Source of the DNA: an uncultured bacterium
GTDB lineage: Bacteria > Cyanobacteriota > Vampirovibrionia > Gastranaerophilales > Gastranaerophilaceae
Direction of reading: 5' to 3'
NCBI GenBank assembly: GCA_902796515.1
Contig: CADBOZ010000089.1
Coordinates: 1-44,524, forward strand
DNA: 44,524 nt
The position numbers and the translations under genes were made by a program. The notes beneath the pieces were generated by a model, which worked only from the letters and a program-made list of their open reading frames with translations, was not told the origin of the DNA and searched no databases. Positions 1 through 44,524 of the stretch are shown piece after piece (position 1 is the first letter of the stretch; each line of letters starts with the position of its first letter).

Positions 1-124
1 AAAAATTATTACAATAAAAAATCTTTTCATAATTTGATTTTAACGATTTTATTAAAAAATTCAACCCGAAGATTGAGGATTTTTTAACTTATTCCCTGTA
101 GTATATCATTAAAGGGGAGATATT

Positions 125-586
125 TTGAAACAACTATTATCACTTTTTATACCTTTATTTCTGATAATTGCGCTTGTGATTAATCAGGTATTGCCTGCGG
201 ATGCCGCCAAAAAAACCGTTAAGAAAAAAGGCGTGAGTCAGGAGGTTTTAACCGAGTACACTGAAAATATTGATGCGCTCACCAAAAAAATTTATGAAAG
301 GGAATTGTATACCCCTGAAGATGCTAAAAATTTAATAGAATTAAAATTAAAGCTTGATGAATTAATGGACACACTTCCCGAAGCAAGTTTTGCACCTTTG
401 TATTTTAAAATAGGAAACATTTTTCGCTTAAGAGGCGATAAGGAAGATGCTGTTATTTGTTATCAAACAATACTTGAAAATTTCTATGATACGGCATACG
501 GCCCGAAATCAAGAGATATTCTGACAGATATGGGTGTTGAAATTAAACTTCCATCAAAAGAAGAAGATGAAGGCGAAGAAATTTAA
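125..586 (+). CDS. Exported TPR-like protein
   Basis: 153 residues starting at a TTG with a good purine-rich site (aggggaga, 113-120). Residues 1-28 form a signal peptide: a short basic start, a hydrophobic core and an ADA-type cleavage site. The mature part starts very basic (KKTVKKKG) and is otherwise helical. Residues 90-130 read like a tetratricopeptide unit (YFKIGNIF, then DKEDAVICYQTIL, then TAYGPKSRDIL), the form seen in outer-envelope TPR adaptors of the YbgF/BamD kind. One clear TPR unit is visible, so the family is not certain. It probably acts outside the cytoplasmic membrane as a protein-binding adaptor. No partner gene is evident; a separate promoter seems to start the next gene. 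Confidence 0.75.
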   Translation: MKQLLSLFIPLFLIIALVINQVLPADAAKKTVKKKGVSQEVLTEYTENIDALTKKIYERELYTPEDAKNLIELKLKLDELMDTLPEASFAPLYFKIGNIFRLRGDKEDAVICYQTILENFYDTAYGPKSRDILTDMGVEIKLPSKEEDEGEEI

Positions 587-587
587 T

Positions 588-615
588 TTGTCAAAAACTA
601 ATGTTATAGTAGAAT
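588..615 (+). promoter_or_regulatory. Candidate promoter for the gene at 661
   Basis: TTGTCA at 588-593 and TAGAAT at 610-615 are separated by 16 bp, which fits a housekeeping sigma promoter. A start site near 622 would give a leader of about 40 bases. AT-rich sequence makes chance matches common. Confidence 0.4.
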
Positions 616-660
616 ATATTAGTAAGTCATACTGTACACCCTTGAAGAATTAAAATTAAA

Positions 661-1380
661 ATGGTAGCTCCATACACCCAAACAGTTCAAAATACAGCAA
701 AATGTCCCCATGGTTTCCCCGTCGGCACATGTCCGATATGCTCCGGTATGGGCGGAGGTATGAAATCAAAAGACAGAGATAAGCCCAGAAAAGCGGGGGA
801 AATGAGCTACAACGAGTGCCTTGCGGAATGGCATAAAATGCAGGCAAAAAAAGATGCCAAAAATCAGGCAAAAATTCAAGCCGATTCTGACAGAATTCAA
901 AATTTAAAACAAAATGCTCTTCAGTCTAAAATCCTTGCAGGGCTTGATAAAATTCAAAAAACTTTTGATAAGATATCTCAAAACATCAACAATCTTCCTT
1001 CAGTTATAAAAGCACCGGCAAAATTCATTATGAATAACATTTTAAAACCGGTTTTAAATTTTGTTTCAAATGTGATATCATCGGCAACAAAAAATATTCA
1101 GGCGTTTTTTAATAATGCAACCAATTTTATAAGCTCCGTAACAGAGAAGCTTGCAATGGTTTTCGGGGAAATAAAAAATTTCAAAGACAATCAATTATTG
1201 AATAAAGCTAAAAAAACCTTAAAAACAATACTTTCTCTTCTGACCGAAGAAGAAGAGGAAGAAGCAAGCGAAGAAGCCGAAAAATTGAAAGCAAGAGAAA
1301 TCAAAAAAGTTTTAAAAGGTATATTCAGAATAAGAAATACCTCCAAGAAAGAACAAGATGACGAAGATAAAGCCGATTGA
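661..1380 (+). CDS. Zinc-knuckle-like protein of unknown function
   Basis: 239 residues; I do not recognise a named family. Near the start C15-x-H17 and C24-x2-C27 form a C-x-H-x6-C-x2-C knuckle followed by a glycine-rich turn (GMGGG, 29-33), suggesting a single bound zinc. Residues 60-95 are lysine- and glutamine-rich and probably coiled coil. Residues 95-190 alternate hydrophobic and polar positions in a way that suggests amphipathic helices able to lie on a membrane. The tail is highly charged, with a Glu run near 202-207. There is no signal peptide. The gene overlaps the next by 23 bases, so the two are probably co-translated. No strong ribosome site is seen before the ATG. The role is unknown. 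Confidence 0.7.
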   Translation: MVAPYTQTVQNTAKCPHGFPVGTCPICSGMGGGMKSKDRDKPRKAGEMSYNECLAEWHKMQAKKDAKNQAKIQADSDRIQNLKQNALQSKILAGLDKIQKTFDKISQNINNLPSVIKAPAKFIMNNILKPVLNFVSNVISSATKNIQAFFNNATNFISSVTEKLAMVFGEIKNFKDNQLLNKAKKTLKTILSLLTEEEEEEASEEAEKLKAREIKKVLKGIFRIRNTSKKEQDDEDKAD

Positions 1381-2884
1381 TGCATATAAAATTAAAACCA
1401 AAAGAAACTCGCCCACATACGATACATCAAGAGTAAATAAAGAAAACATAGCAAAAAATAATCTCAAAGGCGTTTTATTAAATACGTATATTAAGGACGG
1501 TTCTAAAAATCAGGAAAATTTCAGTAATTTTGATGAAATATCTTCAAGGCTCTTAATCCCCGAAAACTATAAAAAACCCGTTAAACAAGAAAGAGAGAAG
1601 GCCGAATCATTTGATATTAAAAAAGCAATGAAGCCCGTTCTGCTTGCGGGAGGAATTATCATAGGTACAATTCTCGGTTTAACTTATGCCGTAAACAAAT
1701 ATTCGGGTGCAATGGCAAAGGATGCGGGGCTTGTTTATCCTCCGGCTGTTGCAAGTAACAATAATCTAAATCAGGAACCGCATTTTGCATTTTATCAGGC
1801 TCTGCGTGACCCCAGTGCTCCTAAAGTAAGAGGTTTTATAGGTGTCGGCATAATGTCCGTTATGACTATAGCGGGAGAAAAACTTGTTGAAGCAATTAAA
1901 GAAATTTGGACAAAAAAACAAAATTGCGATATAGAACATGACCTGCAGGAAAATTTAATTAACGTCGAAACGGAAGTTTTTTCAGGGAAGCTTGACGTCG
2001 TAAACACTCTTTTAAAGGATACAACCGAATATTTTAAAGAAGCATTGGGCGATAAAAAAACAAAAAATACTAATTTTAAAAGCTATTTGAGTTTTAAGGG
2101 AAAAGATAAAGATAATAACGGCACAAAACCCGATAAGAAAAATATACTATATATTGCAGGAGCAATTGCGGGAATTGTCGGTTTGAGCTTTGCATTATTT
2201 AAAAATATTTCAAAAATACACTGCAACCTTAATGAATTTCAAAAAAGATTTTCCGACAAGGAAATAAGAAGTAATATTGCAAAAGCTATTGATATTTCAA
2301 AACGAGAAAACGATAAACAGTCTGCTATTAAAAAAATGTGCGATATTTTAAAATCAATAAAAGTTACGGAAAATCAAATGGGAGAAGAGCTCGGAAAGAT
2401 ACAGGGCATAACTCAAGATGAGATTTCTGCGGCAATAAAGAATATCAACAAAGATAAAATATTTAATGAAGCAAACGAAGTAATGTACGGAAGTGTTGAC
2501 CATCAGCAATATTATTGCTATATGGATGAAGTCAGAGGACACTTATATAACTGGCTTTTGCATCCTCAAAATAAATTTAATAAATATTTATTCCTCGGCT
2601 TATCGTTTATTTCAACAACAGGATATGTGCTAAAAGCTGTTGCGGATGCCGTTAAAGATGTAACCGTCGGAAAAGAAAACGCAAAAAGCGAATTAAATTT
2701 GAGAAAAAATTTAATTTCAACGGAAATAGAAAATTTTAAGGCAAAAAAACTGAGCGCAATTAATCCTTTAATTGAAAACTTTGATTATCAAATGAAAAAA
2801 GGTAAATCCAAACAGGAATTAAAAGAACTTGCCGAAAATATTTTATCCGAAATTAAAAACGGCCCGCCTTATGTTTATTCATAA
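1358..2884 (+). CDS. Multi-span membrane protein of unknown function
   Basis: 508 residues whose ATG lies inside the end of the preceding gene in another frame (23-base overlap). Hydrophobic segments lie near residues 93-115, 265-285 and 408-428, with long charged helical stretches between them. A short SYLSFKGKD element at about 241-249 resembles the SFKG/SFKA motif found near the start of many proteins in gut Cyanobacteriota. The 64-residue protein at 43134 carries SFKAN. There is no signal peptide and no catalytic motif that I can name. The overlap suggests a complex with the zinc-knuckle-like protein. The downstream neighbour is convergent, 332 bp away. Confidence 0.7.
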   Translation: MTKIKPIDAYKIKTKRNSPTYDTSRVNKENIAKNNLKGVLLNTYIKDGSKNQENFSNFDEISSRLLIPENYKKPVKQEREKAESFDIKKAMKPVLLAGGIIIGTILGLTYAVNKYSGAMAKDAGLVYPPAVASNNNLNQEPHFAFYQALRDPSAPKVRGFIGVGIMSVMTIAGEKLVEAIKEIWTKKQNCDIEHDLQENLINVETEVFSGKLDVVNTLLKDTTEYFKEALGDKKTKNTNFKSYLSFKGKDKDNNGTKPDKKNILYIAGAIAGIVGLSFALFKNISKIHCNLNEFQKRFSDKEIRSNIAKAIDISKRENDKQSAIKKMCDILKSIKVTENQMGEELGKIQGITQDEISAAIKNINKDKIFNEANEVMYGSVDHQQYYCYMDEVRGHLYNWLLHPQNKFNKYLFLGLSFISTTGYVLKAVADAVKDVTVGKENAKSELNLRKNLISTEIENFKAKKLSAINPLIENFDYQMKKGKSKQELKELAENILSEIKNGPPYVYS

Positions 2885-3216
2885 GTTATGGTTTACACAT
2901 TATTTCCTGCCGCTATAAAATTTTCTTTCCGTTACGGGTTTTATTAATGTTGTAGGGACTGTCTTGCTCCTTCACGTTTTAGGGGTAACTACGAAAACTC
3001 TTCGTTTTTGTTTACACCCTCAACTCAATCGCGCTTAAACATTTTACAAATACTCGTATCATTTACAGGCTTTTACAAACATTATTCTTGGCTATTTTAG
3101 ATTTTGCCATAATATAACCAAATATGCTTTAAAGCAGATAGCGAGTTATCTCTACATCTGCTTTAAAGTCCGGTTTGTTAATAAGGATTTTATTTCCTCT
3201 TGTTTTAGTATCTATT
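2885..3216. other. Non-coding gap between convergent genes
   Basis: 332 bp with no plausible gene in either direction. It holds a small imperfect hairpin (acgaaaac 2991-2998, gtttttgt 3004-3011) and a perfect 13-bp inverted repeat at 3127-3168. The part around 2950-3040 is less AT-rich than its surroundings and is a candidate for a dispersed repeat or small RNA, which cannot be decided from one copy. Confidence 0.5.
3127..3168. terminator. Perfect 13-bp hairpin, possible terminator
   Basis: Arms ctttaaagcagat (3127-3139) and atctgctttaaag (3156-3168) are exactly complementary around a 16-nt loop. It sits between two convergent 3' ends, where a two-way terminator is expected. Neither side has a clean run of T directly after the stem, so factor-independent termination is not certain; an RNA processing or stability element is the alternative. 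Confidence 0.5.
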
Positions 3217-6200
3217 TTACACGATTGATGATTGATAGTCAGCTGCACTGTATACTTTTAACAAGCTTTCAATATCAACTTTGTTACCAGCTCTAAATAC
3301 ATCAAATGAACTTTCGTAGTTTTGATGGTAAGATAACCAAGTTGCAACATCAGATGCAATTTTAGCAGTCCACGCATTCATATCGAGTCCGTTTTCTGTT
3401 TCAACATAGTCTTTTGTGAATATGTTTTCAATATAACTTTTCCCATGCTCGGTTGTTGGCTCATTACTGCTGAAATAACGATGTATTTCTACACTGCCCG
3501 ATATAACATGATTTGAAAATTTTTTGATTATTCCTTTTGAATCAGCCATTACATCTTTATTTATGATACTAAGATTCCAGCCTTCTCCGACTTTTCCGTC
3601 TTTGTTAACATCAAAGAATAATCTTAAATCTCTAACATTGTTGTTTGCGAATATTAGCGTATCATTGTCCCCTTCAATACTATCATCATAATCCATTATC
3701 AAAAGTTGAGATTTTTTGTTAAAAGTATTAACGGTATAAGTATCCGAGCCATTACCATATTCAGTGAAGCTATATCCGCCGTCAAAGATATCAAATCCGC
3801 CATTTTGATAAATGAATTCGTCATCTTTATCGCTTCCGTATATAAAGTCGCTCTTTTTACTGTCCGTAACGGTTAAACCTGTAGCAGCGTCATCTTCAAC
3901 ACTTAAAAATACAATGTTGTTTGTCTTGCCGTTTGTTTTAGCCAGATTTGTATCTGATGTTGCTTCAAGGAATGAATACTTTGTACCCTCTGCATCAATA
4001 AATTTGACTTTTGATAAATTAACATCGGTATCACCATTATCATCGGCTTGTTTGTATGTAATAGCTCTCCCTGTCCTGATAATACTTATTTCAAGTATTT
4101 TGTTTGCACTATCTTCGTCTTTGTAGTATAGAAAATACATATCGGCAGCCGATAGTTTTTCAATAGACTTATCTAAAGCTGAGATTTGAATTGTATCAAG
4201 TGCATCTTTTCGTGATGTAATTACGTTATCACCGCAATAGCCCCAGCTGTTATATTTTTCAACAAATGTATTTTTTGTTCTCGATGAGAATATAGTATCA
4301 TTCGCAATAGTACCGTATGTTTTATCTGATGTTGCCTCAATTTCCACATCCATATAAAAAGTATCAAAAAGAAAGCTATCATCTCCATCTATATCAACAT
4401 CTGTCGGATTTTTGACAAAATTAAGGAGCTTAACTTTACCTAATTCATTATCGCCCATTTCATCATAAACTGTTAAAACAACATCATTACCTATTTTAAC
4501 TGCTTCAATTTGTTCTTCAGATGAAAGTCCTATAAAGTTAATATCCAAACCGGAATCTTTTTTTAATACAATGCTATCAGTGCCAAAACCGCCTTCTTGA
4601 GTTAAATCAATATCGATTTTATTATTACCTGTGCCGAGATTAAAGGTCTCATTTTTAGATGAACTTTTAGCAAAGTCATTCAAATAAGTTCCCATGAATT
4701 TATTTTTCTTATTAGCAAATACTTCATATTGAACTTTCCTTAAATCACGCATATGTCCAAGTCCGTTATTGTATGTTGCATATACCTCTCCATTTTCGCC
4801 CAACACATCTTTTGAGGCAAGGTTATTTAGTGTTACACTGCCTTTGATTGTAGTATTTTGAAAGAATTGCGAAGCTTTGCTTAACGTATCATAATCTTCT
4901 TTTGTGATTTCTTCTTCTGATTCTTCTCCTGTTACAATTCTTGTATATTCACTATCTTCATCAATCGTAAATTCATCATTACCTGCAGATGTTACATAAT
5001 AAATAAGACCGCCTTCCGGAATATTAACCGCGGTATCCATTTGAGAATTTACGCTATCCCAGGATTTTTTTTGCACGGCAAAATAAACTGCATATAATTT
5101 ATTATCAGCATTTAACACATCTTCGGGAACTACATCAGTATCTGTTGTTCCGCAGTCTTTTTCAACAAGAGTTTCATATCCGTATTTTGCAACAACTTGA
5201 ACGGATTTAATTTTTTCTTGTTGTTCATCGGTATCCGTGTATTCTTTATTAATTTCAACCCAGGAATTCGTTGTATGATTCCAATTGTAAACAGTTGTTT
5301 GTTCTTTATAGCCATCAACATTTTTAATTTCAACAACCGTCTTTGTGTAGTCAACATAAATTAAATTACTGCTGCTATCATCAACAACAACATCCTTTAG
5401 AGCAGTACTTGTCGAAGATGTGATTGTTCCCGTTGCTTCATAGGTAATATCACTTGCATTATATACATCGATTTTGACATTCTTGCCATCAGCAGTAAAT
5501 TTCAGCTGATCTGAACTTTTAACATCATTAAAGTCCAATCTCAACTTCTCATCTTTGTTTAAGGTTATAGTGTCATTATTAAATTCGCCTTCAAAAGTAA
5601 TTAAATTTGAACCCGTACCAAGGTTGAATTTTTCAACTCCTGTTGTACTTTGTGCATTATTATTTAAGTATGTACCGGTCACCCTGCCTTTTTTGTTTGG
5701 TGCTACATTGTAATATGCTTCTTTTAATAAATCGATTTCATCAAAAAATTCAGAATCGGAGCTGATTGTAAGTTCGCCTCTATTCCCTAAGATATTTTTT
5801 GCTGCAATATTTTTAATAGTTATTGTACCTAAAGTTTTTGAAGTATCAGCGATTAATGTAGAATCGGTATCTGATTTTTCTTTTTGACCGTATACGGTAA
5901 TTAAGGCATCTTTTCCTTTGATTTCAAATTTAAATTGACCTGAAACATCATCTTTAAATATGAGCTTTGTCTTTTCACCTTTTACAAGATTAATAATGTC
6001 ATCTCCGATTTTCTTCGTAGCGTCAAAATGAATTTCATTATAATTTCCAAGCCCTGCACTAATTGTATCACTTCCGACTGAACCCGTAATAATATCATTA
6101 CCTGTGCCTGCGTTAATATTAAAACCTTTAAGGTTTTTGTTTTTATCTTCTTTTAAGTCATCTTTTGTATAATTTGACAGGTCAATAATATCATTGAACG

Positions 6201-6606
6201 CAGTTGCGGTTAATTTTGAACTTGTTGTGATATTTAAGTCATGTTCTAATGTGTACTTATTGAAAATATTTTTATTGATAATATTTCCGTCATTTATTAA
6301 ATCAATGTATGTATAATTGCTGCCGCTATAATAATCAGCGCCCACTACATACTTAAAAGAGTTTTTGCCGTTAGCTGAAAAATAATTAACTAAAGTAATA
6401 TAATTAGCTTTGTATGTTACTAAAACTAAATCACAGTCAACTATTTTGGCGCTTGTAAAGATATCCTGCGCATTTTTTATTTTCGATAAAAAACCAGTAT
6501 ATTTACCGGATTTTAATCTAATATCAACATCATCTTTTAATTCATCGATATTAAATAATTTTTTAACATTCACTTTACTTTCGTGTATGCCGTCCTGCAA
6601 TGCCAT
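3217..6606 (-). CDS. RTX-like exported repeat protein
   Basis: 1129 residues, acidic and rich in Asn, Asp, Thr and Gly, with almost no cysteine. It has no N-terminal signal peptide. Residues 165-190 contain glycine/aspartate nonapeptide-type repeats (AGTGNDIITG, SVGSDTISAGLGN) typical of calcium-binding RTX beta-rolls. FNLGTGSN and FNLGTGNN recur near 327 and 655, and a last glycine-rich patch lies near 970-1000 (GGFDIFDGG). A module of about 85 residues is duplicated at 261-345 and 588-670. RTX proteins without a signal peptide usually leave through a type I secretion system by a C-terminal signal. No such transporter is in the window, so the route is inferred. It may be a surface-layer or adhesive protein; no catalytic domain is visible. 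Confidence 0.75.
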   Translation of the reverse strand: MALQDGIHESKVNVKKLFNIDELKDDVDIRLKSGKYTGFLSKIKNAQDIFTSAKIVDCDLVLVTYKANYITLVNYFSANGKNSFKYVVGADYYSGSNYTYIDLINDGNIINKNIFNKYTLEHDLNITTSSKLTATAFNDIIDLSNYTKDDLKEDKNKNLKGFNINAGTGNDIITGSVGSDTISAGLGNYNEIHFDATKKIGDDIINLVKGEKTKLIFKDDVSGQFKFEIKGKDALITVYGQKEKSDTDSTLIADTSKTLGTITIKNIAAKNILGNRGELTISSDSEFFDEIDLLKEAYYNVAPNKKGRVTGTYLNNNAQSTTGVEKFNLGTGSNLITFEGEFNNDTITLNKDEKLRLDFNDVKSSDQLKFTADGKNVKIDVYNASDITYEATGTITSSTSTALKDVVVDDSSSNLIYVDYTKTVVEIKNVDGYKEQTTVYNWNHTTNSWVEINKEYTDTDEQQEKIKSVQVVAKYGYETLVEKDCGTTDTDVVPEDVLNADNKLYAVYFAVQKKSWDSVNSQMDTAVNIPEGGLIYYVTSAGNDEFTIDEDSEYTRIVTGEESEEEITKEDYDTLSKASQFFQNTTIKGSVTLNNLASKDVLGENGEVYATYNNGLGHMRDLRKVQYEVFANKKNKFMGTYLNDFAKSSSKNETFNLGTGNNKIDIDLTQEGGFGTDSIVLKKDSGLDINFIGLSSEEQIEAVKIGNDVVLTVYDEMGDNELGKVKLLNFVKNPTDVDIDGDDSFLFDTFYMDVEIEATSDKTYGTIANDTIFSSRTKNTFVEKYNSWGYCGDNVITSRKDALDTIQISALDKSIEKLSAADMYFLYYKDEDSANKILEISIIRTGRAITYKQADDNGDTDVNLSKVKFIDAEGTKYSFLEATSDTNLAKTNGKTNNIVFLSVEDDAATGLTVTDSKKSDFIYGSDKDDEFIYQNGGFDIFDGGYSFTEYGNGSDTYTVNTFNKKSQLLIMDYDDSIEGDNDTLIFANNNVRDLRLFFDVNKDGKVGEGWNLSIINKDVMADSKGIIKKFSNHVISGSVEIHRYFSSNEPTTEHGKSYIENIFTKDYVETENGLDMNAWTAKIASDVATWLSYHQNYESSFDVFRAGNKVDIESLLKVYSAADYQSSIV

Positions 6607-6901
6607 TATGCTCTCACTTTCGTTATACTATACCTGCAATTTTATTTTTATACATTTATTACAATATATCCATTAAATATTTTATTGTATATTCGGAATT
6701 TTGTAATTTTTATTAGAAAAATATACGTTAAATTAATTAGTACATTTATAATAAACTTATATCAAAGAAAAATATTAACGAAGTGCTATTGCTTTTCCTA
6801 CCGGCAAATCTCTACACTACAAATCTGCCTCTATTGCCCTATAATTAGGCATAGTTATGATAAAATTCCCATCACAACTGTCCTGAAAACCTATACTTAT
6901 A
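6607..6901. other. AT-rich non-coding leader region
   Basis: About 295 bp upstream of the RTX-like gene and downstream of the tRNA terminator. Open frames here are low-complexity and look like chance. TATAGT/TATAAC-like boxes near 6620-6630 on the minus strand may belong to the RTX-like gene promoter, but no convincing -35 box pairs with them. The length hints at a long regulated leader for that gene. Confidence 0.4.
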
Positions 6902-6939
6902 ATAAAAAAGATACCGGCATAAGCCAATATCTTTTTTAT
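6902..6939 (-). terminator. Intrinsic terminator of the tRNA gene
   Basis: Perfect 12-bp inverted repeat: ATAAAAAAGATA (6902-6913) and TATCTTTTTTAT (6928-6939). Inside it is a second GGC/GCC pairing (6916-6918 with 6923-6925). On the minus strand the stem ends in a T run directly after the tRNA CCA end, so it should stop tRNA transcription. Confidence 0.8.
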
Positions 6940-7022
6940 GGTGTCGTAGGGGGGACTTGAACCCCCACGGATTTCTCCACATGCTCCTGAAACATGCGTG
7001 TCTACCATTCCACCACTACGAC
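6939..7022 (-). tRNA. tRNA-Leu, anticodon CAG
   Basis: An 84-nt class II tRNA read from the minus strand. The acceptor stem GTCGTAG pairs with CTACGAC, followed by discriminator A and an encoded CCA (complement of 6939-6941). The D arm contains TGGTAGAC. The anticodon stem CATGT/GCATG encloses the loop TTCAGGA with anticodon CAG (complement of 6987-6989). A long variable arm (GGA-GAAA-TCC) marks it as a leucine tRNA, and the T arm is GGGGG-TTCAAGT-CCCCC. It reads CTG codons. All arms pair well. Confidence 0.96.
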
Positions 7023-7034
7023 ATATTTAATCAA

Positions 7035-7064
7035 ATTTTACAACAATTGGTATAAAATATGCAA
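7035..7064. promoter_or_regulatory. Divergent promoters for tRNA-Leu and the gene at 7095
   Basis: Minus strand: TTGCAT (complement of 7059-7064) and TAAAAT (complement of 7035-7040), 18 bp apart, would start transcription just before the tRNA 5' end at 7022. Plus strand: an extended -10 box TGGTATAAA at 7048-7056 would start near 7063, about 30 bases before the ATG at 7095. Confidence 0.45.
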
Positions 7065-7094
7065 ACATAAATTTTCTCATGCTAGAATAAATCT

Positions 7095-7829
7095 ATGACA
7101 AAAGATATTATTGCTTTTTGGGGATATCCCGAAAAAAATATTACAGATAAAACCAAACTTGAACATCCGGATGCGTTATGGATTGATTTAGACATAAACT
7201 ATAATTACCCTGATTTAAAATTAATCCCTGAAAATTACTGTGTAATTATAAAAAACATCGTAAACAATGCTTTCTGTTTAAAAGACAGGATTATCAAAAT
7301 TTTAGCTCCGATAGGAAAAGATAAATGTGACAGCGCATATTTTATAAGCGAAATATTAACACTCGAAGGTTTTGATATAGTTCAAACTGTTTTTGAGGAC
7401 AAATGCAAGGATTATAACAGCTTAAAACTTCCGATTTCAACAAGTAATCTTCCTTTAAGAAAAAAAGTTGAACTTATAACCGGCAATATAATTGACCGAA
7501 AAGATTACCAAAATCTTGAAAAATGCACTCCTGCGTTTGGTTTTTGGGGTGTTCCGCCGAATGACCTTTCTATTTTGGAACTGTTTCCCGATAACACCGA
7601 AGTTTTCGGGTGGATAAGAGCTGTAGAAGCGGGATATCCGGGTGATTTCAACATTGAAACTTATGTGAAAAAAGATTTACCCACAATATTTTTCACACAG
7701 GCATTTTGTTCTAAAACAGCTCTTGCAAAATATCTTGCAAATAAATATGAAGGGCTTTTTATAGACATTGATGCCGTTCCTAATAATTCAACAAAAGCAA
7801 AAATAGAAGCATTTTTAAAATTGAGGTAG
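7095..7829 (+). CDS. Partner protein of a BadF/HgdC-type ATPase
   Basis: 244 residues, cytoplasmic, no named family recognised. It has an internal two-fold feel: FWG-x-P occurs at residues 8-12 (AFWGYP) and again at 150-154 (GFWGVP), each starting what looks like a beta-strand/loop unit. Cysteines lie at 49, 61, 78, 104, 144 and 205, enough to bind an iron-sulfur cluster. The gene is followed after 3 bases by a BadF/HgdC-type activator ATPase. In characterised systems such activators pass electrons to a 2-hydroxyacyl-CoA dehydratase or double-cubane protein, but those partners are usually much longer. I infer that this is the electron acceptor or adaptor of a reduced system; the reaction is unknown. 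Confidence 0.6.
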   Translation: MTKDIIAFWGYPEKNITDKTKLEHPDALWIDLDINYNYPDLKLIPENYCVIIKNIVNNAFCLKDRIIKILAPIGKDKCDSAYFISEILTLEGFDIVQTVFEDKCKDYNSLKLPISTSNLPLRKKVELITGNIIDRKDYQNLEKCTPAFGFWGVPPNDLSILELFPDNTEVFGWIRAVEAGYPGDFNIETYVKKDLPTIFFTQAFCSKTALAKYLANKYEGLFIDIDAVPNNSTKAKIEAFLKLR

Positions 7830-7832
7830 CAA

Positions 7833-8486
7833 GTGACTGATATATATATTGATGCCGGAACAACCTGGACAAAAATTTTAGAAGTAAAAGGTGATAAAAA
7901 AACATACAAAACAATAAAAAGCGGAAAACTTAAAGACTTATATTCCGATTGCAAAAAAGCAACCGGACATACCTCAATAAAAACGGAAAAATACGTAAAT
8001 GAAGCAGTAGCGCTCGCTATGGGGGCTAAAAAATATCTTGAAAAAGATTGCACCGTTCTTGATTTAGGTTCAAGAGATATCAAATGGGTTAAATATCAAA
8101 ACGGCAAATTTAAAGACATGGACTGGAATACAGCATGCGCAAGCGCCACGGGAGCAACAGTTGAAATGCTTTTAAAATTTTACGGTTTAAAAACCGAAGA
8201 TTTAGAATTTACAAAAGAAAAATATACAATAACATGCGGAATATTCGGATTGGAAAAAATAATGGATGACGTGTCACACGGGCTTAAAGCATCCGTTGCG
8301 GTTTCAAAATTCGTACACGGACTTGCCTATAACGCTTATATTTTTACCAAAAAATCAGAAAACATATGCATATCGGGCGGTTTTTGCGAAAACAGGTGTT
8401 TTATGGAAAGTTTAAAACAATATGCAAACGTAATTCCTCTCGGACGATACGTTCTTGTTGACGGTCTTTTAAATGAAAATCAGTAA
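7833..8486 (+). CDS. BadF/HgdC-type ATP-dependent reductase activator
   Basis: 217 residues starting at GTG, with a gaggtag ribosome site overlapping the previous stop codon. It has the ASKHA actin-like fold motifs of the BadF/BadG/BcrA/BcrD family: phosphate 1 loop DAGTTWTK (7-14), phosphate 2 loop DLGSRDIK (77-84), and an adenosine motif ISGGFCENR (180-188). Cys102 (in NTACASATG) matches the cluster cysteine of NDKCAAGTG in HgdC. Cys135 (in ITCGIFGLE) matches the second one in STCTVFAES, so a [4Fe-4S] cluster bridging a homodimer is likely. Family members use ATP to push a low-potential electron to a partner. It is somewhat shorter than HgdC (about 260). The 3' end overlaps the convergent cheA by 7 bp. 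Confidence 0.85.
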   Translation: MTDIYIDAGTTWTKILEVKGDKKTYKTIKSGKLKDLYSDCKKATGHTSIKTEKYVNEAVALAMGAKKYLEKDCTVLDLGSRDIKWVKYQNGKFKDMDWNTACASATGATVEMLLKFYGLKTEDLEFTKEKYTITCGIFGLEKIMDDVSHGLKASVAVSKFVHGLAYNAYIFTKKSENICISGGFCENRCFMESLKQYANVIPLGRYVLVDGLLNENQ

Positions 8487-11400
8487 GTTAATATACTTTC
8501 AATCTTATTAATATACTCATCCTGTCTGAAAGCATTTTTCGGAATATATTTAACTATTTTTGTTTTCTTTATTTCCTTAGCATACCGCTCCATCGGTTCA
8601 GAGCTTATTATAATAACCGGAGTATTTTCATAATCGGGATTTTCTCTTAATTTTGTAATAAACTCAAAACCGTTCATTTCGGGCATTTGCACGTCACTTA
8701 TTACAAAATCATAGTTGGTTTGCTTTGTTTTTTCTAACGCATCAACAGGTGAGCTTGCGGTCGTCACCGTATAGCCTCTGTTTGATAAAATATTTTTTTG
8801 AAGGGTTCTTGTTGTATAAGAGTCATCAACAATTAAAATTTTATATTTTGAATTATCTCTTATTACCGCACCAAGATGGATATTTTTTATTTTACCGGTT
8901 ATTTTCTTTGAATTTATCGTAGAGATGATATCTCCGACATTTAAAATCAAACACGCCTCACCGTTTGCAAGAGTTGTTATTCCCGATATGTGTTTAACTT
9001 TATATAAAGGCGGTGCCAGTTTCTTGTGTACAATTTCCTGATCGGAAATTAATTTTTCAACAATAATACCGAATGTGGAATTATCCGTTTCAATAATTAA
9101 AAGCGTATATTTATTTGTCAGGCGCTCTTTATCCTCTTGAAAGTTTAATATTGATGATAAAAGATAGATAGCTATGGCATTTCCGTTATATATGTAATAG
9201 TTATGATTATCTTTTTCGAATATTTCGTCCGCATTTATTCTTGCTATAGTTTTAATTACGGAAGTTTCTATTGCATACAGCTGCTTTTGTTCCTCGATAA
9301 TAAATACTTTTTTTGTTGCAATAGCGGCAGGAAGTATTATTCTTACAACCGTTCCTTTGTTTAATTCGGAAAATATATCTATTCTTCCGTTAAGCTCATT
9401 AATTTTATTATTTACAATATCAAGCCCCAACCCTCTTCCGGATAATTCGGTAACAAAGTCCTCGGTTGAAAATCCCGGATAAAAAATCAAATTTGTAAGC
9501 TCTTCATTGCTTATTGCACTGAGTTCTTCCGGAGTCAGCAATTTCTTTTCAAGCGCTTTTGATTTTATTTTTTCTATATCAAGCCCTCTGCCGTCATCTT
9601 TAACATCAATTACAATCATTGCATCTTTATATGAAGCCTTGATTTCAATTTTTCCTATAGGGTTTTTTCCGATTAATTTCCTTGTTTCAACATCTTCTAT
9701 TCCGTGGTCTATTGAATTTCTTATGATATGTATCAGCGGTGTTTTAATTTCTTCAAGGATTGTTTTATCTGCGGATATATCCGCACCTTCAATGGATAAA
9801 TCTATCTTTTTATTTTTATCACGTGCAATATTATGCACCATTCTGGGAAAAAGCTGAAATATTGTCGAAAGCGGCAAAACCCTCATGTTTTTAACCATTG
9901 TTTCAATTTCGGTTGTTGTTGTGTTTAATTTATTTTCACTCTCTTGTAGTTGCTTAAATAAATTAGACATTTCTTTTATTATTATTCCTGCCTTTTCGGC
10001 ATGTTGTTCACTCAAACTGCTTAACTGTCTGTTATACGCAGCAACCTTTCTTATGTCATAAGGCTCTTCTTTAAACGAATTTTGCAGATATTTTTTATCA
10101 AAATACTTGATATAATAATCCATTTTGACAAAGTTTTTTTGCCATTCAATCAAATCGTTGCTTATTTGTTTTGCAAGAGATAATTGTTCGTTAGTCTTTA
10201 TTTTTGAAACAATCAGTTCACCGATTTGTCCTACAAGATTGTCAAGCTTAATTGAGTCAACTCTCAATGTTTTTATTTCGGTATTTGTTATGGTATTTAA
10301 AAGGTCTTTCTGGCTTATATCTCCCGCTTTATTTACTTTTGGCAAGGCTTCTTTTGATTTGTCTTTTTGCTGAAATTTTACCATTGTTTTAATTATATTT
10401 ATTTTAACAATGGCTTCTTTTATGTTTTTATCATCTTCGGTTTTTGCAACTTCAATAGCTTCCTGAATTCCAAGCATTACATCATGGGTTAATAAAACAC
10501 CCCGTTCCTTATATATCTTCAATACATCTCTGACTATTATCAAAAGCTCTTTAACAGAGGTCTTGTCTTCGGTCAGTATAATATGTTCCAGCTCATTATA
10601 AAAATCTTCAAAGTATTCAATATTAAGAACAAGCAGAGGGACTTTTGAAAGAATATCATCGAGCTTGCCAAAATCAGCATTTTGCGGGGCTAAATCTACA
10701 ACATTTTGAATTGCATGGTTATTTTTGGTATTTTCATCTTCTTTGTTTTCAATTTTGGTCAGTTTTTGCTCAACTATTTCATAATAGTCCAATCTTTCAA
10801 TATTTTTCTTGTTCGTGTATTCTATAATCAATTCAATAAAGCCCGTTATTGAATTATTCAAATCAAGGAAGTCAAACTCCTTATTATCGGATATTTTAAA
10901 CTTATCCAAAAAATTAAAAACATTTTGAACTTTATATTTTACGGACAAAATTTCTTCATCATTAATCCCCTCAAGCATTGTTACAATATTATTCAAATAC
11001 ATTTCAAGGGTATTTATTTTGCCGTAATCCTTATTTGTTCTGGCTTCTGAAATTATATATAATATTTGAACTACATTTTCCTCTATTTTAGGAAAATTAT
11101 TGAGAAATTTCTTTTCTTCTTCCGTAACTTCCCTTTGAACGGGATTTTCTTTTTGATAATTTTTATAATTGTTTGTTATATCTTCAAGCTTTTCAATATA
11201 TTTTTCAATATCTAAACTTACGTACTCTTCTTTGTTTTCAACGGTTTTGTTAATAAGCATTGTAATAAAATCAAGACATTCGGAGAGCGTATCGTTGATT
11301 TTAGGTGTTACGGTAAGCTTATTTTCCTTTAAAAGACTTATAACATCTTCAATTTTATGGGCAATATTTTGGATATTCTCAAACCCGAGCATTCTGGCGG

Positions 11401-11566
11401 AACCCTTTAGAGAATGGGCATCTCTGAATAATTGCATTGCAATCTCGGTGTTTGTACCATCCTTTTCAAGAGCCAGCAATTTTTCATCCATGGACGAAAT
11501 AATTTCCAGACTCTCCTGTTGAAAAATATTTAATATCTCATCAAGTTCTTCTCTTTGAAATTCCAT
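8480..11566 (-). CDS. cheA: Hybrid chemotaxis histidine kinase CheA with receiver domain
   Basis: 1028 residues. The Hpt domain (1-105) has phospho-acceptor His51 in AHSLKGSAR. Residues 110-430 are helical with no family I can name. P3 dimerisation starts near 435 (LRVDSIKLDNLVGQIGEL). The ATPase domain is at about 570-740 with an N box at R616-N617 and DHG 620-622, GRGL twice, and the GFST loop. A CheW-like domain follows at about 745-880, then a C-terminal receiver at 907-1028 with acid pair D914/D915, phospho-Asp958, and Lys1010. The extended P3 containing MRVLPLSTIFQLFPR is typical of hybrid kinases such as PixL, ChpA and FrzE. It should phosphorylate its own receiver and the regulator at 12707. 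The next gene on this strand upstream is the receptor, 19 bp away. Confidence 0.95.
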   Translation of the reverse strand: MEFQREELDEILNIFQQESLEIISSMDEKLLALEKDGTNTEIAMQLFRDAHSLKGSARMLGFENIQNIAHKIEDVISLLKENKLTVTPKINDTLSECLDFITMLINKTVENKEEYVSLDIEKYIEKLEDITNNYKNYQKENPVQREVTEEEKKFLNNFPKIEENVVQILYIISEARTNKDYGKINTLEMYLNNIVTMLEGINDEEILSVKYKVQNVFNFLDKFKISDNKEFDFLDLNNSITGFIELIIEYTNKKNIERLDYYEIVEQKLTKIENKEDENTKNNHAIQNVVDLAPQNADFGKLDDILSKVPLLVLNIEYFEDFYNELEHIILTEDKTSVKELLIIVRDVLKIYKERGVLLTHDVMLGIQEAIEVAKTEDDKNIKEAIVKINIIKTMVKFQQKDKSKEALPKVNKAGDISQKDLLNTITNTEIKTLRVDSIKLDNLVGQIGELIVSKIKTNEQLSLAKQISNDLIEWQKNFVKMDYYIKYFDKKYLQNSFKEEPYDIRKVAAYNRQLSSLSEQHAEKAGIIIKEMSNLFKQLQESENKLNTTTTEIETMVKNMRVLPLSTIFQLFPRMVHNIARDKNKKIDLSIEGADISADKTILEEIKTPLIHIIRNSIDHGIEDVETRKLIGKNPIGKIEIKASYKDAMIVIDVKDDGRGLDIEKIKSKALEKKLLTPEELSAISNEELTNLIFYPGFSTEDFVTELSGRGLGLDIVNNKINELNGRIDIFSELNKGTVVRIILPAAIATKKVFIIEEQKQLYAIETSVIKTIARINADEIFEKDNHNYYIYNGNAIAIYLLSSILNFQEDKERLTNKYTLLIIETDNSTFGIIVEKLISDQEIVHKKLAPPLYKVKHISGITTLANGEACLILNVGDIISTINSKKITGKIKNIHLGAVIRDNSKYKILIVDDSYTTRTLQKNILSNRGYTVTTASSPVDALEKTKQTNYDFVISDVQMPEMNGFEFITKLRENPDYENTPVIIISSEPMERYAKEIKKTKIVKYIPKNAFRQDEYINKIESILTY

Positions 11567-11585
11567 AGTTAATGCCTTAAAGAGA

Positions 11586-12635
11586 TTATCCTATAGACTT
11601 CCTCAAATTATTAGAAGCATTTTCTATTTCCGTAAAAATTACCTCATTTTCTTTATTTATTGTTTGATTAGTTTTAATAATTTGAGATATTTCTTTTACA
11701 TAGTTATTTGCAGTATTTGAGTCTTTATTAATTTGCTTTGAAGAAGTTATTATTTCCTGCATATTTTTAGAAATTTCGTTCATTATTTGAATAAGCTGCT
11801 CAATATTTTCACTGATTACATGAGCCAGTTCAAGCCCCGATTCAATTTCTTTTGTACCTTCTTCCGTTGCAAGAACGGTTGAATTTGCAGTCTGTTGAAT
11901 ATCATTAATTAAAGATATAATTTTTGTTGTTGCTTGTTTTGATTCGTCTGCCAGCTTTCTGATTTCCGATGCCACAACCGCAAACCCTTTACCGTGTTCA
12001 CCGGCACGTGCAGCTTCTACTGCGGCATTTAGGGCAAGCAGGTTTGTTTGTTCCGCTATATCTTCAACAAGACCTATCGTAGAAGATATCGACTGCACAA
12101 AATCCGAAAGCTCAAGGATTAGTTCGGCAATCGTTTGAATTTTATGTCTTATCGAAAACATTTTTTCAATATTGGTTTTAACCGCACTATATTCATCATT
12201 TGTATAATTTAAAGATTTATCGGTTTTTTCCTTTGTTTCATCCGTAACATTACTCATGGACGAAGAAAATTCCTGAAGACTTTCAATCAACATTTGAATA
12301 CTTTTTATTCTCTCGTCCGATGCGGTATTATTTTCTTTTTGATTATCATTTTTTGATTGAATGGTCGCAATTTCACCGAGTGTTTTTTCGTTTGATGCAT
12401 TTACTATGCTGTCAAGACGTCTTTTTATAAAGTTTTTTTCAAGATAGAAGATTAAAGACACACTCAAAAGGGCAACACCCAGAACTATTCCAAGCTCAAG
12501 TCCCGTATATTCCGCAAAATGAACAAAATAAAATATAATACACATAACCGCAAAAATCAAAACAACGTCTACTATTTGTTTGATTATAAGCTCCCTGTTT
12601 ATATTTATTTTGTTGTTATTTAATTCTTTTAACAT
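11586..12635 (-). CDS. Methyl-accepting chemotaxis protein without an outside sensor domain
   Basis: 349 residues. Two transmembrane helices (about 21-39 and 47-66) are joined by a loop of about 8 residues, so there is no periplasmic ligand domain. No clear HAMP domain follows. The long coiled coil has the near-invariant hairpin tip [19 protein letters not shown] (195-213) and [15 protein letters not shown], which binds CheA and CheW. The ribosome site aaggtgg precedes the ATG. It lies upstream of cheA on the same strand, so receptor and kinase are probably co-transcribed. It may sense the membrane state or an inside signal, or receive input from another protein. No CheR or CheB is encoded in the window, so adaptation by methylation is unproven. 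Confidence 0.93.
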
Positions 12636-12643
12636 GTTCCACC

Positions 12644-12672
12644 TTTACATAAAAAATTGTATAATTATAACA
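12644..12672. promoter_or_regulatory. Divergent promoter region of the chemosensory module
   Basis: The 71-bp gap between divergent genes carries an extended -10 box TGTTATAAT on the minus strand (complement of 12664-12672). On the plus strand TTTACA (12644-12649) and TATAAC (12666-12671) lie 16 bp apart. The boxes overlap, so transcription of receptor-cheA and of regulator-cheW may compete or be jointly controlled. Confidence 0.45.
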
Positions 12673-12706
12673 TTATTATATTAAATATTTTAAAATAAGT
12701 TAAGTT

Positions 12707-14140
12707 ATGGCAAAAAAACTAATCATAATAGACGATAGTTCAACCTCTTTGAATTTTTTAAAAACTTTGTTTGCAAAAAATTCCTGGGAGGTCTACGGCA
12801 TAAACAATGCAGACAAAGCTATCGATTTAATATATGATGTTGCACCGGATTTGATAATAACCGATGCCATAATGCCTCGTATCGGAGGTTTCCAATTTTT
12901 AAAAACCGTAAGAAGCGACGAAAAAATATCCAAAATCCCGATAATTATATACAGTGTGTTGCCTGAAGCGAATGCGAAATTCTATATAAAAGAGCAATTC
13001 GGCGAATATTTTATGAATAAAAACAGCGATCCCGATGATATACTTAATCTTGCGGAAGCGGTAATACAGAAGCATCCTCTTGATAAAGATTATAAAGAGA
13101 ATATATTAATGAGCGGGCTTTTTATAAAGACAACCCCGCCCAGGCAAAAAAAGACAGAGGCAGCCGTTACGGAAATTCAAAAAGAACCCGAAAAAGAAAC
13201 TGTTATCAACAAAGATGAGCTTGAATACCAATTTAAAGAAAAATATAATTTTTCATACAGCGATGAAAAGATTTTTTCGGAAATTTTTCCATTGCTTTTC
13301 AAGATACTTGATTACAATTTATGCGTTGTTTCGGTTGATTATTTTGAAAGGAACGAAAAAACGATTTTTTGCGATATCAGGAATATAATTTTGAGTCCTA
13401 TTTTTCAAAAATTTTTAATTGAAAAATTCAAAGCTTCCGATATCGTCCTTTATAAAAAATATTCTCCGAAATTAAAAATGATGATAAATGAGGATGAATT
13501 TTTCTCAAAAATAGAATTTAATTTTAATTATAAAAATGAAAATATCGCAAATGTAATATTTTACTCGCAAGAAAAATCAAAATGGCAAATAGAAGAAAAC
13601 AAGGAAATCTTAGAAGAAATTTTATTCAGATTTTTCAAAGCAAGATATATTAATAAAAAAATATCGAAAAACAAGAAAGATAATCCTGCAATTAAATATT
13701 TTACGAATAAATTGGATTTAGGTATTTTTAATAAAGCCGAAAACACTATCCCAAAAGAAGATATGTACACTTGCATTATAGAAATAGCCAACTACAATGA
13801 ATTAAAAGGAATATTTAATCAGGAAGATTTGGATATTATTAATTCAAGAATTTCAGAAAAGATTATAGAATGTTTGGAAGAAGAAGAGCAGGTTTATAAA
13901 AACAGTGAGGACGAATATATTGCAATAATATATGCAAAAGATTCAAAACACGCACTTCATAAATTAAGCTCAATTATAAACATTATAAGTAAAATTAAAT
14001 ATGAAAATACAGACATACATATTATTGCAGGAGCAAGTAATTGTATTATAAACGGAGAGTATAATATATATGAAGCTCAAAAAAATGCAAGAGAAGCTTT
14101 AGAAAACACGGATAATACGGAAAAAGTGATTATAAAATAA
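12707..14140 (+). CDS. Response regulator with degenerate GGDEF-like C-terminus
   Basis: 477 residues. The receiver domain (1-122) has acid pair D9/D10, phospho-Asp53 in ITDAIMPRIGG, Ser83 in place of the usual Thr/Ser, and Lys105. Residues 150-330 form an unnamed middle region. Residues about 345-477 have the layout of a diguanylate cyclase: a strand-helix start (CIIEIANYNELKGI), SEDEY at 400-404 where active enzymes have GGDEF, and a closing IIAGASN / EAQKNAREALEN segment like the usual end of the domain. The two catalytic glycines are lost, so c-di-GMP synthesis is unlikely; a binding or scaffold role is more plausible. The gene overlaps the following CheW gene by one base (TAATG). Confidence 0.85.
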   Translation: MAKKLIIIDDSSTSLNFLKTLFAKNSWEVYGINNADKAIDLIYDVAPDLIITDAIMPRIGGFQFLKTVRSDEKISKIPIIIYSVLPEANAKFYIKEQFGEYFMNKNSDPDDILNLAEAVIQKHPLDKDYKENILMSGLFIKTTPPRQKKTEAAVTEIQKEPEKETVINKDELEYQFKEKYNFSYSDEKIFSEIFPLLFKILDYNLCVVSVDYFERNEKTIFCDIRNIILSPIFQKFLIEKFKASDIVLYKKYSPKLKMMINEDEFFSKIEFNFNYKNENIANVIFYSQEKSKWQIEENKEILEEILFRFFKARYINKKISKNKKDNPAIKYFTNKLDLGIFNKAENTIPKEDMYTCIIEIANYNELKGIFNQEDLDIINSRISEKIIECLEEEEQVYKNSEDEYIAIIYAKDSKHALHKLSSIINIISKIKYENTDIHIIAGASNCIINGEYNIYEAQKNAREALENTDNTEKVIIK

Positions 14141-15171
14141 TGAAAAATGTAGTTACAATTCAAAACAACGAAATATTAAAAGAGGATGCAAGCGATTATT
14201 ATACAATTGTAGAAACCGATAAAAAACTGTATGCCATTAAGACAAGCGAGGTGCTTGAAATACTAAAGATTATGGAGCTTGATAAACCAAACTCGCTTCC
14301 TTCCTGCATACTCGGTATAATTCAATACAATCAAATCCCTGTGGGAGTGATAGATTTAAGAAGTATATTAAATACCGAAAGAATAATATATGATATAAGC
14401 GCTAAAATAATAACACTGAAAACTAATGAAAAGTTATGCTCTATTGTCTGCGACAAAGTACTGGATATAAGAAAGCTTGATAAACAATATATTCATTCCG
14501 TTCCTTACCAGAACAATACGAATTTTTTCGACGGTCTTTACGTTAATCATGAGGAAAATATCTATATTTTAAATATAGAAAACATTTTAAATTTTGCGGA
14601 ACTCCGTTCAAGACAAACTAACTATAATCGTAAAGAAGAAAATTATGTCGCAAACGATGAGGACTCAAAAAAGATACTTGCGGAAAGAAAAAGCCTGATA
14701 AACAAAATAAAGGATGAAGTTCAAACAACAATACCTTTGTACAACAGGGGAGTTTCTTTCCTTATTAACGATGTCAAATATTACATAAATATGGCAAGCG
14801 TCAGAGAATTTTATAAAGTTAATAATTCAAAATTCATTAAAGTTCCGAATACTCCCGATTATATATTCGGCATAATAAACATAAAAGGTGATTTTATAAC
14901 CGTTCTTGATATCAGAAGATTATTTAACACAAGCGCCACAACAATTAAAGAAAAATCAACAATAATAATCTTGAATTCAAACGAATATAAAGCCGGAATT
15001 CTTGCGGATGAAATTTGCGAAAGTATGGATGTTGATTTTGATGCAATTATCCAAAACAGATTAAATAATCAGGATGAAAACAAAATGATGGAATTTGTTA
15101 ATAACGGCGAAATTTATCAGGTATTGGATGTTGAAACACTTTTAAGAGATGAAAGGCTTACTATTTGCTAA
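14140..15171 (+). CDS. Tandem CheW coupling protein
   Basis: 343 residues with two CheW domains, about 18-155 and 200-340. Both have the typical pattern: an early strand with YAIKTSEVLEI or YYINMASVREF, then a central GI-I-Y/K turn (CILGIIQYNQIPVGVIDLR and YIFGIINIKGDFITVLDIR). Single-domain CheW is about 150 residues; a double CheW could link two kinases or receptors in an array. Translation is coupled to the response regulator upstream. The last 30 bp are shared with the end of the convergent Maf-type gene at 15142. Confidence 0.92.
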   Translation: MKNVVTIQNNEILKEDASDYYTIVETDKKLYAIKTSEVLEILKIMELDKPNSLPSCILGIIQYNQIPVGVIDLRSILNTERIIYDISAKIITLKTNEKLCSIVCDKVLDIRKLDKQYIHSVPYQNNTNFFDGLYVNHEENIYILNIENILNFAELRSRQTNYNRKEENYVANDEDSKKILAERKSLINKIKDEVQTTIPLYNRGVSFLINDVKYYINMASVREFYKVNNSKFIKVPNTPDYIFGIINIKGDFITVLDIRRLFNTSATTIKEKSTIIILNSNEYKAGILADEICESMDVDFDAIIQNRLNNQDENKMMEFVNNGEIYQVLDVETLLRDERLTIC

Positions 15172-17061
15172 ACCCTGTAAGAATATCTTAACATTTTCAA
15201 TCAAAGAGTCATTCACTTTTTTAATTTCTTCAAGCATTTCCGCATATGCTTTAACATCGGGACAATCCGAGCCTTGAATTATATTCGCATAATCGTTTAA
15301 AAATACAAGAATAATTTCTCTGATTTCTTTATTATTCTTTTCGTTTAATATTTTAAACAAACATTCTTTATGTTTTTCTCCGAGTTTTAAAATATTTTGA
15401 GTAATTATCTTTTTAATTTTTAACTCTTTAAGCATTTTGACAGCTATTTCATCCAGCTCTTTAAGCATTTCCAAAAATTTTGATAAGTTTTCATACATCA
15501 CATTTACTTTTTTAAGTGCGTGTTCTTTATCAAATTTTGGATAATAACCGGTCAAATCCAATTGTTTTACGGGTTTTTCATCTTTTATAGCTTCCTGAAG
15601 CGGCATATTTTCAAATCCGTCTATCTGGGCGCCGCCTTCGCTTGAATTTATAAGTTGGATTTCAGGTTTGTTACTCTTCATTTCATCGGCAGCATCACTG
15701 AACCAGTCAATAAAAAGAGCGTATCCCGTTTGAGTCGGAATATATTCTCCGTTTTGACCTTTTACGGTATAAAGGTTATTGTTTAAAAATCCTATGTTAT
15801 AGTTTGCGGCTTTAAGTGCAAATTCATACGTCCTTGACTCTGACACAAAAGATTGTACATACTTATCAAAATCTCTTGCCCTGATTACATATTTTTTATT
15901 CTCATCATCAAACACACATTCAAGTTCTTCATACTGGCTTCCGGCAGCATAACATTTTCCGTCTTGATATGCTAAATCCTGACCGCACAATATAATTTTA
16001 TCAAACCCCATTATATAAGCACTCATTAGCGCCGCATAACTTACCGTCCCCTGTGATTTTAAACTTTCTTTAATCCCGAGGCAATCGCATACCCAGTAAT
16101 TTATATAGTTTTCTTTTGAAATATAATTAATGGTTTTCAGGGTACTCAGTTCCCGCGATTGAATACAGGAGAATGCCTCGGTAATTAAATAATACTTATC
16201 GCTCTCCAGATGTTTAATTTGGTGTGTAAAATCCCTTGATTCAATTCCGACAACAAAATCGGGAAGTATATCAAATTCCTTAAGAAGCTTTATAATCGGA
16301 TTTACCGCAAATATTATAAATTTATCTCTGTTATCTTTAATTACTTGCGCAGCTTTTCTTGAAGACGGCCCGGCAGAAAGGCATAAAGCCGTTTTGCCTT
16401 TGTATATATCTTTGAATTCCAATATATTTGGAGCCTTAAAAATATGCTTGAGATTTTGAAAAGTATTTCGAATTGCAAGGGGGGCTGTTTCCATATATGT
16501 ATTTTCCGATGCGTTCCTTTCGCCTTTTCCTTTCTGGGCTGTTTTAATTGTTTCAACTATATCGTCATTATAAGTATTTTTATAAAAAGGAAGTGTACTT
16601 ATGGTTAAAATAGTATCCACATCAGAATATTTTATAATAAGTTCTTTAAACTTCTTTTTATCATGGCAAAGAAATACGTTTTCCCTGTACAACGCATCAA
16701 TTTGAGCAAGCGAAAGTACAATTTTAATCAAATCCAAATTCGGCTCATAAATTATCAATTTACCTTTAATTTCTTCCGACATAACATCGGCAAGATATCC
16801 CAGCCCGAGTCCGTATACAATTCTTATTGCATTAGGATTTTCTTTGTCATTAATGCGGGATACTATATTTTTTGCTTCCTCAACGGCACCCTTAGGGCTG
16901 TGCAGGGGAATATTATCGACAAATATATTATATTCTCCAAGCTCGGTTTGACCGAGTGAAATATTTGATTTTTCAATTTTTGCCGTTAAAATAATATCAG
17001 CAAGATTACTGTCATACTGCTTTATACGGTCTATATTTTTTTGTGATACTTTATTTTCCAT
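15142..17061 (-). CDS. Maf-type (DUF115) motility-associated glycosyltransferase-like protein
   Basis: 639 residues. GLGLGYL (84-90) begins a Rossmann-like N-terminal part. The core domain at about 205-420 starts with KGKTALCLSAGPS (221-233), the signature of DUF115/MptE-like proteins. GIESRDFTHQIKHL and LCGQDLAYQDGKCYA follow, both typical of Maf proteins. The C-terminal 150 residues are helical. In flagellated bacteria Maf enzymes add nonulosonic acids to flagellin. No flagellin or nonulosonic acid genes are in the window, so the acceptor is unknown. It lies tail-to-tail with the tandem cheW (30-bp overlap) and is divergent from the next gene, only 30 bp away. Confidence 0.87.
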   Translation of the reverse strand: MENKVSQKNIDRIKQYDSNLADIILTAKIEKSNISLGQTELGEYNIFVDNIPLHSPKGAVEEAKNIVSRINDKENPNAIRIVYGLGLGYLADVMSEEIKGKLIIYEPNLDLIKIVLSLAQIDALYRENVFLCHDKKKFKELIIKYSDVDTILTISTLPFYKNTYNDDIVETIKTAQKGKGERNASENTYMETAPLAIRNTFQNLKHIFKAPNILEFKDIYKGKTALCLSAGPSSRKAAQVIKDNRDKFIIFAVNPIIKLLKEFDILPDFVVGIESRDFTHQIKHLESDKYYLITEAFSCIQSRELSTLKTINYISKENYINYWVCDCLGIKESLKSQGTVSYAALMSAYIMGFDKIILCGQDLAYQDGKCYAAGSQYEELECVFDDENKKYVIRARDFDKYVQSFVSESRTYEFALKAANYNIGFLNNNLYTVKGQNGEYIPTQTGYALFIDWFSDAADEMKSNKPEIQLINSSEGGAQIDGFENMPLQEAIKDEKPVKQLDLTGYYPKFDKEHALKKVNVMYENLSKFLEMLKELDEIAVKMLKELKIKKIITQNILKLGEKHKECLFKILNEKNNKEIREIILVFLNDYANIIQGSDCPDVKAYAEMLEEIKKVNDSLIENVKIFLQGLANSKPFIS

Positions 17062-17091
17062 TGTTAATATGTTAGCATTATAGAGGACGTT

Positions 17092-17691
17092 ATGGCAAAT
17101 TATAAAACTAAAAATATACTATTTACATTAGTTTTTACGTTGTTTTTAATTGCAGCTCCCGCAATTGGAAACGACAATATCCCGAAACCAAATATTACGG
17201 ATTATGCAAGCATATATGATTCTCTGGATGAACCTGATTTTGAATATATATTCGGCATTGACCCCTATCAAGCTGACGAATATACGGTATATATGCACTC
17301 TCCCTATCCTCTGTTCAGAAGCGGAGTACAACTTATATTCAAATCAAAAATAATAAATCCGGGTTATTACCTTCTCACCCCGAGAGAAAAAAACGGGAAA
17401 ACATACATATTATTTAAAGAAAACGGCAGGGTTTCTTATGTAATCCCCGTTTATAAAGAAGATATTGTACCGGAAAAATTCTATGAACAAAAATTTCCGC
17501 ATCCAAAGCCCAATGCTTACGAAAAAGTCAAGAAAAAAACAATGGATTTTATCGGTACAAAATGGGGTAAAAAAAATCAAAGAACCCCTATACCCGATGC
17601 CTATATCGAATTTGATGATGTCGGCGAATATTGGAATATGATATTATATTACGGATTAAAAAAATATTATCTTGTATTTAAAAAAGCTTAA
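17092..17691 (+). CDS. Exported protein of unknown function
   Basis: 199 residues with a signal peptide (residues 1-26, cleavage near AIG-N). A gaggac site lies a few bases before the ATG. The mature part is rich in aromatic residues (YF, YY, WN) and beta-strands (YTVYMHSPYPLF, GYYLLTPRE, YVIPVYKE). I recognise no family. The gap to the next exported protein is 11 bases, so the two are likely co-transcribed and may act together in the envelope. The promoter must lie in or next to the start of the divergent Maf-type gene. Confidence 0.75.
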   Translation: MANYKTKNILFTLVFTLFLIAAPAIGNDNIPKPNITDYASIYDSLDEPDFEYIFGIDPYQADEYTVYMHSPYPLFRSGVQLIFKSKIINPGYYLLTPREKNGKTYILFKENGRVSYVIPVYKEDIVPEKFYEQKFPHPKPNAYEKVKKKTMDFIGTKWGKKNQRTPIPDAYIEFDDVGEYWNMILYYGLKKYYLVFKKA

Positions 17692-17702
17692 AAGGAAATG
17701 AA

Positions 17703-18593
17703 ATGAAGAAAATTTTTATATTATTTATAACTTTATTTTTATTTAAAGCGGGTTTACCTGCGTATTCTTTAAATCTTGACTTAAAATTTAACAATAACAA
17801 AGAAATTCGAACTCTTTTAAAAAAATATGACAGGGCTTTAAAAAAACACGATGTGGATACCATAAAATCCTTCTTTGACGAAGACTACGTGAGTGCGGAC
17901 GGTTTTAGCCTTGACGATTACACCACAATGCTTAAAAAAACCTACGAAGCATATGAAAATCTTAAATACTCAACAAAAATAAACAATATCACCGCTTATG
18001 AAAACTGGGCACTTGCTCAAATGTCTGATAAAACAAAAGCAAAAGTATATTTTGATAAAAAAGTAAAAAAAGATGCCATAGTCGGAATACTGGACGGCAA
18101 AAGCTCATATGTTGTATATTTAAAAAAGACGCCAAAAGGCTGGAAGATAGTATCCGATGATGTATTATTGGAGGAAACATCCCTTAAATACGGCATTGCA
18201 AATAAAATAGATATGAACCTTATAACGCCCGTTTTTGCGGAAAACGGGAAAGAGTACGATATATCTTTAAAAATGGATATGCCGGATGATATTATTGCAC
18301 TCGCTTCATTATCAAGAGAGGAAGTTGTATATCCGCCCGTCGACTCCGAAGAAAAATACAGAAAATTTCCCGAAAGCGGAGAATTAGAAAGACTTGTCAG
18401 AGCGAATGACAAAAATTTAAACGAATATGCCGTTGCTTCGGTTGGTTTTACAAGAGTATCAATAAGTGAGGCACAATTAAAAGCAAGAATAGAAGTTCTC
18501 GGAATGGCGTATATAATGAAAAGAATTAATACCAAAACACCTTTTGTCGTTTCGGTAAATAACATTAAAAAAGGCAGCGATGATAAAAATTAA
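17703..18593 (+). CDS. Exported NTF2-like/SnoaL-type domain protein
   Basis: 296 residues with a signal peptide (1-22) and a good aaagga ribosome site. Residues about 30-150 look like an NTF2-like fold of the DUF4440 kind: an opening helix IRTLLKKYDRALKKHDVDTIKSF, an aromatic/acidic pocket segment, and closing strands WALAQMSDKTKAKVYF and KTPKGWKIVSDD. Such domains bind small ligands or act as scaffolds. The last 140 residues have no match that I know. The end overlaps lspA by 14 bases, so production of this protein and the lipoprotein signal peptidase is linked. No lipobox is seen here, so it is not itself an obvious lipoprotein. Confidence 0.75.
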   Translation: MKKIFILFITLFLFKAGLPAYSLNLDLKFNNNKEIRTLLKKYDRALKKHDVDTIKSFFDEDYVSADGFSLDDYTTMLKKTYEAYENLKYSTKINNITAYENWALAQMSDKTKAKVYFDKKVKKDAIVGILDGKSSYVVYLKKTPKGWKIVSDDVLLEETSLKYGIANKIDMNLITPVFAENGKEYDISLKMDMPDDIIALASLSREEVVYPPVDSEEKYRKFPESGELERLVRANDKNLNEYAVASVGFTRVSISEAQLKARIEVLGMAYIMKRINTKTPFVVSVNNIKKGSDDKN

Positions 18594-19077
18594 AGATAAA
18601 AAAGCTTTTATTTTCTATTTTTTAATGAGTATAATTTTTCTTGATTTCGGAAATCAAATAAGGAAAATAAGCTATTTTCCGCCCTTTAAAGATATTAACA
18701 ACCCTGTTTTTCAAATCATGCATCTGAATAATACCGGAAGTGCTTTTAACTTATTTCAAAATCATGCTACGTTTTTGAGTATTTTCGGAATAATTGCCGT
18801 TTTTATAGCATTTATATATGTTTCAGTTAATTTATCTTTTAAAAACGATAAACTTCCTCTTTTTTCCATAACCGTATTTTCGGGCGGCACTCTCGGAAAT
18901 CTTATTGAAAGATTGCAATTCGGATATGTTATCGACTATATTAAATTGAATTTCATAAATTTTCCCGTTTTTAACGCTTTTGATATAATGATTTGTACGG
19001 GTATATTTTTGTATATTGTGTATGCTCTGTTTTTGGATAATTCCGATAAAGCGATAAAAAATAATGGAAACAATTAA
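18580..19077 (+). CDS. lspA: Lipoprotein signal peptidase LspA
   Basis: 165 residues with four membrane helices. It cuts the signal peptide of diacylglyceryl-modified prolipoproteins in the cytoplasmic membrane. The family motifs are present: NNTGSAFNLF (50-59), GGTLGNLIERL (102-112) with Glu where Asp is usual in NLIDR, then G-YVIDY with catalytic Asp119 and FNAFD with catalytic Asp135. The catalytic aspartate pair is intact; NAFD replaces the more usual NIAD. The gene overlaps its neighbours by 14 bases on both sides, placing it in a tight operon with an RluA-family enzyme, a common pairing for lspA. Confidence 0.95.
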   Translation: MIKIKDKKAFIFYFLMSIIFLDFGNQIRKISYFPPFKDINNPVFQIMHLNNTGSAFNLFQNHATFLSIFGIIAVFIAFIYVSVNLSFKNDKLPLFSITVFSGGTLGNLIERLQFGYVIDYIKLNFINFPVFNAFDIMICTGIFLYIVYALFLDNSDKAIKNNGNN

Positions 19078-20029
19078 AATAACTAAAGAAAACATTAAAA
19101 AAAGATTGGATGTCTTTCTTGTTGAGTATCTGAAAAATGATTTCACAAGAGCTAAAATTTCAACATACATTGATGATAATAATGTTTTTGTAAACGGAAA
19201 GCCTCAAAAATCGTCCTACAAATTAAAATCGGACGATATTATTTCTTATGATATTGATGGTTTAAATGATTTTTTTAATGAAGATAAACCGCTCTTACCT
19301 TTTGAATTTAAGCTTGATATAAGATATGAAGACGATGATGTTATAGTAATAAATAAACCCAAAAATATGCTGACTCACCCGACATCGTATGAAAGAGAAA
19401 ACACATTATGCAATGCTCTTTTGTATCATTGCAAAACTCTGTCGGATATAGGAGGAAATACAAGACCCGGAATTGTACACAGGCTTGATAAAAATACATC
19501 GGGACTGATTGTTGCCGCAAAAAACAACAATGCTCATGAAAAACTTGCTTATCAAATTAAAGAAAAAATTGCAAAAAGAAAGTATTTAGCTCTTGCACTC
19601 GGCGAATTTAAAAATAAAGAAGGAATTATTGATAAACCGCTTTTGCATTATATAAAAAACGATGTAAAAATGGTGGTTTCCGAAAATAATGAAGGGCTTA
19701 AAGCCGTAACTTTATATAAAGTGCTTCATCAATTCAAAGGGTGTGCACTTGTCGAGCTTGAACTGAAAACCGGACGAACACATCAGATAAGGGCGCATTT
19801 ATCCTCAATCGGCCATCCCGTATTCGGAGATGAATTATACAATTCAAAACAATATCAAAAACAGGAATTTAATAACCTGAAAACAACAGGACAGCTTTTA
19901 CAATCCTATTATTTAAGTTTTAATCATCCTTCAACGGGTAAACAACTGGAATTTCAATTGGAAGAAAAAGATTTCAGCGAAGATTTTGTTAAAGTTTTAA
20001 ATTTTTTAAGGAGAAATAATGAATATTAA
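19064..20029 (+). CDS. RluA/RluD-family pseudouridine synthase
   Basis: 321 residues. The N-terminal S4 RNA-binding domain (about 8-70) starts with KRLDVFLVEYL. The catalytic domain follows with motif HRLDKNTSGL and nucleophile Asp142. The late motif KTGRTHQIRAHLSSIGHPVFGD is typical of enzymes that modify 23S rRNA. The S4 domain plus length match RluD, which acts at the helix 69 uridines, but the exact target cannot be told from sequence alone. The gene overlaps lspA by 14 bases and the next gene by 11. Confidence 0.93.
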   Translation: METIKITKENIKKRLDVFLVEYLKNDFTRAKISTYIDDNNVFVNGKPQKSSYKLKSDDIISYDIDGLNDFFNEDKPLLPFEFKLDIRYEDDDVIVINKPKNMLTHPTSYERENTLCNALLYHCKTLSDIGGNTRPGIVHRLDKNTSGLIVAAKNNNAHEKLAYQIKEKIAKRKYLALALGEFKNKEGIIDKPLLHYIKNDVKMVVSENNEGLKAVTLYKVLHQFKGCALVELELKTGRTHQIRAHLSSIGHPVFGDELYNSKQYQKQEFNNLKTTGQLLQSYYLSFNHPSTGKQLEFQLEEKDFSEDFVKVLNFLRRNNEY

Positions 20030-20249
20030 TTTTGAACTTTTTGATGCATGCTATATGCTTGCAGGTTTTGTTATCGGTTTGGTTTTATCTTTTATTTATA
20101 TTGCAAATTTAAAAAAGGAAATGAAGCTTTTAAAAAGACAATACGAAAAAAAATCAATAGGCGCAGATGATTCTTCTTTAAGAGTTAAAACTCTTGAAAA
20201 TAAAATCAAAACCCTTGAAACGGCATTAAAAAAACAAATGGAAAATTAA
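20019..20249 (+). CDS. Small membrane-anchored coiled-coil protein
   Basis: 76 residues: one transmembrane helix (about 12-29, AGFVIGLVLSFIYIA) and then a charged coiled coil (30-75) with heptad-like leucines. A aaggag site lies within the end of the pseudouridine synthase gene. The layout resembles LapA-type and other small inner-membrane scaffold proteins, but no family motif is visible. It is the last gene of this run, and its stop is one base from the stop of the convergent HD-domain gene. Confidence 0.7.
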   Translation: MNINFELFDACYMLAGFVIGLVLSFIYIANLKKEMKLLKRQYEKKSIGADDSSLRVKTLENKIKTLETALKKQMEN

Positions 20250-20250
20250 T

Positions 20251-23200
20251 TTAATCTCCGAAAACAAAAAACGGAATATCATGTCGAAGAGCATATTCTC
20301 TTAAAAAATATGTTCTTTCCCATACCGGATATTCCGCTCCGGATGATTTTTCATATACAGTCCTTGATGTTCGGTTTAAAAATTGAACGGGGTTACCCGT
20401 ATTCTCTTTATTTGAATAATTATATGCATATACTGCCATCGGCGGATAAGGGTTTGTTATATACATTTCATTGTATTCTCTGTTACCGTGCCTTATATTT
20501 GAATTTATTGAAGCAAAAGCTTTGATTATATTATCCCTTAATTCTTTCGGCTTAATTTCGGAAAATGACTTATTTTCGTTTTCTTTTATAAAACTTACAT
20601 ATTCTTTCGAAGTCATCCCTGTTCGTTTTTTTATTAAATCGGATATATAACATCTGTCCGAATGCCTTCTTCCGTTATAAAGATAGTTATCTTTAAAAGT
20701 TTGAATGCTTTTTTTCATGCCTGAGCCCGCATCGGTATCTCCCCCGCCATGAATAAATTTTGTCGGGCAATTTAATATAATCCCCTGCGGTCTGAAAAAT
20801 CTGTACTTTGACTCGGGACGCTCGGCATAACTTACCGATAGAAGTGCATCCGAATCAACAAGCGAAAATACATCGAAATTTGCAAGCTGGTCATCTCTTT
20901 CAAGCCCGTGTACAAAAAATTTAATATTTCCCGTATTTACCTGTTCATGGGCAGGAGTTGTCAGCTTAATTCCTCTTGAAGCGGAACCCTGCGGAAAACC
21001 TATTTTCTCCCATGTTTCGTTTCTTACTTCGTTATATTTTACTATAATAAGTCCGTCACTATCTTTATATATTCCTTTAAGGTTGGTTGAGCCGTCTTTA
21101 TTCACTCTTGTAATTGCTTCATTTATTCTTGAAGCGGAAGGAAATTTTGTAACCGGTAAAATCGGCTGAGTTTCTTTTAATCCGCTTATCAACTGCTTCA
21201 TCTCGTTTCCGAATACTTCCGCACTTTTACCGAAGCTTCTTGTTACTCCGTCAAAATTGGTTCTTCCCTTGCCCGAATCCTTATTATGGAAGGAATTATC
21301 TTTTTTTACCGCCATAAGGTCTGCATGGGTGAATATTAAAGATAAATCGAGCAAATTATCATGTCTTAAATCATAAGCAGCCGACTGAAGATTTTTTTCC
21401 AAATCGTATTTATCTTTTGAACTGTTTACTTTAGCCAACCATTCATGTGTTTTAATTAATGTATAGAGCTTATATTCTTCATCAAACGTCAGTTTGAATT
21501 TTTTTGAAATGTAATAAGCATCAAAACTTCCCCTTTCAGGATGCAAGCTATCTCCATAGCCTTCTTTTTTTGTTATGTCGTGCAATAGCGAAGCTAAAAG
21601 CAGAATTTTTTTATCCGAATTTGTTTTTTCACGATTAAACTCAGGGTTTTGAGCGATTTTTTGCATTACCTTAAGAGAATGTTTAAACACATCAAAATCA
21701 TGTGAGCCAAAACCGATTTTATTTCCGATTTCATCAACATTTCCGGATTGAACCTTGCCAATTAAGGGTCTTAGTTCGGGTAATGCCGATATGATTTTAT
21801 TCAGTTCTGTTTCTATTTCTTTATTGTTACACTCTACAGGATTATTGTTTAAAAATTCGTTCACGTTATCTCTTATTCTTCCCGTCAGACTTTTTAATTT
21901 TTCATCTGTTTTTTCATCATTCAAAATCGGATACCCGACTATAGAATATCCTGTTTTTGCTCTGTCATCAGGGGTAAGATTAAATTGAAAATAATTAAAA
22001 ATATCCTGTACCTCGTCAGACGGCAGGTTATATGTTTTTAGTAATACATCAAGAATAAAATCATCTTTTGAATATTTTTGAGTTATTTTTAAATCGTTAA
22101 ATTCCTTGTCCGATAATTTTGAAAGTTTATCCGAAAGGTTAAAAATTGAAGAATAAAATTCATAAGTTTGGGCATTATCTAATTTGTTTGTTTTGATACC
22201 GATTGACTTAACTAGTTTTGAAAGCAAGCCGCAATATTCCTCTCTGCTTTTCGGAATAAGAGGAAATAATTCGTTTATATCTTCGGGCAATAAAGGTAAA
22301 GAGGTATTACTTTCCAGAAGTTTATTCAATAAATTCTTTTTTACATAATAAGGAAGTTCTTTTAAATCTCGTTTTTGGTACATATCAATAAATTTAGAAG
22401 CAACAAGAGTATCATCCAAAAACAATTTTGATGCTTTTTCAAACCCTATTGTTTGGTTAAGTTTTACTATATCTTCATATTTTGCGCAAACACTGTCAAC
22501 CCCGCCGATAATTACAAAGATTTGAAACGGAATAATATTTTTATCGTCCAAAAGTGAAATTACTTCTTTGCATGACTCTTCGTCACAGCAATAGCTTGTT
22601 AATGCGGGGGCAAACTCCATAAATCTGTTATCAAGAAGAAGTTCGGCATCACGGTATACTCTGTCCAATATTTTTTTGTCGTAACTATCCTGTATGTGCA
22701 TGGTTTCACAAATTAAAAATAATGCATTGTAGACAGCTTCGGGATTTGAACGTATTTTCTCATTCTTTTCAATTATATCTACAACTCTTGTTACATTTTT
22801 GCTTTCCTCGCATAAAACAACTTCATTAATAATTTTTGCAAACAATTCTTTTATTTCATTGTTTTTTATAATTTCTTTTGAAGAAAATATTTTCTTAATA
22901 ACCGCTGATTTAGCCCGCATTTCTTCTTCATCCTGAGCATATATACTATCCTCATCATAAATTGCATCAATAAACTCGGGATTTGAATAAAATTCTTCAT
23001 GCTTCAGTAATTCACATAAAACATCAATTGTATACCTGTTGTAGGAAGCAGACTTAACCATGTAGTTGAATTTATTAAAATGCGAAAGCTCCAATTCAAA
23101 AAATTTATCGTTTCTTATAATATTATTTATCGCCTTTACGGTTTTATCCGTAGTTGCATCGCCAAGCAAGCTTTCCGTACGTGAAAATTTTTCATAATCA

Positions 23201-23937
23201 TCATATATTTTTTTATCTATGATTGCTTTTGCAGATTCAACACCGAAATTTTTTGCTATTTGAAAAATCCTCGGTATTCTTTCCGAAAACACTTTATTTT
23301 TGTACAGTTCTTCTTTTGATATCTTATTTATTATTTTTACTATACTGTCTGTATCATGACTACTCCTGTTTGCAATGCGGAGAATATCCGTCATATCCGC
23401 TATTAGCGCTTTGTTTTTGCAGAGTCCTTCACAGGCTAAAATTTTATCCGCAACTCTTACCATCGGTTTTACTTCATCCGCGGAATAATGTTTTCTTTTC
23501 AAATTTGTATCCGCAAAAATCCAACTTGCAAATTTTTTAACAAAATCATGATTATTGTACAGACAAGGCTTGCTAACCACTCTATCAAGAAGAAATATAG
23601 AATTATCGGAACGTCTTTTTACATCAGATAAACAGTCTTTTAAATCGTTTTTTGCAAGTTCATTCCTTATTTTGGAAATTTTTTCTTCAATTTCTTCTGC
23701 ATATTTTTTGTATTCATCTGCCGTAAGCTCCGCAGGCATTCTTAACGTATTACCCGTAAAAGAAATTGTTAAATCAGCTCTTTTGATGTTGCTTAAAGCT
23801 TCAAGCGAGCTTACTTCAAAAGAATTAACTTCATTAAAAGACTTTTTGTATAAAGTTCTTTTTCTGTTTAATTCGGGGGATATAAAATTATATTCATTGC
23901 ATATTTTCATAAGTTTAAACAACTTTGCCGTTAACAA
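20251..23937 (-). CDS. Large HD-domain protein of unknown substrate
   Basis: 1228 residues. Residues 1-700 are charged helices, possibly helical repeats. Residues about 745-900 form an HD phosphohydrolase domain: His753 (VFKHSL), His786-Asp787 (LLHDITKK), further His in SLHPERGS and IKTHEW, and a closing Asp in THADLMAV. Metal-dependent cleavage of a phosphoester or nucleotide is therefore likely. The last 300 residues are mixed alpha/beta with conserved-looking stretches (FVHGLERDDQ, SYAERPESKYRFFRPQG, IHGGGDTDAGSG) that I cannot name. The longest frame starts at TTG 23937; an ATG at 23910 giving MKICNEYNF is an equally good start, and neither has a clear ribosome site. No signal peptide. 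Confidence 0.75.
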   Translation of the reverse strand: MLTAKLFKLMKICNEYNFISPELNRKRTLYKKSFNEVNSFEVSSLEALSNIKRADLTISFTGNTLRMPAELTADEYKKYAEEIEEKISKIRNELAKNDLKDCLSDVKRRSDNSIFLLDRVVSKPCLYNNHDFVKKFASWIFADTNLKRKHYSADEVKPMVRVADKILACEGLCKNKALIADMTDILRIANRSSHDTDSIVKIINKISKEELYKNKVFSERIPRIFQIAKNFGVESAKAIIDKKIYDDYEKFSRTESLLGDATTDKTVKAINNIIRNDKFFELELSHFNKFNYMVKSASYNRYTIDVLCELLKHEEFYSNPEFIDAIYDEDSIYAQDEEEMRAKSAVIKKIFSSKEIIKNNEIKELFAKIINEVVLCEESKNVTRVVDIIEKNEKIRSNPEAVYNALFLICETMHIQDSYDKKILDRVYRDAELLLDNRFMEFAPALTSYCCDEESCKEVISLLDDKNIIPFQIFVIIGGVDSVCAKYEDIVKLNQTIGFEKASKLFLDDTLVASKFIDMYQKRDLKELPYYVKKNLLNKLLESNTSLPLLPEDINELFPLIPKSREEYCGLLSKLVKSIGIKTNKLDNAQTYEFYSSIFNLSDKLSKLSDKEFNDLKITQKYSKDDFILDVLLKTYNLPSDEVQDIFNYFQFNLTPDDRAKTGYSIVGYPILNDEKTDEKLKSLTGRIRDNVNEFLNNNPVECNNKEIETELNKIISALPELRPLIGKVQSGNVDEIGNKIGFGSHDFDVFKHSLKVMQKIAQNPEFNREKTNSDKKILLLASLLHDITKKEGYGDSLHPERGSFDAYYISKKFKLTFDEEYKLYTLIKTHEWLAKVNSSKDKYDLEKNLQSAAYDLRHDNLLDLSLIFTHADLMAVKKDNSFHNKDSGKGRTNFDGVTRSFGKSAEVFGNEMKQLISGLKETQPILPVTKFPSASRINEAITRVNKDGSTNLKGIYKDSDGLIIVKYNEVRNETWEKIGFPQGSASRGIKLTTPAHEQVNTGNIKFFVHGLERDDQLANFDVFSLVDSDALLSVSYAERPESKYRFFRPQGIILNCPTKFIHGGGDTDAGSGMKKSIQTFKDNYLYNGRRHSDRCYISDLIKKRTGMTSKEYVSFIKENENKSFSEIKPKELRDNIIKAFASINSNIRHGNREYNEMYITNPYPPMAVYAYNYSNKENTGNPVQFLNRTSRTVYEKSSGAEYPVWERTYFLREYALRHDIPFFVFGD

Positions 23938-23980
23938 AAATTTTTTGTAATTTTATAAAAAACGTAAATAAAAATTTTTG

Positions 23981-24097
23981 CCTGTATTAACAGGGTTTTC
24001 AATTCAATATAATCAATGTTGGGAACGATTGTTAAATTTTGTAACAAAAACCTGTTTTTTTCTAAAAAAACCGGTTAAATATGCCGATAAATATAAT
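23981..24097. promoter_or_regulatory. Palindrome-rich divergent control region
   Basis: Three inverted repeats lie in the 185 bp between divergent genes. The first is CCTGT-ATTA-ACAGG (23981-23994). The second is TTGTTA/TAACAA with a 7-bp centre (24029-24047). The third is a 28-bp near-perfect palindrome at 24049-24076 with arms AACCTGTTTTTTT and AAAAAAACCGGTT around CT and a single mismatch. A TATAAT box at 24092-24097 follows and has no good -35 box; the large palindrome covers that position, suggesting an operator or activator site for the gene at 24123. Confidence 0.45.
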
Positions 24098-24122
24098 ATA
24101 AATCCGGAAAGGCATTAATTAT

Positions 24123-24431
24123 ATGGGAAACAAAAACAATTTATCAAACGAAAACAAACTGGCTGATATGCTGAGAAGCGAAGTTTTAAAAAACTCGCAG
24201 ACATTTGTAAAACAGCCCGAAGAAAAACTCGATTTATCCGGTATTGAATATGTTTCAACCAAAGATAAACCGTACATCTCTCCCATTATGACAATGAGCG
24301 AAGATGAAATACTTAATTTTGTTGAAAGCTTTGAAGTAGCTGAACTTGCAACATTATCGGTTGCGGAACTTAACAGAATAGGTGAAGTTCTGGGTGTTCC
24401 TCCCGAAATTTTAACCGAAGATATGGAATAA
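24123..24431 (+). CDS. Small acidic protein of unknown function
   Basis: 102 residues, acidic, no signal peptide or membrane helix. The first 60 residues look disordered and polar; residues 58-102 look helical and compact (SEDEILNFVESFEVAELATLSVAELNRIGEVLGVPPEIL). A gaaagg site lies 10 bases before the ATG. The last base of its stop codon directly abuts the stop codon of the convergent gloA gene. The unusual palindromes upstream suggest dedicated control. I recognise no family. Confidence 0.7.
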   Translation: MGNKNNLSNENKLADMLRSEVLKNSQTFVKQPEEKLDLSGIEYVSTKDKPYISPIMTMSEDEILNFVESFEVAELATLSVAELNRIGEVLGVPPEILTEDME

Positions 24432-24809
24432 TTACCTTTTTTCGATTAATTCAATTTGATTTCCGTCAGGGTCAAGCAAGAAACATATTCTTGTCTTGAC
24501 TTCCGGCATATAAAAAGGTTCAATTTCAAATTCATATCCGAGATTATGCATTTTTTTGGTAATAATTTCCATATCATCAACTTCAAATGCAAAATGTCCG
24601 AATGCATCTCCGTTTGAATATCCTGTTTTCGGGATGCAATCATTAACGGTTAATTCTATTTCAAAACCGGTGCGCTCATCCTTTAAATATAATAAATAAC
24701 AATCTTCAAGACGTATTTTTCTGTCTTCTTTTAGCCCGAGAAGATTACAGTAAAAGTTTATTGCTTCATCAACTTTTTTTACCCTTATCATTGCATGTAA
24801 AAATTTCAT
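24432..24809 (-). CDS. gloA: Glyoxalase I (lactoylglutathione lyase family)
   Basis: 125 residues, a single-domain VOC-fold enzyme with two beta-alpha-beta-beta-beta units. Metal ligands match GloA: His5, Glu52 (FEIELT), His72 (FGHFAF) and Glu120 (NQIELIE). Length and ligand spacing fit the Ni/Co-dependent short class. It turns the thiol adduct of methylglyoxal into an S-lactoyl thioester. A good aggaagag site precedes the ATG. No glyoxalase II or glutathione synthesis gene is nearby, so the thiol used is unknown. Confidence 0.9.
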   Translation of the reverse strand: MKFLHAMIRVKKVDEAINFYCNLLGLKEDRKIRLEDCYLLYLKDERTGFEIELTVNDCIPKTGYSNGDAFGHFAFEVDDMEIITKKMHNLGYEFEIEPFYMPEVKTRICFLLDPDGNQIELIEKR

Positions 24810-24901
24810 TTTCTCTTCCTGTTTAATATAAAAGTACTATATTCAAACTATTTAAGTAAAAATATCTTTAAAATGCAACATCTTTATATTAAAATATTCG
24901 A

Positions 24902-27787
24902 ATGGAAAAACAATATAACCTAAGCTTTAAGAAAAACAGTATAGAAAAACTTCTGCTAAACCTCGATCAAAATCCATATTCGCAGAAAAATAAAGATTTC
25001 AGATATACGCTTTCTTTGATTTATGAGTTAATTGAAGAAGAATTTGCAGATACGTTTGATACTAAAAATCAAATTTTAAGGCAAACGGAGATTTTCCTTA
25101 ATAAAGACGGCAATAATGTAAGTATTTTTGTAACCCCGCCGTATAATTTCGACTATTATTTAAAATCAAAAGGTTCATTATACAAACTTCGCCCCGAATA
25201 CTTTAAAGACAACTACGGCTATAAAATAAGCCTTGATATGTTTTTTGAATATTTTACCGGAGTGGATGAAAATCTTGATTTATCGGACTGTACCGAAAGT
25301 TATAAATTTTATTTTAATCTTGTTCAATTTGTTAAGAAAACAGTTGAAAAGCTTCACTTTGTTCCGGCGGTAAATTTTAAAAAAGATACATTCAGCATAT
25401 ATTATGAGCCTTATTTCCAAAATAAAGATTTCTTAAAAGCTTATCATCAAATTATTGATAATGACGTATTAGACCCTGAAACAACAAAAAAACTTGTAGA
25501 AAAATATCTGAATTATATAATTTTTACATTTTTAGGGGTAAAACATTATCGTTTTAAAGACCTGAAAGCTGCTGTTTATCTTGTTAAAAACGGTGTTCAA
25601 AAAAGATTATATAAAGGAAACGACTTAGCCTCCGATATTCAAACATGGTTTGATGAAATGAGTCTTGGAAGCTACGATATAGTGCCCGTTTTTAATATAG
25701 AAAAACTTACCGATGAAAAATTCCTGCTCAGGATTTTAGCAAAAGATAAAACCAAAAATGAAGTAAAACAGCTTGAAGATTTAACGGACGAAGAAAAAAT
25801 ATTAATTGAAAAACAGATAAACTGGGCAACAAAATACATAGAAGACCTTGAAGACGTTACCATGGAGCTTGATTTATCGGGCGTCTACAAAATGATAACA
25901 AGAATTACTTATTATCTTGCACAGGCGGGTATGGAAGTTAATCTGCCGGAAGGTATGGATAATGTTATCATTCCGAGGGCTTCAATTAACGCTAAAATCA
26001 AACAAAAACGCATTCAGGATTTAAAAGATTTACTTGAAAACCCGACAGGCTCAACAATTTCTCTTGATGAGATAATGAGCTTTAATATTGAAATAGCTCT
26101 CGGAGATAATGAAAAAATATCCGCAGAAGAATTCAGAGAGCTTGCAAAAAATTCTCAAGGATTAATTAAATATAAAGATAAATACATTCTTATAGACAAG
26201 GAAGAAACGGATAAACTTCTGGCAAAACTTGAACATACGCCGAATTTAACCGTGAATAAAATGCAGCTGCTGCATAATGCATTATCGGGAAAAATCGACG
26301 ATTATGATTTCGATTACGACGAAGCATTTGCAAGAGTAATATCGGATTTTACCAAAGTAGAAGAAATAAGCCTGCCAAAAAATTTAAACGGAGAATTGAG
26401 AGCTTATCAAAAAATCGGCTTCAGATGGCTTTATACAAATATTTCCAAAGGCTTCGGATGCTGTATAGCTGATGATATGGGTCTTGGTAAAACAATTCAG
26501 GTTATAAGCCTAATTTTAAAATTAAAAGAAGATAAAAAGCTAAAAAGCCCCGCGCTTGTTGTATGTCCCACAACCCTTATGGGAAACTGGAAAAGAGAAT
26601 TAAATACATTTGCACCTTCGCTTAAATCACATATATATCACGGTTTCAACAGAGAATTTTCAACGAATTGCGATGTAATTTTAACAACTTATGCAATTTT
26701 AAGAATTGATTTGGAAAAATTCAGAAAAACAAACTGGGATTTGTTAATTATAGATGAAGCTCAAAATATTAAAAATCCGTCAACAAACCAAACACAGGCA
26801 ATTAAGGCAATTAAAGCAAGCATGAAAGTTGCTATGACGGGTACTCCTGTCGAAAACAGATTGTCCGAATTATGGAGTATATTTGATTTTATAAATAAAG
26901 GTTATCTTGGCTCGCTTGTTGATTTCGGAAAAAATTATTCAATTCCGATTGAAAGATTTAAAGAGCTGACACGTGCCGAAAAACTTAAAAAAGCAATAAG
27001 TCCGTTTATGCTAAGGCGTCTTAAAACAGATAAAACAATAATTTCGGATTTACCCGAAAAGATTGTTCTTGATGATTATTGCTACTTAACAAAAGCTCAG
27101 GTTGCGCTATACGAAAGAATATTAAATCAATCCATGGAAAACATTGCAAAATCCGGCGACAGAATGGGAAGAAGAGGCGCAATATTTAAGCTCATTACCA
27201 ATTTGAAGCAGGTTTGCAATCACCCCTATCATTTTCTGAAACATGGCGATATGTCCGCCAATGCTTCGGGTAAAACACAAAAATTAATGGATATATTGAG
27301 GAATATAACCGATAACAACGAAAAAGTCCTTGTATTTACGCAATATAAAGAAATGGGTTCAATTCTGGAAAACATTATAGCCGACGAATACAATAAAAGC
27401 CCTTTGTTCTTCCACGGCAGTTTAAATGTTAAACAAAGAGAAGAAATAATTAAACGTTTTCAGGAAGATATCGATGAAAAAATCATGATACTTTCCCTTA
27501 AAGCGGGCGGATTGGGACTCAACTTAACGAGCGCATCAAATGTTATACATTATGACCTCTGGTGGAATCCTGCCGTTGAAGATCAAGCAACGGACAGAAC
27601 ATACCGTATAGGTCAGGATAAAAATGTTATGATACACAGATTTATAACATTATCCACTTTTGAAGAAAAAATTGACAAAATCATAAAAGACAAAAGAGAA
27701 CTGGCAAATGCCGCAGTATTTGAAGGCGAAAAAACAATAACAGAGCTTTCTGATGATGAAATTTATGAAATATTCTCTCTTGCTTAA
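24902..27787 (+). CDS. SNF2-family helicase-like ATPase
   Basis: 961 residues. The first 480 form the N-terminal part seen in bacterial SNF2 proteins, ending in an acidic linker. The Swi2/Snf2 motor follows: LRAYQKIGFRWL, Walker A DDMGLGKT (524-531), motif II DEAQ (618-621) where the family usually has DEAH/DEAQ, MTGTPVENRL, then the helicase C domain with GLGLNLTSASNVIHYDLWWNPAVEDQATDR and YRIGQ. These motors move on double-stranded DNA to remodel bound proteins such as stalled RNA polymerase. No methyltransferase or nuclease neighbour points to a defence role. No ribosome site is obvious before the ATG; transcription may start very close to it. Confidence 0.92.
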   Translation: MEKQYNLSFKKNSIEKLLLNLDQNPYSQKNKDFRYTLSLIYELIEEEFADTFDTKNQILRQTEIFLNKDGNNVSIFVTPPYNFDYYLKSKGSLYKLRPEYFKDNYGYKISLDMFFEYFTGVDENLDLSDCTESYKFYFNLVQFVKKTVEKLHFVPAVNFKKDTFSIYYEPYFQNKDFLKAYHQIIDNDVLDPETTKKLVEKYLNYIIFTFLGVKHYRFKDLKAAVYLVKNGVQKRLYKGNDLASDIQTWFDEMSLGSYDIVPVFNIEKLTDEKFLLRILAKDKTKNEVKQLEDLTDEEKILIEKQINWATKYIEDLEDVTMELDLSGVYKMITRITYYLAQAGMEVNLPEGMDNVIIPRASINAKIKQKRIQDLKDLLENPTGSTISLDEIMSFNIEIALGDNEKISAEEFRELAKNSQGLIKYKDKYILIDKEETDKLLAKLEHTPNLTVNKMQLLHNALSGKIDDYDFDYDEAFARVISDFTKVEEISLPKNLNGELRAYQKIGFRWLYTNISKGFGCCIADDMGLGKTIQVISLILKLKEDKKLKSPALVVCPTTLMGNWKRELNTFAPSLKSHIYHGFNREFSTNCDVILTTYAILRIDLEKFRKTNWDLLIIDEAQNIKNPSTNQTQAIKAIKASMKVAMTGTPVENRLSELWSIFDFINKGYLGSLVDFGKNYSIPIERFKELTRAEKLKKAISPFMLRRLKTDKTIISDLPEKIVLDDYCYLTKAQVALYERILNQSMENIAKSGDRMGRRGAIFKLITNLKQVCNHPYHFLKHGDMSANASGKTQKLMDILRNITDNNEKVLVFTQYKEMGSILENIIADEYNKSPLFFHGSLNVKQREEIIKRFQEDIDEKIMILSLKAGGLGLNLTSASNVIHYDLWWNPAVEDQATDRTYRIGQDKNVMIHRFITLSTFEEKIDKIIKDKRELANAAVFEGEKTITELSDDEIYEIFSLA

Positions 27788-27789
27788 AA

Positions 27790-30138
27790 TTAAACGCCTA
27801 TTAAATTTTCAAGCTCTTCAATAGGAGAATTAATAAGACTTTTTTTGAAGTTAATTATCGCTTCAAATTCTTCTTTTAATTTTTCAAACAATTTGCTGTT
27901 TTTAAAATCTTCGTAGTCAAACGGTTTTATATATTCTATTTTATCAACATCAAGTATCTTAATCGAGCCTATTTCTTCCAGTATTTCAAGAGAAATTTCA
28001 ACAAAATACCCGCTCAGACACAATGCTCTTGAAAATCTTGTTATATCAATTTTTCCGTTTAGCTGGTTATTGCAATATTTAATCATACCGTTAATTTGTT
28101 TTATGTAATTTTCGATATTTTCATCGATTTTATAATTCATAAAATGAATTTTTTCAGGTTTTATTGAAGATATTATTTCAATCAAATCTTCCTTTGTACC
28201 TGGGTAATCAAAAAACATTAATCCCGAATGTTTATCGGGTTTTGACATAATATTATTTGAAATTGAATCATATTTTGCAAGAGTTTCTTTTACTTTCGGA
28301 CTTTTTGCCCAGATTGCTATATCAAGACCGTCTTTTTTTAAATATGCGGCAACCTGTTCAAGTATTCCTGTTTTTTTTCTGTGGTCAAAAAGCTTGAAGT
28401 TTTTCTTTTTGCTGATTTGCTCGCAATAAATATCAACAAGTTCAATTTGAACACTTTTTATATCGTTAAACACGTTTAATTTTAATCTGAATGCTATGTC
28501 GCACTTGGCATTAAGGGGTATATTCAGCTCGTTTTCCTGCCATTTTACAGCTTTTATTTTTTGACCGTTTTTTGAAAATATTAAACTCAAATGATTTTTT
28601 TCTTTGCCGAGAGGCTTAAAATCTTCAAGAATAACATCAAACATAGAAAATACGGGAACTTCATTATCCTGTCCGAAGGGCTCCATCTTATTTATTGTAT
28701 CTAAAATATTCAAATCAATATCTTCAGGGCAAAGCTCCGCATCCGTATATAAAATATCTTCGCCGATTTCTCCCGAATTATTTGAAACGGTATTTAATAA
28801 AGCTTCTTTTACCTGTTCAAACGATGTTTTACTTAAATCAAAACTGCATCCGCCCGCAAGCTTGTGCCCGCCGAAGCCCTCAAACAATTCTTCGTTTTCT
28901 TTTAATGTTTCATAAACATTTATTGTTTCATTACTTCTTATCGAGCATCTTGCATTATTGTTTTCATCAACCGTCATCAGGAAACAGGGTTTTGAATACT
29001 CTTCAACAATTTTAGATGCCACTATTCCGATAACCCCTACATGCCAGTCAGGATTTATAAGTATTATTGCAGGATTATTTTTTTCGTTTTTATGCTGTTT
29101 TAAGTACTCTTGAACGTCATTAAATGTTTCAAGGCATTTAGACTGCCTTATTTTATTATAGTTTTCAAGCTGCTCAATAATTATATCAAGCTTTGTATCG
29201 TTGTCTGTTGTTAAAAATTCAAACGATAATGATGCATTTGCAAGTCTGCCTACTGCATTTATCCTCGGAGCAAGAATAAAAGCTATGTCATAACTTGTAA
29301 TTTCGTTCTGGCAATGTTTTTTTAGAAGTCTGTATGCGGGTTTATAAGCTTCTTCGCCTTTTTTGTTCAATAATTCAAGGCAAACCGCAACCATTGAGCG
29401 ATTTTCACCTATAAGAGGAACAACATCCGCTACAATACCGAGTGATGCAATGATAAGAAGCTCGTCTTTCAGTTTATTATCTTCAATATCTTCCAATAGC
29501 GCAAGAGCAAGTTTATAAGCGACATTTGAGCCTGAATTATATGATAATGAAGTTATTACGTTAATATCCGTATCTTCTTTTATCGCACCTTGAACCTGCG
29601 GATTTATAACGGCATAAGCGGAAGGGATATCTCCGTCTGTTGAGTGATGGTCGGTTATTATTGTATCAACCTTAAAGCCTTTTAAAAGATTTATTTCCGA
29701 ACCGTTTGAAATTCCGCAATCAACCGTTATAACAAGTTTTACTTTTTCTTTTGAAATAAATTTTATAAGCTCTTTACTGTTCAATCCGTGACCGTGCAAA
29801 AGCCTGTCGGGAATAAATTCCATAACTTCTGCATTTAATTTTTTTAATGCCTTGTATAGTAATGTTGTACTTGTAACGCCGTCACAGTCAAAATCACCCC
29901 ATATTAGTATTTTTTCTTTTTTTTCAATTGCTTTTAATATTCTATCCTTTGCCTTTTGCATATCAGAAAAGGCATAAGGGCTTATAAAATACTTCCTTGA
30001 AGGATTTAAAAATTCTTCCGTTTTTTCGGGAGTATCTATATTCTTTATAGCAAGAAGCTCTTCTAAAAGACTGTCTTTTAGCGAGCTTCTTTGAATATTT
30101 GTATTATTTTTTCTAACGGCAATTTTGCGGTAATTCAT
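27790..30138 (-). CDS. recJ: Single-strand-specific DNA exonuclease RecJ
   Basis: 782 residues. DHH domain motifs: GDFDCDG (81-87) with metal-binding aspartates, TVDCG, and ITDHH (161-165), then LAPRINAVGR. The DHHA1 domain follows with GFGGHKLAGGCSF, then the OB-fold part and a C-terminal extension of about 200 residues, as in Firmicutes-type RecJ (E. coli RecJ is 577 residues). It degrades single-stranded DNA 5' to 3' in recombination and mismatch repair. Its stop is two bases from that of the SNF2 gene, and it lies one base from the end of the Bax-inhibitor-like gene upstream on the same strand, with which it is probably co-transcribed. Confidence 0.95.
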   Translation of the reverse strand: MNYRKIAVRKNNTNIQRSSLKDSLLEELLAIKNIDTPEKTEEFLNPSRKYFISPYAFSDMQKAKDRILKAIEKKEKILIWGDFDCDGVTSTTLLYKALKKLNAEVMEFIPDRLLHGHGLNSKELIKFISKEKVKLVITVDCGISNGSEINLLKGFKVDTIITDHHSTDGDIPSAYAVINPQVQGAIKEDTDINVITSLSYNSGSNVAYKLALALLEDIEDNKLKDELLIIASLGIVADVVPLIGENRSMVAVCLELLNKKGEEAYKPAYRLLKKHCQNEITSYDIAFILAPRINAVGRLANASLSFEFLTTDNDTKLDIIIEQLENYNKIRQSKCLETFNDVQEYLKQHKNEKNNPAIILINPDWHVGVIGIVASKIVEEYSKPCFLMTVDENNNARCSIRSNETINVYETLKENEELFEGFGGHKLAGGCSFDLSKTSFEQVKEALLNTVSNNSGEIGEDILYTDAELCPEDIDLNILDTINKMEPFGQDNEVPVFSMFDVILEDFKPLGKEKNHLSLIFSKNGQKIKAVKWQENELNIPLNAKCDIAFRLKLNVFNDIKSVQIELVDIYCEQISKKKNFKLFDHRKKTGILEQVAAYLKKDGLDIAIWAKSPKVKETLAKYDSISNNIMSKPDKHSGLMFFDYPGTKEDLIEIISSIKPEKIHFMNYKIDENIENYIKQINGMIKYCNNQLNGKIDITRFSRALCLSGYFVEISLEILEEIGSIKILDVDKIEYIKPFDYEDFKNSKLFEKLKEEFEAIINFKKSLINSPIEELENLIGV

Positions 30139-30139
30139 T

Positions 30140-30865
30140 TTATCTTCTGCTGTTTAATTGAGCTAATAATCTTAAAATTTCAAAATAAAACCATACAAGA
30201 GTAACAAGAAGTCCGAATGCTCCATACCATTCATAGTAATCGGGAGCCATATTTTGACTTCCTCTTTCAATAAAGTCAAAGTCCATAATGAAATTTAAAG
30301 CTGCAATTACGCAGATAAATCCGCTGATTGCAATTCCCGTCAAAGTTCCGAAGGGTAATACGGAATGTCCCATAAGCCCTGCTATAAATGCAATTAAATA
30401 ATATATTGCTATACCTAAAGTTGCCGTAAAAATAACTTTTCTGAATTTTTCGGTTGCCTGAATAATTTTTGTTTTATACAAAAGCAGCATGGAAAGCAGA
30501 GTTGTAACGGTTATTGCAACGGCGTTAACAACAATTCCGTTGTACAAAGCTTCAAAAGTATAGCTTACCGAACCCAGAAGCAACCCTTCGCAAACCGCAT
30601 ACATACTTCCTGTTATTTTTGCCGTATTCGGCTTAAAAGACGTAATAAGCGCAAGTACAAAACCTGAAATCGCAGATACCGTAGCAATCAGCATAGCTTT
30701 ATCGCTAAAACCTTTTGCCATTAAATTCCATGTGAAACATCCGGCAAGTATAACAACAGCCAAAAAGAACAAGGTTTTATTAATAGAACCCTGCACCGTC
30801 ATCGGCTTCGAATCCAATATAACATTTTCCATTACATTTTCTCTGAACATAGGATTAGATGTCAT
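30140..30865 (-). CDS. Bax inhibitor 1/YccA-like membrane protein
   Basis: 241 residues from the chosen ATG at 30865, which has a strong agaggagg site just upstream. The longer frame to 31036 would add 57 residues, would run antisense into coaE, and lacks a ribosome site, so I reject it. Seven hydrophobic segments follow, beginning with LFFLAVVILAGCFTW. The end carries MDFDFIERG and YEWYGAFGLLVTLVWFYFEILRLLAQL, with the acidic and aromatic residues typical of the bacterial BaxI_1 family (PF12811-like). Family members form pH- or calcium-sensitive leak channels in the membrane; the role in bacteria is poorly known. Confidence 0.9.
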   Translation of the reverse strand: MTSNPMFRENVMENVILDSKPMTVQGSINKTLFFLAVVILAGCFTWNLMAKGFSDKAMLIATVSAISGFVLALITSFKPNTAKITGSMYAVCEGLLLGSVSYTFEALYNGIVVNAVAITVTTLLSMLLLYKTKIIQATEKFRKVIFTATLGIAIYYLIAFIAGLMGHSVLPFGTLTGIAISGFICVIAALNFIMDFDFIERGSQNMAPDYYEWYGAFGLLVTLVWFYFEILRLLAQLNSRR

Positions 30866-30892
30866 AGTTTCCTCCTCTAAAAAATTCGTAAT

Positions 30893-30921
30893 TGAATTAT
30901 ACACCAATTTCAAGTTAAAAT
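30893..30921. promoter_or_regulatory. Divergent promoters of coaE and the Bax-inhibitor-like gene
   Basis: Plus strand: TTGAAT (30893-30898), 17 bp, TAAAAT (30916-30921); start would be at or next to the coaE ATG (30929). Minus strand: TATAAT (complement of 30896-30901), giving a leader of about 23 bases before the ATG at 30865. Confidence 0.45.
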
Positions 30922-30928
30922 AAAGGAC

Positions 30929-31477
30929 ATGATAAAAATAGCTGTAACAGGTAATATCGCATCGGGCAAATCCGCTGCCGAAAAAATAATCGAAAAATCG
31001 GGCTATCCCGTATACGACCTTGACAAAATCTCTCATATGCTTCTTGAAAGTAAATGCAGGGATAAAATTTTAAAAGAATTCGGCACTATTGAAAGAAATG
31101 AACTTGCAAATATTGTTTTTTCAAACAAAAACGAACTTTTAAAACTGGAAAATATTATATATCCCGAATTAAAAAAAGAAATTTCGGAAATTTTTGGAAA
31201 GAACAAAGAAAAAAACGCTGTTTTTATATCGGGAGCTTTAATTATTGATAAAGGCTTTGATAAATTATTTGATAAAATAATTTTTATTGATGCGGATTAT
31301 AATTTAAGACTGCAAAGACTTATTAAAAGAAATAACTACACTCTTGAAGAGGCTAAAAAAAGAATTGACGCGCAGAATGATAAAAACAAATATTCGGCAG
31401 ACTTTATAATTGAAAATAACGGTAATATCGATGAACTTAATAAGAAAATTTCGGAAGTTTTAAAAAGCATAAATTAA
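30929..31477 (+). CDS. coaE: Dephospho-CoA kinase
   Basis: 182 residues. The P-loop GNIASGKS (8-15) is near the start and YDLDKISHMLL, the substrate-binding Asp region, follows. FIDADYNLRLQRLIKRN is the lid segment of this kinase family. It adds the 3'-phosphate to dephospho-CoA in the last step of CoA synthesis. It is a little shorter than the usual 195-206 residues. The predicted promoter places the transcript start almost on the ATG, and the purine run aaagga is only one base away from it, so a leaderless or nearly leaderless message is possible. Confidence 0.92.
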   Translation: MIKIAVTGNIASGKSAAEKIIEKSGYPVYDLDKISHMLLESKCRDKILKEFGTIERNELANIVFSNKNELLKLENIIYPELKKEISEIFGKNKEKNAVFISGALIIDKGFDKLFDKIIFIDADYNLRLQRLIKRNNYTLEEAKKRIDAQNDKNKYSADFIIENNGNIDELNKKISEVLKSIN

Positions 31478-31587
31478 ATTCTGCAATCATAACTAAAACA
31501 TTCGGGTTACATTTCTTATAACTCACTTGATTTTTTTTATTTATTAAATATTATTAAAATATTGATATCTTATGAAAGGATGTAGAA

Positions 31588-31779
31588 ATGTCAGTATATT
31601 GCGAAATCTGTGGAAAAGGTTCCTTAAAATCAGCTAAGATTTCGTTCTCACATAAACAAAATGTACACAGACAGCTTCCGAATTTGCAATCAGTTAAAGT
31701 TAAACTTGCAGACGGTTCTGTTAAGAAAATGCATGTATGTACATCTTGTATAAGAGCGGGAAAATTCACAAAAGCATAA
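31588..31779 (+). CDS. rpmB: Ribosomal protein bL28
   Basis: 63 residues, the short form of L28 in the large ribosomal subunit. CEIC (Cys5, Cys8) and CTSC (Cys51, Cys54) make a four-cysteine zinc site, the C+ form of the protein. The central segment HRQLPNLQSVKV is typical of bL28. An aaagga site precedes the ATG. It stands alone between coaE and a clear terminator, so it is probably transcribed by itself. Confidence 0.95.
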   Translation: MSVYCEICGKGSLKSAKISFSHKQNVHRQLPNLQSVKVKLADGSVKKMHVCTSCIRAGKFTKA

Positions 31780-31800
31780 TGCTTGGAAATTAAAATTTTG

Positions 31801-31847
31801 AAAAAGACGGTTGGATTATTGGTTTATGATTTCTTGCCGTCTTTTTT
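31801..31847 (+). terminator. Intrinsic terminator of rpmB
   Basis: AAAAAGACGG (31801-31810) pairs exactly with CCGTCTTTTT (31837-31846) across a 26-nt loop, and the stem ends in a T run. It lies 22 bases after the rpmB stop codon. Confidence 0.85.
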
Positions 31848-31883
31848 AATAAATTAATATACTTGTTCCGGATGGAGTTAACT

Positions 31884-33068
31884 TTGAGAATTGGAATATA
31901 TCTAGGAGATATAAAAGACCCCGAATCAATAGGGGATTTAACTTTTGAATTATCGTTTATTGATGAACTTATTAAGCAAGAAACAAATCATGAGTTTGTC
32001 ATTTATTATTTCGGAAAAAAGGCATTTTTTAATAATTCCAAAAATATTAAATTTAAGTGCCTGAAATATTTTAAAAAACCCGAAATATCTATAATTCCCT
32101 TTAAAATTAACACATACAAAACTCCGTTTTGCCCGCTCAACCACAGACTTAAAATTGATAAAATCAATGTCGTATTTTTCCTGACTCCGTATCTGCATGA
32201 ACACATAGAAGTGCCTTATTATACGGTCATAAGGGATGTTGCTCACAGAATTCTTCCGCATTTTCCGGAGTTTAATAATACCCATACCTTTGAAAAGATT
32301 GAAAAAAGACTAAATGTATTTTTATCCTCCGCTTCGAAGATAATCACTTGTAATAATATTGCAAAAAATGACATTAAAACCCTTTATGATGTCATTGATG
32401 AAAACATAATAATTCAAAATATCCCTTATCCAAATTGGTTGACAAAAGCAAAAGAGGATAATTCAATTCTCAGAAACAATTCTCTTAATAAAAACAGCTA
32501 TATAATTTATCCGGCACAATATTGGACGCACAAAAACCATATAAGGCTTATTCTGGCATCAAAAATTATGCAGGAGCAAAATATCAATTTAAAGGTTGTA
32601 TTTACGGGGTATGACAGAGGAAACAAGCAATATTTAATAAATGAAGCAGCTAAACTTAATCTTGAAAATGAAATAATTTTCCTTGATTATGTAAGCCACG
32701 ATGAGCTAAAAGCGCTTTATAAAAACGCATACGCTCTTGTTTATCCGTCACTTGCTGGCCCCGACAGCGTTGTTGCACTCGAAGCAATGTATTACAACTG
32801 TCCGGTGTTAATATCAAATCATTTCGGCTACAACGAGCAGCTAAAATCCGCTGCGTTATATTTTAATCCTCTTGATGAAAATGATATAGTGGAAAAAATA
32901 AAAATGCTTAATGATATAGCATTTAAGGATGACTTAATATCGCAGGGAAATCTTTTAATAAAAGAAAATACTTCAAAAAACTATGTCGACAAGTTTTTAA
33001 ACATTATGGATAGTTTTTATTTAACAAGGATGTGTTGGTCGCTTGAAGAAAGTTATCAGGAAAAATGA
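31884..33068 (+). CDS. GT-B fold glycosyltransferase (GT4-like)
   Basis: About 395 residues. I place the start at TTG 31884 (MRIGIYLGD), which has a ggag ribosome site six bases upstream; ATG 31872 and TTG 31863 are in the same frame and possible. The C-terminal half has GT4 features: YPAQYWTHKNHIRLILA, VFTGYDRG, a FLDYVSHDELKALYKNAYALVYPSLAGPDSV stretch and the nucleotide-sugar E-x7-E motif region (ALEAMYYNCPVL). It should transfer a sugar from an activated donor in glycan or cell-surface polysaccharide synthesis; donor and acceptor cannot be told. The stop overlaps the start of the next gene (ATGA). Confidence 0.88.
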   Translation: MRIGIYLGDIKDPESIGDLTFELSFIDELIKQETNHEFVIYYFGKKAFFNNSKNIKFKCLKYFKKPEISIIPFKINTYKTPFCPLNHRLKIDKINVVFFLTPYLHEHIEVPYYTVIRDVAHRILPHFPEFNNTHTFEKIEKRLNVFLSSASKIITCNNIAKNDIKTLYDVIDENIIIQNIPYPNWLTKAKEDNSILRNNSLNKNSYIIYPAQYWTHKNHIRLILASKIMQEQNINLKVVFTGYDRGNKQYLINEAAKLNLENEIIFLDYVSHDELKALYKNAYALVYPSLAGPDSVVALEAMYYNCPVLISNHFGYNEQLKSAALYFNPLDENDIVEKIKMLNDIAFKDDLISQGNLLIKENTSKNYVDKFLNIMDSFYLTRMCWSLEESYQEK

Positions 33069-34303
33069 CAATAATATTTTTTGCAATACTTATATTTTTG
33101 ATAATAATTTTCATATTTGTTTCAATTTTTCTTGTTTTTAAAACTAAACAGGAAAAACGTGATGCCGTTATTGATTTTGCAAATAAAATCCTTGAAGAAA
33201 AAGGGTTTGTTCCGCTTCATATTTTATATTTAAACCCTTCAAAAGTTGCGGCAATAAATGCCAAACAAACAACACTTGCCGTAATAACATTAAATTCTCC
33301 GGAAAATTATTTATATGAAGAAATAAATTATTTTCTTATTGTATCTATTGAAAAAACTCCGGTATGCATTAATGTTGCATACATTTCTAACGGCGAAAAG
33401 AATATTTTAACTTTAAACAGAACGAAAGAAACGGAAGATTTTGTTTACAGAATGTATAAAAACGCAACCGTAAGAAAGCTTTCTCAAAAGTATAATATCA
33501 AAACCTTCAGCCTCACAAGCGGAAGCGACTGGGATTGCAGCTATGTCTGGGCTTATTTTGCTCAAAGAGCACTTTTGGCATATCATAAAAATACCGGAAA
33601 AACAGCATCGTATAAATTAAGCCTATTAAAAGAATTTTTTACTCTTGATACAAAATACAGCTATTTTCAAGCCCCGATTTTAGGGATAGCACAACAATTA
33701 TTTGTATATGAAAAAAGCTTCTTAGACGAACTGTTTAAACTGTTGCTTGCGGCAATAAAACAAAAAGCGGCTCCTGTTTTTGCGGATAAAATCTTTTATG
33801 ATGACTACAGCAATATAGTATACCTTACAAACGGTGTTAATTCCCTTCAGTCAATTATAATAAATGAAATTGATGATGTTTATTACGGAGATAACAGGTT
33901 AACTTTTACTCTGAAAGACGAAGACAGAGAAATTAACTTCCTTGCCGATAAAAATTTTATTGAAGAATTTATCAATTTCACAACAACGTACAATCTTAGA
34001 AAAATTGCAAACAACTTTAATTACAATATGGATAAATTAATCAACACAACGGAAAGTACAAAATTTATTATTGACTATACAAGGGACAGAGTAATTTATT
34101 GCGCTAATTTTGATAAATTTTCAAAGTTTTCATACATTACAATAGCCTTTAGCAACCTTGAAACAGCCGAGCTCGAAAAATCAGGAACCGTTTATTTTGT
34201 TAGAATAAGCACCAAAAACAACGAAATTATTGATGTATCATGCAAAAAATCCTCGGTTGCACAATATATTATGGCACAGCTGACAACGATTATTAATAAA
34301 TAA
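33065..34303 (+). CDS. Membrane-anchored protein of unknown function
   Basis: 412 residues. One N-terminal transmembrane helix (about 3-26) is followed by basic residues, so the rest is probably in the cytoplasm. The soluble part is mixed alpha/beta and has a segment LTSGSDWDCSYVWAYFAQRALLAYH near 153-177, but no family or active site that I can name. The start codon overlaps the stop of the glycosyltransferase, which suggests that the two work together at the membrane. The stop is one base from that of the convergent GT-C-like gene. Confidence 0.7.
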   Translation: MTIIFFAILIFLIIIFIFVSIFLVFKTKQEKRDAVIDFANKILEEKGFVPLHILYLNPSKVAAINAKQTTLAVITLNSPENYLYEEINYFLIVSIEKTPVCINVAYISNGEKNILTLNRTKETEDFVYRMYKNATVRKLSQKYNIKTFSLTSGSDWDCSYVWAYFAQRALLAYHKNTGKTASYKLSLLKEFFTLDTKYSYFQAPILGIAQQLFVYEKSFLDELFKLLLAAIKQKAAPVFADKIFYDDYSNIVYLTNGVNSLQSIIINEIDDVYYGDNRLTFTLKDEDREINFLADKNFIEEFINFTTTYNLRKIANNFNYNMDKLINTTESTKFIIDYTRDRVIYCANFDKFSKFSYITIAFSNLETAELEKSGTVYFVRISTKNNEIIDVSCKKSSVAQYIMAQLTTIINK

Positions 34304-34304
34304 T

Positions 34305-35906
34305 TTAATTTTTGTTTTTAAAGAAGTAACTGTCTTTAAACATTTCTCTGTATAAAACCCCTGTATATTTTGTTACGGGTTTATATTCATCCTTTAGCAT
34401 ACTTCTTTTAACAACAATGTTTGTATCTCCGTCATCATATATTTTAACCCAGTCGGGAGTGCTTAAAAGCTCATAAGAAAGGTCATAATAAGCCGAACTC
34501 ATAATAATATCAGGTTCATATTTTTCAAGTAATTTGTAACGGTTACCTGTTCTGTCGGAATAATCCATCAAAATATCATATATTTCCCTGTCATATACCT
34601 GCTCTTCTCTGCCGTCCATATATATTTTTACATCAGGATACAGATGCCATGCAACATATGATGCATAATGATAAGGGCAAAGAATTTTTCCTTTGATATT
34701 GTTGACCTTCATAAATTCAACCGCAAGAAGGGGATAATTTGCCTTTACTACATGATAATACGAAGTATCTATCGGATTATTTGCTATTGCGGGAAGTGAA
34801 TATATATAAATTGCAAGGTAAATCAGGATATTTTTTGCAAGTAACATGTATTTATCAATTTTCTTATTATTCAGCAAAGAAGAAATCATGCCGCCGAGCT
34901 TATTAAATATAAGATAAAAGTCTTCATATACAAAAATCGAACCAACTATAACAAATAAAGTTATATGCTTTACGGCAGTCATAGAAAGGTATCCCGTTAC
35001 AAGAAGCAATAAAAGTTTTGTTTTATCAAACGTTGAATATTTTACCTTATTAATAAACAATGCCGAAATGTATGAAATACAGGACACAACAAGAAAAACA
35101 AAATATGCATGCGAAAGAGGGGGGTCATCCATTTGAAAAGGCGACATCCATTCTCTTATTAAAGACCTGTCTATAGCTGCACTCTGGAATGTAAAAGTAA
35201 TAAAATCCGCTCCCCATGGGTTTATAAAATAAACAAGGCAAACAAAAATAAGGGTAATAAAGTATTTTTTAAAAGGTTTTTTATTTAAAAATTCGCCGAT
35301 TCCGTATATTAACAAAATTCCCACACCCGCAAGCGAACCTCCGTGCGAATTTAACCAGAAGAGCATAATAAAAGGGAGTAATATAAATAATTTTTCATTA
35401 CCGCTTCTGATTTTTTCCAGCAAATATATCCAAACAGCCAGAAGTATAAAAGTCACACTCTGACAGCGGAAAACAAATTTTAAAATGCTTGCATTCGCAA
35501 ATACAAACAAAATTAATCCGTAAAACTCAATATTATAAGGAGATAATCCTGTTTTTGAAAGCCTTTGTTTTATTCCGAGATTAATAAAAAATATGACAAA
35601 AAATGCCGATAAACACTTTAGAACATTAATTCCGGATGAATCAAATTTTTGAACAATATAGTACAAAAAAGTACTTGTAAGCCACTCATGATCGTACCAT
35701 GTGTGGGTCGGAGTGTATGAAATAACATCATTATAAAAAACATGCCCGAAATTATATACACTGTATCCCGCTATGAGCCTTGAAAATAAATCGTGGTCAA
35801 GATAATTAAAGCTCAAACCCAGTGCAAAAATAAATACAAGCAAAGTGATAAAGAAAATATATATTCCTGCCTTTGAAAAATCAATTTTGTTTTTTAGCAT
35901 ACCCAT
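34305..35906 (-). CDS. Polytopic GT-C-like membrane glycosyltransferase
   Basis: 533 residues with about ten to twelve membrane helices. The first loop outside the membrane has LDHDLFSRLIAGYSV and THTWYDHEWLTS, the acidic pair and DHEWL pattern seen in a family of lipid-phosphate-dependent GT-C transferases. The last 130 residues form a soluble domain (GKILCPYHYASYVAWHLYP, VKIYMDGREE). It probably moves a sugar from a polyprenyl-phosphate donor outside the cytoplasmic membrane. Two in-frame ATGs (35906 and 35900) lie two codons apart. The family link is by pattern only. Confidence 0.78.
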   Translation of the reverse strand: MGMLKNKIDFSKAGIYIFFITLLVFIFALGLSFNYLDHDLFSRLIAGYSVYNFGHVFYNDVISYTPTHTWYDHEWLTSTFLYYIVQKFDSSGINVLKCLSAFFVIFFINLGIKQRLSKTGLSPYNIEFYGLILFVFANASILKFVFRCQSVTFILLAVWIYLLEKIRSGNEKLFILLPFIMLFWLNSHGGSLAGVGILLIYGIGEFLNKKPFKKYFITLIFVCLVYFINPWGADFITFTFQSAAIDRSLIREWMSPFQMDDPPLSHAYFVFLVVSCISYISALFINKVKYSTFDKTKLLLLLVTGYLSMTAVKHITLFVIVGSIFVYEDFYLIFNKLGGMISSLLNNKKIDKYMLLAKNILIYLAIYIYSLPAIANNPIDTSYYHVVKANYPLLAVEFMKVNNIKGKILCPYHYASYVAWHLYPDVKIYMDGREEQVYDREIYDILMDYSDRTGNRYKLLEKYEPDIIMSSAYYDLSYELLSTPDWVKIYDDGDTNIVVKRSMLKDEYKPVTKYTGVLYREMFKDSYFFKNKN

Positions 35907-35979
35907 CTTTCATATAATCAAAAGTTACTGATAAATTTTACCATGCATAAATACTAACTTCATAACATTTACAATTAAT

Positions 35980-36008
35980 TTGCATATAAATTTTAAGCAA
36001 AGTAAAAT
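35980..36008 (+). promoter_or_regulatory. Promoter of serC-cysK
   Basis: TTGCAT at 35980-35985 and TAAAAT at 36003-36008 are 17 bp apart. A start near 36015 gives a leader of about 28 bases carrying the strong aggggaga ribosome site at 36031-36038. Confidence 0.5.
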
Positions 36009-36042
36009 AAATACATAGAAACCGTATTTTAGGGGAGAAGCT

Positions 36043-37137
36043 ATGGAAAACAAATATGGAAGAATTTATAATTTTTCGGCAGGCCCTGCTGTTTTACCTG
36101 TTGAAGTATTGGAAACGGCAAGAGATGAAATGCTTAATTATCAGGGAACGGGTATGAGCGTTATGGAAATGTCACACCGCTCAAAAACTTATGACAACAT
36201 AATAAAAACAGCAGAACGTGATTTAAGGGATTTAATGAACATTCCCGATAATTATAAAGTGCTGTTTTTACAAGGCGGTGCACATTTACAATTCTCCATG
36301 GTTCCGATTAACCTGCTTAAAAACGGTGTTGCCGATTATATCGTAACGGGTCAATGGGCAAAAAAGGCTTACGTTGAAGCACAAAAATACGGAAAAATTA
36401 ACAAAGTTGCAACTTCCGAAGATAAAACTTTTTCATATATCCCCGATTGCAGCAACTTAGATATTTCTCCCGATGCGGATTATGTTTATATTTGCGAAAA
36501 TAACACAATCTACGGAACAAAATTCCACACTCTTCCGAACACAAAAGGTAAAGATTTAGTTGCGGATATGTCGTCATGTTTCTTATCCGAACCTGTTGAT
36601 GTTACAAAATACGGACTTATATATGCGGGTGTGCAAAAAAATGTCGGCCCTGCCGGAGTTCAAATAGTAATAATAAGGGAAGATTTAATAAGAGAAGATT
36701 TACCGGAATGGTGTCCTACAATGCTAAAATATAAAACTCACAGCGACAACGACAGTTTATATAATACGCCTCCGGCATACGGCATATATATTTGCGGACT
36801 TGTTTTCAAATGGCTCAAAAAAATGGGCGGATTGGAAAAAATGAAAGAATTAAACGAAAGAAAAGCAAAAATATTATACGATTTTCTTGACAGTTCAAAA
36901 TTGTTCAAAGGAACGGTTGAAAAAAATTCCCGCTCATTAATGAATGTACCTTTTGTTACGGGAAGTGATGAACTTGATAAGAAATTTATAGAAGAAGCAA
37001 AGAATAACGGCTTAATCCAATTAAAAGGACACAGAACGGTAGGCGGCATGAGAGCTTCAATATATAATGCAATGCCGATTGAAGGCGTTCAAAAACTTGT
37101 CGAATTTATGAAGGAATTTGAAAAAGCAAATTCTTAA
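36043..37137 (+). CDS. serC: Phosphoserine aminotransferase
   Basis: 364 residues, full length for SerC. It opens with NFSAGPAVLPVEVLE and contains MEMSHRS. The PLP-binding lysine is Lys199 in AGVQKNVGPAG. The end has GHRTVGGMRASIYNAMP, the substrate-phosphate segment. It converts 3-phosphohydroxypyruvate and glutamate to phosphoserine. A strong ribosome site lies 5 bases before the ATG. It is followed after 10 bases by cysK, so phosphoserine-derived serine can feed cysteine synthesis. No serA or serB is in the window. Confidence 0.97.
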   Translation: MENKYGRIYNFSAGPAVLPVEVLETARDEMLNYQGTGMSVMEMSHRSKTYDNIIKTAERDLRDLMNIPDNYKVLFLQGGAHLQFSMVPINLLKNGVADYIVTGQWAKKAYVEAQKYGKINKVATSEDKTFSYIPDCSNLDISPDADYVYICENNTIYGTKFHTLPNTKGKDLVADMSSCFLSEPVDVTKYGLIYAGVQKNVGPAGVQIVIIREDLIREDLPEWCPTMLKYKTHSDNDSLYNTPPAYGIYICGLVFKWLKKMGGLEKMKELNERKAKILYDFLDSSKLFKGTVEKNSRSLMNVPFVTGSDELDKKFIEEAKNNGLIQLKGHRTVGGMRASIYNAMPIEGVQKLVEFMKEFEKANS

Positions 37138-37147
37138 GGAATTACCC

Positions 37148-38050
37148 ATGCTATACAACAATATTCTTGAAACTATCGGAAATACACCGCTTGTTAAACT
37201 TAATAAAATAACCGATAAGAACATATTTGTTAAAGTCGAAAGCTTTAATCCGGCAGGCTCGATTAAGGATAGGGCAGCTTACAATATGTTGTCCAATGCC
37301 CTGAAGGAAAACGCCGTTAATAAAGATACCGTCATAATAGAGCCTACAAGCGGAAATACCGGAGTCGGACTCTGCATGACAGCAGCATATCTTGGCTTAA
37401 AGATTATTATAGTCATGCCTGAAACAATGAGCGAAGAAAGAAAGCAGCTCATGAAGGCATACGGAGCAGAGCTTGTGTTAACCGACGGTGCCTCGGGTAT
37501 GAAAGGCGCGATTAATAAAGCAAATGAACTCCATAACGAAATAAAAAACAGTTTTATCCCGCAGCAATTTGCAAACAAATATAATCCCGAAATACATTAT
37601 AAAACCACATCGGAAGAAATTTTAAAGGATTTAAACGGAAAAATTGATTATTTTATAGCGGGAATAGGAACAGGCGGAACCATAACCGGAATAGGCAAAA
37701 AATTAAAAGAAAAAATACCTGACGTTAAAATAATAGGTGTAGAACCGTATTCAAGCCCTTTTTTAACAAAAGGAGAAGCGGGAGCACACAAAATTCAAGG
37801 TATCGGTGCAGGTTTTAAACCTGAAATATTGGATTTAAACATTATTGACGAAATAATAACCGTTAAAAATGAAGATGCCTTCTTATATACAAGAATGCTG
37901 GCTCAAAAAGAAGGAATACTTGCCGGAATATCATCAGGCGCAAATGTATGGGCAAGTATTAAAACAGCATCCGAGCACAGCGATAAAAATATCGTAACAA
38001 TTTTACCCGACACGGGGGAAAGATATCTTTCAACCGGAGTATTCGGGTAA
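37148..38050 (+). CDS. cysK: Cysteine synthase (O-acetylserine sulfhydrylase)
   Basis: 300 residues from ATG 37148, with aagga upstream. A frame extension to TTG 37118 lies inside serC and is not used. ILETIGNTPLVKL is the typical start; PLP lysine is Lys40 in NPAGSIKDR; SGNTGVGL and GTGGTITGIG bind substrate and PLP phosphate, and ISSGAN and PDTGERYLS close the protein. It makes cysteine from O-acetylserine and sulfide. The length and the lack of a long C-terminal part fit CysK rather than cystathionine beta-synthase. Co-transcription with serC joins two steps of the serine-to-cysteine route. Confidence 0.95.
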   Translation: MLYNNILETIGNTPLVKLNKITDKNIFVKVESFNPAGSIKDRAAYNMLSNALKENAVNKDTVIIEPTSGNTGVGLCMTAAYLGLKIIIVMPETMSEERKQLMKAYGAELVLTDGASGMKGAINKANELHNEIKNSFIPQQFANKYNPEIHYKTTSEEILKDLNGKIDYFIAGIGTGGTITGIGKKLKEKIPDVKIIGVEPYSSPFLTKGEAGAHKIQGIGAGFKPEILDLNIIDEIITVKNEDAFLYTRMLAQKEGILAGISSGANVWASIKTASEHSDKNIVTILPDTGERYLSTGVFG

Positions 38051-38067
38051 ATAATTGACTTAAAATA

Positions 38068-41000
38068 ATGCTGATAAATGCCAATTCAAACACTTTAAAA
38101 ACGGAAATACTGATTAATGAATATTTAAAACTCATTCAATCGGGAGTTGAAGCTGAAAACATTCTGGTGCTTGTTCAGAATTCAAAAAAGAAAAAAGAGT
38201 TTATAAATAAGGTTAAAGAAAAAAGCCCTGAAGGGAATATCGGTAATTTAAAAATATTCAGCTTTTTTGGACTCGCGAGAGATTTTATACTTGAAAACTG
38301 GGCGCTTGTTGAAAACTCTATTTCGGATGAAACAAATATCAAGATAATTCCTTCGTTATCCGGCTTGGAGATTTCTCAAAAAATCATAAAAGATTCTATA
38401 GAAGAAGTTGATTTCAGCGGATACAATTCAAAAACAAGCTTGCTCCACCAGCTATTCAGAAGAATTTCTCTGATAACTTTAAATGATTTATCAAAAGAGG
38501 AAATAAAAAAACGTGCCGAAATTTTGAAGGAAGGCTTCAGCAATGAGGTAAACTCTCTTATAAATATATATAAAGCTAAAACCATTAATTTAAGAGCATT
38601 TGACTACATAAGACAATTAAATGTTTTTGAATTTTTATATAAAAAAGTTAAAAATAATTTTAAATATGTATTTTTAGATGACGGAGATGAAATTACTCCT
38701 TGCGTTTTAGCCTATTTAGAACATATTAAACCTGATATAAAGGAGTTTTTTATATCTTATGACCCGAAAGGCTCGTCAAGGCTTGGGTATCTCGGAGCAA
38801 TAAATGTTGATTTTGAAAAATTTTTAGGAGAAAAAGCAACTGGGATAAAAAGGCTTAATTTAAGAACCGAAAACGAAGCATTGAACATTTTTAATTCGGT
38901 TAAAAATGATAAACTTATTGACCTTAAAACAATTAAAACAAAAAGTTTTTTAAAAAGAAACGAAATGACCGAATGTGTTCTTTCCGATATTAAAAAGCTG
39001 ATACTGTCGGGCGTTAAGCCCTCTGAAATATCAATTGTTACACCAAACTGCGACAATTTCTTAAAATCGGAATTTAATAAATCAGGATTTAATTTTAATT
39101 TTATTTCAAAAAACGAAAAACTAAACGAAAACAAGCTTATAAGCTACGTTTTAGAACTTTTAAAAATAATAAACGACACGAAAAATATGCCGATTTCTCC
39201 CTATGCTCTAAAGGGGATTTTTACGGAACTGCTGAAATGCGATAAAAAAGAGGCAATTAAAACAATTCAGGAATATATTTTCAAATCAAAATTTAAAAAC
39301 ACAAGCATTTTTGAAATACTCGAAAATAAGGAAAATGAAAAATTTCAAAAACTTGTTGAAATTTATGAAACAATGCGTTTTAAACTTCTGTCCGAACAAA
39401 TATATAAAATAGCCGAAGAATTTATTGTTTTTGAAAAAGAAATCAAAAAGGACATTATCAAACTTAATGAAATTTTAAAACAAATTTCGGACTATGAAAC
39501 AGTTTTCGGCGACAGCACGAATAATTATGAACTTATTATTCAACTTGAAAATACAATAATTTCGGAAAATCCCTTGCATGACGAAGAAATAGATGAAAAT
39601 TCAATCGTTGTATCATCCGCTCAAAAAATAATTGATTATTCTCTTAAAACCAAATATCAGTTCTTGCTGGATGTATCAAGCGAAAACTGGTTAAAACAAG
39701 ATATAGGCCCTTTGTATAATGCCTGGGTTATGCAAAAAACATGGTCAAAAGACAGTTTTGAACTGGAAGATAATATTGAATTAACCAAAGACAGAACGGC
39801 AAGGACCCTTTATAAGCTTCATCTTTTAAGCGAAAACACCTGTCTATATTCAAGCGTTTATGACTATCTGGGGGCTGAAAATTTTTCGGGCATTGACAAA
39901 TATTATAAGTATAACGTTGAATTAAACGCCAAAACTGAAATAAAACCCATCATACCGAGAGAAGACCAGCGGGAAGTCTTAAATTACAACGGAGGATTAA
40001 TGTCCGTGAGCGCTACTGCGGGCTCAGGAAAAACAACAATAATGCTGCTTCTTGTTGAAAAACTAATATCGGGCGAAATATTGGGAAATATTGAACCCAA
40101 AAACATATTTGTCTTAACTTTTATGGAATCAGCCGCAAGGAATTTTAAAGAAAGAATTAAAGCAAAATATCCCGATTTAAAAGAATTACCTAATATATCA
40201 ACAATTCACGGACTTGCTCTTCGAATTTTAAAAGAAAATAACAATTATTCTCTTGCGGGACTTGATTTTGATTTTGAAATCATTGATGAAATCAAAAGAA
40301 ATGCCGTTTTATCCGAAATAATATATGCTCATGGCATATCTTCGGACAAACTTGATTTATACGACAGGGCTGTTTCCGCTTATAAAAATGAAATATCGGT
40401 TTATGATGATTATCAAACATCAAACAGGTTGTTTTTAAAGGTTTTTAAATCTTATCAGGACGAATTAAAAAAACAAAATTTGATTGATTATGACGATTTG
40501 CTTCTTTTAAGTCTGAAAATTTTAAAAGAAAACAAAGATGTACTTTATTATTATCAGGATTTAGCAAAAATTATAATAGAAGATGAAGCACAGGATTCAA
40601 GCTTCGTTCAGCAGGAATTAATAAAACTGCTTTCCGGAAAGCATAAAAACGTTATAAGATGCGGAGATATTAATCAGGCTATAACTTCGACATTTACAAA
40701 CAGCGACGTTACCGGTTTTAGGGAATTTATTAATAACTCAAAGAATGTAGTTATGGACAGATGCCAAAGATGTGCAACAGGTGTTCTTGATTGCGCAAAT
40801 AACACGGTTAAATATGCTCAAAAACACAATATTAAAGCTTTTAGCGATTTAATTATGAAGCCCGTTGAAAATAAAAATATTATCGATAAAAATGCCGTAA
40901 CAAAAATAATCTGCGATAACGAAGAAGAGGAAAGAGCTTTTGTTATAAATAAAATTAAAGAGATTTTAAAAAATGACAGCAACGCCACAATCGGAGTACT

Positions 41001-41853
41001 TTTGAGAAGCAATTTTGCAATAAATAAGTGGGCTGATATTTTGGAAGAAAAATCAATTAAAACATACAAAAACTCTGATGCCCTTATTAACAATCCGGTT
41101 TACAAAATCTGCCTTTTAGTACTTGAATATATAGCAAATCCCTATGAAACTGGAATATTAAAGACAATAGCAGAAGAACTGTACAGAAGCGGGTACTACA
41201 ATTTTGAAACATATAACTATGCCAAAAACTTAAAAGAGCCTATTTTTATGACGGACGATTTCAATGAGCAGTTCTGGTGGGATATGAACTATTTTCTGTT
41301 TAAAAATACATATTCCATATATGAACTTGTATGTGAAATCGGTCAATATTACTTTTCTTCCGGAAAAAACGCCGCCAATATTCCAATGGTCGGTGCTATA
41401 GCTCAAAAAATTGCAAACTCATCAAAAACTTTTGAAAATACCGTTCAAAAATTAAGAGAAATTCAATACAGAAACAACTTTTCAAATATTAAATTCTTTT
41501 TAAACGAAGAAAACGACGCAAAAGCTTCTTCTGTACAAATTATGACCCTTCATAAATCAAAAGGTGATGAATTTGACTATGTATTTATTCCCGAACTCAC
41601 ACAGGATAATTTATGTTTAAATGTGAATGATTACAAATTAAAAGAAAGTTCAACTTTTATACAAAAAGTTAAAAAAGATAAAAAAAGCGATTTGGAACTT
41701 AAAAAAGAAATTATAGAAGAAAATTACAGGCTTATATACGTCGGCATAACAAGAGCCAAAAAGAAATTATACCTGAGCTCCGCTAAAAATTATAAAATTT
41801 ATAATAAAAAAAGAGAATGTAAAATTTCCGAATTTCTGGAGGAGATAGTATGA
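38068..41853 (+). CDS. Fused inactive and active UvrD/AddA-type helicase
   Basis: 1261 residues. The second half is an SF1A helicase: Walker A ATAGSGKTT (649-657), DEAQD (839-843), motif III-like GDINQAITSTF, then VQIMTLHKSKGDEFDYVFIPEL and ENYRLIYVGITRAKKKLYLS. The first 620 residues follow the same plan with lost catalytic residues: NANSNTLKTEILINEY in place of Walker A, VFLDDGDEIT for motif II, SYDPKGSSRLGYLGA for motif III, and VVSSAQKIIDYSLKTKYQFLL for motif V. An inactive helicase half of this kind is known in AddB and RecC. The nuclease gene follows with a 4-base overlap, suggesting one DNA-end-processing complex. Confidence 0.9.
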   Translation: MLINANSNTLKTEILINEYLKLIQSGVEAENILVLVQNSKKKKEFINKVKEKSPEGNIGNLKIFSFFGLARDFILENWALVENSISDETNIKIIPSLSGLEISQKIIKDSIEEVDFSGYNSKTSLLHQLFRRISLITLNDLSKEEIKKRAEILKEGFSNEVNSLINIYKAKTINLRAFDYIRQLNVFEFLYKKVKNNFKYVFLDDGDEITPCVLAYLEHIKPDIKEFFISYDPKGSSRLGYLGAINVDFEKFLGEKATGIKRLNLRTENEALNIFNSVKNDKLIDLKTIKTKSFLKRNEMTECVLSDIKKLILSGVKPSEISIVTPNCDNFLKSEFNKSGFNFNFISKNEKLNENKLISYVLELLKIINDTKNMPISPYALKGIFTELLKCDKKEAIKTIQEYIFKSKFKNTSIFEILENKENEKFQKLVEIYETMRFKLLSEQIYKIAEEFIVFEKEIKKDIIKLNEILKQISDYETVFGDSTNNYELIIQLENTIISENPLHDEEIDENSIVVSSAQKIIDYSLKTKYQFLLDVSSENWLKQDIGPLYNAWVMQKTWSKDSFELEDNIELTKDRTARTLYKLHLLSENTCLYSSVYDYLGAENFSGIDKYYKYNVELNAKTEIKPIIPREDQREVLNYNGGLMSVSATAGSGKTTIMLLLVEKLISGEILGNIEPKNIFVLTFMESAARNFKERIKAKYPDLKELPNISTIHGLALRILKENNNYSLAGLDFDFEIIDEIKRNAVLSEIIYAHGISSDKLDLYDRAVSAYKNEISVYDDYQTSNRLFLKVFKSYQDELKKQNLIDYDDLLLLSLKILKENKDVLYYYQDLAKIIIEDEAQDSSFVQQELIKLLSGKHKNVIRCGDINQAITSTFTNSDVTGFREFINNSKNVVMDRCQRCATGVLDCANNTVKYAQKHNIKAFSDLIMKPVENKNIIDKNAVTKIICDNEEEERAFVINKIKEILKNDSNATIGVLLRSNFAINKWADILEEKSIKTYKNSDALINNPVYKICLLVLEYIANPYETGILKTIAEELYRSGYYNFETYNYAKNLKEPIFMTDDFNEQFWWDMNYFLFKNTYSIYELVCEIGQYYFSSGKNAANIPMVGAIAQKIANSSKTFENTVQKLREIQYRNNFSNIKFFLNEENDAKASSVQIMTLHKSKGDEFDYVFIPELTQDNLCLNVNDYKLKESSTFIQKVKKDKKSDLELKKEIIEENYRLIYVGITRAKKKLYLSSAKNYKIYNKKRECKISEFLEEIV

Positions 41854-42434
41854 CGGATACATTCAGCTCAAATTCTCTTAAAATTCTTGATAAAGACTTG
41901 AATGAGTTTAAAAATAAATATATAGATAACCTGACCCTTTTTAAAAATGATAAAAGAGCAATACTCGGACAAAAATTTCACAGTTTGATTTGCGCTTCAA
42001 TAAAAGGCTTTAATACCGAAAAATTTGAAAAAAGCCTTGAAGAAAATGAACTTAAAAACTGGCTAAAATTAAAAGAAAAGCTTGAAATTAAAAGAAACGG
42101 TTTTATAAAAACAGAATATTCTTTTCTTGTTAAAAATTTTTTAAACAAAAAGCCTTACTATCTGACAGGAAGATTTGATGCAGTTTTTAAAGAAGAAAAC
42201 AATATAATCATTTACGATTGGAAAACTTTAAATATTCCAAAAAATCCCGAAAATGACCTGCAAACAATAGTTTACCTTTATTGCGCGGAAAAAATATATA
42301 AAACAAAAAACATAAAAATGAAATATTTATCAATAGAAAAACAAATTTCGGAAGAAATTGCATATAAAAACGAAGAAACCTACAGAAATATAATTGAAAA
42401 TATAATTTCAAAAACGGACGACTACAAACATTAA
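41850..42434 (+). CDS. RecB-type PD-(D/E)XK nuclease
   Basis: 194 residues making a stand-alone nuclease domain. The motifs run in order: GQKFH with His44, Glu89, GRFDAVF with Asp110, YDWKT with Asp123 and Lys125, and LQTIVYLYC with Gln138 and Tyr142. These are the residues of RecB/AddA/AddB C-terminal nucleases and of Cas4. No cysteine cluster is present, which argues against Cas4 and the AddB iron-sulfur type. The ATG overlaps the end of the helicase gene (ATGA). I infer that it supplies the nuclease activity missing from the fused helicase. Confidence 0.9.
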   Translation: MTDTFSSNSLKILDKDLNEFKNKYIDNLTLFKNDKRAILGQKFHSLICASIKGFNTEKFEKSLEENELKNWLKLKEKLEIKRNGFIKTEYSFLVKNFLNKKPYYLTGRFDAVFKEENNIIIYDWKTLNIPKNPENDLQTIVYLYCAEKIYKTKNIKMKYLSIEKQISEEIAYKNEETYRNIIENIISKTDDYKH

Positions 42435-42554
42435 ACTCAATTGTTAACAAAAGTTATATTTTTTAAAAGTCGCGCAATTTCATATCAAAAAATTACTTTA
42501 TTAAGTTATAAAGCAATTTAAGAAGTATATTTAAACAATTTCTTAAGAGGAAAA

Positions 42555-43034
42555 ATGGATACGGAAGTTAAAAAGTATAATTATGCGGCAGATGCCGTTA
42601 AACGAAGCGATGAACTTAAACAGGAAGCTATTGAGCATAAAAAATTAACGGAAGAAAACAATGATTTATCAAAATATTTCCGGATGATTCAAAGCGGAAT
42701 GTATTCAAAATCCGGTTTGAAGAGGTTTTTAAGCTTAACTCCCGGTAAATACGTTTCATCAGACACGGGAAACACTGTTCTTAAAGCCGAACAACTTTCA
42801 TATCTTGAAAAAATTAAAGAAATGGTGCAATCTCAGATGGATAACCTTGACGGGTATGATATTGATACCAGATACGAAGATATAAAAAACAATTACGGCG
42901 AGCCTATTTCCAAAGAAAAATACAAACTCGCATTATCCGTGCAAAAAGAATTAGATGACGACAGCGTGCCTTTTAAAGATATTCTTCTTGCGGTTGATGA
43001 AGGAAATTTCACTCAAATTCAACCAAAAGGTTAA
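42555..43034 (+). CDS. Helical cytoplasmic protein of unknown function
   Basis: 159 residues, charged and mostly helical, no signal peptide or membrane segment. The start has an aagagg site five bases upstream. Residues 1-40 read as a coiled coil (YAADAVKRSDELKQEAIEH). The central part contains FLSLTPGKYV, and YDIDTRYEDIKNNYGEP follows. No family is recognised. It is separated from the nuclease gene by 120 bases, which hold a palindrome TTGTTAACAA (42441-42450). Confidence 0.65.
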   Translation: MDTEVKKYNYAADAVKRSDELKQEAIEHKKLTEENNDLSKYFRMIQSGMYSKSGLKRFLSLTPGKYVSSDTGNTVLKAEQLSYLEKIKEMVQSQMDNLDGYDIDTRYEDIKNNYGEPISKEKYKLALSVQKELDDDSVPFKDILLAVDEGNFTQIQPKG

Positions 43035-43035
43035 T

Positions 43036-43064
43036 TTTACATTTGTTAAATTTTGTGATATAAT
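43036..43064 (+). promoter_or_regulatory. Strong promoter of the 64-residue protein gene
   Basis: TTTACA (43036-43041), 17 bp, TATAAT (43059-43064), with TG one base before the -10 box (extended -10). This is the best promoter match in the window. Transcription would start near 43071, giving a leader of about 63 bases. Confidence 0.75.
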
Positions 43065-43133
43065 AAGGTGTCCGAAGGCAATTTTTGCTTTTCAGGTGTT
43101 TTTAGGAAATTGTGTTGTAAGGAGAACCTGAAT

Positions 43134-43328
43134 ATGATTCCAAGTATATCTATGTCTTCTCTGTCATTTAAGGCAAACAAGAAAAATCCCGTCAGAGATT
43201 TGTATGCCAACTTATTAAGTACAATTAAAACAGCACAAGATAAAGCGGGTATTACAGGTACAAATAATAATCCGCTAACTCCTATCCCGATGCAGGGAAC
43301 AGGACAAAAACTTGATATAATAGCTTAA
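43134..43328 (+). CDS. 64-residue protein with SFKA motif
   Basis: 64 residues from ATG 43134, with aaggag (43119-43124) nine bases upstream. A longer frame to GTG 43068 lies upstream of the likely transcript start and is rejected. The N-terminus MIPSISMSSLSFKAN is hydrophobic-polar with an SFKA motif; the rest is a short helix (VRDLYANLLSTIKTAQDKAG) and a Pro/Asn-rich tail. No family is known to me. Its own strong promoter, leader and terminator suggest high expression as a single gene. It may be a small envelope-associated or regulatory protein of this lineage. Confidence 0.75.
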   Translation: MIPSISMSSLSFKANKKNPVRDLYANLLSTIKTAQDKAGITGTNNNPLTPIPMQGTGQKLDIIA

Positions 43329-43347
43329 TTGTGTTGTTGAAAACTAA

Positions 43348-44316
43348 TTATCCATGCGCAAAAGTTTTTATAATTTTTGCGCATACTTTTTTATTTACAC
43401 AAAAAATAACACTGAATAACATTTTGTAATATTTTGTTTTTGAAAAAATTTCGATAAATTCTTTCCTGTTTTTTATAAACATTTTGACTGTATCAAGACG
43501 GAGTTTAATATTCCAATCAATAAGTTTTTTTATATAGCTTTCTTTTAAGAATTTTTTGTTCCCCGTCGATAAATTTGTATTTGAATTATTTAATGAATGC
43601 TGCCTGTACAGCCATAAAACAGCATTTGTATTTATTGACCCCCCGATAAGATGCAAAAGCGAGAAAATAACCTTATCCGCACCGGTTTTCCAATATTTTA
43701 TATCCGGATAAAATTTCAAAATTTCAATAGCCGATTTTCTAATCATAGCCGAGGTTGAAGCTCTCCAACTCCACAAACCGAAGGGAGTATTTTTTAAATC
43801 CAGTATCGAAATTTCAAATTCATCATTTGTATCAAAAATTTCTTCGGTTTTGCAATATTTTACGGTTCTTAAGTTATTTTGAAAATTATTTGAAACATAG
43901 TTTAGAGAAGTAATTTCACCGTTTTTATTAATCTCTCCGGAAGAGGAGCTTACAAATGCCGCATTGTAGTTTAAATGAATGTATAAAAGAGTTTTCAGAT
44001 AGTTTGGCAATAAAACATCGTCCGCATCTACCATACAGATAAATTCACCGAGTGCATTGTCAACTCCCAGAAGAAATGCACCCAGCTGACCCATATTTTC
44101 TTTTGAATTTATTATTTTAATTTTTTCATTTTTTATTTCATTCAAAATTTTCGAATTATTTTCATCAGAACCATCATTCACAATGATAATTTCAAAATTT
44201 TTATAGGTCTGATTTAGAATACTTTCAATGCAGGGCCTGATATATTCCGAAAGATTAAAGTATGTTATTATTACGGATATTTTAGGTTCAAAAACCAGAT
44301 TTAAGGGCACTTTCAT
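43348..44316 (-). CDS. Family 2 glycosyltransferase (GT-A fold)
   Basis: 322 residues. KISVIITYFNLSEYIRPCIESIL opens the nucleotide-sugar fold, VNDGSDENN (46-54) binds the nucleotide, and CMVDADD (94-100) carries the DXD-like metal site. WSWRASTSAMIRKSA is near the acceptor site. No membrane helices are seen, so it probably acts on a lipid-linked or protein acceptor at the inner face of the membrane. No good ribosome site precedes the ATG. Its last codons are formed by the terminator hairpin of the opposite-strand gene. Confidence 0.9.
   Translation of the reverse strand: MKVPLNLVFEPKISVIITYFNLSEYIRPCIESILNQTYKNFEIIIVNDGSDENNSKILNEIKNEKIKIINSKENMGQLGAFLLGVDNALGEFICMVDADDVLLPNYLKTLLYIHLNYNAAFVSSSSGEINKNGEITSLNYVSNNFQNNLRTVKYCKTEEIFDTNDEFEISILDLKNTPFGLWSWRASTSAMIRKSAIEILKFYPDIKYWKTGADKVIFSLLHLIGGSINTNAVLWLYRQHSLNNSNTNLSTGNKKFLKESYIKKLIDWNIKLRLDTVKMFIKNRKEFIEIFSKTKYYKMLFSVIFCVNKKVCAKIIKTFAHG
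43354..43393 (+). terminator. Intrinsic terminator inside the end of the opposite gene
   Basis: ATGCGCAAAA (43354-43363) pairs with TTTTGCGCAT (43375-43384) around an 11-nt loop, followed by acTTTTTTATTT. It ends transcription of the 64-residue protein gene, 25 bases after its stop. It also encodes the last residues of the minus-strand glycosyltransferase. Confidence 0.8.
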
Positions 44317-44357
44317 AAAATAATATTACCATATTTAATAAAAAAACAAAAAATTAC

Positions 44358-44386
44358 TTGATTATTTTTTTTGTTTCCTATAGTAT
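44358..44386 (+). promoter_or_regulatory. Candidate promoter for the right-end RNA
   Basis: TTGATT (44358-44363), 17 bp, TAGTAT (44381-44386). The expected start lies near 44391-44393, exactly where the first hairpin begins. It is divergent from the glycosyltransferase gene. Confidence 0.45.
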
Positions 44387-44390
44387 AAGA

Positions 44391-44524
44391 ATTGTCCTAA
44401 AGGCAATTTAAAATGTCCAAAGGGCAAGCATGAAAACTGAATATGGGGAATTAGCTCAATTGCCCGAGAAAACCGAGAGGTTTTCGTTAAGAAAACGCAC
44501 CGTAGCAGGTGCGAGAGCATGAAA
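44391..44524 (+). ncRNA. Candidate structured RNA, cut by the window edge
   Basis: 134 visible bases, clearly less AT-rich than the DNA to the left and with no open frame. Hairpins: ATTGTCC/GGCAAT (44391-44407, one bulge); TGTCC/GGGCA (44414-44426); GAAAACC-GAGA-GGTTTTC (44468-44485, perfect, GNRA tetraloop); CGCACC/GGTGCG (44496-44513, perfect). GGGCAA (44422-44427) can also pair with TTGCCC (44460-44465), and GTTTTC (44480-44485) can pair with GAAAAC (44491-44496), excluding the tetraloop stem. I match it to no known RNA class. It may be an RNA gene or a leader of a gene beyond the window. Confidence 0.45.

Follow-up and report, generated by a model that had tools for sequence, protein, structure and literature searches.

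No landing sites of mobile DNA are better known than tRNA genes. Short, hairpin-forming, non-coding sequences that occur in families are also well described, among them REP/BIME sequences, Rickettsia palindromic elements and MITEs. In E. coli, the tyrT/rtT repeats of one operon stand in tandem and hold a 3′-end fragment of the adjacent tRNA gene. The segment analyzed here spans positions 44358–44524 at the right edge of the window (the whole contig, 44,524 nt). From comparison with related loci, the segment is predicted to be the transcribed leader of a tRNA-Ala(UGC) gene that carries a unit made of a copy of the tRNA start and hairpins. Since the window is the entire contig, the segment breaks off where the contig ends.

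Structure of the probable tRNA-Ala leader

The hairpins, the 8-mer repeat, the promoter boxes and the two elements of the long-range GGGCAA/TTGCCC pairing named in the initial annotation are all present (Table 1). The promoter assignment is backed by conservation: among the genus relatives examined, the same tRNA-Ala gene is preceded by TTGATTATTTTTTTTGTTT and then a −10-like box. In some form, the short leader is also found in species without a unit. A structured RNA is supported by the predicted folding energy of the 134-nt strand, −40.2 kcal/mol compared with −26.3 ± 3.2 for shuffled sequences (z −4.3, 0/200); the opposite strand of this segment gives a z of −2.5.

Table 1. Features of the leader segment, in coordinates of the window
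Feature	Position	Strand	Basis
Putative promoter of the tRNA-Ala transcript	44358–44384	+	Sequence; also found ahead of this gene in the genus relatives examined
−35-like box TTGATT	44358–44363	+	Sequence
−10-like box TATAGT	44379–44384	+	Sequence
Leader start with hairpin TTGTCC/GGGCAA	44391–44427	+	Fold; empty-site relatives
TTGTCC / GGGCAA / TTGCCC	44392–44397 / 44422–44427 / 44460–44465	+	Sequence
First direct-repeat copy, AGCATGAAAACTGAATAT + GGGGAATTAGCTCAATTG	44427–44462	+	Relatives have this arrangement again ahead of the intact tRNA
Copy of tRNA-Ala(UGC) nt 1–18	44445–44462	+	18/18 identity with relatives' tRNA-Ala
53-nt insert, class A	44463–44515	+	Fold; six-unit alignment
Hairpin 1 of the class A insert	44466–44485	+	Fold
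Hairpin 2 of the class A insert	44496–44513	+	Fold
Perfect hairpin GAAAACC-GAGA-GGTTTTC	44468–44485	+	Sequence
Hairpin CGCACC..GGTGCG	44496–44513	+	Sequence
Putative fold-back AGCAGGTGC	44504–44512	+	Complementarity to tRNA-Ala nt 24–32, GCACCTGCT; cognate-specific trend in 19 leaders
8-mer GCATGAAA	44428–44435 and 44517–44524	+	Sequence
Second direct repeat, first 9 nt, up to the contig end	44516–44524	+	Structure in relatives

The 8-mer is indeed present twice, but it is the start of a longer tandem repeat of ~36 nt, as judged from the relatives. The flank that precedes the tRNA part of this repeat contains a boxA-like TGAAAACTGAATA. The copied part of tRNA-Ala comprises the 5′ strand of the acceptor stem and the 5′ part of the D-arm, and breaks off in the D-loop. 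It is followed by the class A insert (the core letters A, B, C and E are labels of our own), in which a CCC that can pair with the copied GGG, hairpin 1, an A-rich spacer and hairpin 2 follow each other. Judged by complementarity, AGCAGGTGC reads as a fold-back of the 5′ strand of the tRNA-Ala anticodon stem. When six Ala units, taken from five genomes, are aligned, the stems are largely kept, the loops vary and three pairs are changed on both sides; the stems of hairpins 1 and 2 are kept between genera.

The mutually exclusive hairpins proposed in the initial annotation can form in the window, where GGTTTTC may pair with GAAAACC or with the GAAAAC at 44491–44496, but the second partner is not conserved in relatives, which have AAGAAAATG, AATAAAAACAACC or TATAAAAAATCACC at this position. 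In addition, no T-run follows the hairpins in the window sequence and the downstream gene is a tRNA, and the suggested likeness to riboswitches and attenuators was therefore abandoned. No terminator hairpin common to the units was found. The pairing potential that recurs is between the unit and the tRNA itself.

No Rfam 15 family, riboswitches, RNase P, tmRNA, 6S and SRP RNA among them, matches the segment at the gathering score, and lax thresholds gave chance-level matches only; the initial annotation had likewise been unable to place it in these classes. In 18 loci with related leaders, tRNAs alone reach the gathering score. An rRNA leader, prompted by the boxA-like TGAAAACTGAATA, is rejected as relatives have tRNA-Ala next and no rRNA match, and a tRNA with an intron because an intact tRNA with its own 5′ end comes after the unit in relatives. 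A small open reading frame runs from an ATG at 44430 to a TGA at 44522 (30 codons); it is not conserved, its frame being broken by a stop in the unit of G002. The "unidentified structured RNA" is thus structured, preceded by a promoter and truncated by the contig edge, but is probably the leader of tRNA-Ala and not an independent RNA.

The tRNA-Ala locus in related genomes

We searched 97 related genomes with the segment. Most strong matches share an end point, which is the base following ...TTAGCTCAATTG; of the loci that end there, nearly all have a tRNA-Ala(UGC) gene at this point. The promoter leads straight to tRNA-Ala in G004, G020, G001, G014 and G027, and via a unit in G000, G002, G013 and G022. 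Within the genus, four species have a unit at this locus and at least five have none. The tRNA-Ala unit has a direct repeat of 33–36 nt. In G002, one contig ends within the second of two units, and another begins inside a unit and continues into the intact tRNA.

These arrangements argue strongly that the window would continue past its end into an intact tRNA-Ala(UGC), as GCATGAAA-ACTGAATAT-GGGGAATTAGCTCAATTGGTAGAGC..., or would reach it after additional units. The tRNA-Ala(UGC) gene was not found in the rest of the window's own assembly; its absence would follow from the break of the contig where the repeat restarts. Units can break metagenome assemblies at tRNA genes and make essential tRNA genes look missing, which seems to have happened in this contig.

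Upstream of the locus, the window has a small ORF at 43068–43328 (+), which reads MIPSISMSSLSFKANKKNPV...LDIIA from an internal ATG. Short proteins resembling it are encoded ahead of this locus in G022 (L006) and G027 (L048).

Units at other tRNA genes

Similar units flank many tRNA genes in one family of gut bacteria, and loci named in a public collection assign them to Candidatus Gastranaerophilales. They have a common anatomy: a copy of the tRNA end, a hairpin core at the position of the D-loop or T-loop, in many cases a fold-back of an arm of the tRNA, and then the intact tRNA. In the window's genome, leaders with a self-copy, complementarity to their own tRNA 5′ half, or both are present at the Val, Gly, His, Pro, Met, initiator Met and Phe tRNA genes, and many other tRNA genes have no such leader. 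Other genomes of the family have these leaders at differing sets of tRNA genes. Among the tRNA genes sampled in three genomes, from another genus, another family and another order, no units were observed; the few matches there fit adjacent tRNA genes or chance.

Of 46 upstream copies of at least 9 nt, 38 have nt 1 of the tRNA as their first base and 45 stop at nt 11–20, in the D-loop region; as this set includes loci fetched for holding core B, it describes the units and not their frequency. Copies of the tRNA 3′ end, 12–18 nt long, are found ~105–157 nt downstream of several tRNA genes, and in these 3′-side units the inserted core is on the strand reading into the tRNA. Tandem units are present at Ala, Arg, Thr, Lys, Met, Leu and Pro genes. 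At some single-unit loci the outer flank differs from the inner one, suggesting that the duplication may cover the tRNA part only.

The leader of tRNA-Gly(UCC) at L056 (G000:C110) contains a nearly full reverse complement of the tRNA 5′ half, with 19 nt exact, and its predicted fold displaces the cloverleaf almost wholly. A boxA-like TTGAAAATTRAATA, possibly an antitermination or processing signal, lies directly before many tRNA genes of G000 and its relatives, also within tRNA operons.

Conserved cores

As cores were found solely through exact patterns or BLAST, all counts are lower bounds. Core B, CTCTGCCGACGAG-stem-loop-CGAGGAGAGG, is limited to one bacterial family, where it occurs in 82 of 276 genomes, compared with 0 of 106 other genomes of the class (a split counted from the search table). 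A reversed control pattern gave no match. In all 30 core B loci inspected, the core directly follows a copy of a tRNA end; 27 of these loci are at 5′ ends and 3, on the opposite strand, at 3′ ends. Core B is nearly invariant across 19 genera and its stem covaries: in 39 distinct stems, variable positions are 90% Watson–Crick, against 70% with shuffled halves (0/2000). It can be drawn as a putative kink-turn-like element (CC-GAC-GA-stem / stem-GA-GG).

Core E, GCTTTAGTCGTAGGCGAA...GAGCCGTACGAATAAAGTATGCGC, recurs next to Val, Leu, Pro, Gly, Met and Arg tRNA genes, in most cases at the 3′ end. Copies of class C are scattered through the genus, for the most part not beside tRNA genes, and this repeat is sometimes used as an insert. 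Class C (GAGCAAAGCGAGGGCAAAGGTGTGCGAAGC...CCGTACC) and modules of the form GGCGACGTGGAAATC..GATTTCC.CAGGAGC build mosaic intergenic arrays at L277, L271, L274, L289 and L291 of genus relatives, some of which begin directly after stop codons. At L282 (G025:C13), class C and related repeats adjoin the 5′ end of the RNase P RNA gene, suggesting that other structured RNA genes may be affected too.

Origin of the units

On balance, we consider it somewhat probable that the units are a family of small hairpin-forming insertions into tRNA ends, which duplicate the tRNA end and spare the tRNA. A hairpin-forming sequence of ~50–150 nt would enter the tRNA gene at the D-loop on the 5′ side or, read on the other strand, at the T-loop on the 3′ side. 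The first 11–20 nt of the tRNA gene would be duplicated, usually with some outer flank; the outer copy would stay broken and the inner copy would restore an intact tRNA, so that the host survives. Through unequal exchange at the duplicated ends, units would be gained or lost, which would yield arrays of one to three. Cores would move between tRNA genes of different amino acids. The fold-backs would fit template switching during the insertion event. We infer that insertion and duplication occur in one event and that the cores are mobile, and likewise the strand or molecule (ssDNA or RNA) that folds, the order of events and the class labels.

Presence and absence at the same locus together with target duplication, as expected of a transposon-like insertion, are found at the tRNA-Ala locus. 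Same-locus presence and absence, tandem identical units and cores common to several isotypes fit an inserted, recombining element, and the same anatomy at both tRNA ends, one of them outside the tRNA transcript, points to an event at the DNA level. Against insertion, no transposase, integrase or reverse transcriptase is linked to the units, PF01797 being the enzyme family searched. A simple mobile element would not carry a fold-back matching the cognate tRNA, and mobility at the strain level was not observed. The unequal outer and inner flanks of some single-unit loci are a further point against it. The absence of core B from viral contigs (IMG/VR) also counts against it, and disposes of a phage-borne element. 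The Y1 transposase (PF01797) is absent from 11 of the 12 genomes searched, including G000, G002, G022 and G052, and mobilization of the RAYT/REP type was rejected with its presence in 1 of 12.

More tentatively, and with some doubt, the units could form a class of minimal mobile element that inserts into the loops of a tRNA gene near its 5′ or its 3′ end, has a structured core and spares its target by rebuilding the tRNA end with a matched copy. At 5′ positions such an element might in addition slow the folding of the pre-tRNA in a tRNA-specific way, as a brake.

The isotype specificity of the fold-backs would also be expected if the units were a mutational by-product with neither function nor mobility, an origin that we regard as unlikely. 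Template switching during replication at tRNA hairpins would copy the end, fold back to give an inverted piece and copy the end again, and gene conversion between similar D-arm regions would spread the inserts. The order of copy, short loop, inverted piece, flank and intact tRNA is the trace expected of fold-back switching, most clearly at the tRNA-Gly of the window's genome with its 19-nt exact inverse, and the use of dispersed class C repeats as inserts also speaks for this origin. However, a passive process would not maintain a core as invariant as core B with a covarying stem, unless hairpin correction does. Nor does it sit well with copies that almost always end in the D-loop region, or with the lack of anything alike among the tRNA genes sampled in the three genomes of other groups.

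Predicted pairing with the cognate tRNA

The post-copy parts of 19 leaders, chosen only for having a copy, were compared with 35 isotypes. Nucleotides 8–34 of the own tRNA rank first of 35 in 7 of the 19 leaders (binomial p 6e-7), with a median rank of 3; for the control region, nt 39–65, the median rank in the same leaders is 17. Predicted native pairing of the tRNA is 0.83 alone, 0.28 with unit leaders and 0.63 with other leaders, the 0.28 being partly built in, as the copied tRNA start lowers native pairing anyway. It falls below 0.5 for 18 of 20 unit leaders and 30 of 104 others (Fisher p 4e-7, a value that assumes independence between genomes and genes that are in fact related). These predictions are for equilibrium folding and ignore co-transcriptional folding. 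An effect of the unit on tRNA folding at the RNA level is possible.

The units might be a cis-acting brake or switch on tRNA maturation, which seems improbable to us. The copy would compete for the 3′ acceptor strand and the fold-back would pair with the D-arm and anticodon stem. An active state with leader hairpins and cloverleaf would then alternate with a misfold that RNase P cannot process, and a signal or the speed of transcription might set the balance. Preferential pairing with the own tRNA 5′ half, lower native pairing with unit leaders and the conserved stems of hairpins 1 and 2 agree with such a brake. On the other hand, the drop in native pairing has the limits given above, no ligand-binding domain is common to all units, and their presence varies among close species and isotypes without a visible pattern. 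Units also lie downstream of tRNA genes, on the opposite strand and behind the terminator, outside the expected tRNA transcript; these 3′-side units weaken the reading as a pure pre-tRNA leader switch. The units also provide a natural test of the tolerance for a pre-tRNA leader in competition with the fold of the tRNA itself.

Comparison with known systems

A limited literature search, of open-licence papers only, gave no prior description of the units. Elements of ~100 nt without genes, which copy the 5′ as well as the 3′ ends of tRNAs for many amino acids, thus seem to be undescribed.

The sizes of repeat plus insert recall those of CRISPR arrays, which makes a casposon or Cas1-type integration at tRNA ends conceivable. 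With T-box and attenuator riboswitches, the units share a leader RNA with alternative pairings that involve tRNA sequence, but they have no Rfam match or common terminator hairpin, and they pair with a tRNA encoded in cis. The tyrT/rtT repeats are alike in their tandem units with a fragment of the adjacent tRNA; in contrast to these, the units occur at 5′ and 3′ ends and at many isotypes, and have common, covarying cores. The likeness to REP/BIME, Rickettsia palindromic elements and MITEs is a general one, examined for the Y1 transposase only. Unlike REP and MITE sequences, the units sit at tRNA ends, duplicate a target of 11–36 nt that includes the tRNA end, and often carry fold-backs of the cognate tRNA, and most carriers lack the Y1 transposase. 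Islands and prophages that integrate into tRNA genes through tyrosine-recombinase att sites are alike in the duplicated tRNA end and in the restoration of one intact tRNA. The units differ from them in the insert of ~50–150 nt with no integrase seen, in their presence both at the D-loop on the 5′ side and at the T-loop on the 3′ side, in the many isotypes affected and in their tandem identical copies.
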